Assembly: GCA_902780305.1 (NCBI GenBank)
Contig: CACZFB010000050.1
Location: forward strand, 1 to 39,011
Direction of reading: 5' to 3'
Length of the DNA: 39,011 nt
DNA from: an uncultured Coriobacteriaceae bacterium
GTDB taxonomy: Bacteria > Actinomycetota > Coriobacteriia > Coriobacteriales > Atopobiaceae
The stretch's first letter is position 1. Each line of letters starts with the position of its first letter. Both the position numbers and the translations under genes were made by a program. Positions 1 through 39,011 of the stretch are shown here, piece after piece. Under the pieces are notes generated by a model that did no database searches, was not told the DNA's origin, and worked only from the letters and a program-made list of their open reading frames with translations.

Positions 1-113
1 GAAGCCACCATGCTAACCCACGACCGCCGGCGAGGCGCGTGTCGGCAGGCGGGGCTTCCCTCCCTTTCCGTCTTGCGATGGGCATATTGTCTTTGATTGG
101 CCTGCACGCACGA

Positions 114-521
114 TCAGCCGATAACGAGCACCAGGAGCACACCCACGTAGGCCACCAGCTTTACCAAGGGAAACGCACTTACCTTCTTGCTCAGCTTAAA
201 TACCACCGAGAACAGCGAGAAGAGCGTGAACCCCACGGCGTAATATCGTGCCGGGGTATTGATCGCGCACAGAATCGACCAGGCGGCCACCCCCTGGGCC
301 ACACCCACCAGCATGGTGACCAATCCCATGGTTCGCGCAAAGCGCTCTAGTCTGCCTTCCTCGGTGAGTCTTGCGACCAAGCGATCCGACAGCTCAACGG
401 GGTTGAGCTGTCTCTTGCCAAAAAGATAGAGCGCGCCCGTAACGATGCTGAACACGCACAGCAGCGCATAGAAGGCCCCGCATGCCAAGAGCGCGATGTG
501 GTTAGTCGCCAATTCAATCAC
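114..521 (-). CDS. Small integral membrane protein, function unknown
   Basis: The 135-residue protein is hydrophobic, with about four predicted membrane segments (roughly residues 8-33, 62-85, 88-108 and 116-134). A charged stretch around residues 34-60 lies between the first two. I recognise no catalytic motif and cannot name a family with confidence. The ATG at 521 overlaps the stop codon of the upstream oxidoreductase gene (ATGA arrangement), so the two are probably translationally coupled. The protein may be a membrane partner of that oxidoreductase, or simply a passenger in the operon. The upstream gene is broken, so this gene may now be expressed poorly. The downstream 113 bases to the window edge show no further gene. 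Confidence 0.75.
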   Translation of the reverse strand: MIELATNHIALLACGAFYALLCVFSIVTGALYLFGKRQLNPVELSDRLVARLTEEGRLERFARTMGLVTMLVGVAQGVAAWSILCAINTPARYYAVGFTLFSLFSVVFKLSKKVSAFPLVKLVAYVGVLLVLVIG

Positions 522-2304
522 CTCGACTGTCTTTCAGCGACGATGCACGGGGATGCGACGAGCAGGTCGCAGGTCAGTGTCTCGCGGATGCCGTCGTGTT
601 CCACCGTCACCGACTCAAGACGCGCCGTGCCACGAACGCTTGTTACGTGTGTGCAGCATTGTAGAGCGATACCCCGCGCCGCAAGCTCGTCCACCAGCTC
701 GTCCGAGCCCATGGGCGTAGCGTCCGTCTCCAACACGATCTCAACGACAACACCGGCATCGGCCATGGCCAGCGTCGCACGTAGCGCGAGGTCGTGCGTC
801 CCCCATACCACGGCTCTCCGGCCCGGCAAGCGGCCCGTCACGCCAAGAAGTCCGAGCACCTGCAGAGCTGAGCAAACCCCAGCCGGTCGTGTGCCCGCAA
901 TGCCAAGGGCGCCCGAGCCAATCTCTCGCATACCACGAGCGTCGAGGTCCGCACGCGCCGTTTGCGCAAGCTCCGCACACCGCGCGACAAGGGCATCATG
1001 GACATCGCGCGACTGCCCCGCCGCCAAACCGGAACCCTGCAGACGCCTTTGCTCGTCAAACGCCTGATCGCCGAGCTCACGCTGCACGATTTGCATAATG
1101 CGCGCCGTGCAACGCCCACCGTGGCACGGTCCCATGGTGGCACCCGTGCGCCACCTGATGGCGTCGAGCGACTTGACGGGAAGCCCACGGTGCAGCACAT
1201 CCACGATCTCGCCCTCGCTCACGTGACAGCATGCACACACAGGAACGCCGTACAACGGGTTCTGCGCAATGAGTTCCGCCTGGCTCCGCTCATCCATCAT
1301 CACGAGCAGGGGTGCAGGAACGCGCACAGGATCGAAGTCGGGGTTCTTGGCCACCCCAAGCCGATCTGCTACCAGGTGCGCCAGATCGGTCGCAATGGCC
1401 GGGGCGCTCGCGAGTCCCGGAGAGTCGATGCAGGCGGCATTGAAGAAGCCCGGAACGTCGGGCGCCTCCCCCACGATGAAGTCGCCCTCCCCCGCCGCGT
1501 TCGTCGCCCGCAGGCCAGCATACGTGGCGATCACCTGCTCATCCGAGACCTCTGGCCACGTGCGACGTGCACGCTCGAGCACCTCGTGCAAACCCTCGGC
1601 AGAGGTGGCGAGGTCGTCCTTGTCATCCGCTGGCGTCGCGTTGGGTCCCACAAAGATGTTGCCAAAGATTACCGGTGAGACCAGTACACCCTTACCCGCG
1701 ACGCTGGGCGCCTGAAACATGGTGTGTCCAAACGTCCCGGCAAGCGCGTTGTGATACAGCAGGTATTCGCCTTTTACGGGAGCGATTTCCAACGCATGTG
1801 CACTCACCAGGTTGTTTATCTCGTCCGCGCGCACGCCCAGGTGAGTCCGTATGGATCGCATATGCCACTGGTCGGCACATTGAGCGCAGCAAGGGCGTTG
1901 GGAGAGACATTTGGCTCCATACGCCGCAGCTCTTCGGCCCCCACAATCGAGACTCCCGCGACGCCATTAGCCTGCGCCCGCTCGAGGAGAGCCTCGAGCG
2001 TCGCCAGCTCGTCCTCATTAAACGCAAGCACGAGCGCCCCGTTACGGTAGAAGCCAAAGCCAAGCTCACGCTGCCACTGCTCGAAGAGCACCGATCCCGC
2101 AACGTTATACTTTGCCTTGAGGGTGCCCGGCAGCGGATCATAGCCCGCGTGCACAATCCCAGAGTTTGCTCTGGTCGCCCCGCAGGCCAAGTCCAACCCC
2201 GCCTCCAACACGAGCACCCGTAAATCGAAGCGTGCGAGCTCACGCGCCGTCGTTGCCCCAATGACTCCCGCACCGATTACGATAACGTCGTATTCTCCCT
2301 GCAT
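518..2304 (-). pseudogene. GlpA-like FAD oxidoreductase with BFD-type 2Fe-2S domain, broken by internal deletion and frameshift
   Basis: The N-terminal piece starts at ATG 2304, just after a GGGGGAGGG ribosome site. It carries the FAD Rossmann motif [12 protein letters not shown], a [16 protein letters not shown] segment and a GLT motif, then stops near 1816. The second piece overlaps it in another frame. It resumes at [18 protein letters not shown] and GKGVLVSPVIFGNIFVGP, both FAD-domain motifs, followed by a BFD-like [2Fe-2S] domain (VCACCHVSEGEI and CHGGRC). In this family (anaerobic GlpA and LhgO relatives) about 60 residues normally separate GLT-A from the GVxADE motif. That part is missing at about 1826-1845 and the frame changes there. 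After the Fe-S domain comes a GlpB/HcnB-like NAD(FAD) module (GIAGTRPAG) whose expected glycine-rich loop is degenerate (VVWGTHDLALRA). The gene would have coded for flavin-dependent oxidation of a hydroxy acid or glycerol phosphate, but the exact substrate cannot be read. Confidence 0.85.
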
Positions 2305-2340
2305 GGACCCTCCCCCGCTCGCCTTTGTCTTGTGCATAGC

Positions 2341-3255
2341 CTAAACGCGCTCCAAAAAAGCGGATACGGTCGCGCGATACTCTTCGGGCGCCACCAACAC
2401 GGACTCTGCATGGTCCGCGCCGGCAACGTAGTGGAGCTCGCGCATTCCCGCAGCCCGGTCGTAGAGCTCCCGCGCGCTCTGGGGTGGAACCGTGTTGTCG
2501 GCATCACCCTGCACGAACAGAATCGGCACGGTGTTGCCGTCCAAGCGATCGATGGGGCGCATGTCGTCTATGGAATAGCCGTAGAGCACGCGAATGCCCA
2601 CGTTGGCAAAGTCAACGAGGAATTCTGGCAGATGCATCGTCTTGAGCTTTTGCCGCAAGACGCTCCGCACGTCGGTAAACGCGCAGTCCGACACGGCAAA
2701 GTCGACCTCCGGCCTCAGCGCCAGCGCCTCAATCGTGGTAGAGCCGCCCAGAGACTCGCCATGGAGGCCCAGCTGGCTGATGTTGGGATAGCGCGTGCGC
2801 GTGTCCTTGATCAGCTCCACGAGGTCCTTGCCCTCGATGATGCCATAGGTGGTATGCGTGGGCTCGTCCTCGCCGTGCCCGCGCATGTCGTACACGATGC
2901 AGTTATACCCGAGGTCAAGGTACATCGGCACGTACTTAAGACACCCAATGTGGTTGTCCGTGTTCCCGTGTGTAAGAATCACGTAGCGGTCCGTAGGTTG
3001 CGGGTTCTTGAGCAGCTCCGTGTGCAGTTGGTATCCCTCGTAACCGCTTACTAGGTAATCATTCTTTTCGAGTCCCTCGTAGAAGCTCGTGTCGTAGCGA
3101 TCCGACTGCCACTCCCAGGCCTCCTGCAAGGTCGGACGCTTTCCGTTCATCACGAAGTGTGCGAGCAACAGCGATACCACGCACACCAACACGGCCAATA
3201 CCGCCACAACAGCAAGCGCTATGCTCATTCTCTTTCCGCCTCCCGGCTTTGCCAT
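2341..3255 (-). CDS. Membrane-anchored alpha/beta hydrolase
   Basis: The 304-residue protein has one N-terminal membrane helix (about residues 12-34), then an alpha/beta-hydrolase domain that probably lies outside the membrane. Visible motifs are THGNTDN (the oxyanion region), the nucleophile elbow HGESLGGST, an acid in GDADNTVPP and the histidine in GADHAES, so the catalytic triad is complete. It resembles the YqkD-type serine hydrolases (peptidase S9/S15-like), whose natural substrates are mostly unknown. ATG 3255 has a weak GAGG site 4 bases upstream. An internal ATG at 3228 follows GGGAGG and could be the true start, which would shorten the tail before the helix by nine residues. It lies 36 bases upstream of the broken oxidoreductase, on the same strand. 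Confidence 0.88.
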   Translation of the reverse strand: MAKPGGGKRMSIALAVVAVLAVLVCVVSLLLAHFVMNGKRPTLQEAWEWQSDRYDTSFYEGLEKNDYLVSGYEGYQLHTELLKNPQPTDRYVILTHGNTDNHIGCLKYVPMYLDLGYNCIVYDMRGHGEDEPTHTTYGIIEGKDLVELIKDTRTRYPNISQLGLHGESLGGSTTIEALALRPEVDFAVSDCAFTDVRSVLRQKLKTMHLPEFLVDFANVGIRVLYGYSIDDMRPIDRLDGNTVPILFVQGDADNTVPPQSARELYDRAAGMRELHYVAGADHAESVLVAPEEYRATVSAFLERV

Positions 3256-3344
3256 GCCGCCTCACTCGCAATCCTTATTCTCGACCGTCGAGCACAGAGT
3301 ATACCGTACCGCCAACCACGCTAACCCATCGAAGCACCCTGGAG

Positions 3345-3427
3345 CGCCCGCCGATCAAAGGGGGTTACCCCCATTGATATGCCGCTTGCGGCAATCAATT
3401 GGGGGTAACCCCCTTTGATCGGCGGGC
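3345..3427. repeat. Long near-perfect hairpin of the GGGGGTTACCCCC repeat family
   Basis: Two arms of about 41 bases (3345-3385 and 3388-3427) are almost perfect reverse complements. Each contains the core ATCAA(A/T)GGGGGT.ACCCCC. It sits in the intergenic region between two divergently transcribed genes, so it is not simply a terminator. It belongs with the palindromes at 7741, 12516 and 33031. Confidence 0.8.
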
Positions 3428-3458
3428 GTGACCGTCGGTCGGCCGCTCGCGCAAACAC

Positions 3459-3489
3459 TTGACTTAAACCATGGTTTAAGTCTCACAAT
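3459..3489 (+). promoter_or_regulatory. MerR-type promoter with perfect 22-bp operator palindrome, for the flavodoxin gene
   Basis: A -35 element TTGACT (3459-3464) and a -10-like CACAAT (3484-3489) are separated by 19 bases. The spacer is occupied by a perfect 22-bp palindrome at 3461-3482, centred on CCATGG. A 19-bp spacer with a central dyad is the hallmark of promoters that MerR-family regulators activate by DNA twisting. The flavodoxin start lies 39 bases downstream. No MerR gene is visible nearby, so the regulator must be encoded elsewhere. Confidence 0.7.
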
Positions 3490-3527
3490 CTTCTTCATAG
3501 CAAGCATAACCAGAAAGGAAGGTTGCC

Positions 3528-4010
3528 ATGAGCAAGACCTTGGTGGCGTACTTTAGCGCCAGCGGAACCACGGAGCAGGTTGCCCAGGATTTGGCCGCAG
3601 CCACGGGGGCCGACCTGTTTTGCATCAAGCCCGCCCAGCCCTACACGAGTGCGGACCTCAACTGGCAAAACAAGGCAAGTCGCTCGTCGATCGAGATGAA
3701 TGACGAGACATGCCGGCCAGACCTCGCGAATGCAGCTCCAAACATGGACGGTTACCAGACGGTGTTCGTAGGCTTTCCCGTATGGTGGTACGTCGAGCCG
3801 CACATTATCGATACCTTCCTGGAGTCCTGTGACTTTGCAGGCAAGACAGTCGTTCCCTTTGCTACAAGTGGTGGCAGCGGATTGGGACGTGCCCCGCAGC
3901 GCATGCAGGCACTCGTGCCTGGCGCAAAGGTGCTCTCGGGTGGCGTGCTCAATGGCCGCCCCTCGCGAGCCAAGCTCGCCTCGTGGGCCAGCGGAGCATT
4001 GGAGGCATAA
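3528..4010 (+). CDS. Flavodoxin family protein
   Basis: The 160-residue protein begins with the beta-strand and phosphate-binding loop of the flavodoxin fold, FSASGTTEQVA (residues 9-19), which binds the FMN phosphate. It also contains VGFPVWWYVEPHIIDTFLES and a later PFATSGGSG loop, which are the typical positions that cradle the flavin ring in the long-loop-lacking Flavodoxin_4 group. It probably acts as a small cytoplasmic electron carrier or quinone/nitro-type reductase. The start is supported by AAAGGAAGG 5 to 13 bases upstream. The preceding promoter looks MerR-regulated, which suggests induction by a thiol-reactive, redox or aldehyde-type signal. The gene is monocistronic and converges on the alcohol dehydrogenase gene. 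Confidence 0.92.
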   Translation: MSKTLVAYFSASGTTEQVAQDLAAATGADLFCIKPAQPYTSADLNWQNKASRSSIEMNDETCRPDLANAAPNMDGYQTVFVGFPVWWYVEPHIIDTFLESCDFAGKTVVPFATSGGSGLGRAPQRMQALVPGAKVLSGGVLNGRPSRAKLASWASGALEA

Positions 4011-4070
4011 ACGTTCCCCGTCATCGTGGGCGTCATGACTCAAAAGATCGTTGATCGAAAATTGGTAGAC

Positions 4071-4113
4071 GGACCTCGTTGTGCCCGTAGCTTCGATGGG
4101 CGCAACGAGGTCC
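4071..4113. terminator. Hairpin between convergent genes
   Basis: GGACCTCGTTG (4071-4081) pairs with CAACGAGGTCC (4103-4113), and further pairing occurs inside. The hairpin lies midway between the convergent flavodoxin and alcohol dehydrogenase genes and could end transcription from both. A T-rich run follows only weakly on the minus-strand side. Confidence 0.55.
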
Positions 4114-4154
4114 GCATCACGATTCTTGGCTAGACGTATGGTATTGCGTCCCGC

Positions 4155-5369
4155 TTAGAAGTCCACGACCTTGTCGTTGTAGACGCAGTCGAGCAGACGC
4201 TCCATCTCCTCGGGCGTCGGCTGGCGCGGGTTGGAGCCAGTGCAGGCATCGGCAATCGCGTTGACGGCGACCTGCGGAGCCTTCTGGAAGAACTCCTCCT
4301 CGTCGATGATCGAGGTTGCAGACTTCACGCCGCCCTGGCCGTAGTTCTTAATGCCCTGCGGAATGTCGATCTTGTCGTTAAGGTCGCGAATCATCTGCAC
4401 GAGCGCCTCGACGAGCTCCTCCTCGGTCGCACCCTCCAGGTGGAAGACCTCCTTGGCAATGTAGGCATAGCGGCTGCGAGCGCGATCGTCCTTGGCGTTG
4501 AACTGGATGACCTTGCCCAGGTACATGGCGTTGGCACAACCATGGATGATGTGCCCACCGCTAAAGGCCGCACCGGTCTTGTGGGCCATGGAGTGCACGA
4601 TGCCCAGAAGGCCGCTGGAGAAGGCGATGCCGGCGATGCACTGCGCGTCGTGCATGTGCTTGCGGGCCTCCTTGTCGCCGGTATAGCTCTTGGGCAGCCA
4701 CTCGACAATCTGGCGCATGGCATACAGCGCGTTGGCGTCGGTGTAGGGACTGGCAGCCGTCGAGACGTAGGCTTCGATGGCATGGGTCAGCGCATCCATG
4801 CCGGTGTGCGCGCACAGCTTGGCAGGCATGGTATACGTGATCTCGGGGTCGACGATGGCGACGTCGGGGGTAATCTCGAAGTCGGCGATGGGATACTTGA
4901 TGCCATGCTCGTAGTTCGTGATGATCGAGAATGCCGTGACCTCGGTAGCCGTGCCACTCGTGGAGCTAATGGCGCAGAACTTGGCCTTGGTGCGTAGCTT
5001 GGGCAGGCCAAACACGACGCACATGTCCTCGAAGGTGGTCTCGGGATACTCGTACTTGATCCACATGGCCTTGGCCGCGTCGATGGGTGAGCCGCCACCA
5101 ATGGCGACGATCCAGTCGGGCTGGAACTTGGCCATGGCCTCGGCACCCTTCATTACGGTCTCCACGCTGGGATCGGACTCGACGCCCTCAAACAGCTCGA
5201 CCTCCATGCCCGCGGCCTTGAGGTCCTCCTCGAGCTCGCCGAGAAAGCCGCCGCGACGCATACTGGAGCCACCCGACACGATCATGGCACGACTGCCCTT
5301 AAAGTTCTTCACCTCGTGGCGAGCTCCCTCACCAAAGTACAGGTCGCGCGGATTGGTAAAACGTCCCAT
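4155..5369 (-). CDS. Iron-containing alcohol dehydrogenase
   Basis: The 404-residue protein is a group III (iron-activated) NAD(P)-dependent alcohol dehydrogenase. It shows the nucleotide loop GGGSPIDAAKAMW, the serine/threonine-rich SSTSGTATEVTAFS segment, and iron-binding motifs DALTHAIEAYVS, HSMAHKTGAAF and GGHIIHGCANAMYL with the conserved histidines. The closest pattern is the alcohol dehydrogenase half of AdhE, here standing alone. It would reduce aldehydes to alcohols with NADH, a fermentation end step, in the cytoplasm. I chose ATG 5369 (GAAAGGA about 10 bases upstream, and the family N terminus GRFTNPRDLYFGEGA) over an in-frame start 57 bases further upstream. A short inverted repeat TACAAA/TTTGTA lies just upstream (5399-5415) and might be an operator. 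Confidence 0.93.
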   Translation of the reverse strand: MGRFTNPRDLYFGEGARHEVKNFKGSRAMIVSGGSSMRRGGFLGELEEDLKAAGMEVELFEGVESDPSVETVMKGAEAMAKFQPDWIVAIGGGSPIDAAKAMWIKYEYPETTFEDMCVVFGLPKLRTKAKFCAISSTSGTATEVTAFSIITNYEHGIKYPIADFEITPDVAIVDPEITYTMPAKLCAHTGMDALTHAIEAYVSTAASPYTDANALYAMRQIVEWLPKSYTGDKEARKHMHDAQCIAGIAFSSGLLGIVHSMAHKTGAAFSGGHIIHGCANAMYLGKVIQFNAKDDRARSRYAYIAKEVFHLEGATEEELVEALVQMIRDLNDKIDIPQGIKNYGQGGVKSATSIIDEEEFFQKAPQVAVNAIADACTGSNPRQPTPEEMERLLDCVYNDKVVDF

Positions 5370-5436
5370 ATGATGCCGTCCTTTCTTGAACCAACTCGTA
5401 CAAATGCGTTTTGTATCGTACCTCACTTGCGCGTGG

Positions 5437-5505
5437 GAAAAGGGGCCAAACCCCTTTTCTCACTTTGCCCCATACATGTGATGAGGGGTCTGGCCCCTTT
5501 TCTCA
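5437..5505. repeat. Pair of REP-like palindromes of the AAAAGGGG..CCCCTTTT type
   Basis: GAAAAGGGG/CCCCTTTTC forms the first palindrome (5437-5459). AGGGG(TCTGG)CCCCT with flanking TTTTCTC forms the second (5484-5505). On the minus strand the two units are direct repeats starting GAGAAAAGGGG. This type of palindrome is widespread in bacteria and is often associated with REP-type transposases. The 3' end of the thymidine kinase reading frame runs into the element. Confidence 0.75.
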
Positions 5506-6074
5506 GGCTGACGTTGCAGCATGCCCTGCTTGTGGTGCTTGCGACACACGCTCACATACGAGTCGTTGCCACCAAGCTGCACCTGGCTCCCCTCGGTTAT
5601 CATTCTGCCGGTGGCATCGAACCGCGCCACGCAGGTGGCCGCGCGACCGCACCAACACACCGTCTTGACTTCCTCTATAACGTCCGCCCACGCCATGAGC
5701 CAGAGCGAGCCCTCGAAGAGGTTGCGTTGGAAATCGGTCCTCAGGCCATAGCAAATAACGGGAATGTCGTAGTCGTCCACGATGTCGGTGAGCCGAGCAA
5801 CCTGCTCCTTGGTGCAAAACTGTGCCTCGTCCACAATAACGCAGTCAAAGCCGGACAGCTCGTCCTCCCCCATCGCCACAAGCCGCTCCACGGTGATGCA
5901 TGGACGAGAGATGCCAATGCGTGACGCCATGACCCCGTTTCCGTCGCGGTCGTCAAGCGACGGCTTCGCGAGCAACGCCCGCTGGCCCTTCTCCTCGTAG
6001 TTGTACGCCACCATAAGGGCGTTGGCCGTCTTCGAGCTTCCCATTGACCCATAGCGGAAGAAGAGCCTCGCCAT
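5460..6074 (-). CDS. tdk: Thymidine kinase
   Basis: The 204-residue protein is a type II thymidine kinase, which phosphorylates thymidine to dTMP with ATP in the salvage pathway. The P-loop GSMGSSKTANAL lies at residues 9-20, and the magnesium-binding/Walker B region is DCVIVDEAQFC. A lasso loop follows YGLRTDF, and the structural zinc site is made by VCWCG and the later VCRKHH. Length is normal for the family. The last dozen residues (..RGQTPHHMYGAK) are encoded by a REP-like palindromic repeat, so the natural C terminus has probably been replaced by repeat sequence. The start ATG 6074 has AAAGG 3-7 bases upstream. It is the last gene of the minus-strand block. Confidence 0.95.
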   Translation of the reverse strand: MARLFFRYGSMGSSKTANALMVAYNYEEKGQRALLAKPSLDDRDGNGVMASRIGISRPCITVERLVAMGEDELSGFDCVIVDEAQFCTKEQVARLTDIVDDYDIPVICYGLRTDFQRNLFEGSLWLMAWADVIEEVKTVCWCGRAATCVARFDATGRMITEGSQVQLGGNDSYVSVCRKHHKQGMLQRQPEKRGQTPHHMYGAK

Positions 6075-6149
6075 GCCTTTGCCTTTCGCGCGCGTCCCTC
6101 ACATCACGCACAGTATACGACAAGGCCCGTACGTCGATGCTATACCTGG

Positions 6150-6172
6150 ACAAAGGGGACAGTCCCCTTTGT
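6150..6172. repeat. REP-like palindrome ACAAAGGGGAC/GTCCCCTTTGT
   Basis: A perfect palindrome with 11-bp arms and a one-base centre lies between the divergent thymidine kinase and TPR-protein genes. A T-run does not follow, so it is better explained as a dispersed repeat than as a terminator. A TATAGT-containing stretch at 6212-6224 just downstream could hold the promoter of the plus-strand cluster. Confidence 0.75.
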
Positions 6173-6265
6173 TCAGCGGAAGGAATGCACGACCTCGCGC
6201 GTCACTTCGCCTATAGTTATAGTATTGCAACAGACGAACGGCAACCGAACGGGCGGAGGGTAGCA

Positions 6266-6793
6266 ATGCACTTGGAGCACGGGTCTCATAATCACGACAA
6301 GCCAATGAGTCCCCAAGATGCCGTGCGCTCGCTGCTCGTGCTGGCACAGGTCGCACAAAATGCCGCCGACTACGAGTCGGCGGCCGAGGCATACGCAAGC
6401 GCGCTCGAAATCGAGCCGAACGTAGTCGCCCTGTACAACCTGGGTAGCTTTTACGCGCGGGGCCTCGGGGTGCGACAGGACTTCGTGGAGGCGGCACGGC
6501 TGTTTCATCAGGCGGACCTTCGGGGAAACGACAAGGCTGGAAAGCTGTGCGGCAAGTGTATGTTCGACTACGCTCACAACGACATGTTCGGCAAGACGCC
6601 TGCTCAGCTCTACGCCTCAATGGCCGTGTTTGTCTCGCGCGTCTTCCCCGAGGCGGCAAACCCTAGGCTCGAGGCGCGCAATGGCCTGCTCGCCATCGCC
6701 AACACCTTTCGTGCTAAGGGTGACGACGACAACGCGGAGCGGTTTCGCCTTGCCGCCGAATATGGCAACGCCATGCATGGCATAGACTCGTAG
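6266..6793 (+). CDS. TPR/Sel1-like repeat protein
   Basis: I place the start at ATG 6266, because GGAGGG lies 5 bases upstream; this gives 175 residues. The protein starts with a short His-rich tail (MHLEHGSHNHDKPM). It then has paired helices of TPR type: SLLVLAQVAQNAADYESAAE, and a Sel1-like unit ALYNLGSFYARGLGVRQDFVEAARLFHQA. A later helical stretch follows, with a NAERFRLAAEYGNA pair near the end. Such repeats make protein-protein contacts and have no catalytic role. There is no signal peptide or membrane segment. It is the first gene of a same-strand run that continues with the esterase gene 21 bases downstream, so it is probably co-transcribed with it and may act as an adaptor for it. 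No specific partner can be read from the sequence. Confidence 0.82.
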   Translation: MHLEHGSHNHDKPMSPQDAVRSLLVLAQVAQNAADYESAAEAYASALEIEPNVVALYNLGSFYARGLGVRQDFVEAARLFHQADLRGNDKAGKLCGKCMFDYAHNDMFGKTPAQLYASMAVFVSRVFPEAANPRLEARNGLLAIANTFRAKGDDDNAERFRLAAEYGNAMHGIDS

Positions 6794-6814
6794 TGCAAGG
6801 AAGGGAGCAAACAC

Positions 6815-7705
6815 ATGAACCCCATACTGCAGTGGTTCAGCACCAAGGGCAAGGATTTGATGGCAGAGGTTATCTCCACGAAGACGGTCGAGCACCCCTT
6901 GCCAGATGACCTCGAACTCCTTGCCGACCTTGCCTACCAGGGCCCGGACGGCGCGTCACTCGCCGCCGACGTCTATCGTCCCAAGGAAACGTCAGCGGAA
7001 CCATTTCCCATTGCGGTATTCGTACACGGTGGTGGCTTCTTCGTGGGCAGCCGCAAGGCCAACCGTGAATTCGCCGAGCTTTTGGCCGAACGAGGATACG
7101 TGGTGTTCGTTCCCGAGTATCGCCTCATCGACCAGGCGGATGGCATCGGCGCGATTTCGGACATCTGTGCCGGTCTCTCGTATCTAGCCACTCACGCATC
7201 CGATTTCGGCGGAGACCTTACCCACATCCTGATGATAGGCGAAAGTGCCGGCGGGTATCTGGCGCTCTACGCAACCGCGCTCCTCAGATCTCCGCTGCTT
7301 CAGCAGGTGCTTGATATCGAGGTTCCTCGTGTGTCGATGCGCGGACTCGCAAGCTTTGGCGGCATGCTCTATACGACTGGGAACGACCCAATTGGCCTCG
7401 TATATCGCCGGGACATGTATGGCGAGCGCCTCCGCGCTGCAAGCTTTAAGGACCTGATGAATCCCGAAGATCCAAGAGTCGAGACGAGCTTGCCTCCCGT
7501 GCTACAGGTAACAAGCGGGGCAGACTTCCTCAAGTCCTATACGCTGCGCTACAACAAGGCGCTTGCGATGGCGGGTCACGACCATCGGCTCATCTACTAC
7601 AGGAAGGGCAAGGAACTTACGCATGCCTTCCCCTCACTCCGTCCCGAGCTCCCGCAGAGCAGGGAGGTACTCAGCGAGCTCGACTCTTGGTTCAGGAGAC
7701 TCTAG
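6815..7705 (+). CDS. Alpha/beta hydrolase (HSL/BD-FAE-like esterase)
   Basis: The 296-residue protein has the HGGG oxyanion motif at residues 71-74, the nucleophile elbow GESAG with Ser144, an acid near Asp237 (SGADFLKSY) and a histidine near 270 (THAFP). This is a complete triad of the hormone-sensitive-lipase-like esterase family, which hydrolyses short-chain carboxylic esters. There is no signal peptide, so it should be cytoplasmic. GGAAGGGAG precedes ATG 6815 by 7 bases. Its C-terminal half is clearly related to the N-terminal domain of the large fusion two genes downstream: both contain DLMNPE or ELMNPE, then LPP-(V/T)-F/L-VTS and YTL-YN/HK. The two esterases therefore probably arose by duplication and may act on related substrates. 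Confidence 0.9.
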   Translation: MNPILQWFSTKGKDLMAEVISTKTVEHPLPDDLELLADLAYQGPDGASLAADVYRPKETSAEPFPIAVFVHGGGFFVGSRKANREFAELLAERGYVVFVPEYRLIDQADGIGAISDICAGLSYLATHASDFGGDLTHILMIGESAGGYLALYATALLRSPLLQQVLDIEVPRVSMRGLASFGGMLYTTGNDPIGLVYRRDMYGERLRAASFKDLMNPEDPRVETSLPPVLQVTSGADFLKSYTLRYNKALAMAGHDHRLIYYRKGKELTHAFPSLRPELPQSREVLSELDSWFRRL

Positions 7706-7740
7706 CCATTGGCTTTGCTCCTCCTTCTCACGGGCTGGCA

Positions 7741-7772
7741 GCCCATCAACGGGCTTACCCCCGTTGATGGGC
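7741..7772. repeat. Hairpin of the ATCAA..TTGAT repeat family, possibly also a terminator
   Basis: GCCCATCAACGGG (7741-7753) and CCCGTTGATGGGC (7760-7772) are perfect 13-base arms with a 6-base loop, 35 bases after the esterase stop. It is preceded by CACGGGCTGGC (7729-7739), a box that also precedes other members of this family. No T-run follows, so termination would be Rho-assisted at best. Confidence 0.7.
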
Positions 7773-7969
7773 GTACATATTCTGGTCAATCCGTGCACCG
7801 ATAATGAAAACAAATAATGACGCATACTGGTTTCTGTTTATCGTGGCATCGCGTAAGTGCAATAATAGCTTTTGAGTCTTACCATCTCGCCTATTCCGAG
7901 TGACCATGCATGGTGGGCTGTTGGCGACCCCAGACAAAGAGCATGCCCCCCAGGAAAGGAGCCATCCAC

Positions 7970-8590
7970 ATGACACAGTTTGCCCCACAGATGAATCAAC
8001 CACCTACCCCGCAAGGCATACCCTTTCCCACGATGCAGCTGCCGTTCGCCGGGGGCAATGGCCAGACCCAACCGCAATTTCCCACGCCACAGTTCCCCAT
8101 GCCGCAGTTCCCCATGCCGCAATTACCCTCCTTCGCGTTCCCGCAGTTCCCAAACGCGCAGCAACAGTCCATGCCCTCCCTACCACTCCCGACACCATTC
8201 ATTCCCTTCCCACAGCCTTACGTGCTGCACGAGCAGGCGCTCAAGAATACCATTGAACTCCTACGCAACCTGCTCGCCCAGAGCGAGGCGGCACGAGGTG
8301 CAGCCAATTTCGGCGTGCCTACCAATACTGACCAGCAGAACACCCCCGGCCCCCTTCCAAACGCACCTATACCTGGTCCTGGACCCCTCCCAAACGCACC
8401 CATGCCCAGTCCTGGACTCCTCCCAAACGCACCCATGCCCGGTCCTGGATGTCAGCAGATACCAATGCCTCAGACGCTTGAGCAACAAAAGGCGAACGAG
8501 ACGGGGATGCTGCCCAGGAACGACTTCCTTGGGAACATACTTGGCAACGTCTTTGGCGCCTCAAACACCGACTACTTCTATGAGGACTAG
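7970..8590 (+). CDS. Proline-rich tandem-repeat protein, unknown function
   Basis: I choose ATG 7970 because AGGAAAGGAG ends 8 bases upstream; this gives 206 residues. Residues 1 to about 85 are low-complexity Pro/Gln/Phe/Met, including tandem PQFPMPQFPMPQLP. A short predicted helix follows (LHEQALKNTIELLRNLLAQSEAARGA). Then come three 11-residue repeats of the LPNAPMPGPG type, encoded by exact 33-bp units at 8354-8452. The C-terminal tail is NILGNVFGASNTDYFYED. There is no signal peptide, no cell-wall motif and no transmembrane segment, so it is probably a cytoplasmic, largely disordered scaffold. It ends 5 bases before the esterase-adenylase fusion and must be co-transcribed with it. I recognise no family. 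A role in organising the neighbouring enzymes is inference from context only. Confidence 0.8.
   Translation: MTQFAPQMNQPPTPQGIPFPTMQLPFAGGNGQTQPQFPTPQFPMPQFPMPQLPSFAFPQFPNAQQQSMPSLPLPTPFIPFPQPYVLHEQALKNTIELLRNLLAQSEAARGAANFGVPTNTDQQNTPGPLPNAPIPGPGPLPNAPMPSPGLLPNAPMPGPGCQQIPMPQTLEQQKANETGMLPRNDFLGNILGNVFGASNTDYFYED
8354..8452 (+). repeat. Three 33-bp in-frame tandem repeats
   Basis: Units begin at 8354, 8387 and 8420, each starting CT(T/C)CC(C/A)AACGCACC. They encode LPNAP(I/M)P(G/S)PG(P/L) within the proline-rich protein. The second and third units are more alike than either is to the first, which suggests recent expansion by slippage or unequal exchange. Confidence 0.85.
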
Positions 8591-8595
8591 CCGCC

Positions 8596-11442
8596 ATGCC
8601 ATACGAAGGTAACAGACTCGACGAAATCATCCGCCGCGAGGCGGTTCGCCTGGTGCTCGAGCGAGTCCAGGGAGCAAGCATCGAAAGGGCGATGGACGAA
8701 CTGGACGACACGCCCAGCCAAATACCGGGTGCCCTGTACGAGGTAGACGAATACCTGAATCGCCCCTACATGAACAAGGCCGAGGTGCCTCTAGCCATGG
8801 ACGTCTTCATACCCAAGGCGCACGGAAAGGAAGAGTTGCCCCTCATCGTAAACATCCATGGTGGCGGTCTGGTAATTGGCGACCGCAAGATGTCGCGTGC
8901 CTACTGCCGTGTGCTTGCCTCCCGTGGTTACATCGTCTTCAGCATTGAGTACCGTCTGGCCCCCCGCGCCAATGTGAGCGAGCAGCTCGACGACGTATGT
9001 GCCGGCATGGACGCCATCGCCACCCATCTGATCCAATTCGAGGTGGATTACGACCGACTGTTCCTCACGGCAGAAAGTGCCGGCGCCTACCTTGCCATCT
9101 ACACGGCTGCCATGAAGTACTCCAAGCGCCTCCAGAAGGCCATCGGCTACGAGCCGACACGCATGGAATTCCGCGCGCTTGGCTTCGCTTCTGGCATGTT
9201 CTACACCAACCTCAATGACCCCATGGGATTCCTTCTTTCCGATCAGCTCTATGGCAGCAAGCGGGCTAGCCCGGAATTCCGCGAGCTCATGAACCCTGAG
9301 CACCACGAGATTGTTCGGAACCTGCCGCCCACGTTCATGGTCACGAGCCGCGGCGACTTCCTTAACAACTACACGCTCATGTACCACAAGTCCTTGAAGG
9401 ACGCAGGCAAGGCCACGAAGCTGGTCTACTACGGTGAGGCCGATCTTGGCCATGCGTTTATGTGCATCGATCCGACCCATCCCAAAAGCCTCGATGCCAT
9501 CGACCGTATGCTTGCGTGGTTCGAGGAGCAGGCCACCGCACGAATCAACCGCATCACGGTGTCGGATGAGCAGGCAAAACGACTCGCCCGCATTGAAGAA
9601 CGCATGGAAAGCCACCAGATCATCGAGCAGAAGAGCTGGCAGTTTATCCACGAACTGAACGCCGTTACGGACGATCGGCTCGACTCGGTGGCCTTGCGCG
9701 ACAACCGAAGAACCTACACGTACCGGCAGATGTTTCGCAAGTGGGAGCGCTATGCCGAGGTCTTCTCGGCGCTCGGCATCGGGGAGGCGGCGCACTCGCG
9801 CGTAGGAGTTCTGGGCACCACGGCCTTAGAGCCCTCCTTCGCCTTCTACGCCCTCAACATGGTAGGGGCGTCGGTAAGCATGCTGTCGATGTTCGAACTC
9901 CTCGACATCGACGGCTGCCTGGAGTCCATCAAGCAGGAGGGCATAACCGACCTCATCGTATCGGACCTCCTCGCTCAGCCAGATTTCGTGTCACGCGTCC
10001 TGGCCACACGCGAGCGCATTGGCCTGCGCAACGTCATCGTCATAAAGAGCCCCTATGGTGGCCGTTTGGGCAACGACGCAGTCGAGGCCATGAGCGTGCA
10101 AAACTATCTCATGCTCAAGCGTACGCCAGGGATACTCTGCATGGACGACCTCATGCGAAAGTATTCGGCAACGCCAATCGCCTATGCCGCGGCGCAGAAC
10201 GACGATGCTGCCGTCATCGTGCATACCTCCGGAACAACCAATGGCGTCCATAAGCCCATTCCACTCTCCGACATCGGTCTCAACGAGGCCGCGTATCGCG
10301 TTATGCGGTCCGACCTCGGCGCCGGGGTAAAAGCGGCAGACATCTGTCTTCTCCATATAGAACTCGCCGGCGCCTACGCCATGGTCGACATGCTTCATCT
10401 ACCGCTTGCGCTTGGCGCGCAGGTGGCGACTTTGCCCTTCTCGCTGATGAACCCAAACATGTCCAAGGCATTCGCGCACTATGGAATAAGCTACGCACTT
10501 ATGTCACCCATGATGCTGGACATGTTCTCCAAAGAACCGGTAAGACCCGATCTCTCGAGCATAAAAATGCCCATCCTCGGCGGCCAGTACCTGTCGGCCA
10601 ACGAACGGCGGCGCCTCAACGAGTTCCTGCATGAGTGCGGCAGCGAGGCCCGCGTCATCAACGGCTACGGTCTCTCAGAGGTGGGAGGCGCAATCATCAT
10701 CTCGCCAGCGGACCGCGAGGACGACACCATTGGCTATCCCCTGCCCGGTGTCGAGGTGCGTCTGCTCGACGAGGACGACGGAACCTACCACGAGCTCGGC
10801 GAGGGACCACGGCGCGGCGTGCTGTGCGTAAGCTCTCCCTCGGTTAGCTCCGGCTGTGTGGGTGATGTCGAGTTCTTTTCGGTTGAGGAGATTGACGGCA
10901 AGCGCTGGCTCAACACCTTTGACCTCGTGGACCTCAACGAGGACGGCAGTTTTACCTACGTAGGTCGCATGAACAAGTTCTTTGTGAACAACGACGGCGT
11001 ACGCTTCGATGCCGGCCTTGTGGAGACAGCCATCTCGAAGCATCCTGGCATCGTGGCGGCGGGACTCGCCGCCGAGTACGAAAAGTTCATTCACGACACC
11101 ATTCCCGTCTTGTACGTGACCTGTACCACCCAAGGGCCTGCGGCCCTGCAGACGTTGCGCCAGGCTTTGGTCGACGTGTTCGTGCGTGACGGCAACATCT
11201 CTCAAACGAACCTGCCCGGCCAATGCGCTATCTGTGCCGACATCCCGCGTACACCTACCGGCAAGGTGGATGTGCACCAGATTATGACCGGATCCGTAAG
11301 AGGTGACCGGTACCGAGTGCAGCCCGTATATGTTGGCGACAAGCTCACCGACATTCGCCTCGTTCCAGCATATGACGGCCCTGGCACCTGGGCGGGGCTT
11401 CCCGTGGAGCTCGATCCAACCCAGCGTTTTAGGGCACGTTAA
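8596..11442 (+). CDS. Esterase / acyl-adenylate-forming enzyme fusion
   Basis: The 948-residue protein joins two enzymes. Residues 1 to about 315 form an alpha/beta hydrolase with HGGG at 88-91, the elbow AESAG with Ser161, Asp254 (SRGDFLNNY) and His286 (LGHAF). Residues about 325-900 form an ANL-superfamily adenylation domain. Its motifs are the P-loop HTSGTTNG (543-550), NGYGLSE (689-695), the ribose-binding Asp776 in FDLVDLNEDG, GRMNKF around 790-795 and the catalytic Lys890 in PRTPTGKVDV. All key residues of both halves are present. No acyl-carrier domain is attached. A plausible reading is that the first domain frees a carboxylate from an ester and the second activates it with ATP, as an acyl-AMP or acyl-CoA. 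The acceptor and substrate are unknown. The first domain is related to the stand-alone esterase upstream. A GAGG about 10 bases before the ATG is a weak ribosome site, so coupling to the proline-rich gene 5 bases upstream is likely. Confidence 0.9.
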   Translation: MPYEGNRLDEIIRREAVRLVLERVQGASIERAMDELDDTPSQIPGALYEVDEYLNRPYMNKAEVPLAMDVFIPKAHGKEELPLIVNIHGGGLVIGDRKMSRAYCRVLASRGYIVFSIEYRLAPRANVSEQLDDVCAGMDAIATHLIQFEVDYDRLFLTAESAGAYLAIYTAAMKYSKRLQKAIGYEPTRMEFRALGFASGMFYTNLNDPMGFLLSDQLYGSKRASPEFRELMNPEHHEIVRNLPPTFMVTSRGDFLNNYTLMYHKSLKDAGKATKLVYYGEADLGHAFMCIDPTHPKSLDAIDRMLAWFEEQATARINRITVSDEQAKRLARIEERMESHQIIEQKSWQFIHELNAVTDDRLDSVALRDNRRTYTYRQMFRKWERYAEVFSALGIGEAAHSRVGVLGTTALEPSFAFYALNMVGASVSMLSMFELLDIDGCLESIKQEGITDLIVSDLLAQPDFVSRVLATRERIGLRNVIVIKSPYGGRLGNDAVEAMSVQNYLMLKRTPGILCMDDLMRKYSATPIAYAAAQNDDAAVIVHTSGTTNGVHKPIPLSDIGLNEAAYRVMRSDLGAGVKAADICLLHIELAGAYAMVDMLHLPLALGAQVATLPFSLMNPNMSKAFAHYGISYALMSPMMLDMFSKEPVRPDLSSIKMPILGGQYLSANERRRLNEFLHECGSEARVINGYGLSEVGGAIIISPADREDDTIGYPLPGVEVRLLDEDDGTYHELGEGPRRGVLCVSSPSVSSGCVGDVEFFSVEEIDGKRWLNTFDLVDLNEDGSFTYVGRMNKFFVNNDGVRFDAGLVETAISKHPGIVAAGLAAEYEKFIHDTIPVLYVTCTTQGPAALQTLRQALVDVFVRDGNISQTNLPGQCAICADIPRTPTGKVDVHQIMTGSVRGDRYRVQPVYVGDKLTDIRLVPAYDGPGTWAGLPVELDPTQRFRAR

Positions 11443-11787
11443 TACGCTTGGCCAGTTTCCTGGTGCCAGTCAACGGAGACCATCCCCATTGACTGGCACC
11501 ATGGCAGGCATCGTAGCGGCAAATGACGGCATCGTTGAACCCCCGACCCAAACGATGTAATTTGCCGCATTTGTTCTGCGTCCCCTTTATGAGATAGTCT
11601 TCATCTGCTTGAGATGTGTACGCATTTCCGCCTTTAGGGTGTTATATGATATCTGATGACTTTCCGTAACTCATGTGACACGATCGAATTCAATGTCCAA
11701 TGATTCTCGTTTCACGTCTTGGCCAGCAGCTACGCCGAGAAAGACGAGGACATCGACCAAAGCGTGCCCGTACAAAGGAGGCTCCGC
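11443..11787. other. Intergenic region with a palindrome and probable promoter
   Basis: TGGTGCCAGTCAA (11461-11473) pairs perfectly with TTGACTGGCACCA (11489-11501). This hairpin follows the fusion gene by 18 bases and belongs to the dispersed palindrome family. The remaining stretch to 11787 is AT-richer (for example GTTATATGATATCTGATGAC at 11640-11659) and probably holds the promoter of the next gene. I see no gene in it. Confidence 0.55.
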
Positions 11788-12486
11788 ATGCGAGTCGTCG
11801 CAATTTACGGCCAGAGCCACAAAGGCTCGACCTACCACATTGCACACGAGTTGGCCAACAAGCTGGGAGGCAACCTGACCGAGTTTTTCCTACCCAAGGA
11901 CTTTGGAGAGTTCTGCGTCGGGTGCAATACCTGCTTCAACGATTCCGAGAAGTTGTGTCCACACTACCAACGCCTCGCACCGCTTACCAAGGCCATGGAC
12001 GAGGCCGACGTCATCATCCTTGCCAGCCCCGTCTACGTGTATCACGCGTCCGGAGCGATGAAGGCGTTTCTCGACCATTACGGCTATCGATGGATGGTGC
12101 ACAGCCCCGACGAATCGATGTTCCGGAAACAAGCCGTGTGCATCTGCACAGCGGCTGGGGCAGGCATGCGGTCCGCACTCAAGGACATGGCAGACAGCCT
12201 GTTCTTCTGGGGCGTTGCACGAGTGTACAAGTACGGCATCGGCATCGCGGCCACAGACTGGCAGGGCGTGAGCGAAAAGAAGAGGACGGCCATCGACCGA
12301 AAGACCACCGCGCTTGCCGCAAAAATCTCGCGCGGAAACGGGACGGTTCAGCCACGCCTTAAGACCAAAGTCGTCTTCTTTGCCATGCATCTGCTCCAGC
12401 GAAACGGGTTCAACCCGCGCGACGTCGAGCACTGGAAGCAACGTGGCTGGACCGAGAACGTCAGGCCGTGGAAGCATCGCCCATAG
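11788..12486 (+). CDS. NAD(P)H-dependent FMN reductase / iron-sulfur flavoprotein-like protein
   Basis: ATG 11788 follows AAAGGAG by 7 bases, giving 232 residues. The first strand and FMN-phosphate loop VVAIYGQSHKGSTYHIA (3-19) and the ILASPVYVYHASGAMKAFLD segment are typical of the flavodoxin-like NADPH-dependent FMN reductase family. A cysteine cluster FCVGCNTCFNDSEKLC sits in the usual place for iron-sulfur flavoproteins, where it may hold a 4Fe-4S cluster, although some relatives with this motif lack the cluster. The C-terminal extension (NGFNPRDVEHWKQRGW) is a helical tail that I cannot assign. The protein is probably cytoplasmic. It lies behind its own promoter region, after the esterase-adenylase cluster, and may or may not serve it. 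Confidence 0.85.
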   Translation: MRVVAIYGQSHKGSTYHIAHELANKLGGNLTEFFLPKDFGEFCVGCNTCFNDSEKLCPHYQRLAPLTKAMDEADVIILASPVYVYHASGAMKAFLDHYGYRWMVHSPDESMFRKQAVCICTAAGAGMRSALKDMADSLFFWGVARVYKYGIGIAATDWQGVSEKKRTAIDRKTTALAAKISRGNGTVQPRLKTKVVFFAMHLLQRNGFNPRDVEHWKQRGWTENVRPWKHRP

Positions 12487-12515
12487 ACACGTTGAACCCG
12501 GGCTTCGCATGTGTC

Positions 12516-12550
12516 GACCTATCAAAGGTGGTATCCCCCATTGATAGGTC
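12516..12550. repeat. Palindrome GACCTATCAA..TTGATAGGTC, box-and-palindrome family
   Basis: Perfect 10-bp arms (12516-12525 and 12541-12550) surround AGGTGGTATCCCCCA. The adjacent bases 12556-12590, read on the minus strand, match 32518-32552 with only about three differences (shared core GTCACGTAAATCGATG). The element is therefore composite and occurs at least twice in the window. Confidence 0.75.
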
Positions 12551-12610
12551 ACCGCCGGACATCGATTTACGTGACTTGTGGCCTGCCCGTAAGTAACCAG
12601 CGAGCTGCTC

Positions 12611-12804
12611 ACGGATGAGCCACCGCAAATGCGCAGGGTTTTTTCGTTCTTGGGTGGTTTTTCGGTCTCTGGAAATACGGGGCTCCAAATGCGGTGCCAT
12701 CTACCTGCGACTTTGTGAGGCCGTTTGTCGCCCCTAGAGAAAAATCACACGCAATAACAACCCAAATTCGAAAAAAACCTGCGCATTCGCGAGGGAAAAT
12801 CCGT
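12611..12804. repeat. 194-bp MITE-like element with long imperfect terminal inverted repeats
   Basis: Bases 12611-12646 and 12769-12804 are imperfect reverse complements over 36 positions (29 matches by eye). The strongest block is GCAAATGCGCAGGGTTTTTT against AAAAAAACCTGCGCATTCGC. Complementarity continues inward around TTGGGT/ACCCAA. No transposase reading frame is inside. It could be a non-autonomous transposable element or a long structured RNA downstream of the flavin reductase gene. It does not overlap the phosphatidyltransferase gene. Confidence 0.55.
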
Positions 12805-12894
12805 AAATGGAGCGACCGCGCTCTTCGAGGAGGGTATCCCTTGCCCATGGCAGCCCAGCCTCCCTCGCGACGGCAGTGAAATTCATGGAGCGAT

Positions 12895-13413
12895 CTACAC
12901 GGGTGATTCGGTCGTTCCCGTCCTGATGATATGACCCTCCTGGACTGCGGCGAACGTCGCAACAGCGCACGCGATGATTGCGGGTACCGTGAGGCCAACA
13001 AACCGCATGGCAAAGGGAACAAGGAAGACTACGAGCCCCGCAACCTTGTTTGCGGTGGTGTGGAGCATGAATAGACGCTCCTCGACAACGAAGCCGCTGA
13101 TTGCGGTCGCCACCCTCACAAGGGCTATCAGCGCCACCCATACCCACAACCACACCGGTACGACGATGGCGGGAAGCATCTTCACGAAGCAAACAATGAC
13201 CAGAACAAGGTCCGCGATGCTGTCGAGCTTCGCGCCGAGTTCGCTTGCCGTCCCCGTCCTTCTTGCCACGAAGCCATCGAGCATGTCCGTAACACCGGCG
13301 AGCGCGTAGATCGCAAAGAACGCCGGCGAGAACGCGGACGGTATCAGCAATGCGATGCTGAGCGCGATTCTGCTTATCGTGAGCGCGTTTGCCAAGCTCT
13401 TCTCACCATCCAA
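12895..13413 (-). CDS. CDP-alcohol phosphatidyltransferase family protein
   Basis: The 172-residue membrane protein carries the complete family signature D-x2-DG-x2-AR-x8-G-x3-D-x3-D at residues 43-68 (TDMLDGFVARR..ELGAKLDSIADL). This signature binds the divalent metals and the CDP group. About five hydrophobic helices follow or surround it. Enzymes of this family transfer a phosphatidyl or similar group from a CDP-linked donor to an alcohol such as glycerol phosphate or inositol, at the cytoplasmic membrane face. The acceptor cannot be decided from the sequence. ATG 13413 is chosen by the family N terminus (NALTISRI); AAGAGGCGGG lies upstream but at a loose spacing of 12 bases. It is somewhat shorter than many PgsA proteins. 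Confidence 0.88.
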   Translation of the reverse strand: MDGEKSLANALTISRIALSIALLIPSAFSPAFFAIYALAGVTDMLDGFVARRTGTASELGAKLDSIADLVLVIVCFVKMLPAIVVPVWLWVWVALIALVRVATAISGFVVEERLFMLHTTANKVAGLVVFLVPFAMRFVGLTVPAIIACAVATFAAVQEGHIIRTGTTESPV

Positions 13414-13480
13414 AATCTTCGCCCGCCTCTTCTCGGCATTCTTCGGTCCCGTTGGTACGTTATTTGGTACAAACCATACA

Positions 13481-13637
13481 CTACAACGAGCACTGCAAGA
13501 AACTGGCGGTGCTCACGAAGCCGACGGACCGGTAGAGGGGCACGCCTGCGTCCGAGGCCGTGATCTGCGCCACGCCACAACCCTGGGCTTTGGCCTCATC
13601 CAAGACGCGGAGGAGCAGGTCACGCGCGGTCCAACCG
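13481..13637 (-). pseudogene. C-terminal remnant of a second GNAT acetyltransferase
   Basis: In the frame running through 13637-13481 the minus strand reads ARDLLLRVLDEAKAQGC, then ASDAGVPLYRSVGFVSTASF, and stops at 13481. This is the acetyl-CoA-binding and final part of a GNAT enzyme (..LYRxxGF..). Its N-terminal two thirds are absent. The remnant starts exactly where the neighbouring intact GNAT gene ends, in a different frame, so a deletion has fused two acetyltransferase genes tail to tail-end. No ribosome site or start of its own is visible. Confidence 0.7.
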
Positions 13638-14114
13638 GCAGACCATCAGCCACTCGGTATCGTCGCAACCGTCACCGATGATGCGGAAGCCCATGCGCTC
13701 GTAGAGCCGCAGTGCCGGGTTTTCCTTCTGCACCGAGAGCGAGGCTCGAGTATAGCCGGCCTCGCGCAGCTCATCGAGCAAGGCGCTCATCATGGCGCCT
13801 CCCATGCCCTTACCGCGATGTGACTTGTAGAGCGAGATGGAGAACGAGGGCGTCTCATCGTCGATGTGGCCGTATTCGTCCGCGATGCGCACCCAGCAGG
13901 CACCCACGACCTTACCGCCCACCTCGGCCACCACGGCGCGATCGTCCGGAAGCGCACCGAACCCCTCGAAGGCATGCCTACACTTTGGGTCGTCGTAGAC
14001 GATAGAGCGCGGAATCTCGCCCTCGAAATCCTCCGGCACGTATATCGCCTCGTAGAGGAAGTCTTCGAGCAGCGGCCACTCGTCCCGCCTCATCCTCCTG
14101 ATCGTGTAGTCCAT
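13620..14114 (-). CDS. GNAT family N-acetyltransferase
   Basis: Start at ATG 14114 (GAGG 7 bases upstream) gives 164 residues. The GNAT fold is shown by a central strand with VAEVGGKVVGACWVRI and the acetyl-CoA pyrophosphate loop HRGKGMGGAMM (motif A, R/Q-x-x-G-x-G/A). Strand SLSVQKENPALRLYERMGF (motif B) is also present. Such enzymes acetylate amines on small molecules or protein N termini, in the cytoplasm; the substrate is not readable. The stop codon is followed directly, in another frame, by the remnant of a second GNAT gene, so the last few residues (RLDRA) may derive from the fusion point. It stands alone between guaA and the phosphatidyltransferase gene. Confidence 0.88.
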   Translation of the reverse strand: MDYTIRRMRRDEWPLLEDFLYEAIYVPEDFEGEIPRSIVYDDPKCRHAFEGFGALPDDRAVVAEVGGKVVGACWVRIADEYGHIDDETPSFSISLYKSHRGKGMGGAMMSALLDELREAGYTRASLSVQKENPALRLYERMGFRIIGDGCDDTEWLMVCRLDRA

Positions 14115-14214
14115 GACGCACCTCATCGGTTTAGATCTCTCGAACACGCCACTTCTGACCTGCTGGTTCGTTGCGTTCTAGGGTAGCGTGCGCAAGAATG
14201 TTTTGCCCTTCGTT

Positions 14215-15798
14215 TTACTCCCACTCAATCGTCGCGGGAGGCTTGGGCGTCACGTCGTAGGCAACGCGGTTCACGCCGGGGACCTCGCCGACGATGCGGC
14301 TGGAGATGCGACCGATCACCTCGTATGGAAGCTTCGCCCAATCCGCGGTCATCGCGTCGGAGCTCTCCACGGCGCGAACGACGACGCAGCGGCCATACGT
14401 GCGCTCATCACCCATCACGCCCACACTGCGCATGTCTGGCAGCACCGCGAAGTATTGCCAGCACGTATGCTCGGAATTACGCTCGCCCGTTTGCCGGAAG
14501 AGCCGTTCGTTGTAGGCGTCAAGCTCCTCGCGCACCACCTGGTCGGCCGCACGAAGCAGGTCGAGCTTCTGGGGCGTCACCTCGCCGATGATGCGAATGG
14601 CCAGGCCCGGCCCCGGGAAGGGCTGGCGATACACCATGGCTTCGGGAAGGCCGAGGGCCACGCCTAGCTCGCGAACCTCGTCCTTGAAGAAGTGGTCGAG
14701 CGGCTCGATGAGGTCAAAGCGCACGCCTTCGGGGAACGGTATGAGGTTGTGGTGGCTCTTAATGGTACTCGCCTTACCGCCCGTCTTGCGCGCGCCGGAC
14801 TCGATGACGTCTGGGTAGATGGTGCCCTGCGCAAGAAACTCCACTCCGTCCAGCTTCTGCGCCTCCTCGAAGAACACCTTCCAGAACTCGCTGCCGATGC
14901 GTCGCCGCTTCTCCTCGGGATCGGTCACGCCCGCAAGCAGGCGCGCGTAGCGCCCCTCGGCATGAACGTGCACAAGCGGCACGTTGAACTGGCGTCGGAA
15001 CACCTCCTCCACCATCTCGGGCTCGCCGGCACGCAACATGCCATGGTTTACGAACACGCAGGTGAGCTGGTCGCCCACGGCGCGATGCACCAACGCGGCC
15101 ACCACGCTCGAGTCCACGCCTCCAGATAGCGCAAGAATAACCTTCTTGTCGCCCACCTTCGCGCGAATCTCTGCCACCTTCTGGTCGATGATGGAGTCCA
15201 TGGTCCAAGTGGGCTCGAGGCGGCACACGCCAAAGAGGAAGTTCTCGAGCATGTGCATGCCGTAGCGCGAGTGGCGCACCTCGGGGTGGAACTGCGTGGA
15301 GTAGATGCGACGTTCGTCACACTCCATCGCGGCAACAGCGCAAATCGGCGTCTGCGCCGTCACCACGAAGCCGTCTGGCACCTGCTGCACGGCGTCACGA
15401 TGGCTCATCCACACCGTCTGCTCCCCCGGCGTACCGTGGAGCAAGCGGGAATGACCCATGCGCTCGAGTTCGGCTGGACCATACTCCCCCACCTCGGTAT
15501 GGCCTACGGTACCGCCCAGCGCCGAGGCAATAAGCTGATGGCCATAGCAAAAGCCCAGCACGGGAACACCCAGCCCTAGCACATCAGGATCGACCTTGGG
15601 AGCGTCCTCGGCATAGACGCTGGCCGGCCCGCCAGAGAGGATGATTGCCGAAGGCCTGAGCTCTGCGAGCTCGTTGGCAGAGATGTCTCCAGGAACGAGT
15701 TCAGAGTAGACGCGCAGCTCTCGCACGCGACGCGCGATGAGCTGCCCGTACTGGGCGCCAAAGTCGAGAACGGCAACGAACTGGCTGTGACTGGACAT
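14215..15798 (-). CDS. guaA: GMP synthase (glutamine-hydrolysing)
   Basis: Start at ATG 15798, with GGGGAGGA just upstream, gives 527 residues, normal for the family. The enzyme converts XMP to GMP with ATP and glutamine. The N-terminal class I glutamine amidotransferase domain has the nucleophile Cys84 in GFCYGHQ, and the later FHPEVRHS carries the triad histidine. The ATP pyrophosphatase domain has the loop SGGVDSS at 225-231. The C-terminal dimerisation domain (FPGPGLAIRIIGEVTPQKLD) ends in the conserved ..PPATIEWE. A 5' in-frame extension of 34 codons is not used. Copies of this 3' tail recur at 33219-33234 and, less exactly, 35363-35377. The 3' end of guaA is a known integration target of genomic islands. 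A possible promoter is TTGACT (15855-15860) and TATCAT (15830-15835) with a 19-base spacer on the minus strand. Confidence 0.97.
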   Translation of the reverse strand: MSSHSQFVAVLDFGAQYGQLIARRVRELRVYSELVPGDISANELAELRPSAIILSGGPASVYAEDAPKVDPDVLGLGVPVLGFCYGHQLIASALGGTVGHTEVGEYGPAELERMGHSRLLHGTPGEQTVWMSHRDAVQQVPDGFVVTAQTPICAVAAMECDERRIYSTQFHPEVRHSRYGMHMLENFLFGVCRLEPTWTMDSIIDQKVAEIRAKVGDKKVILALSGGVDSSVVAALVHRAVGDQLTCVFVNHGMLRAGEPEMVEEVFRRQFNVPLVHVHAEGRYARLLAGVTDPEEKRRRIGSEFWKVFFEEAQKLDGVEFLAQGTIYPDVIESGARKTGGKASTIKSHHNLIPFPEGVRFDLIEPLDHFFKDEVRELGVALGLPEAMVYRQPFPGPGLAIRIIGEVTPQKLDLLRAADQVVREELDAYNERLFRQTGERNSEHTCWQYFAVLPDMRSVGVMGDERTYGRCVVVRAVESSDAMTADWAKLPYEVIGRISSRIVGEVPGVNRVAYDVTPKPPATIEWE

Positions 15799-15869
15799 GG
15801 GTCCTCCCCTTTTCGTTTGACCTATGCATATGATACGCCCATCGGGTCTCCTACAGTCAATCAAATGAA

Positions 15870-15912
15870 CAACCCCCACTGATTGCCGAAAACGGTACAT
15901 CAGTGGGGGTTG
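15870..15912. terminator. Strong hairpin between the VOC gene and guaA
   Basis: CAACCCCCACTGAT (15870-15883) and ATCAGTGGGGGTTG (15899-15912) form a perfect 14-bp stem. It lies 27 bases after the VOC gene stop on the minus strand and ahead of the guaA promoter region, so it can terminate the former. Its C-run/G-run core resembles the dispersed palindromes elsewhere in the window. Confidence 0.65.
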
Positions 15913-15939
15913 TCCCTTTGATGGACAAACTGCTTATCG

Positions 15940-16311
15940 TTACTTCCTCAGATGCTCCGAGACCGAGAGAATGTAACCGGAAGGCGACACCATAATCGCA
16001 ATCTTGGACGATTCGGTTTCGATCGTCTTGTCTGCCGCCTCGTGTCGCGCCCTTCTAAACCCATGATCAAGAAGGAACTCGATGGTCTCATCGAAGTCGC
16101 GCACGTTCATGCGAATCATGGTCCACTCGCCGTCGCCTTGCGTAACATCCAGGTAGAAGCCGTCGGCGTTCTTCATGCGGACGTCCGTGACTTCATGCAT
16201 GCCGATGCCTTCTTTGGTGTGGTGCCGCTCGAAGCCCAGCTCCTCGAACAGCTGAATGACTGGCTCCGGATTCTTGGTAACGATAAGAGGGTTGAACGTC
16301 GTGATCTTCAT
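15940..16311 (-). CDS. VOC (glyoxalase-fold) family protein
   Basis: The 123-residue protein has the beta-alpha-beta-beta-beta pattern of the vicinal oxygen chelate fold. It opens with FNPLIVTKNPEPVIQLFEELGF and closes with SKIAIMVSPSGYILSVSEH. The family includes glyoxalases, ring-cleavage dioxygenases and antibiotic-binding proteins. The metal ligands are not obvious here, so it may be a binding protein rather than an enzyme. GGAGGT stands 6 bases upstream of ATG 16311, an ideal ribosome site. The gene is monocistronic, with a strong hairpin behind it. The specific role is unknown. Confidence 0.85.
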   Translation of the reverse strand: MKITTFNPLIVTKNPEPVIQLFEELGFERHHTKEGIGMHEVTDVRMKNADGFYLDVTQGDGEWTMIRMNVRDFDETIEFLLDHGFRRARHEAADKTIETESSKIAIMVSPSGYILSVSEHLRK

Positions 16312-16875
16312 TACAGTACCTCCGATGAAACCTAGATTTGATTTTTAAGGTCACTGGCCATGATACGCCATTTGATAGGTTCTATGCGCAGGGCACGACA
16401 TGAATCCTTAAATGGTCGTCCTATAAGTCTTTTCGCAACCTAGCCAGCCCGCGAAAGGCACCTCTTCCCAAACGGACACCGTACTCAGTGCCTTTCTCGT
16501 ACCCCAGACGACTCCTCGTGGCTACCTACGTGCGCTGCGTACATCCATGGCATCTATCGCAAAGCCTGGCCGAGCTGCACATCGTCGCGAATGGCATTCA
16601 TAAACTTCTTGTACTCCCTCTTGGACATGGCATTTCCCCTTTCAATTGTTCGCACACCCATTGCTTGTTTATTGTAGCGGATGCGTCCTCAACTCCATGC
16701 GTCTCTCCCACATATACGCTATCCGTATACCACCGTATCTAAACGTTGCATTTGTAACACTGCGGAAGGGAGTGCACAATGGAGTCAAACATGAGACATC
16801 GTCCGACGAGATAGCCACGAGGCTCGTCGAACTCGGGCATTCGCTGTCGCAGCGGTTAGGAATGTGAGGGATCGG
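16312..16875. other. Gene-poor region with a mini-ORF and a hairpin
   Basis: This 564-base stretch contains a 24-codon minus-strand ORF (16554-16628, listed separately). Downstream of it on that strand is a hairpin of GAAAGGCAC (16453-16461) with GTGCCTTTC (16488-16496) and a 26-base loop, possibly its terminator. On the plus strand a frame ending at 16867 reads DEIATRLVELGHSLSQRLGM and might be a remnant or a very short gene, but it has no convincing start. Nothing else is recognised. Confidence 0.5.
16554..16628 (-). CDS. 24-residue ORF resembling the start of a Nif11-type RiPP leader
   Basis: ATG 16628 has AAGGGG 8 bases upstream and a TACAAT hexamer (a good -10 sequence) about 40 bases upstream. 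The short product begins MSKREYKKFMNAIRDD and ends VQLGQALR-stop. Its F9, D16, L19, L23 spacing matches the Nif11 leader pattern F-x6-D-x2-L-x3-L exactly. Real Nif11 leaders run to 60 or more residues, so this is either a truncated precursor or chance similarity. No RiPP maturation enzyme is nearby. Confidence 0.35.
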   Translation of the reverse strand: MSKREYKKFMNAIRDDVQLGQALR

Positions 16876-17442
16876 ATGAGAAGGATTGCATTGGTAACAG
16901 CGTTGTTTGCGGCTCTCGCCCTCGTGGTCTCCGGCTGCGCAAATTCGAGCGAAACGCCGGGGGGATTGCCCACAGAACCGAGCCCCACTTCGCAGCAATC
17001 CACGTCCACGACGGCGGGAGGGCAAACCCCAACGCAAAAGCCCGGCACCACGGCCGACACACAGGTGGACAATAACATCAAGGGGGATGGCGAGATGAGG
17101 ATGAGCATAGGCGGCACCGACGTGAGCGTCGAGTGGGAGCGCAACCAGGCTGTGGACGACCTGCGGGCGCTCGCGGCAGAAGGCCCCATCACCGTGGAGC
17201 TATCCATGTACGGCGGGTTCGAGCAGGTGGGACCGCTCGGCTCGAACCTTACCGCGAGCGACACGCAGATGACGACCGAATCCGGCGACATAGTGCTCTA
17301 TGCGGGCAACCAGATCTCGGTCTTCTACGGCCCGAACTCGTGGGCCTACACCAAGCTCGGTCACATAACCGATAAGACCGCCAACGAGATGGAAGACCTG
17401 CTCGGCAATGGTGACACGACCATCACGATAACGACCCAATAG
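16876..17442 (+). CDS. Lipoprotein with a cyclophilin-like domain
   Basis: ATG 16876 follows GAGGG at 5 bases; the product has 188 residues. The signal peptide ends in the lipobox VSGC (Cys about 21), so the protein should be lipid-anchored outside the membrane. A Ser/Thr/Pro-rich linker follows (about 22-62). The folded part starts with MRMSIGGTDVSVEWERNQAV and continues with AEGPITVELSMYGGFEQVGP, then GDIVLYAGNQISVFYGPN and WAYTKLGHI. This order matches the bacterial cyclophilin-like domain (Cyclophil_like type), which is often found with flavodoxins and whose function is poorly understood. There is no proline isomerase active-site signature that I can identify. The gene appears to be monocistronic. 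Confidence 0.8.
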   Translation: MRRIALVTALFAALALVVSGCANSSETPGGLPTEPSPTSQQSTSTTAGGQTPTQKPGTTADTQVDNNIKGDGEMRMSIGGTDVSVEWERNQAVDDLRALAAEGPITVELSMYGGFEQVGPLGSNLTASDTQMTTESGDIVLYAGNQISVFYGPNSWAYTKLGHITDKTANEMEDLLGNGDTTITITTQ

Positions 17443-17641
17443 GAAGGGCGACGATGAGGGAGGAGGTCACGTCCACGGTTAACCCCGATTTGTGCCAGCT
17501 GACATCTCCCCTACCTTCTCCAGTTTATACAGGTACCGCACAAATGGGCAAAGGCGACATTTCCAAAAACGGGAAATGGCATGACGCATGCCATGGCGTC
17601 GCATATGCTGGGACCACCACAGGCAAGAGGAGGAGATGCAT

Positions 17642-18211
17642 ATGGCAAAGGTTGCGGTCATCATTGCGCCAGGCTTCGAGGAGGGTGAGGCGCTTGCCCT
17701 CGTCGACATCTTTCGTAGGGCAGCGATCGCGTGCGACATGGTGGGGCTCAACTCGCGTGAGGTGACGGGCGGCCACGAAATTGTCGTGCGCACGGACGTT
17801 ACCTTCGACGGCTCCCTGGACGACTACGACATGGTGGTGCTACCTGGCGGCTACGGTGGTGCGGACGCCATGCGTGCCGACGAGCGCCTGCAGCGGGCAC
17901 TGCACGCCATGAACGATGCTGGCAAGTGGATTTGTGCCATCTGCGCGGCGCCCATCGCGCTCGACCGCGCGGGCATCTTGGCTGGCCGACGCTTCACCTG
18001 CTACCCCGAGACCGCCCCCAAGATCTGCGACCCGCAGGCAGCGTGGGTGGACGAGGTCGTCGTGCGTGACGGAAACCTTATCACCAGCCAGGGCCCGGCA
18101 ACCGCCTATGCCTTCGCCTATGCGCTGGTTGACGCACTGGGTGTGGACAGCGAGCCGGTAAAGCAGCGCATGGTGTACTACAGCGCATTCGAGGTCGAGA
18201 GGGGCGAGTAG
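17642..18211 (+). CDS. DJ-1/PfpI family protein, first of a tandem pair
   Basis: Start at ATG 17642 (GAGGAGGAG upstream) gives 189 residues. The DJ-1/ThiJ/PfpI fold is evident: the conserved acid in FEEGEAL near residue 15, strand MVVLPGG and the nucleophile elbow AICAAPIAL with Cys101. The final GPATAYAFAYALVDALG helix is also present. Family members act as glutathione-independent glyoxalases, as chaperones for oxidised proteins or as amidase-like hydrolases. The AICAAP form is that of the YajL/DJ-1 branch. The next gene is a paralogue starting one base after this stop, and an RpiR-type regulator follows, so the three form an operon. Confidence 0.9.
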   Translation: MAKVAVIIAPGFEEGEALALVDIFRRAAIACDMVGLNSREVTGGHEIVVRTDVTFDGSLDDYDMVVLPGGYGGADAMRADERLQRALHAMNDAGKWICAICAAPIALDRAGILAGRRFTCYPETAPKICDPQAAWVDEVVVRDGNLITSQGPATAYAFAYALVDALGVDSEPVKQRMVYYSAFEVERGE

Positions 18212-18212
18212 C

Positions 18213-18773
18213 ATGGCAAGGGCAGCAGTACTCATGGTGGAAGGCTACGAGGAAAGCGAGACGATGCAGGTCGTGGACCTGCTACGCCGCGCCGAGGTGG
18301 AGACGCACACCTTCCGCTTCCAAGAGGACCCCTTCGTTCGCTCCATGCAAGGCATGTTCGTGAAGTCCGACAAGGTCTTCTCGAACGAGGTACGCGGCTA
18401 CGACGCGATCATCGTGCCCGGCGGACGCACCGCGGCGACGCCGCTCATCAACAACGACCAAGTGATGGACACGCTCAGGTGGTTCAATGAGCAGGGAAAG
18501 CTCGTGTGTGGCATGTGCTCAGGAACCACGGTGCTCGAGGCGGCTGGCGTGCTGGCCGGCAAACGCGTGACCGGCTACACCGGATACGACCAGAAGCTCG
18601 TGAGCGCCCGCGCGTTCGCGGCCGACGAGGTGGCCGTGTGGGACAAGAACGTGGTAACGTCTCAGGGACCAGCGACACCCTACCCCTTTGCGTTTAAGAT
18701 CATGGAGGCGCTCGGCATCGACCCAAGTTTTATTAAGGGGCGCCTGCTCTATGCGAAGGCGGGCGGTCGCTAG
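18213..18773 (+). CDS. DJ-1/PfpI family protein, second of a tandem pair
   Basis: The 186-residue protein has the same fold as its neighbour: EGYEESETM with the conserved acid, DAIIVPGGRTAATPL, and the elbow GMCSGTTVLEAAG with Cys102. The closing helix is GPATPYPFAFKIMEALG. The two are clearly diverged paralogues; the residues after the nucleophile differ (CSGT here, CAAP there), which suggests different substrates. ATG 18213 starts one base after the upstream stop, so translation is probably coupled. Function beyond the family level cannot be read. Confidence 0.9.
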   Translation: MARAAVLMVEGYEESETMQVVDLLRRAEVETHTFRFQEDPFVRSMQGMFVKSDKVFSNEVRGYDAIIVPGGRTAATPLINNDQVMDTLRWFNEQGKLVCGMCSGTTVLEAAGVLAGKRVTGYTGYDQKLVSARAFAADEVAVWDKNVVTSQGPATPYPFAFKIMEALGIDPSFIKGRLLYAKAGGR

Positions 18774-18809
18774 CCGCCATCGCCAAGCGACATGGCCCGA
18801 GGAGGAACC

Positions 18810-19565
18810 TTGATCTACGACAGGCTGCAAGTCGCCCTGCTCTCGACATTGTTGTCCGAGAAGGCCGGATCCCCATATGCGCTGATCGCGCAATACCTGC
18901 TGGCACATGCGGGACGACCGGATACGCTCTCGGTCAAGGCAGTCGCTCAGGAGTGTCACGTAGGCACGGGCACCGTGTCACGCTTTGCCAAGGACGTCGG
19001 CTTTGCCAGCTTCGCCGACCTCTGTGCAGCCTGCGCGGAGACACGCGCGAACTTTGACGAGATGCCCGGGGACAACGTCAGCCAGCGTGCGGAGGCGCTC
19101 GCCCGGCACGTTGCGCTCTCCGTCGCGCGTGCCGCCGCGAGCGTCGACACGGACGCGCTGGCTCGCCTGGTCGCCGACCTGCACGCATATGAGCATGTGA
19201 GCGCCTACGGGCTTCTTAAGGCCAACGCCGCGGCCCTCGATCTGCAGGTTGACCTTCTTATGCAGGACAAATACATACACACATGTGCCACGCCTGCGGA
19301 GCAGGCACGCCGCATCGCCGCCGCCCGCGACGACGAGCTCATCATCGTGTTTTCCTACACCGGCACGTATTTTGACTCCTGTGACGTGGCCGATGCCCTG
19401 CGCCGACGCGACCGGCCACGCATATGGATGGTGAGTGGCGACACGGAGTCGCTGCCCGCCTTCGTGTACGACCACCTGCGGTTTGCGTCCAACCACGACC
19501 GCGCTGGCCACCCCTATCAGTTGGAATGCATCGCCGGCATCATCGCTCAGGAGTATGCCACCTGA
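18810..19565 (+). CDS. MurR/RpiR-type transcriptional regulator
   Basis: The protein (251 residues from TTG 18810) has an N-terminal helix-turn-helix, including KAVAQECHVGTGTVSRFAKD (residues about 43-62). It also has a C-terminal SIS-type sugar-isomerase domain (about 105-235) with IIVFSYTGTYFDSCDVADAL. GAGGAGGAACC gives an ideal site before the TTG; an ATG 18 bases upstream is possible but would place the site inside the gene. RpiR regulators sense phosphosugars through the SIS domain. Position behind the two DJ-1 genes, 36 bases after the second, suggests it controls this operon. The effector is unknown. A sugar-derived or glycation-related signal would fit the glyoxalase-like neighbours, but that is inference. 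Confidence 0.87.
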   Translation: MIYDRLQVALLSTLLSEKAGSPYALIAQYLLAHAGRPDTLSVKAVAQECHVGTGTVSRFAKDVGFASFADLCAACAETRANFDEMPGDNVSQRAEALARHVALSVARAAASVDTDALARLVADLHAYEHVSAYGLLKANAAALDLQVDLLMQDKYIHTCATPAEQARRIAAARDDELIIVFSYTGTYFDSCDVADALRRRDRPRIWMVSGDTESLPAFVYDHLRFASNHDRAGHPYQLECIAGIIAQEYAT

Positions 19566-19717
19566 CATCAGGCAGTGGCCACATTACCATTTAGTGGCCA
19601 GGAATTGCAGTCTTGAACTTGGCTCCCCTTCGCGGTAATTAGCATTTACAGTTGCTATTCACGGGTTGGCCATAAGCCGCGAAAAGCAAGGCATTGACCG
19701 CAATCTTAGAAGAGGTG

Positions 19718-20290
19718 ATGCTCTTGGAAGCAAGCACGTGGCTCGATGCGCAAGCAGCGCGTTCGGCAAAAACGATGCTGGCCGAGGTCAACAGACGACT
19801 CGCCGCAGGCAGACTCTCGATCACGCGAGAAGATGCGCAGATGCTGGCCGAGCACCGGGCCGAGGCACTAGCCGATGCCGAGCGCGTGGAGTTCGGCGCT
19901 CCAGCCGTCGTGGAGCTGGCCGAGGCCATAGCGGGCTCGACGCGCCTCTCGCAAACAAACGTAGCGGAGGTGCTCGCCGAGCTACAGGGCGCCTTCTATG
20001 CCATCCGTCACGAGCTTCCCGTGGACGTACCCGACGAAGAAATTGCCGAGGCCCTGCGCGGTTGCCTGGACGCATGGGGCGACGCCGTCGAGGTTGCCTC
20101 GATCCCAACGGACGAGGTCATGCGCTTCTCGGCCGAGTACATGCGCATGGCTGAGGCGGAAGCATGCGGAGAATACCGCATCGTCGACGACGAGGGGCAT
20201 GCGTACACCTTCGACCCCGCCGAATGGGACTACGACGAGCAGGCTGACGGCTGGGACGGCGAAAGGTGGGTCGATGACGGGATCGATTAG
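19718..20290 (+). CDS. DUF6323-like protein, first of an overlapping pair
   Basis: The product is about 190 residues and largely helical, with no signal peptide or membrane segment. Visible blocks are AAGRLSITREDAQMLAEHRA, ERVEFGAPAVVELAEAI and NVAEVLAELQGAFYAIRHEL, then DEEIAEALRGCLDAWG. The pattern agrees, from memory, with the uncharacterised DUF6323 family, usually found next to DUF6179. The C terminus is acidic and rich in Trp/Asp (FDPAEWDYDEQADGWDG). The start is uncertain. ATG 19718 and TTG 19724 both share the site AGAGGTG, and the TTG has the better spacing; a TTG at 19694 is less likely. It overlaps the next gene by 17 bases, so the two products probably act together. Biochemical function is unknown. 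Confidence 0.75.
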   Translation: MLLEASTWLDAQAARSAKTMLAEVNRRLAAGRLSITREDAQMLAEHRAEALADAERVEFGAPAVVELAEAIAGSTRLSQTNVAEVLAELQGAFYAIRHELPVDVPDEEIAEALRGCLDAWGDAVEVASIPTDEVMRFSAEYMRMAEAEACGEYRIVDDEGHAYTFDPAEWDYDEQADGWDGERWVDDGID

Positions 20291-20942
20291 CACGCACGGG
20301 AGCGCCCCCGACGTCGGCAGGGCGTCGGAGAACTTCGCCCAGCTGATGTCGTACGTCGCCGGCCTGTATTGCGCCGGCGGGTCGTCGAGCGTGTCGGCAT
20401 ACGAGGCACACGAGCTCGCCATGTCGGCTGCCTTCGTGCTAGGCATCGAGGACGCCACGCCCGAGGAGGCCGCACTCGCGCTCGACGTTGACGACCCCAT
20501 CGCGCTCTGGCATGAGGGTGTCCACACGCTCCAGAGGCGGACGGACGCGGCCCTTGCCCTCTGGCGGAGCGTGGTCGCGACCATGCCACCCATCCGCAAC
20601 GTGGCGCTGCGCGACACGCTGGCGAGCCTAGGCCAGATGAAGGAGCGCTACGACGTCCGCTTCGCCGCGCATGAGGTCCCCTGCGACATCGACTACCAGC
20701 TGAGCAATCCCGTGGACAGCGACCTTATGGGAATCAACTACGTAGAGGCGTACCTTGTACAGCTCCTCGTCGAGGCGCGCTGGATCGCACGGTTCGACGT
20801 CGAGAGCTGTATAGCCGTTCTCGAGCGCGTCTGCCCTGACTACCGGGGCCTACACGTGAATCTCTGCGATTTGCTGCTGCCTCACGAGCGAGAGTTGTTA
20901 GCATCGTCAATCCGCAACGGCGGGCAATCGCAAAAAAGTTAA
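20274..20942 (+). CDS. DUF6179-like protein, second of an overlapping pair
   Basis: ATG 20274, with AAAGGTGGG upstream inside the previous gene, gives 222 residues. An N-terminal helical region (NFAQLMSYVAGLYCAGGSSS) is followed by LQRRTDAALALWRSVVAT and the block VPCDIDYQLSNPVDSDLMG. It continues with GINYVEAYLVQLLVEARWIA and a helical end. The PCDIDYQLS and INYVEAYL blocks are what I associate with DUF6179, which pairs with DUF6323 in many anaerobic Firmicutes. No catalytic motif is visible. The protein is probably cytoplasmic. The gene converges on the large GGDEF/EAL gene; a 137-base gap between them holds nothing recognisable. Confidence 0.78.
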   Translation: MTGSISTHGSAPDVGRASENFAQLMSYVAGLYCAGGSSSVSAYEAHELAMSAAFVLGIEDATPEEAALALDVDDPIALWHEGVHTLQRRTDAALALWRSVVATMPPIRNVALRDTLASLGQMKERYDVRFAAHEVPCDIDYQLSNPVDSDLMGINYVEAYLVQLLVEARWIARFDVESCIAVLERVCPDYRGLHVNLCDLLLPHERELLASSIRNGGQSQKS

Positions 20943-21079
20943 CATGGCGCACCGAGCCAATCACTTTTCGCGGAGTTAGTGGAGAGGTTTATGATTCTCC
21001 CGTAACCACCAATCACCTCATCGAAGATCTCGCTCACTTTGATGCCATGTTAGGTCAAACGCAGCAAGCGGCTCCTTCA

Positions 21080-24000
21080 TTAGGAGGCGTCCCCCATGCA
21101 AGCGCCCGCCTGACGGCATTCGTCGATATTCACAATGAGCTCGTAGTACACGCGTCCCAAGCCCTCCACGTCAACAAGGCGTCCGCTACCAAGCACGTTG
21201 CGCACTTCCTTGTTTTTGGTAACAACGCGATAGGTCACAAAGGACTTGCCTTCGTTGTCCTCTGTTCCTATTTGCGCATCGAGCTCCTCGTGCACGCGCT
21301 GTATGTCATCGGGATGCATAACACTGACGAACGTGCCTCCCGAAAGCCTCATGTAATCAGCGAAATCATCGCACTCAAAAAGACGCAGAGCCTCTTCGTT
21401 GACAAACAGGGTCTCCCAATTGTGGGAATAGCGGCTCACAACAATCGCTCCCGGAACGCTCGCCGCTATGTCGCGCGGCGTAAAGCCCAGCTGCATGCGA
21501 TACTGGCCCTCGACGTCGGGCGAGTATGCCCTGCACCCCGATTTCTCCTTGAGCTTTACGGCATAGAGCGCCTGGTCGGCCTTTCTGTAGACACCCATAA
21601 GATCGTTTGCCTGGTCGGGATAAGAAGCATAGCCAGCCGACATGGACAGGTGGTAGCACTTGCCGTTGAGCGTACACGAAAGGTTGCGGGCTAGAAGGTC
21701 CCCGATCATCCTCCCGGCCTCATCCATTCCATAGCCATACAGCATGACAAGAAACTCATCGCCGCCGTTGCGTCCTACAATGGCATCGGACGGGAACGAT
21801 TCCAGGATTGCTTGCGCTAGCGAACGCAGCGCCTCGTCACCCACGTCGTGCCCATGGACGTCGTTGACGGTCTTAAAGTCGTCTATGTCCATCAACGCCA
21901 ACACGAAGCGCTCGCCAGGCCGGTCCTCCATCTGCTTGCTAATGGCAAGGTCGATGCCGCGACGGTTCAATATGCCCGTAAGCGCGTCTCGCTGACTATT
22001 CCGCCTAAGCTCCCCCACAAGGCGATGGTTAACCATGCGAGCAGCCACAAACGATGCAACCGACCCCATAAGCCGTACTACATCCAAATCGTCGTCGAGC
22101 TCATAGTTGTCAATTACAAGGTAGCCCAACGATACGTTATCGCTCTTTACGGGCACCACCATCATGCACGTAATACCGCGCGCAGCAAGCATGTCGAGCA
22201 CGCCCCTGTCGATGCCCTCCGAATTGTAGACGTCGGGCACTATGAGGGGGCCACTTGCGGTCAATCGATCCCAGGCATCGAACTCTACGTCCTTAAGTCC
22301 TTGCATAACGCCTATGAGCGGCTCGACGTCCTCGTCGCACCACTCGAAGGCCACGCCCAAGGCATTTGGCTCCCTCTCTATAAGAGAAACCCGCTTGGCA
22401 TGGGCAATGCGACTCAACGCCGCAAGCAGCTGGCTCATGGCAACGTCGTAGCTTGCCTCTCCGCTAAAGGTGTCAGCGATATCTATGATGAGGTCTGCCG
22501 TGTCGAGGCTCACGGACAGCTTCTCGCGCTCGCGCTGCTCATTGTCGGCTATGGTGAATGCGAACACGTAATAATCCTCGATGGAGCACGGAGCGATGCT
22601 AATACTCAGCCAGTGGTCGATTTCGGGACTGTACACGACGTCGTAGACGGTCTCACCCGACATAATGGCGCGACGGCAGTAAGGGAACCACCGCTCTCTG
22701 GCATTATCGACATTCTCAATACGCTCGAAGACGGAGTGTCCCACCAGTTCCCTTTCCTTGGCACCAACCACATCAAGATACATTTGGTTGGCATAGGCAT
22801 ACACCACGTCAACAATCCGCTCGTGGGCATTGTCAAACAACGCACGGCACACGGAGTACCCCACGGGCACGTCGCCGAACCCACCCAAGGCATTCCCAAG
22901 CAGCGTGGGCACGGACGAGACCGCAAACGCTTTGGCGTACGCAGAGGACGCTATATGCCGTACGTAGAACTGGTACCCCGTTCCCCTCTCCAAGCTTCCC
23001 GCAATCCGCTCCCATGCCCCGCTGGCAACGGAGCGCTCGGCTGCCTCTGGAAACTCGGGATCAAGCAGGTCTGCGTTGAACGTTGTAGCCAGCATGCGCT
23101 TTCCGTCATCGAACGCAATGCCCATCCCACGCAAAAAGACACGATAGGAATCGTTGGCACGAAGCACACGCCACTCGTTATCCCGCAGTTCCACCACACC
23201 CATGGGACGCTCCGCCAAAGACGCGGAGCCAACTATGTCCGCGCTCGTTACCTCGCAGAGGTCAACGAGATTGGCGCGCCCGACGGAGTCCCAGTATGCG
23301 GACTCCTCGTAGTGCTCGCGCGGGTTTTTGGCCGTTGACTTGAGGATGTCTTCAAGGGATGTCGGACGGCAGAGCAGATAGCCCTGAAGCATGTTGCAGC
23401 CTGCGTTTTGTAGGAATTGCGCTTGGCTGTTGGTCTCCACCCCCTCGGCCAGAGTGTCGAGACCCATCCTGCTCATTCCATGCAAGACGCTGGACACAAC
23501 GGCCTGCGCACGCTTCCCATAATCTCCCTCAAGGCCGTGCACGAACTCCATGTCGAGCTTTACGAGATCGAAATCGAATTCCTGCAACGTGTTAAGGGAG
23601 GAGTAGCCGCTGCCAAAGTCGTCCATCCATACATCAAAGCCAGCTTTGTGCAAAGAGCGCACCTGCTCCTTAAAGAGCTCGGGGTTGGAGGACGCAGCTG
23701 ACTCGGTTAGCTCCACGACCAACAGCTTGTGGTCGATGCCCCGTTCGTCTGCCCGTCGTGATACCTCGGCAGCTATGTCAATCTGAACGAGGTCGTTTAC
23801 CGAGAAGTTTACCGACACGGGCACGACCGGAATGCCCATATCCTGCTTGGTGCATATGTCGTCAAGCACGCAGTCGACCATATGCAGGTCGAGCTTATAC
23901 AAGATTTCCGCCTTCTCGAGAACGGGTATGAACTCCCCGGGAGAGAGGAACCCGTACTGAGGGTCTATCCAGCGTGCCAGCGCCTCCTCGCCACAGATGT

Positions 24001-24973
24001 CGTTGGTGGCCGATCGCGCTATGGCCTGATAATAGGGACGAACCCAACCTTTGGCTATTGCCGTGTCAAGGCTTTCCAAAACGTGGACGCGAATCCGCTC
24101 CCCCTGGCTCATCTCGTTGGTAAACCAAGCGACGTGCGTTCTCCAGACTCCGCGCTCTCTGTCGCAGGCAGTCTTTGCCCTGTCGAAGCCCACGGCAGAG
24201 ATGTCGTCATCGGACTCGCACGCATACAGGCCAACGCGAACGGGCAGCTTCGCATCCAAGCTCTCACGCTCGTAGTTCGCAAGCAGGCCCAACACCACAT
24301 CCTCCACTGTCTCTGCCTCGCCAAAGGCATAGAAGTGGTCCCCGTCAAAATGTGCGCACGCATTCCTGCCAAAGGCATCGCTCAAAAGCTGCGCAAACAG
24401 GCGTAACAGCTCGTCACCCCTCATCCGACCATAGCGGTCGTTGTAGTTTTTAAAACCAGTAAGGTTGAAGGCCACGGCCACGGGTCGCATGCCCTGTTGC
24501 GCGTAGGCGTGGGACTGCGCTTCCGCAAGTTGATAGAAGTGATCCATGGTGGGAAGGCCGGTAAGCCAATCGACGGTCCTGTTGCGCATGAGCTCCACGA
24601 TAAACGCGTTGCAGATGGCACGGCCGCCTTCCTGCGACACGTGCTTGCCGTGCACGGCTACGTTGGCAATGCGCCCATGTGCAGTGCGTACGCGCAGGTA
24701 GGCGTAAGACGCCTCATCGGGAATGCGCGAAAGCTGGTGCATGAACTCCTCGACTATGGTCAGGTCTTCTTCGTAGACGATCGCACGAAAGCCGCCCGCG
24801 TAGCACTCCATGGCCTCCTGGACCGAGTCGCACTCCAGCAACGCGGCAGCATGACGATTCATGTAGACGATCTCCATCTCGCCATCGGCATAGAAGAGCA
24901 TGGCTCCACCGGGAGCCATCTCCAGATTGAGTGAGTAGTGCCCAACAACGGCATCAGAATAGCTGTTTCCCAT
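21080..24973 (-). CDS. Multidomain cyclic-di-GMP protein: PAS-GGDEF-EAL-PAS-GAF-GGDEF-PAS
   Basis: Start at ATG 24973 (GGAGGAACGG directly upstream) gives 1297 residues. Order: PAS-like sensor (about 10-125); degenerate GGDEF (about 132-285, DGDHF at 210-214 in place of GGDEF); EAL (about 300-550) with EALAR from Glu330, ELTES, DDFGSGYSSL, LVKLDMEF and LAEGVET, so phosphodiesterase residues look intact. Then come a PAS-like region (about 570-830), a GAF domain (about 835-1010), a canonical GGDEF (DALTGILNRRG, then GGDEF at 1070-1074) and a final PAS (about 1185-1290). It has no membrane segment. It should both make and break cyclic di-GMP under control of bound small molecules. The degenerate first GGDEF may bind GTP to regulate the EAL, as known for some hybrids. 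An EAL followed by a distant second GGDEF separated by PAS and GAF is an unusual order. It is monocistronic. Confidence 0.92.
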   Translation of the reverse strand: MGNSYSDAVVGHYSLNLEMAPGGAMLFYADGEMEIVYMNRHAAALLECDSVQEAMECYAGGFRAIVYEEDLTIVEEFMHQLSRIPDEASYAYLRVRTAHGRIANVAVHGKHVSQEGGRAICNAFIVELMRNRTVDWLTGLPTMDHFYQLAEAQSHAYAQQGMRPVAVAFNLTGFKNYNDRYGRMRGDELLRLFAQLLSDAFGRNACAHFDGDHFYAFGEAETVEDVVLGLLANYERESLDAKLPVRVGLYACESDDDISAVGFDRAKTACDRERGVWRTHVAWFTNEMSQGERIRVHVLESLDTAIAKGWVRPYYQAIARSATNDICGEEALARWIDPQYGFLSPGEFIPVLEKAEILYKLDLHMVDCVLDDICTKQDMGIPVVPVSVNFSVNDLVQIDIAAEVSRRADERGIDHKLLVVELTESAASSNPELFKEQVRSLHKAGFDVWMDDFGSGYSSLNTLQEFDFDLVKLDMEFVHGLEGDYGKRAQAVVSSVLHGMSRMGLDTLAEGVETNSQAQFLQNAGCNMLQGYLLCRPTSLEDILKSTAKNPREHYEESAYWDSVGRANLVDLCEVTSADIVGSASLAERPMGVVELRDNEWRVLRANDSYRVFLRGMGIAFDDGKRMLATTFNADLLDPEFPEAAERSVASGAWERIAGSLERGTGYQFYVRHIASSAYAKAFAVSSVPTLLGNALGGFGDVPVGYSVCRALFDNAHERIVDVVYAYANQMYLDVVGAKERELVGHSVFERIENVDNARERWFPYCRRAIMSGETVYDVVYSPEIDHWLSISIAPCSIEDYYVFAFTIADNEQREREKLSVSLDTADLIIDIADTFSGEASYDVAMSQLLAALSRIAHAKRVSLIEREPNALGVAFEWCDEDVEPLIGVMQGLKDVEFDAWDRLTASGPLIVPDVYNSEGIDRGVLDMLAARGITCMMVVPVKSDNVSLGYLVIDNYELDDDLDVVRLMGSVASFVAARMVNHRLVGELRRNSQRDALTGILNRRGIDLAISKQMEDRPGERFVLALMDIDDFKTVNDVHGHDVGDEALRSLAQAILESFPSDAIVGRNGGDEFLVMLYGYGMDEAGRMIGDLLARNLSCTLNGKCYHLSMSAGYASYPDQANDLMGVYRKADQALYAVKLKEKSGCRAYSPDVEGQYRMQLGFTPRDIAASVPGAIVVSRYSHNWETLFVNEEALRLFECDDFADYMRLSGGTFVSVMHPDDIQRVHEELDAQIGTEDNEGKSFVTYRVVTKNKEVRNVLGSGRLVDVEGLGRVYYELIVNIDECRQAGACMGDAS

Positions 24974-25354
24974 CCGTTCCTCCGTCAGGTGCTCGATGCG
25001 CCCTACACCACCCAATGATATCGAAGGATGGGTAACTCTTGGATGATTCATCTGGTAAACGGCTCATTAGTGATAGCGGCACTCAAATGGCGCAGTTGGG
25101 CACATAACCGGTATCGCGCATCCTCGATAGGGTGACGCCCTTCTACTCAAGGAGCGTGGTGTTCATAGACTCGTTCACGCGGATTCGGCTCGGCGAACCG
25201 CAGGTATTCCGTACGGTCATACCCAAAGATTCCCGACCGTTTCTCCGACGCATTCCTTGAGTTCGAATGGCAATAAAAGTGATACTATTTTTGTACTTTT
25301 TCGATTGCACTTGCGCCCAAGAGCAACCTCAACGGCGCGTCAAAGGAGGACTGA
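24974..25354. other. Intergenic region upstream of two divergent genes
   Basis: This 381-base stretch holds the promoter regions of the divergent cyclic-di-GMP gene and queT. I see no gene. A candidate queT promoter is listed separately. Between it and the queT start, TGCGCC (25306-25311) and GGCGCG (25335-25340) can pair as a short stem above the ribosome site. Confidence 0.5.
25257..25286 (+). promoter_or_regulatory. Candidate promoter of queT
   Basis: TTGAGT (25257-25262) and GATACT (25281-25286) stand 18 bases apart in an AT-rich patch, leaving an untranslated leader of about 60 bases before the gene. The leader contains a short GCGCC/GGCGC stem. I looked for the preQ1-I and preQ1-II patterns that often control queT and did not find either. 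Confidence 0.45.
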
Positions 25355-26092
25355 ATGGAAGAGAGAAGATCCATGTGGCACTTCGTCACCCGTGTAGCCG
25401 CCATTGCGGCGCTCTATGCCGCAGCCACCATAGCGTGGTCGCTCATGGGAGGGTCTCTGTCGTGGGGTCCCATCCAGCTCCGTCTTTCCGAGGCGCTCTG
25501 CATGCTCGCAATCTTTACCATCGACGCCGTTCCCGGCCTCGCCATAGGCTGTGCCATTGCAAACATCATCAACACCGGCATCGCCGGCCTTGGCACCTTT
25601 TCGGCGTTTGACTACGTGTACTGCACGTTGGTAATCGTTCTAAGCCTGCTCTTTACCTGGAAGATGCGCCAGCGTCCCGCGCTCTGCGCCTTGGCGCCAC
25701 TGGCCGCCAACGTTGCCATGGCTTTTGTTATCAAGGCAAACTTTGGTACTGCTAGCGTGTTCGATGTGGTCTTTGGATCGCTGGCAACGGCGGTCGGTGC
25801 TCGCTTTACGTGGAAGTTCCGCGATCGCCCCGTCGTCGCCGCTGCAGGACCGGTGATCTCTAACGCCCTCATCATCTCGGCGTATCTTCCCCTCATGCCT
25901 CAGAGCGCAGACTTCTACGTCATCCCCTTTACGCACATCTCCCCCGAGGGCTCATATGCACTCATGTTCCTCTTTGGCGTGGTTTCCATAGGGTTAGGCG
26001 AGGCGATCGTGATGTATGCGCTCGGACTCCCGCTCGCCCACGCGCTCAGGAGAACAAGGCTTGTCCGCTTTTTGACGCAACCCCACGATTAG
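25355..26092 (+). CDS. queT: QueT-family transporter (ECF-type substrate-binding component)
   Basis: The 245-residue protein has about six membrane helices and the family blocks WGPIQLRLSEALCMLAIFT, DAVPGLAIGCAIANI, FDVVFGSLATAVGAR and LGEAIVMYALGLPLA. QueT proteins are S components of energy-coupling-factor transporters that take up queuosine precursors such as preQ1. No queuosine synthesis genes or ECF ATPases are in the window, so it presumably shares a common ECF module. AAAGGAGG stands 5 bases before ATG 25355. The 3' end overlaps a small ORF on the other strand by 47 bases. Confidence 0.92.
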   Translation: MEERRSMWHFVTRVAAIAALYAAATIAWSLMGGSLSWGPIQLRLSEALCMLAIFTIDAVPGLAIGCAIANIINTGIAGLGTFSAFDYVYCTLVIVLSLLFTWKMRQRPALCALAPLAANVAMAFVIKANFGTASVFDVVFGSLATAVGARFTWKFRDRPVVAAAGPVISNALIISAYLPLMPQSADFYVIPFTHISPEGSYALMFLFGVVSIGLGEAIVMYALGLPLAHALRRTRLVRFLTQPHD

Positions 26093-26195
26093 ACGTGCTG
26101 ACCTCCGTGGCAGAGAGCAACGTATTGGACGGGTGGGCAATGTCGGTCAGCGACTCGTAGATCTCCCTGAGCTCCTCGATCATTGCCTCGTTCAT
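26046..26195 (-). CDS. 49-residue ORF, possible small peptide
   Basis: ATG 26195 follows AGGAGG by 4 bases, an excellent ribosome site. The product starts MNEAMIEELREIYESLTDIA, probably a helix, and ends in a polar Ser/Thr-rich tail. It is the third frame in the PAP2, XRE minus-strand series, 52 bases after the XRE gene. Its last third runs antisense into the 3' end of queT, so the tail is constrained by two genes. I do not recognise a family. It could be a regulator partner or signal peptide, but this is inference. Confidence 0.5.
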   Translation of the reverse strand: MNEAMIEELREIYESLTDIAHPSNTLLSATEVSTSNRGVASKSGQALFS

Positions 26196-26247
26196 ATTGC
26201 CTCCTCGTGGTATCCGATTTGTTTGCTGGGTAGAGGGGTCGCATGCC

Positions 26248-26850
26248 CTAGCGGTCGCGCCTCCAGAGCAGAACGGCCTTCGTCGCAAATAGCGCGAAGC
26301 AGGTGATTCCGGCGTAGGGCTGTCTCGCCAGGATAAAGACGGCCACGCTGGCGGCGGAAAGCGCGACCCCCACCACCAGAGCCACCTCTCCCCAACGGCC
26401 TTCGATGCGGGATGCGACGAGCTCGCAGAACCCGCAGAGCACGGTCGCCCCGACGCATGCGACAAAGACCGCCATGATCCACGTGCTGGTGCTAGTGAGT
26501 GCGAACATGCTGACCGTGGTCGGAACCTCGGGGCCGTTGCCAAACATCGGCACGACCAGGAGCAGCGCCGGCAGGACGTCCAGCAAGCCACACACCAGCG
26601 ACGCATATCCGCGCGCAAAGGACCTCTTCTCGGCCTGTGCAGCCGACACGACCTCGTCCGGGCTTATGAGCTCGTCTACCGTCACCGAGAAGAAGCGCGA
26701 CACCTCCCTCAGCGAGTCGATGCTCGGATAGCCCCTTCCGGACTCCCACTTCGACACGGCCGTTCTCGACACGAAGAGCGCCTCGGCAAGCTGCTCCTGC
26801 GTGAGCGAGCGCGCCTTTCTTAGCTCCCTGAGCTTCTCGCTGAATTCCAT
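26248..26850 (-). CDS. XRE-family helix-turn-helix regulator with membrane domain
   Basis: ATG 26850 follows GGAGGGGTGACG; the product has 200 residues. Residues 1-65 are a Cro/CI-type helix-turn-helix (LRKARSLTQEQLAEALFVSR, then TAVSKWESGRGYPSIDSL). Residues about 85-198 form four hydrophobic segments, for example GLLDVLPALLLVVPMF and WIMAVFVACVGATVLCGF. Such one-component membrane-tethered regulators bind DNA at the inner membrane face and respond to membrane or peptide signals. The gene lies 14 bases after the PAP2 gene, so the two share a transcript. Confidence 0.87.
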   Translation of the reverse strand: MEFSEKLRELRKARSLTQEQLAEALFVSRTAVSKWESGRGYPSIDSLREVSRFFSVTVDELISPDEVVSAAQAEKRSFARGYASLVCGLLDVLPALLLVVPMFGNGPEVPTTVSMFALTSTSTWIMAVFVACVGATVLCGFCELVASRIEGRWGEVALVVGVALSAASVAVFILARQPYAGITCFALFATKAVLLWRRDR

Positions 26851-26864
26851 CGTCACCCCTCCGA

Positions 26865-27530
26865 TTATGTGGTGGTAAACCTTACGTCGACTCGCGCGAC
26901 GGCGTGCCGGTACACCGCGAACAGGCCTGACGCCAGAAGAACCGATCCGACGATGTCGGTGGCCCAATGCACGCCGGAGACCAGCCGCCCGAGGACCATG
27001 AGGGCAGAGAATACGACCACGAACGCGACGATGGCGCCCTTGGCCTGCGCACCCTTCATTCTCCGCGCGACCTGGTAGGCCAGCGTCGGCATGACGCCCA
27101 GGACCAGCAGCGTCGTCGAGGACGGGTAGGACGCCTCCATGACGCCGTCGATGGGAATCGGCCGGTAGTTGACCGGATACATCTCGAAGGCCAGGTATGC
27201 GGCTGCGACCACGACGTAATGGACGCCGAGGAGCAGCAGGTCGGGGTCGACCTTGAGCAAGCTCCTTCGTTTGACGAGCTGCGCGATACCCAGAGCGCCG
27301 AACCCGAGGCAGACGACCACCGGTACGAGGCCGAGCCAGTCGGTGAACACGTATATTCCCATGTGCACACCCGTCAGACCGTGGAACCAGGTGTTGAAGG
27401 TCGCGAAGCCGATGTCCGTGCCGTTCTGCCCGACCGGTTGCACGTCCACAAGCTGAACCAGAGCCGTCCAGAGCGCAAATGCCGCAAGCAATGCTGCCCC
27501 CAACACGAGGTCCCTTCTTGATTTTGCCAT
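26865..27530 (-). CDS. PAP2-family membrane phosphatase-like protein
   Basis: Start ATG 27530 (221 residues) is chosen by the onset of the membrane domain after MAKSRRDL; GAGAGGG lies immediately upstream, and AGGAGA about 17 bases upstream. There are about six membrane helices. The PAP2 motifs are present in variant form: NYRPIP near the first motif, YPSSTT where PSGH is usual, and SGVHWATDIVG as the third motif with the catalytic-type histidine. The PSSTT variant lacks the usual histidine of motif two. I believe related sequences occur in Firmicutes, so it may be a natural subfamily rather than decay. It probably dephosphorylates a lipid phosphate at the membrane surface. It is the first gene of an operon with the XRE regulator. 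Confidence 0.85.
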   Translation of the reverse strand: MAKSRRDLVLGAALLAAFALWTALVQLVDVQPVGQNGTDIGFATFNTWFHGLTGVHMGIYVFTDWLGLVPVVVCLGFGALGIAQLVKRRSLLKVDPDLLLLGVHYVVVAAAYLAFEMYPVNYRPIPIDGVMEASYPSSTTLLVLGVMPTLAYQVARRMKGAQAKGAIVAFVVVFSALMVLGRLVSGVHWATDIVGSVLLASGLFAVYRHAVARVDVRFTTT

Positions 27531-27669
27531 CCCTCTCACTTTGATTCTCCTCTCAATCGGCGGACCCATGGCAAGGCGAAGGTATCCGCCATGGGGGCTT
27601 CCGGGAAAGAGCCGTGCCGTCACATCGACGACACGACCCGTGTTATCGTTCTCTAGCTGGGGTTTTCCG

Positions 27670-28386
27670 CTACCTGCGCCTAAGCCTCACGGCGATGGTG
27701 TTAAGGTAGTCGAGCGCGCCGGCCTCGACGGCCGCACGGTCGCCCGCGGCGTACTCGTTGTCGCACGCCACCCAGTCGGCCCACGCCTCGCGTGTGCAGG
27801 ACATCTCGCGCATGTCCAGGATCTCGACGCCATCGGTCTGCCCGATGTTTTCGCGCCACCAGCCTATGTCGTGCATGAACTCGAGCTGCTCGGGCGTCCA
27901 GGACGCGAGCAGGCACGCAGGCAGGTCGTCGTGGCAGTCGCGCACCATGCCGGGGATGGCGAAGAGCAACTCTCCGCCTCGCTTTACGAACGGCAGCAGG
28001 TGCGTGCCCAAGTACGCGGGGTCGCGGCCGAAGTAGTTGTACGAGTCGACGCTCACCACGGCGTCGAAGAACCCGTGCGCGAAGGGTAGCGCTGTCGCGT
28101 CCGCTTTGAGTGGCACGACCTGACGATTGGTGAGACCGCACCCCTCTAAGAAGCGCATGTTGTCGGAGGGATCACTCCAGAGGTCGGCGGCATAGACGAT
28201 AAACCCGCACTCGCGCGCCATGAGGGCGCTCGTGAGCCCGGCCCCGCTGCCAAGGTCGAGCACAACGGAGCCCACAGGGATGTCGGCGAGGGCCAGCAGC
28301 TCCTCGCAGAGCTTGAGCGGGTTGGGTCCCATGCTGCGTTCGCGCATGATGGATTGAGGGAAGGTTTCTGCCTTCGGGAAATTCAT
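27670..28386 (-). CDS. Class I SAM-dependent methyltransferase
   Basis: The 238-residue protein contains the SAM-binding motif I VVLDLGSGAGLTSALMAREC (residues about 41-60). Motif II is the acidic YAADLW, and FFDAVVSVDSYNYFG is motif IV. A GGELLFAIPGM segment follows. It resembles UbiE/BioC-like small-molecule methyltransferases. The methyl acceptor cannot be read. AGGA precedes ATG 28386 by 9 bases. It stands alone between the PAP2 operon and a second, membrane-bound methyltransferase on the other strand. Confidence 0.9.
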   Translation of the reverse strand: MNFPKAETFPQSIMRERSMGPNPLKLCEELLALADIPVGSVVLDLGSGAGLTSALMARECGFIVYAADLWSDPSDNMRFLEGCGLTNRQVVPLKADATALPFAHGFFDAVVSVDSYNYFGRDPAYLGTHLLPFVKRGGELLFAIPGMVRDCHDDLPACLLASWTPEQLEFMHDIGWWRENIGQTDGVEILDMREMSCTREAWADWVACDNEYAAGDRAAVEAGALDYLNTIAVRLRRR

Positions 28387-28691
28387 GGTCTTGTCCTGTT
28401 CTGTGAGAATCCGTTACCTGTGGATGGATTCGGAACGCAGCGAACCTGGGACAGCCTATGTGCCCCCTCACGAGTCGTTAGGTTCTAGCGTTCCCTACAG
28501 AACAATGACCAAAAAGACATCCCCTTGGATGGCCGTCGCCGCGAGGCCCCGTGCCCCGCACATCACCAGCATCATATCATGCCGACTACGATTGTGGAAC
28601 ACCACGGCACTTACAATTCAAAGGCGCAGGCTCCAGTTGTTACTAATGCGGTAGCATCTTACATACGGCAGGAGTTTATGGAGGCGGGTCG
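28387..28691. other. Intergenic region between divergent methyltransferase genes, with a candidate promoter
   Basis: No gene is visible in these 305 bases. For the plus-strand gene, TTGTTA (28636-28641) and TACATA (28659-28664) stand 17 bases apart, 27 bases before the start. The rest holds no clear repeat. Confidence 0.5.
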
Positions 28692-29375
28692 ATGAGCAGC
28701 AAGGGCTTGGCAGCATACTTTGTACGACTATTCGCGGAGCGCGCAATCGGGCTTCTGCTCTTTCTAATTGGCTCCGGCTGGGTCCTAGGTTCGAGGGGCG
28801 CGTCGTGGTTCATCGTCTACTTTGCCGCAATAGGTTCGGTGTTCTGGCTGTATCGCGCAGCGCCCGACACGATGGCCGCACGTCTTGCCATCACGGAAAC
28901 CAAGGATGCGACGCCCGTCTGGGATAAGGTCCTGCTTGCGACATTCTGGCTGCTAGCTTACTTCGTCGTATACTGGGTCGCGGGGGTAACATGCAACCCC
29001 GCGCTGTCCCTAGATGTCGTCGCCGTTGCAGGGCTCGCCCTCTATCTACTCTCGAGCGCGCTTACGGCATGGGCCCTATACGAGAACCGCTACGCCGAGG
29101 CCGTCTCCCGCCTGCAAGCTGAGCGGGGTCAGATCGTATGCCGCACCGGACCGTACGCCTACGTGAGACACCCCATGTACTCCGCAATAATCCTCTGGTG
29201 CGTCTCCGTCGTCATGGTGTTCCCAAGCGCGTGGGTTGCCGCGGTGGCAGGCGCAGTCGCCTTGGTTATCGTAATACGCACGGCCCTTGAGGATTCGATG
29301 CTCACGCGCAGTCTGGATGGGTATTCAGAGTACAAGGACAAAGTCCGCTGGCGGCTCGTGCCTTTTGTTTGGTAG
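28692..29375 (+). CDS. Isoprenylcysteine carboxyl methyltransferase (ICMT/PEMT) family membrane protein
   Basis: The 227-residue protein has about five membrane segments. It carries the conserved SAM-binding block GPYAYVRHPMYSAIIL at about 154-169 and the later acidic RTALED. In bacteria these enzymes methylate lipid-like or membrane-soluble acceptors; the substrate here is unknown. GGAGG sits 7 bases before ATG 28692 and a good promoter lies 27 bases upstream. A roughly 200-base part of this gene (about 28961-29157) is repeated, with few changes, at about 31202-31402. Confidence 0.9.
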   Translation: MSSKGLAAYFVRLFAERAIGLLLFLIGSGWVLGSRGASWFIVYFAAIGSVFWLYRAAPDTMAARLAITETKDATPVWDKVLLATFWLLAYFVVYWVAGVTCNPALSLDVVAVAGLALYLLSSALTAWALYENRYAEAVSRLQAERGQIVCRTGPYAYVRHPMYSAIILWCVSVVMVFPSAWVAAVAGAVALVIVIRTALEDSMLTRSLDGYSEYKDKVRWRLVPFVW

Positions 29376-29550
29376 GAGGACGCACTCTTAAACGCGCGTG
29401 CAAAGTCATCTAGCAGATCATGCCCTGTCACACTACTTGCGAGAGGAGTGATACGGGTATTCTGCTAAGCCCAGCGACATGCCCAAACTCGTCGAGACGC
29501 ATGAGCCGGCGAGGGCTCTTCATCCCTATGCCCGCATCTCTGAGCACTTA

Positions 29551-29600
29551 CCAAAAAGGCGCCGCGGAACCACGTCCGAAGCGCCTGGAGAATCGCACAG
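29551..29600 (-). repeat. Terminator-like repeat, copy C (no guaA tail)
   Basis: This shares ACCAAAAAGGCGCC..GCGCCTGGAGAATCGCACAG with copies at 33148 and 35291. On the minus strand the stem AGGCGC..GCGCCT is followed by TTTTTGG, a Rho-independent terminator pattern. The homology stops before the guaA-like tail seen in the other two copies. Confidence 0.7.
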
Positions 29601-29667
29601 CCGTATGTCCTGTCGGCTTTGGGCATCGGACCCACGGGCCCATCGGAAATGCTGCCGAATACGGACA

Positions 29668-29749
29668 AGTTCTGCGCATCGTGCAAATGGCAAGGAGTAA
29701 AGTTCTGCGCATCGTGTAATATTGATGCAAAAGAGTTCTGAGCATCGTG
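29668..29749 (+). repeat. Three 16-bp direct repeats with exact 33-bp spacing before the ATPase gene
   Basis: AGTTCTG(C/A)GCATCGTG occurs at 29668, 29701 and 29734. The exact 33-base period equals about three helical turns, so a bound protein would sit on one DNA face each time. The last copy ends 11 bases before the ATPase start codon, overlapping its ribosome site. This suggests an operator, perhaps for autoregulation. A TAATAT hexamer lies at 29717-29722 between the second and third copies. Confidence 0.8.
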
Positions 29750-29760
29750 ATGGGAGCACC

Positions 29761-31122
29761 ATGCTTCAAAGAAAGGCATATGACCGGCTTCTTGAGTGGA
29801 AGAGGGAGAGCAAGGGTTCCTCCGCCCTTCTTGTGGAGGGCGCTCGGCGCGTGGGCAAGACCACGCTCGTTGCGGGGTTTGGGCGGCGCGAGTACAAAAG
29901 CTGCCTGTTCATAGACTTCAACGAGGCTGACCGTGAGGTCATTTCGTACTTCGAGGACTACCGTACCGACCTCGATACGCTCTTCCTCTACCTCTCCGCC
30001 TACTATCGTGTCGACCTTTTCGAGCGAGACACATTAGTGGTCTTCGACGAGGTCCAGTTGTACCCTCCCGCTCGCGCCCTCATTAAGTTTCTCGTGGCGG
30101 ACGGGCGGTACGATTACGTGGAAACCGGCTCTCTGCTCTCAATCAGGCAAAACGTGGAGGGCATACTGCTTCCCTCGGAGGAGGACGTGCTTCGGCTCGA
30201 CCCGCTCGACTTCGAGGAGTTCCTTTGGGCAATGGGGGAACGCCAACTTGCCGAGCTCATCAAGCTGCAGTTCTCGTCGCTCAAGCCAATGCCAGATGGC
30301 CTGCACAGGAGGGCCATGGGGCTGGTGCGCGAATACATGTTGGTGGGAGGTATGCCGAGCCCGCTCGCAGAATATGTTGAGCATCGTAAGTTCGCTCCGG
30401 TGGAGATGGAGAAGCGCCGCATCGTTCAGTTGTACCGAAACGACATCGCGCGCTTTGCGCGTGGATATGAGTACCGCGTGACATCGGTCTTCGACGAGAT
30501 TCCCGGCCAGCTCTCCAAGCATGAGAAGAAGTTTACGCTCAGCTCTTTGGGAAAAGACGCGCGCATGAGGACATACGAAGAGGCGTTCTTCTGGCTTTCG
30601 GACGCGAGGATCGCAAACATGTGCTATGCGGCATCCGAACCAAGTGTGGGGCTTGCGCTGAGCAAGAACTCGCCCGCCCTCAAGTGTTACATGGCAGACA
30701 CCGGCTTGCTGGTGACCCTTGCGTTTGGGAACGGACGCGAGACGGGCGAGGACGTCTATCGGTCCATTCTGCGAGGCGACATCGGCATAAACGAAGGCAT
30801 GCTCACGGAAAACGTCGTGGCGCAGATGCTGGTTGCGGCAGGGCATAAGCTGTACTTCTATGCGCAGTCCGGAAAGAAGGCGGACGAGCAGCGCATGGAG
30901 ATAGACTTTCTTATTGTTAAGTCCTATGCGAACGCGGCCGGCAAGCCACGCGTGAGTCCCATTGAGGTCAAGTCACCCCGACAGTATGGGACAACCTCGC
31001 TTGACCGATTCAAAACAAGGTTCAACAAGTACGTCGGCACGCAATACGTGCTTCACCCCAAGCAGCTAAGGGTTGAGGGAGACAGGGTCTACCTGCCCCT
31101 TTACATGGGGTTCTGTCTGTAG
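29761..31122 (+). CDS. AAA-type ATP-binding protein of the DUF4143 group
   Basis: ATG 29761, with GGGAG 5 bases upstream, gives 453 residues. The P-loop GARRVGKTTL is at 27-36 and the Walker B motif TLVVFDEVQLYP follows at about 92-103. The C-terminal part, around NVVAQMLVAAGHKLYFYAQ and PIEVKSPRQYG, is the DUF4143 domain with its nuclease-like E..K pattern (MEIDFLIV, IEVK). This family (COG1373) is abundant in anaerobes, is often linked with mobile DNA, and has no firmly established role. The gene appears intact in a region where most neighbours are broken. It is preceded by three phased repeats that probably control it. Confidence 0.9.
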   Translation: MLQRKAYDRLLEWKRESKGSSALLVEGARRVGKTTLVAGFGRREYKSCLFIDFNEADREVISYFEDYRTDLDTLFLYLSAYYRVDLFERDTLVVFDEVQLYPPARALIKFLVADGRYDYVETGSLLSIRQNVEGILLPSEEDVLRLDPLDFEEFLWAMGERQLAELIKLQFSSLKPMPDGLHRRAMGLVREYMLVGGMPSPLAEYVEHRKFAPVEMEKRRIVQLYRNDIARFARGYEYRVTSVFDEIPGQLSKHEKKFTLSSLGKDARMRTYEEAFFWLSDARIANMCYAASEPSVGLALSKNSPALKCYMADTGLLVTLAFGNGRETGEDVYRSILRGDIGINEGMLTENVVAQMLVAAGHKLYFYAQSGKKADEQRMEIDFLIVKSYANAAGKPRVSPIEVKSPRQYGTTSLDRFKTRFNKYVGTQYVLHPKQLRVEGDRVYLPLYMGFCL

Positions 31123-31158
31123 TTGCAATTTGGGACCAAGAAAGTGGGGCGCCCAACG

Positions 31159-31205
31159 TCAGGGCAGCATCTTGGTGAGGTCGCGTGCACCGTAGATGAC
31201 TACTT
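31159..31205 (-). pseudogene. Short C-terminal fragment of an unidentified small protein
   Basis: The minus strand reads DEVVIYGARDLTKMLP-stop, ending at 31159. Its upstream part is cut off by the duplicated methyltransferase fragment. The composition suggests the end of a small toxin-antitoxin or similar accessory protein, but there is too little for a family call. Confidence 0.35.
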
Positions 31206-31402
31206 CGTCGTATACTGGTCGCGGGGGTAGCATGCGACCCCGCGCTGTCCCTGGATGTCGTCGCCGTTGCAGGGCTCGCCCTCTACCTGCTCTCGAGCGC
31301 GCTTACGGCATGGGCCCTTTACGAGAACCGCTACGCCGAGGCCGTCTCCCGCCTGCAAGCAGAGCGGGGTCAGATCGTATGCCGCACCGGGCCGTACACC
31401 GG
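31202..31402 (+). pseudogene. Duplicated internal fragment of the ICMT-like methyltransferase gene
   Basis: About 200 bases repeat 28961-29157, from ACTTCGTCGTATACTGG through CGAGAACCGCTACGCCGAGG to CGTATGCCGCACCGG, with roughly a dozen changes and a one-base loss (ACTGGGTCGCG became ACTGGTCGCG) that breaks the frame. The copy lacks both gene ends and cannot code for the enzyme. The two copies flank the phased repeats and the ATPase gene as direct repeats. Confidence 0.9.
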
Positions 31403-31447
31403 CCGCGTTTGCCCTGGCAGCGATGATAAAAGAGCCGAAGTGCACGT

Positions 31448-32050
31448 TTAGCTCATAACGTAGCGCGTGCTGCGGCCTGAGCCTTGGATACGAACCAACC
31501 CCTTGGCCACAAGTCCTTCAGAACCCTTAGGGCCTTGTCCTTTCCAAACCCGGTCAACGCGACCACTTGGCCGCTTGAGAGCGTGATTCCAGACGAGAAG
31601 GCCGAAAGCACCTTCTCCTCGTCCCCGTCAAGGTCACGCCTATCGGCCCCTCGGTAGCATCGAACCGAGGCTTTGCCCTGCTATCCACATAGCCCCACCT
31701 GATGCGTCGGATGCCCGTACCGAACTGTTCGATAACGTTCAAACGAAAGAGCACCCCCGCGAGGATCGGGTTCCTAAGGATGGAAAGGTTCCCCGCGAGA
31801 TAGTCGTCGACAGTCACGCCAAAGGGGAGGCCGCCAGGAGACACCACCTCAACCCGGTCTGGAAACATCGAGACCCTAACGTGACCGCGCACATCCCATG
31901 TCCGGTGCGCCAGCGCATTGGCGATTGCCTCGCGGAATGACTCCTTCGGAATCCGTTCGTACTGTTCGCGTTTGAAGCCCTCGATTGCCTATTCAGGGTG
32001 TGGGGATATGCCGTCATTGATGGCACTCTCCATCCTGAGGATGTCGCCTG
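31448..32050 (-). pseudogene. Decayed ATP-binding protein of the AlbA/HATPase_c_4 (COG2865) type
   Basis: Reading the minus strand across frame breaks gives ILRMESAINDGISPHPE, a TAG codon (31989-31991) where Tyr would be expected, then AIEGFKREQYERIPKESF and REAIANALAHRTWDV. The frame continues with MFPDRVEVVSPGGLPFGVT and IEQFGTGIRRI. Further breaks near 31630 and 31500 are needed to reach the winged-helix end (GQVVALTGFGKDKALRVL, then VAKGLVRIQGSGRSTRYVMS). The N-terminal AlbA domain is missing. At least one nonsense codon and two frameshifts make expression of a functional protein unlikely. Relatives are putative transcriptional regulators or accessory ATPases. Confidence 0.8.
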
Positions 32051-32128
32051 CTCGCCACGCACGTAGAAGACGGCGTCGCCCACTTGCGCCATGGCCGAGG
32101 GGGTGACGCGCACCTCATAACTACGCAC
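32046..32128 (-). pseudogene. N-terminal stump of a RelE/YafQ-like toxin
   Basis: From GTG 32128 the minus strand reads VRSYEVRVTPSAMAQVGDAV followed by FYVRGE. This looks like the first strands of a RelE/ParE-type toxin. After about 27 residues the sequence changes into the decayed HATPase gene, so the toxin has lost its catalytic part. If the frame at the end of the DinJ antitoxin gene is restored, that gene would end overlapping this GTG, the usual arrangement in such operons. Confidence 0.6.
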
Positions 32129-32143
32129 CGAGAAGCTCCTCCC

Positions 32144-32431
32144 TCACGCGCGAGAAGGCCATGGAGCCTCGACTCCCCTGCTCTCCTCGACCTCTTCGAC
32201 GCCGCACGAAAGGGCCTCATATAGCTGCCTGCCCGTCATCGCGTCTACCGCAATGGAGCGAGGAGCCACGGGAAGGGCAACCCTAAAGGGGATGCCTCCC
32301 GTGAGGGACACCTTGCGGAGGAACATGTCGACGGCGATCGACATCGAGATCCCGAGCTGCGAGAGCACGGACTCGGCGGACTGCTTCACCTCAGGGTCGA
32401 CCCTCAGATTGAGCGTTGCTGACTTCTGCAT
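32144..32431 (-). CDS. RelB/DinJ-family antitoxin, C terminus probably frameshifted
   Basis: The 95-residue product begins MQKSATLNLRVDPEVKQSAE and continues VLSQLGISMSIAVDMFLRKV and GGIPFRVALP. This is the ribbon-helix-helix DNA-binding half of a RelB/DinJ antitoxin, which represses its own operon and neutralises a RelE-type toxin through its C-terminal half. The end of this frame (ESRGVEAPWPSRA) looks unnatural. Shifting frame near 32165 gives MAFSRVREELLGA, a plausible helix, ending where the toxin starts. The antitoxin may thus still bind DNA while its toxin-binding tail is lost. No clear ribosome site is visible before ATG 32431. Confidence 0.8.
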   Translation of the reverse strand: MQKSATLNLRVDPEVKQSAESVLSQLGISMSIAVDMFLRKVSLTGGIPFRVALPVAPRSIAVDAMTGRQLYEALSCGVEEVEESRGVEAPWPSRA

Positions 32432-32512
32432 GATAAAGAAAGAGAGTAACGCATTTATAGATACTTTTACAATACAAACTGATGCAATATAGTTTCGCTC
32501 GTATCGGCCGGT

Positions 32513-32585
32513 CTGTTCACGGGCTGGCCACACGTCACGTAAATCGATGACCGGCTGTAGCCTATCAAAGGGGAGCCCTCTGCAC
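32513..32585. repeat. Box-and-palindrome repeat, partial copy
   Basis: Bases 32513-32554 contain the box CTGTTCACGGGCTGGCC followed by ACACGTCACGTAAATCGATG. They match the minus strand of 12556-12590 (inside, only three differences) and, for the first 17 bases, the minus strand of 33076-33092 exactly. CCTATCAAAGGGG follows at 32561 as the left half of the family palindrome; the right half is missing. Confidence 0.7.
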
Positions 32586-32678
32586 GATGCGTGGACGTGC
32601 GGGTGCAACCCAACGTCAAAAAGTGCCTGCGCCCTCCGTCGTGGCAGCCGTTCCCGGGCGCCCCTGCCCCGGGCCGAA

Positions 32679-32727
32679 GTTGTAGATGTGAACTCGGTTC
32701 GGCGCCTCGAGAGTTCACATCTACAAC
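32679..32727. repeat. Hairpin 1 of a twin pair, stem GTTGTAGATGTGAACTC
   Basis: A perfect 17-bp stem (32679-32695 with 32711-32727) encloses a 15-base loop. It stands 84 bases after an identical-core partner's counterpart, listed next. It is not followed by a T-run on either strand. Confidence 0.85.
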
Positions 32728-32780
32728 GACTCATCAATCTTCTTACGTGTTATCAGGCATTTCCCCAAGATTCCGCGCCG

Positions 32781-32834
32781 CGTTTTGTAGATGTGAACTC
32801 TCGTCGCCGCCCAGGAGTTCACATCTACAAAACG
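32781..32834. repeat. Hairpin 2 of a twin pair, 20-bp perfect stem
   Basis: CGTTTTGTAGATGTGAACTC (32781-32800) and its exact complement (32815-32834) enclose a 14-base loop. The 16-base core TTGTAGATGTGAACTC is shared with hairpin 1, about 100 bases upstream, while loops and flanks differ. Conserved stems with varied loops indicate a dispersed mobile palindrome or a conserved RNA/protein target. Confidence 0.85.
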
Positions 32835-33147
32835 CGCGGGAGGCGGGCTCCCGTGAGCTGGGACTATGCACGTGCGTTATCGTCCGTTCTGGAGACGTGA
32901 GCCACCCCCGCGCGGCCCGCCCGTCCCGAGGGGCCCGTGGCGCGGCCGAGGTGTGCGGAGCTCCCTGCGCCCAGGGCGCCGTGGTCGCCCCCGGGCGCTT
33001 GGGCGAGCTCGCACGCCCACGCATCGTGACGATAGGCCTCAATGGGGGTTACCCCCTCTAATAGGTCAATACATTCCGGCCAGCCCGTGAACAGTACCAT
33101 CGGCCGTTACACGTTGTATGCGTTTGGCAACAGCCTCAGGAGTCCCC
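32835..33147. other. Non-coding stretch with a further copy of the box-and-palindrome repeat
   Basis: I see no gene here. The palindrome GGGGGTTACCCCC (33045-33057) is flanked by GATAGG (33031-33036) and ATAGGTC (33061-33067). The box, on the minus strand, is at 33076-33092. The order box then palindrome is the same as in the copies at 12516 and 32513. The upstream part (32890-33020) is very GC-rich and otherwise featureless. Confidence 0.55.
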
Positions 33148-33236
33148 AAGAAGCACCAAAAAGGCGCCCCGGAATCACGTCCGGAGCGCCTGGAGAATCG
33201 AACAGTTTTGTAGCGGTCTTACTCCCACTCAATCAG
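33148..33236 (-). repeat. guaA-tail plus terminator repeat, copy A
   Basis: On the minus strand the sequence reads LIEWE-stop (33234-33219), identical over 16 bases to the 3' end of the real guaA gene (14215-14230). A hairpin (33162-33191) with TTTTTGG follows as a Rho-independent terminator. No guaA coding sequence lies upstream of it. It matches copy B at 35291-35377 over nearly 90 bases. Confidence 0.85.
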
Positions 33237-33468
33237 AGAAGCATGGCTGTGGTGGCGCATAGTGGTTTAGCATGTGCTCCCGTGCTCGTGGTATCCGTCG
33301 TGACTCTGGGTATCGCCCCTGCGGACGTCAAAGCGGCGTCACGGGCGCCGTTCCCGCGCCCGTGACGTCACCTCACTCGAAGCCGGGCGACGTCATGACG
33401 TCACCTGACTGCGTTTTCGCTGGTAGCGATGGCCTTTCTGGCCCCAGCAGGCTGCTACGTGGGTTCCG
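33237..33468. terminator. Hairpins downstream of the PhzF gene
   Basis: GTCACGGGCGC (33339-33349) and GCGCCCGTGAC (33355-33365) form an 11-bp stem that can terminate the minus-strand PhzF transcript. Next to it are three TGACGTCA-like sites (33363-33370 and the palindrome GACGTCATGACGTC at 33389-33402). I see no gene. Confidence 0.5.
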
Positions 33469-34242
33469 CTACACGTGCAGCTCGCACACCGAGTAGAGGG
33501 CGGCCTTGCCAGCGACGGAGACGCGGTCCCCGCGCACCTCGCACAGAAGCTCCCCGCCGCGCTCGGACGCCTGCCAGGCATAGATCTCGTCCTTGCCCAG
33601 GCGCTGCGCCCAGTAGGGGGCCACCATGCAGTGCGCCGACCCCGTGACCGGATCCTCCTCAATGCCCATGTCCGGCGCGAAGAAGCGCGAGACGCAGTCG
33701 AAGTCGGTCCCCGGCGCCGTGGGGCAGGCGGCCATGCCGGGAAGGCCGGCCACCAGGGCGATGTCGGGCCTCATCTCGCGGACAGTGGCCTCGTCGTCGT
33801 ACACGAGCAGCAGGTCCCGGTCGAGGTACGCCTCGAGGGGCCTCGCACCCAGGGCCGCCTCCATCTCGTCGGTGACGGGGACGGGCTCGAGCCGGTAGGC
33901 CGGGAAGTCCATGACCAGCCACCCGTCGCGGCGCACGACCCGCAGCTCGCCGCTCATCGTGCGGAAGGCTATCTCGTCGGCCTCCGGCTCGTGGAACCGG
34001 AAGAGCGCGTAGGCCGTCGCGAGCGTGGCGTGGCCGCAGAGGTCGATCTCGATGGTCGGCGTGAACCAGCGCAGGCGCCACGCGTCGCCCTCGCGCACCG
34101 TGAAGGCCGTCTCGGAGAAGTTGTTCTCGCGCGCGATGGCCTTCATCAGCCGCTCGTCGGGCCAGCCCTCCATCACGCACACGGCCGCCTGGTTGCCGCG
34201 GAAGACCTCGTCGGTGAAGGCGTCGACGACGTACTGTCTCAT
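33469..34242 (-). CDS. PhzF family isomerase-like protein
   Basis: The 257-residue protein is complete for the PhzF/diaminopimelate-epimerase fold. It has DAFTDEVFRGNQAAVCV at the N terminus, the catalytic glutamate in ENNFSETAF (Glu44), IDLCGHATLATA and the closing EEDPVTGSAHC. PhzF of phenazine makers isomerises a dihydro-hydroxyanthranilate, but most relatives act on unknown substrates, and no phenazine genes are here. Its ATG overlaps the stop of the RidA gene (ATGA), so the two are translated together. The pair is notably GC-rich, which could mean recent acquisition from a different donor. Confidence 0.93.
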   Translation of the reverse strand: MRQYVVDAFTDEVFRGNQAAVCVMEGWPDERLMKAIARENNFSETAFTVREGDAWRLRWFTPTIEIDLCGHATLATAYALFRFHEPEADEIAFRTMSGELRVVRRDGWLVMDFPAYRLEPVPVTDEMEAALGARPLEAYLDRDLLLVYDDEATVREMRPDIALVAGLPGMAACPTAPGTDFDCVSRFFAPDMGIEEDPVTGSAHCMVAPYWAQRLGKDEIYAWQASERGGELLCEVRGDRVSVAGKAALYSVCELHV

Positions 34243-34706
34243 GCGTCACCTCCCACCTCGAAGATTGCCTCTATCTCGACTGGGGCGTTCATGGGCAGCG
34301 CCGGCACCGCGACCGCCGTGCGGGCGTGCCTGCCGGCCTCGCCGAACACGTCGAAGAGCAGCTGGGAAGCCGCGTTGACGACGAGGTGCTGCTCGAAGAA
34401 GCCCTCGGCGCTTGCTACGAAGCCCTGCAGCTTCACGACGTTGCGCACGGCGTCGAGGCTGCCAAGCTCGCTGCGCACGACGGCGAGCAGGTTGATGGCG
34501 CAGGTGCGCGCCGCCTCCTGCGCCTGCTCCAGCGTGAGCTCCGCGCCCGCGCGGCCGACGAGGGGCATCTCGCCGTCCAGCATCGGGATCTGCCCGGACA
34601 CGTAGAGCGTGCTTCCGACCCGCTTCGCCGGTATGTACAGGGCCTTGGCCGGCGACGATGCCGGCAGCTCTATCCCAAGCTCCGCGACCCTCTTCTGTAC
34701 ATCCAT
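34239..34706 (-). CDS. RidA (YjgF/YER057c/UK114) family protein
   Basis: The 155-residue protein has the RidA pattern VGSTLYVSGQIPMLDGE, AQEAARTCAINLLAVVRSEL, VVKLQGFVAS and the end RTAVAVPALPMNAPVEIEAI. RidA enzymes hydrolyse reactive enamine/imine intermediates. This one belongs to the longer form (about 150 residues) found next to amino-acid or isomerase genes. The usual catalytic arginine in the final strand region is present as ARTAVAVPALP. AGGGGG lies 6 bases before ATG 34706. It forms an operon with PhzF. A damage-repair or side-product clearing role for the pair is inference. Confidence 0.92.
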   Translation of the reverse strand: MDVQKRVAELGIELPASSPAKALYIPAKRVGSTLYVSGQIPMLDGEMPLVGRAGAELTLEQAQEAARTCAINLLAVVRSELGSLDAVRNVVKLQGFVASAEGFFEQHLVVNAASQLLFDVFGEAGRHARTAVAVPALPMNAPVEIEAIFEVGGDA

Positions 34707-34826
34707 GGGGAGCCCCCTATCTCTCGTTATTTCGGACCATCTCTACCCGCGCTTCATGTCGCTCGTGGGCGACGGCAGTGCGACGTTGGTTGCCGTCAAG
34801 ATGGGTCGCACGCGTTACCCAGACAG

Positions 34827-35243
34827 AATGGCATGCGTGCCGGGATATATCATAGCGCCACCTGGTTCCGGCACTTCTCGAGCAAGTCCGACGCGGCGAC
34901 GTGCGCGCTCGTCGCGCGATGGATGCATTGGGCGGCAGACGAGGCTCCTGTCCTCGGCCCGCATGCTGACCTCCTCCCGTTCCTCCGCATGGACTACAGT
35001 CAGAGAGAGACCGTCACACTCCTCTACGCCCGCGGTATGAGGCAGGCCGTCCTCGATGCATCCGCGAAGATCGCTGAGGCTCTCGTCGTGGGCGGGCGGA
35101 CCGGGTGCCGTGAGAAGTTCTACCTGTATGGGTTCGTCGGCATCCACGACGAGTGGGTGGAGAGAGGGTTCGCCGAGACGCCCGAGGAGGTCGCAGCCAT
35201 GCTGAGCGGGTTCGATGACTTGATATCGCATATGCCGCTGTGA
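34827..35243 (+). pseudogene. N-terminally truncated TetR-family regulator
   Basis: The reading frame MRAGIYHSATWFRHFSSKSD carries the recognition helix and following turn of a TetR helix-turn-helix, but the first 20 or so residues of that domain are missing. The rest (ALVARWMHWAADEAPVLGPH, ETVTLLYARGMRQAVLDASA, GGRTGCREKFYLYGFVGIHD) is a normal ligand-binding C-terminal part. The frame stays open upstream but turns into unrelated sequence. No ribosome site precedes ATG 34833. It is divergent to the RidA/PhzF pair and could once have regulated it. Confidence 0.65.
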
Positions 35244-35290
35244 TCAACCCCATTGCGCGCTCGCATTTGGCTTACAGGCACACGAGTCCT

Positions 35291-35377
35291 CAAGAAGCAC
35301 CAAAAAGGCGCCCCGGAGCCATGTCCGGAGCGCCTGGAGAATCGCACAGTTTTGTAGCGGTCCTATTCCCACTCAAC
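35291..35377 (-). repeat. guaA-tail plus terminator repeat, copy B, next to the integrase
   Basis: On the minus strand VEWE-stop (35377-35363) is followed by the hairpin 35305-35334 and TTTTTGG. The sequence corresponds nearly base for base to copy A. It lies 87 bases beyond the integrase stop codon, where an attachment site is expected. Confidence 0.8.
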
Positions 35378-35463
35378 AGACGCATGAAAACCTCCTTTCA
35401 AATCGCGTCTGCGTTCCCGCAGGTCAGAAGCTTGAAATTGCAACTCCTCTCGTCTTGGCGGTC

Positions 35464-36205
35464 TTAGAAAACGGACGCGACGGCGGCTACCGCCTCGCGC
35501 TTCGAGTCCATGTTCACATGGGTGTAGATGTCCATGGAGATCTGCGAGCTGTAGTGCCCGGCGAGCTCCTGCATCACCTTGGGGTGCATGCCGTTGATGG
35601 CGAGCAGGTATGCGCACTCACGGTCGGTTCGGGGTCGAGCGTTTCGATGAACTTGTGCGCTTGGGCGGGTTCACCTTATCGCAGGGGTTTGTCACGAGGA
35701 TCTCCTCCTTTACTGCTTGCTGGAATACGAGGGTGATGTTGTCGTGGATGCCGTTTACGCAGGAGCCTCCCGACGGCTTGCCGGAGAGCTTGTCGCCGCC
35801 GAACATGGCGATATACATGTCATCGAGCATAGTGGGCGTGATAGCGTCGAGATTCGCCTTGCCGATGTGCATGTTGGCAGCCTTGAAGAGCTGGCGCTGA
35901 CGCTCCAGAGTCGTGGCCGCTATCTCCTTGTTGAGCTCGCGGCGCTTGAGGTAACGCTCGGCGTATTCCTCGAAGGTGTAGGTCGTCTTCCCCTGGACTC
36001 GGTCGCCCTCGACCTCGTCAATGAACTCGTGCAGTGCTGCCTTCGCCTGGGTGTACGCTCCCTCGAAACGGCGGGTTCGGGCCTTGTACTTGCCAGTGCG
36101 GGGGTCTTTCCCGATGCATACGCACAACTACCACTTTCGGCAACGGCTTTTCGGCTTGTCCTTTTCGAGCTGGAGTATGGATCCGCTTCCCTTGGTCTCT
36201 GCCAT
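35464..36205 (-). pseudogene. Tyrosine integrase, broken by a TAG codon and an internal deletion
   Basis: ATG 36205 (AGGTGAG just upstream) starts MAETKGSGSILQLEKDKPKS, then RCRKW and a TAG at 36128-36130 where Gln is expected. The frame continues LCVCIGKDPRTGKYKARTRR, the DNA-arm and core-binding domain (EEYAERYLKRRELNKEIAAT), up to NPCDKVNPPKR. The catalytic middle with the first Arg, the Lys and the HxxR box is absent. In another frame the end resumes with CAYLLAINGMHPKVMQELAG and HYSSQISMDIYTHVN, with the tyrosine nucleophile, and stops at 35464. About 170 residues have been lost near 35600. It cannot be active. Its proximity to a guaA-tail repeat suggests it belonged to a guaA-targeting element. 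Confidence 0.88.
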
Positions 36206-36210
36206 CGAGC

Positions 36211-36313
36211 TCACCTGCCCTGCTGGGTAGCGATGCGCTGGTCGCGGAAGGCCAGGAACTGCAGGTACTCGTCGAAGCGCTCCTTGCCGCCCAAGACGAT
36301 GTGGAGCTGGGTG
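36211..36313 (-). pseudogene. C-terminal piece of the gene upstream of the integrase
   Basis: The minus strand reads QLHIVLGGKERFDEYLQFLA then FRDQRIATQQGR-stop, ending five bases before the integrase start. This is the natural position for the preceding gene of an integrative element (excision or replication protein). The same DNA read on the plus strand fits the terminase remnant from about 36284 on, so the true boundary between the two elements lies between about 36284 and 36313. Confidence 0.4.
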
Positions 36314-36896
36314 AACGTTGAGCGCTTGGAGCGTGTGAGGCGTGACGACACCCTTGTACGCGGCAGCTCTTTTCTCGACGTGATAGAGACGCACCCCGAC
36401 TGACTGAGTGCACCCTTTGTCGAGGAGGCCGAGTACCTGCGAGACACGGACGAGCAGGCATGGCGTTGGGAGTACCTGGGCGAGATCGCCGGCACCGGCG
36501 GCGCCATCTTCGACAACGTGCACGAGGCGAGGCTGAGCGATTCTCGCATTCGCACCTTCCAACGTATTCGCAATGGTGTGGACTGGGGCTGGTTCCCGGA
36601 TCCCTGGCGCTTCGTCCGCTGTGGCTGGGAGCCCGACGCTCGGCGCCTTCTCATCTTCGAGGAGCACTCGGCGAACAAGATGATGCCGGCGGATACCGGG
36701 CGCATAGTGGTCGATTCTCTCACCTTCCCGGACGAGCAGGGCGCGGAGGCGTACTTCCACGACCAGATCGTCTACTGCGACGACACGTCTGATTCCAAGG
36801 TGCAGATGAACGTCTGGAGGCGCGAGCTCGGCATTCGCGTGCATGCGGCGCGCAAGGCCAGGATGCGCAGGCTTTCGTATGAGTGGCTGGCCGGTT
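36284..36896 (+). pseudogene. Phage terminase large subunit remnant with an internal TGA
   Basis: The plus strand reads LPPKTMWSWVNVERLERVRR, then SSFLDVIETHPD, a TGA at 36401-36403 where Trp is expected, then LSAPFVEEAEYLRDTDE and WRWEYLGEIAGTGGAIFDNV. It goes on with WGWFPDPWRFV and FHDQIVYCDDTSD, the nuclease domain of a PBSX-type terminase. The N-terminal ATPase domain is missing and the reading leaves the family after EWLAGL near 36896 (the open frame itself runs to 36934). The fragment packaged phage DNA in its intact form. It is followed, after a GrpB-family gene on the other strand, by the portal gene, its normal phage neighbour. Confidence 0.8.
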
Positions 36897-36958
36897 TATT
36901 GACGTTGGCCCTTCTCGCCCTTATTGGTGCCTGAACCTTGGTATGCAGAGTGCTGCAC

Positions 36959-37525
36959 TCAGTACCTTCCCGCGTACTCTTCGCGGGCCTTCGCGGTCAC
37001 TGCCTTGATGAATTCGGTCTTCGCCTCGGTATACGCGTCCCTGTCGTGCTCGAACCGCTTCCATAGGCGCAGCTTCAACGTCTCGTACTCTTTGGCGGTC
37101 TGGGGATGGGCGTTGAGGTAGTCGCGGAAGTACAGCTCGTCGTTGTCCCCGACGTGCCTCAGGTGCACGTGGTAGACCTTCTCGGCGAACCCATCCTTCG
37201 TGTAGCCGAGGTTAAATGAGATCCTTTCATCCTCATCCGACATCATGGTGAAGCCGGAACGCTCGAGCCTCTCCGCCGCCTTTTCCAATTCCGATTGGCT
37301 GGGGAGTTCAACCATGACGTCGACTATGTCCTTGGCCCGGATGCCGTCTACGGCGGTGCTGCCAATGTGGCTGACCCTCTCGACCGCACAGTCGGAAAGC
37401 AGTTCGTTGAGGCGACCTTCGATTTCCTCGTACTGCTGACGCCACGCTTCGTCATGCTCCACGAGGAATATGGGAAACAGCTCCCACAGCTCTTCCAGCG
37501 TCATGTCCGACAGTTCTTTTCCCAT
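36959..37525 (-). CDS. GrpB family (UPF0157) nucleotidyltransferase-fold protein
   Basis: ATG 37525 (GGAGAAGG close upstream) gives 188 residues. The family blocks are visible: FLVEHDEAWRQQYEEIEGRL, VERVSHIGSTAVDGI, AKDIVDVMVELP and VYHVHLRHVGDNDEL. The GSTAV..KDIVDV pattern resembles the nucleotidyltransferase metal-binding site. Members occur as stand-alone proteins or fused to kinases, and none has a settled function. It appears intact and lies on the opposite strand between the terminase and portal remnants, so it is either a moron-type cargo gene of the phage or an insertion into it. Confidence 0.9.
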   Translation of the reverse strand: MGKELSDMTLEELWELFPIFLVEHDEAWRQQYEEIEGRLNELLSDCAVERVSHIGSTAVDGIRAKDIVDVMVELPSQSELEKAAERLERSGFTMMSDEDERISFNLGYTKDGFAEKVYHVHLRHVGDNDELYFRDYLNAHPQTAKEYETLKLRLWKRFEHDRDAYTEAKTEFIKAVTAKAREEYAGRY

Positions 37526-37640
37526 GCCTTCTCCCCAGGGCAACCCTAGCCTCAAGCCCTCACATTCTACGTCACGGGCGGGCTTGTGACGGCAGCGACA
37601 CTTCACATTGCATATTGGCGCGATAGATGGAGGTGTTGGC

Positions 37641-38721
37641 ATGGGCGCTAATGGCTTGGACGAGTACTGGGTGCCGGAGCATGTGAAGGACTATCTGCGC
37701 AAGCTCGGGTTTATCCTTCCCCTGGATGACATGGAGCCTTGGATCCGCTCGTGGGATGACTGGATGAGCGCACGCGGGGAATTCTACGACTACCGCGACA
37801 AGGATGGTATGGGGCGCGTGTATGCGGTCCACCGTAGAAGCATTCACCCTGCGATGCGCGTCTGCAAGGAATGGGGCTCTCTTCTCCTCAACGAAGAAGT
37901 CAAGGTGGTCTGCGATAACCAGAAGGCCACCGACTGGATCAACGCGTTCTTCTCTTCCACAAACTTCATGAACGCGGCGCAGGCAACTGTCGTACGTGCC
38001 TTCGGGCTCGGAACGGGTGCCTGGGCATTGTGGCTCGACCTGGACAAGAGGAAGGTTCGTATCCGCCATTACGACGCCCGCATGGTGATCCCGCTCTCAT
38101 GGGACGAGGACGGGATCTCAGAATGCGCCTTCGTCACGCGGGCTTTCTATCGGGGCAAGGCCGTGGACCAGTTGCAGATGCACCTGCGCGGCAACATGGG
38201 CTTCTCGGCTGACCTTTCCCCATCCGCACCTTCCCACGAGAACGAGGGTGCTCTTCTCGCCCATGAGAGCGAGGAGACGTACAGGATCGTCACCGTGTGC
38301 TTCGACCACGAGGGCAACGAGCTCGCGCCTGCGGGCATCCTCCCGATCTACGACACGGGCTGTCCTTTTCCCACCTTCGGCATCGTGAAACCAGCCGTCA
38401 CGAATACGCTCGTGGACATGAGTCCCTATGGGCAGAGCGTATTCGCGGATGCCGTGGACGCGGTGCAGGCGGTGGGCCTCACCTTTGACTCTCTTATCAA
38501 CGAGATCGACCTCTCGAAGATGAGGGTGTTCTTGTCGGATGTCCTTTTCGACAGGGAGCAGGATGGCAACAAGAACGTCACCATTCCCTTCGGCAAGCAG
38601 GACTGAAAACTTCCGAAAGGTGATGTCGACCGAAGACACGATCCAGGAGTTCGCGCCGGCGCTGCGCACCTCTTCGCAAAGCGAGGCATTCTGCATCGCC
38701 CTGCAGTTTCCCTCCACATAA
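37641..38721 (+). pseudogene. Phage portal protein (SPP1 Gp6-like), frameshifted and truncated
   Basis: ATG 37641 with GGAGGT 8 bases upstream starts MGANGLDEYWVPEHVKDYLR. The frame runs to 38606 and includes YAVHRRSIHPAMRVCKEWGS and ATVVRAFGLGTGAWALWLDL. Near 38600 a frameshift ends it at FGKQD-stop. The next frame continues in the style of the family, NFRKVMSTEDTIQEFAPALR then TSSQSEAFCIALQ, and is cut off at 38721. Full portals are about 450 residues, so the C-terminal part is gone. The portal forms the DNA channel at a phage head vertex. Confidence 0.85.
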
Positions 38722-38731
38722 TCTCGGCGTA

Positions 38732-38900
38732 TCAGACCAGCGTCTTGAGCCAGGACATGAGGTCCTTGTCCTCAGCCCAGTCAGGGTACTCGCGCGCGTT
38801 CGGCGCGACTGATGCGGACTCGAGCAGCTCCCGCTTCCTCGCAAGGCTCACCGTTGCGTAAACCTCGGTGGTCGTGACGCTGCGGTGCCCCAGGAAATCA
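38732..38900 (-). pseudogene. C-terminal stump of a second tyrosine recombinase
   Basis: The minus strand reads DFLGHRSVTTTEVYATVSLA, then RKRELLESASVA and SWLKTLV-stop. LGH and the tyrosine of EVYA are the last catalytic residues of a tyrosine recombinase. The upstream catalytic domain is absent; the sequence breaks at about 38895, where a perfect inverted repeat AAATCAGAA/TTCTGATTT begins. It differs clearly from the integrase at 35464-36205, so a second element was present. Confidence 0.75.
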
Positions 38901-39011
38901 GAACTTTCTGATTTTCTCGGTTATCGGACACGGAAGAAAACCCGAACCCGACGAGTATTTCCAGCACATGAGCTGGCTTCACTCTGATTGCGAGTTCGGG
39001 TTTCCTTTCTG
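38895..39011. repeat. Inverted repeats at the window end
   Basis: AAATCAGAA (38895-38903) faces TTCTGATTT (38906-38914). AAACCCGAAC (38938-38947) faces GTTCGGGTTT (38993-39002). They may mark the end of a mobile element that cut the recombinase gene, but the rest is outside the window. Confidence 0.45.

Follow-up and report, generated by a model that had tools for sequence, protein, structure and literature searches.

The window analysed in this work, a stretch of 39,011 nucleotides of DNA from an uncultured Coriobacteriaceae bacterium, contains four genes, P0001 to P0004, which lie on one strand, and our ORF survey of the window confirmed all of them (Table 1). The gaps between them are 21 bases (P0001/P0002), 264 bases (P0002/P0003) and 5 bases (P0003/P0004), as an earlier sequence-only reading of this DNA had stated; these values hold with the start that we chose for P0003, the ATG behind AGGAAAGGAG, while the longest frame begins at 7910. 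The hairpin which the same reading placed in the 264-base gap is real, with perfect 13-bp arms (7741-7753/7760-7772), a folding energy of -31.7 kcal/mol (z -4.1, the folded stretch having been selected to contain the hairpin) and no T-run. The hairpin which follows P0004 has a z of -5.0, so that the P0003-P0004 pair is bracketed on either side, and the upstream hairpin may give P0002 and P0003 separate transcripts. Rfam found nothing in the window at the gathering threshold.

Table 1. Genes and features of the locus, in positions of the window
Feature	Position	Strand	Basis
P0001, TPR/Sel1 protein, judged a non-member of the system	6266..6793	+	unlinked in relatives
P0002, stand-alone HSL-type esterase, likely accessory member	6815..7705	+	Pfam; neighbourhoods of same-genus loci
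Perfect hairpin between P0002 and P0003, without T-run	7741..7772	.	hairpin search and folding energy
P0003, proline/glutamine-rich protein, 206 aa, stand-alone carrier of the predicted docking tail	7970..8590	+	alignment of 7
P0003 conserved N-terminal island (MTQFAPQM...PQGIPFPTM)	7970..8035	+	alignment of 7
P0003 conserved central island (PQPYVLHEQALKNTIELLRNLLAQSEAARGA), helical as judged by eye only	8210..8302	+	alignment of 7
P0003 C-terminal peptide, predicted to dock (GMLPRNDFLGNILGNVFGASNTDYFYED)	8504..8587	+	motif searches, alignment; docking predicted on relatives
P0004, esterase-adenylase fusion, 948 aa	8596..11442	+	Pfam; 13 related loci; 8/140 family genomes
P0004 esterase centre: HGGG, A-E-Ser161-A-G, Asp254, His286	8857..9459	+	alignment of homologues
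P0004 adenylase A4 segment, acidic residue Glu589	10354..10377	+	Asp 68/108, Glu 34/108 aligned homologues
P0004 A10 segment, catalytic Lys890	11251..11271	+	108/108 aligned homologues
P0004 beta-hairpin after A10, candidate dock site	11305..11373	+	strands at the matching place in relatives' models
Hairpin directly 3' of P0004	11461..11501	.	hairpin search and folding energy

The four genes had been proposed to form one system, to be checked by their co-occurrence in relatives. The system is not these four genes; its core is P0003 with P0004. A match to P0004 at E <= 1e-60 was found in 10 of the 140 genomes of the family, and eight of these have a fusion of the window type, which in G299 runs off the contig end; the remaining two are G338, with an adenylase without fusion, and G360, with the second-type operon described below. 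In all eight genomes with the fusion, an ORF with the ending YFYED has its stop exactly 5 bases ahead of the fusion's ATG. As a DNA pattern, YFYED followed by a stop was picked up in nine of the 140 genomes, these eight and G361, where the match ends in TGG, not a stop; the ending is absent from the other 132. A looser pattern for the tail occurs once in the window genome, within P0003. On this gene order, P0003 and P0004 are a tightly linked pair. A stand-alone esterase was located within about 5 kb of the set at five of seven same-genus loci, the window included, and was missing near it at two, and P0002 is likely an accessory member. The TPR/Sel1 gene P0001, also counted as part of the set by the sequence-only reading, was rejected, since in relatives it is unlinked to the fusion. 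Of 16 same-genus genomes, 12 have homologues of it. In six of these 12 (G354, G355, G356, G361, G362 and G367) no match to the fusion was obtained at E <= 1e-60; in the four further same-genus genomes with both (G357, G359, G364 and G366), homologue and fusion match lie on different contigs. Contig C1 of the window genome bears another copy of P0001. Co-occurrence thus stood for P0003 and P0004, and mostly for P0002, but not for P0001.

The esterase-adenylase set is rare and scattered in gut and rumen bacteria. In a sample of the phylum it was found in one of 296 genomes (E <= 1e-60), the window's own, and in two clostridial families 2 of 197 and 2 of 397 genomes matched at this threshold, the centre genome being counted in each and one of the matches being an esterase only. 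Distant relatives are left out of these genome counts because of the threshold (1e-40 in one search). Sheep gut or goat rumen is mentioned in the titles of four of 13 related records, and the RUG isolates are rumen genomes.

P0003 belongs to no Pfam family. The seven P0003-type sequences which we aligned, five stand-alone and two cut from adenylase tails, have three islands in common, one N-terminal, one central and one C-terminal peptide, separated by variable linkers. A search of 5.8 billion proteins, restricted to similar lengths and shared words, returned three stand-alone relatives including the window's own; the longer L011 and L015 forms escaped it. The 12 longer relative loci all have exactly one plus-strand ORF with the motif at its end. 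The carrier is a stand-alone proline-rich protein in L011 and L015, the C-terminal end of an adenylase in L009, L010, L018, L020 and L021, and a small protein with acidic stretches in L012, L013, L016, L017 and L019; in some database homologues it is the fusion itself. Among the matches listed, and with P0020 left out, two acids at the C-terminus were counted in 52 of 66 fusions of at least 990 aa and in 2 of 53 fusions of 900-990 aa, P0004 included. Judged from these sequences, the tail peptide is one that moves between proteins, being stand-alone or attached to a neighbouring adenylase or to the fusion, and the linker in front of it varies from about 70 to over 300 residues.

The related loci fall into two types. 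Those of the first type have one to five adenylases with esterases. The second-type operon, seen in L096-L098, consists of four genes, for an adenylase with a Met-rich tail, another adenylase, a small Met-rich protein and a tailed esterase-adenylase; L099 is a variant with a shorter fusion ending in DYTS, and G360, from the window's genus, has a related, partly masked set. In a tree of 54 adenylase domains, P0004 grouped with the other fusions from coriobacteria (7 rows, 100/100), while the second-type adenylases fell into two other deep clades, in which the program warns of long branches. The sequence-only reading had noted that no transporter accompanies the genes. This holds beside the genes of the window, but clostridial relatives do carry transporters: MFS_2 symporters occur in or beside L012, L018 and L020 (by Pfam) and other clostridial loci (by BLAST), and a MatE-HATPase_c_2 transporter is present in L012 (by Pfam), with full-length BLAST relatives in L013, L016, L017, L018 and L019. 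L013 and L017 additionally have LPG_synthase_C proteins.

The enzyme domains and catalytic residues of the earlier description were confirmed. Pfam detected Abhydrolase_3/BD-FAE in both P0002 and P0004, and AMP-binding in P0004 (E 1.7e-38), in agreement with two related esterases of which one is fused to an adenylating enzyme. Two alignments of homologues were made, A1 with 108 sequences (P0004 and 107 of 120 listed homologues, 13 long, truncated or near-duplicate ones being omitted by choice) and A2 with 64; the homologue listings are the best 120 of 293 and the best 120 of 284 matches. In A1, among the matches listed, the esterase residues Asp254 and His286 are found in 108/108 sequences and Ser161 in 107/108, and the adenylase residues Glu695 and Lys890 in 108/108; each of the four core residues A5 Glu, A7 Asp, A8 Arg and A10 Lys, the last being Lys890, likewise counts 108/108. 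With its HGGG oxyanion hole and Ser-Asp-His triad the esterase domain fits the bacterial HSL esterases (Abhydrolase_3), and with its AMP-binding core motifs and these four residues the adenylase domain fits the ANL adenylating superfamily. By their residues, both active sites of P0004 are conserved and intact, and these residues are nearly invariant across the aligned homologues.

Which acid would such an enzyme activate? At A4 an acidic residue is present in 102 of the 108 aligned homologues (Asp 68, Glu 34; among the matches listed). The A4 of P0004 itself reads I-E-L-A, not FDxS; in a paralogue the segment reads FDFSS, which lines up with the FDAS of an NRPS, and this paralogue's best solved relatives are DltA, this NRPS and a beta-aminoacyl-ACP synthetase. 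In NRPS domains the acidic A4 residue binds the amine of the substrate, and the substrate here may therefore bear an amine as well; we lean towards such an acid on the strength of this residue. By sequence, the solved adenylating proteins most closely related to P0004 are luciferases, NCBIfam puts acyl-CoA synthetases first, and the adenylase fold neighbours of the modelled relatives are 4-coumarate:CoA, benzoate:CoA and feruloyl-CoA ligases (about 16% identity), which point to aryl acids as substrate; these three lines argue against the activation of amino acids. The curated amino-acid adenylation model TIGR01733 gave 91.3 bits and did not reach its cut-off of 317.4. The esterase fold neighbour of the modelled relatives is esterase B (4n5h, Lactobacillus rhamnosus); the VIA-align fold list was filled by the adenylase, and the absence of other families from it carries no meaning. 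It is conceivable, if rather unlikely, that the set is catabolic: the esterase would release an aryl or acyl acid from a conjugate that the cell takes up, such as a phenolic ester of plants, the adenylase would make the CoA thioester, and the tail would be a minor stabiliser. The aryl-CoA ligase folds, the luciferase kinship, the BD-FAE match of the esterases, the sugar-type MFS_2 symporters of the clostridial clusters and the gut and rumen record titles all fit this explanation. However, in aryl ligases the place of the P0004 family's acidic A4 is taken by His or an aromatic residue, the NCBIfam matches lie far under their cut-offs (best 25 of 80), and three divergent adenylases per second-type operon exceed the needs of one CoA ligation.

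A carrier-free biosynthesis, in which the adenylases activate amino acids, an esterase-fold transferase joins the units and the tails set their order, would account for the FDxS-like A4, for the DltA and NRPS kinship of the paralogue and for a second-type operon in which three adenylases go with a single esterase domain and a single tail. The statement that no carrier protein lies beside the set was borne out, since the window contig, C50, is free of PP-binding domains, which would also suit this biosynthesis. PF00550 hits were obtained in all six genomes searched, eight of them in the window genome (G000) and none of these on C50; near the set, a carrier domain was found in the six genomes only beside one cluster of G439. 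Against this biosynthesis speak these carrier-domain genes of G439, the lack of any recurring product or tailoring genes seen around the set and the HSL family, whose members known to us are hydrolases, and we regard it as improbable.

AlphaFold2 models were made for two relatives which carry the tail on the same chain, P0031 (from A1, 108 sequences) and P0118 (from A2, 64 sequences). In P0031, residues 948-1028 have pLDDT < 50, and the blocks 1031-1040, 1041-1050 and 1051-1054 reach 74, 90 and 96; a helix spans 1029-1042 and a strand 1052-1053. In P0118, residues 937-992 are below 50, residues 1011-1019 average 90 and the strand is at 1017-1018. The strand residues, [FY]-E at -3/-2, are identical in both. 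The last 9-14 residues thus have a pLDDT of 90-96 after 56-81 residues below 50, and as this confident end forms a short strand behind disorder, we predict that the peptide docks on the enzyme. DSSP assigns a strand only if another stretch of the chain pairs with it, and the models accordingly put the tail against another part of the chain: in both fusions the tail is predicted to fold back as a helix and a two-residue strand. High pLDDT by itself could overstate this contact. An analysis of residue coupling of the tail with the core, in which 104 of 111 tail-length homologues were retained (effective number 66), gave top pairs which are spread over both domains and confounded by subfamilies, with no clear dock site named. 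The hairpin after A10 of P0004 (residues 904-926), where the models have strands at the corresponding place, is a putative site. Is the tail an assembly element, or does it plug the fusion as an autoinhibitor or help it to fold? Its folding back on its own chain in the two models would agree with a plug or folding aid, but it often sits on a separate protein, on a neighbouring adenylase or behind the long linkers described above, which makes this a doubtful explanation. That the tails, rich in Met, Pro and Gln, fix the enzymes to a membrane or hydrophobic granule in the manner of phasins is suggested by the Met-rich segments of the second-type adenylase tails and the small Met-rich protein, but is highly improbable, as no phasin family matched any of 10 proteins scanned with E up to 1.

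We tentatively favour, over these alternatives, a carrier-free complex in which esterase and adenylase are tethered to each other through a SLiM-like tail. The C-terminal peptide of P0003 would dock in trans on P0004, encoded 5 bases downstream. Because models of two relatives, both with the tail on the same chain, predict that it docks on the fusion, P0003 is likely a flexible tether which gathers the esterase and adenylase active sites. The esterase would cleave an ester and supply the freed, probably amine-bearing acid to the adenylase, which would adenylate it without a carrier protein. Where an adenylase bears the tail, as in G359, G365 and Butyrivibrio, the tail would draw that adenylase to the esterase. 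Weighing against this account are the two same-genus loci that lack a nearby stand-alone esterase, the hairpin that may part P0002 from P0003, the carrier domains beside one G439 cluster and the three lines that argue against amino-acid activation. Of the proline-rich scaffold proposed earlier, what survives is a protein which recurs with the fusion and has a predicted dockable tail, as a tether without P0001. More broadly, it is possible, though we think it unlikely, that gut anaerobes of two phyla possess a carrier-free assembly line of amino-acid-type adenylases, an esterase-fold domain, interchangeable docking tails and low-complexity tethers, making an unknown small molecule. An unnamed esterase-adenylase family with a shared, mobile docking tail offers a testable rule for binding partners. 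If its adenylases handle amino acids without carriers, this would be a new route to amides or esters, and enzyme engineers would gain a portable tag in the tail.

In the open-licence PMC literature we found no paper on this set or its chemistry, and it differs from each of the known systems nearest to it. Compared with HSL-family esterases such as esterase B, the elbow of the P0004 family starts with Ala (88/108), not Gly, and the P0004 esterase domain is fused to an adenylase. The 4-coumarate, feruloyl and benzoate:CoA ligases are the nearest solved folds of the modelled relatives, but at their low identity they are set apart by the acidic A4, the esterase fusion and the docking tail. The P0004 family has A5 Glu, A7 Asp, A10 Lys and an acidic A4 residue, which in P0004 stands in I-E-L-A, in common with NRPS adenylation domains and DltA, and the paralogue is kin to them by sequence. 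In these enzymes Gly usually precedes the A7 Asp (TGD), whereas in the P0004 family this residue is Asn, Tyr or Phe (107/108 aligned) and many homologues have VNN[ED]G at A8; P0004 is also fused to an esterase and has no carrier partner on the window contig. The SLiM-bHD pairs of NRPS and PKS-NRPS systems end, according to PMC9113145, in a short beta-strand with charged contacts. As in these pairs, a short conserved C-terminal motif stands behind a predicted-disordered linker and ends in a strand in the models of the relatives, and the motif can occur on different enzymes. Unlike them, the tail of the set is often a separate protein and is predicted to include a helix, the modelled relatives of P0004 start with helices, not a hairpin, and P0004 has no carrier or condensation domain. 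We do not file the set as a member, because a Pfam scan of P0004 (E up to 0.1) found no bHD receptor or docking domain; by analogy with the pairs as PMC9113145 describes them, it would nevertheless work like them.

SpoIIE-type phosphatases lie near adenylases related to the esterase-adenylase fusion P0004 at four loci, and one of the two supported by Pfam is fused to HATPase_c_2. This domain is also fused to a MatE transporter of the adenylase clusters; the phosphatases and the transporter fusion possibly link these clusters to partner-switching regulation.

The window's genome encodes a second adenylase of the P0004 family (contig C23, L077:3935-6640), whose 265-residue Pro/Met-rich tail lacks the conserved YED end and which has relatives in G338, G357, G364 and G368. 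A 3064-residue open frame on contig C7 of the same genome, with three carrier-domain matches and similar frames in G357 and G365, is an NRPS-like gene that is apparently unrelated to the esterase-adenylase set. The palindrome within the window has a folding z of -4.5.

The small Met-rich proteins encoded in the four clostridial operons of the second type are mutually related and have the C-terminal segment MDMSPENLEKL[QR]K[VA]LD; Pfam assigned no family to the two tested. Three small proteins encoded between the adenylases of L019 and L017 are acidic and carry GFACxxxPCF-like Cys motifs in repeated copies; the one tested (L019:12835-13188) matched no Pfam family. The L099 fusion gene (6475-8874; 799 aa) is shorter than its relatives, with a divergent end (DYTS), and is possibly degenerate or an assembly fault.

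Coordinates of features in the window and at loci of relatives
Feature	Coordinates	Detail
SpoIIE-type phosphatase	L078:6706-8280	Pfam
SpoIIE-type phosphatase	L086:6662-9271	Pfam
SpoIIE-type phosphatase	L094:6629-7645	BLAST only
SpoIIE-type phosphatase	L103:6432-8501	BLAST only
Small Met-rich protein	L096:6524-6961	
Small Met-rich protein	L097:12501-13085	
Small Met-rich protein	L098:12915-13355	
Small Met-rich protein	L099:5952-6515	
Small acidic Cys-motif protein	L019:12835-13188	
Small acidic Cys-motif protein	L019:17348-17968	
Small acidic Cys-motif protein	L017:10030-10482	
Strong 15-bp palindrome (CTGGACAAAGGGGAC)	window 6146-6176	upstream of TPR/Sel1 gene P0001
EAL/GGDEF/PAS protein, 1323 residues	window 21080-25051	minus strand
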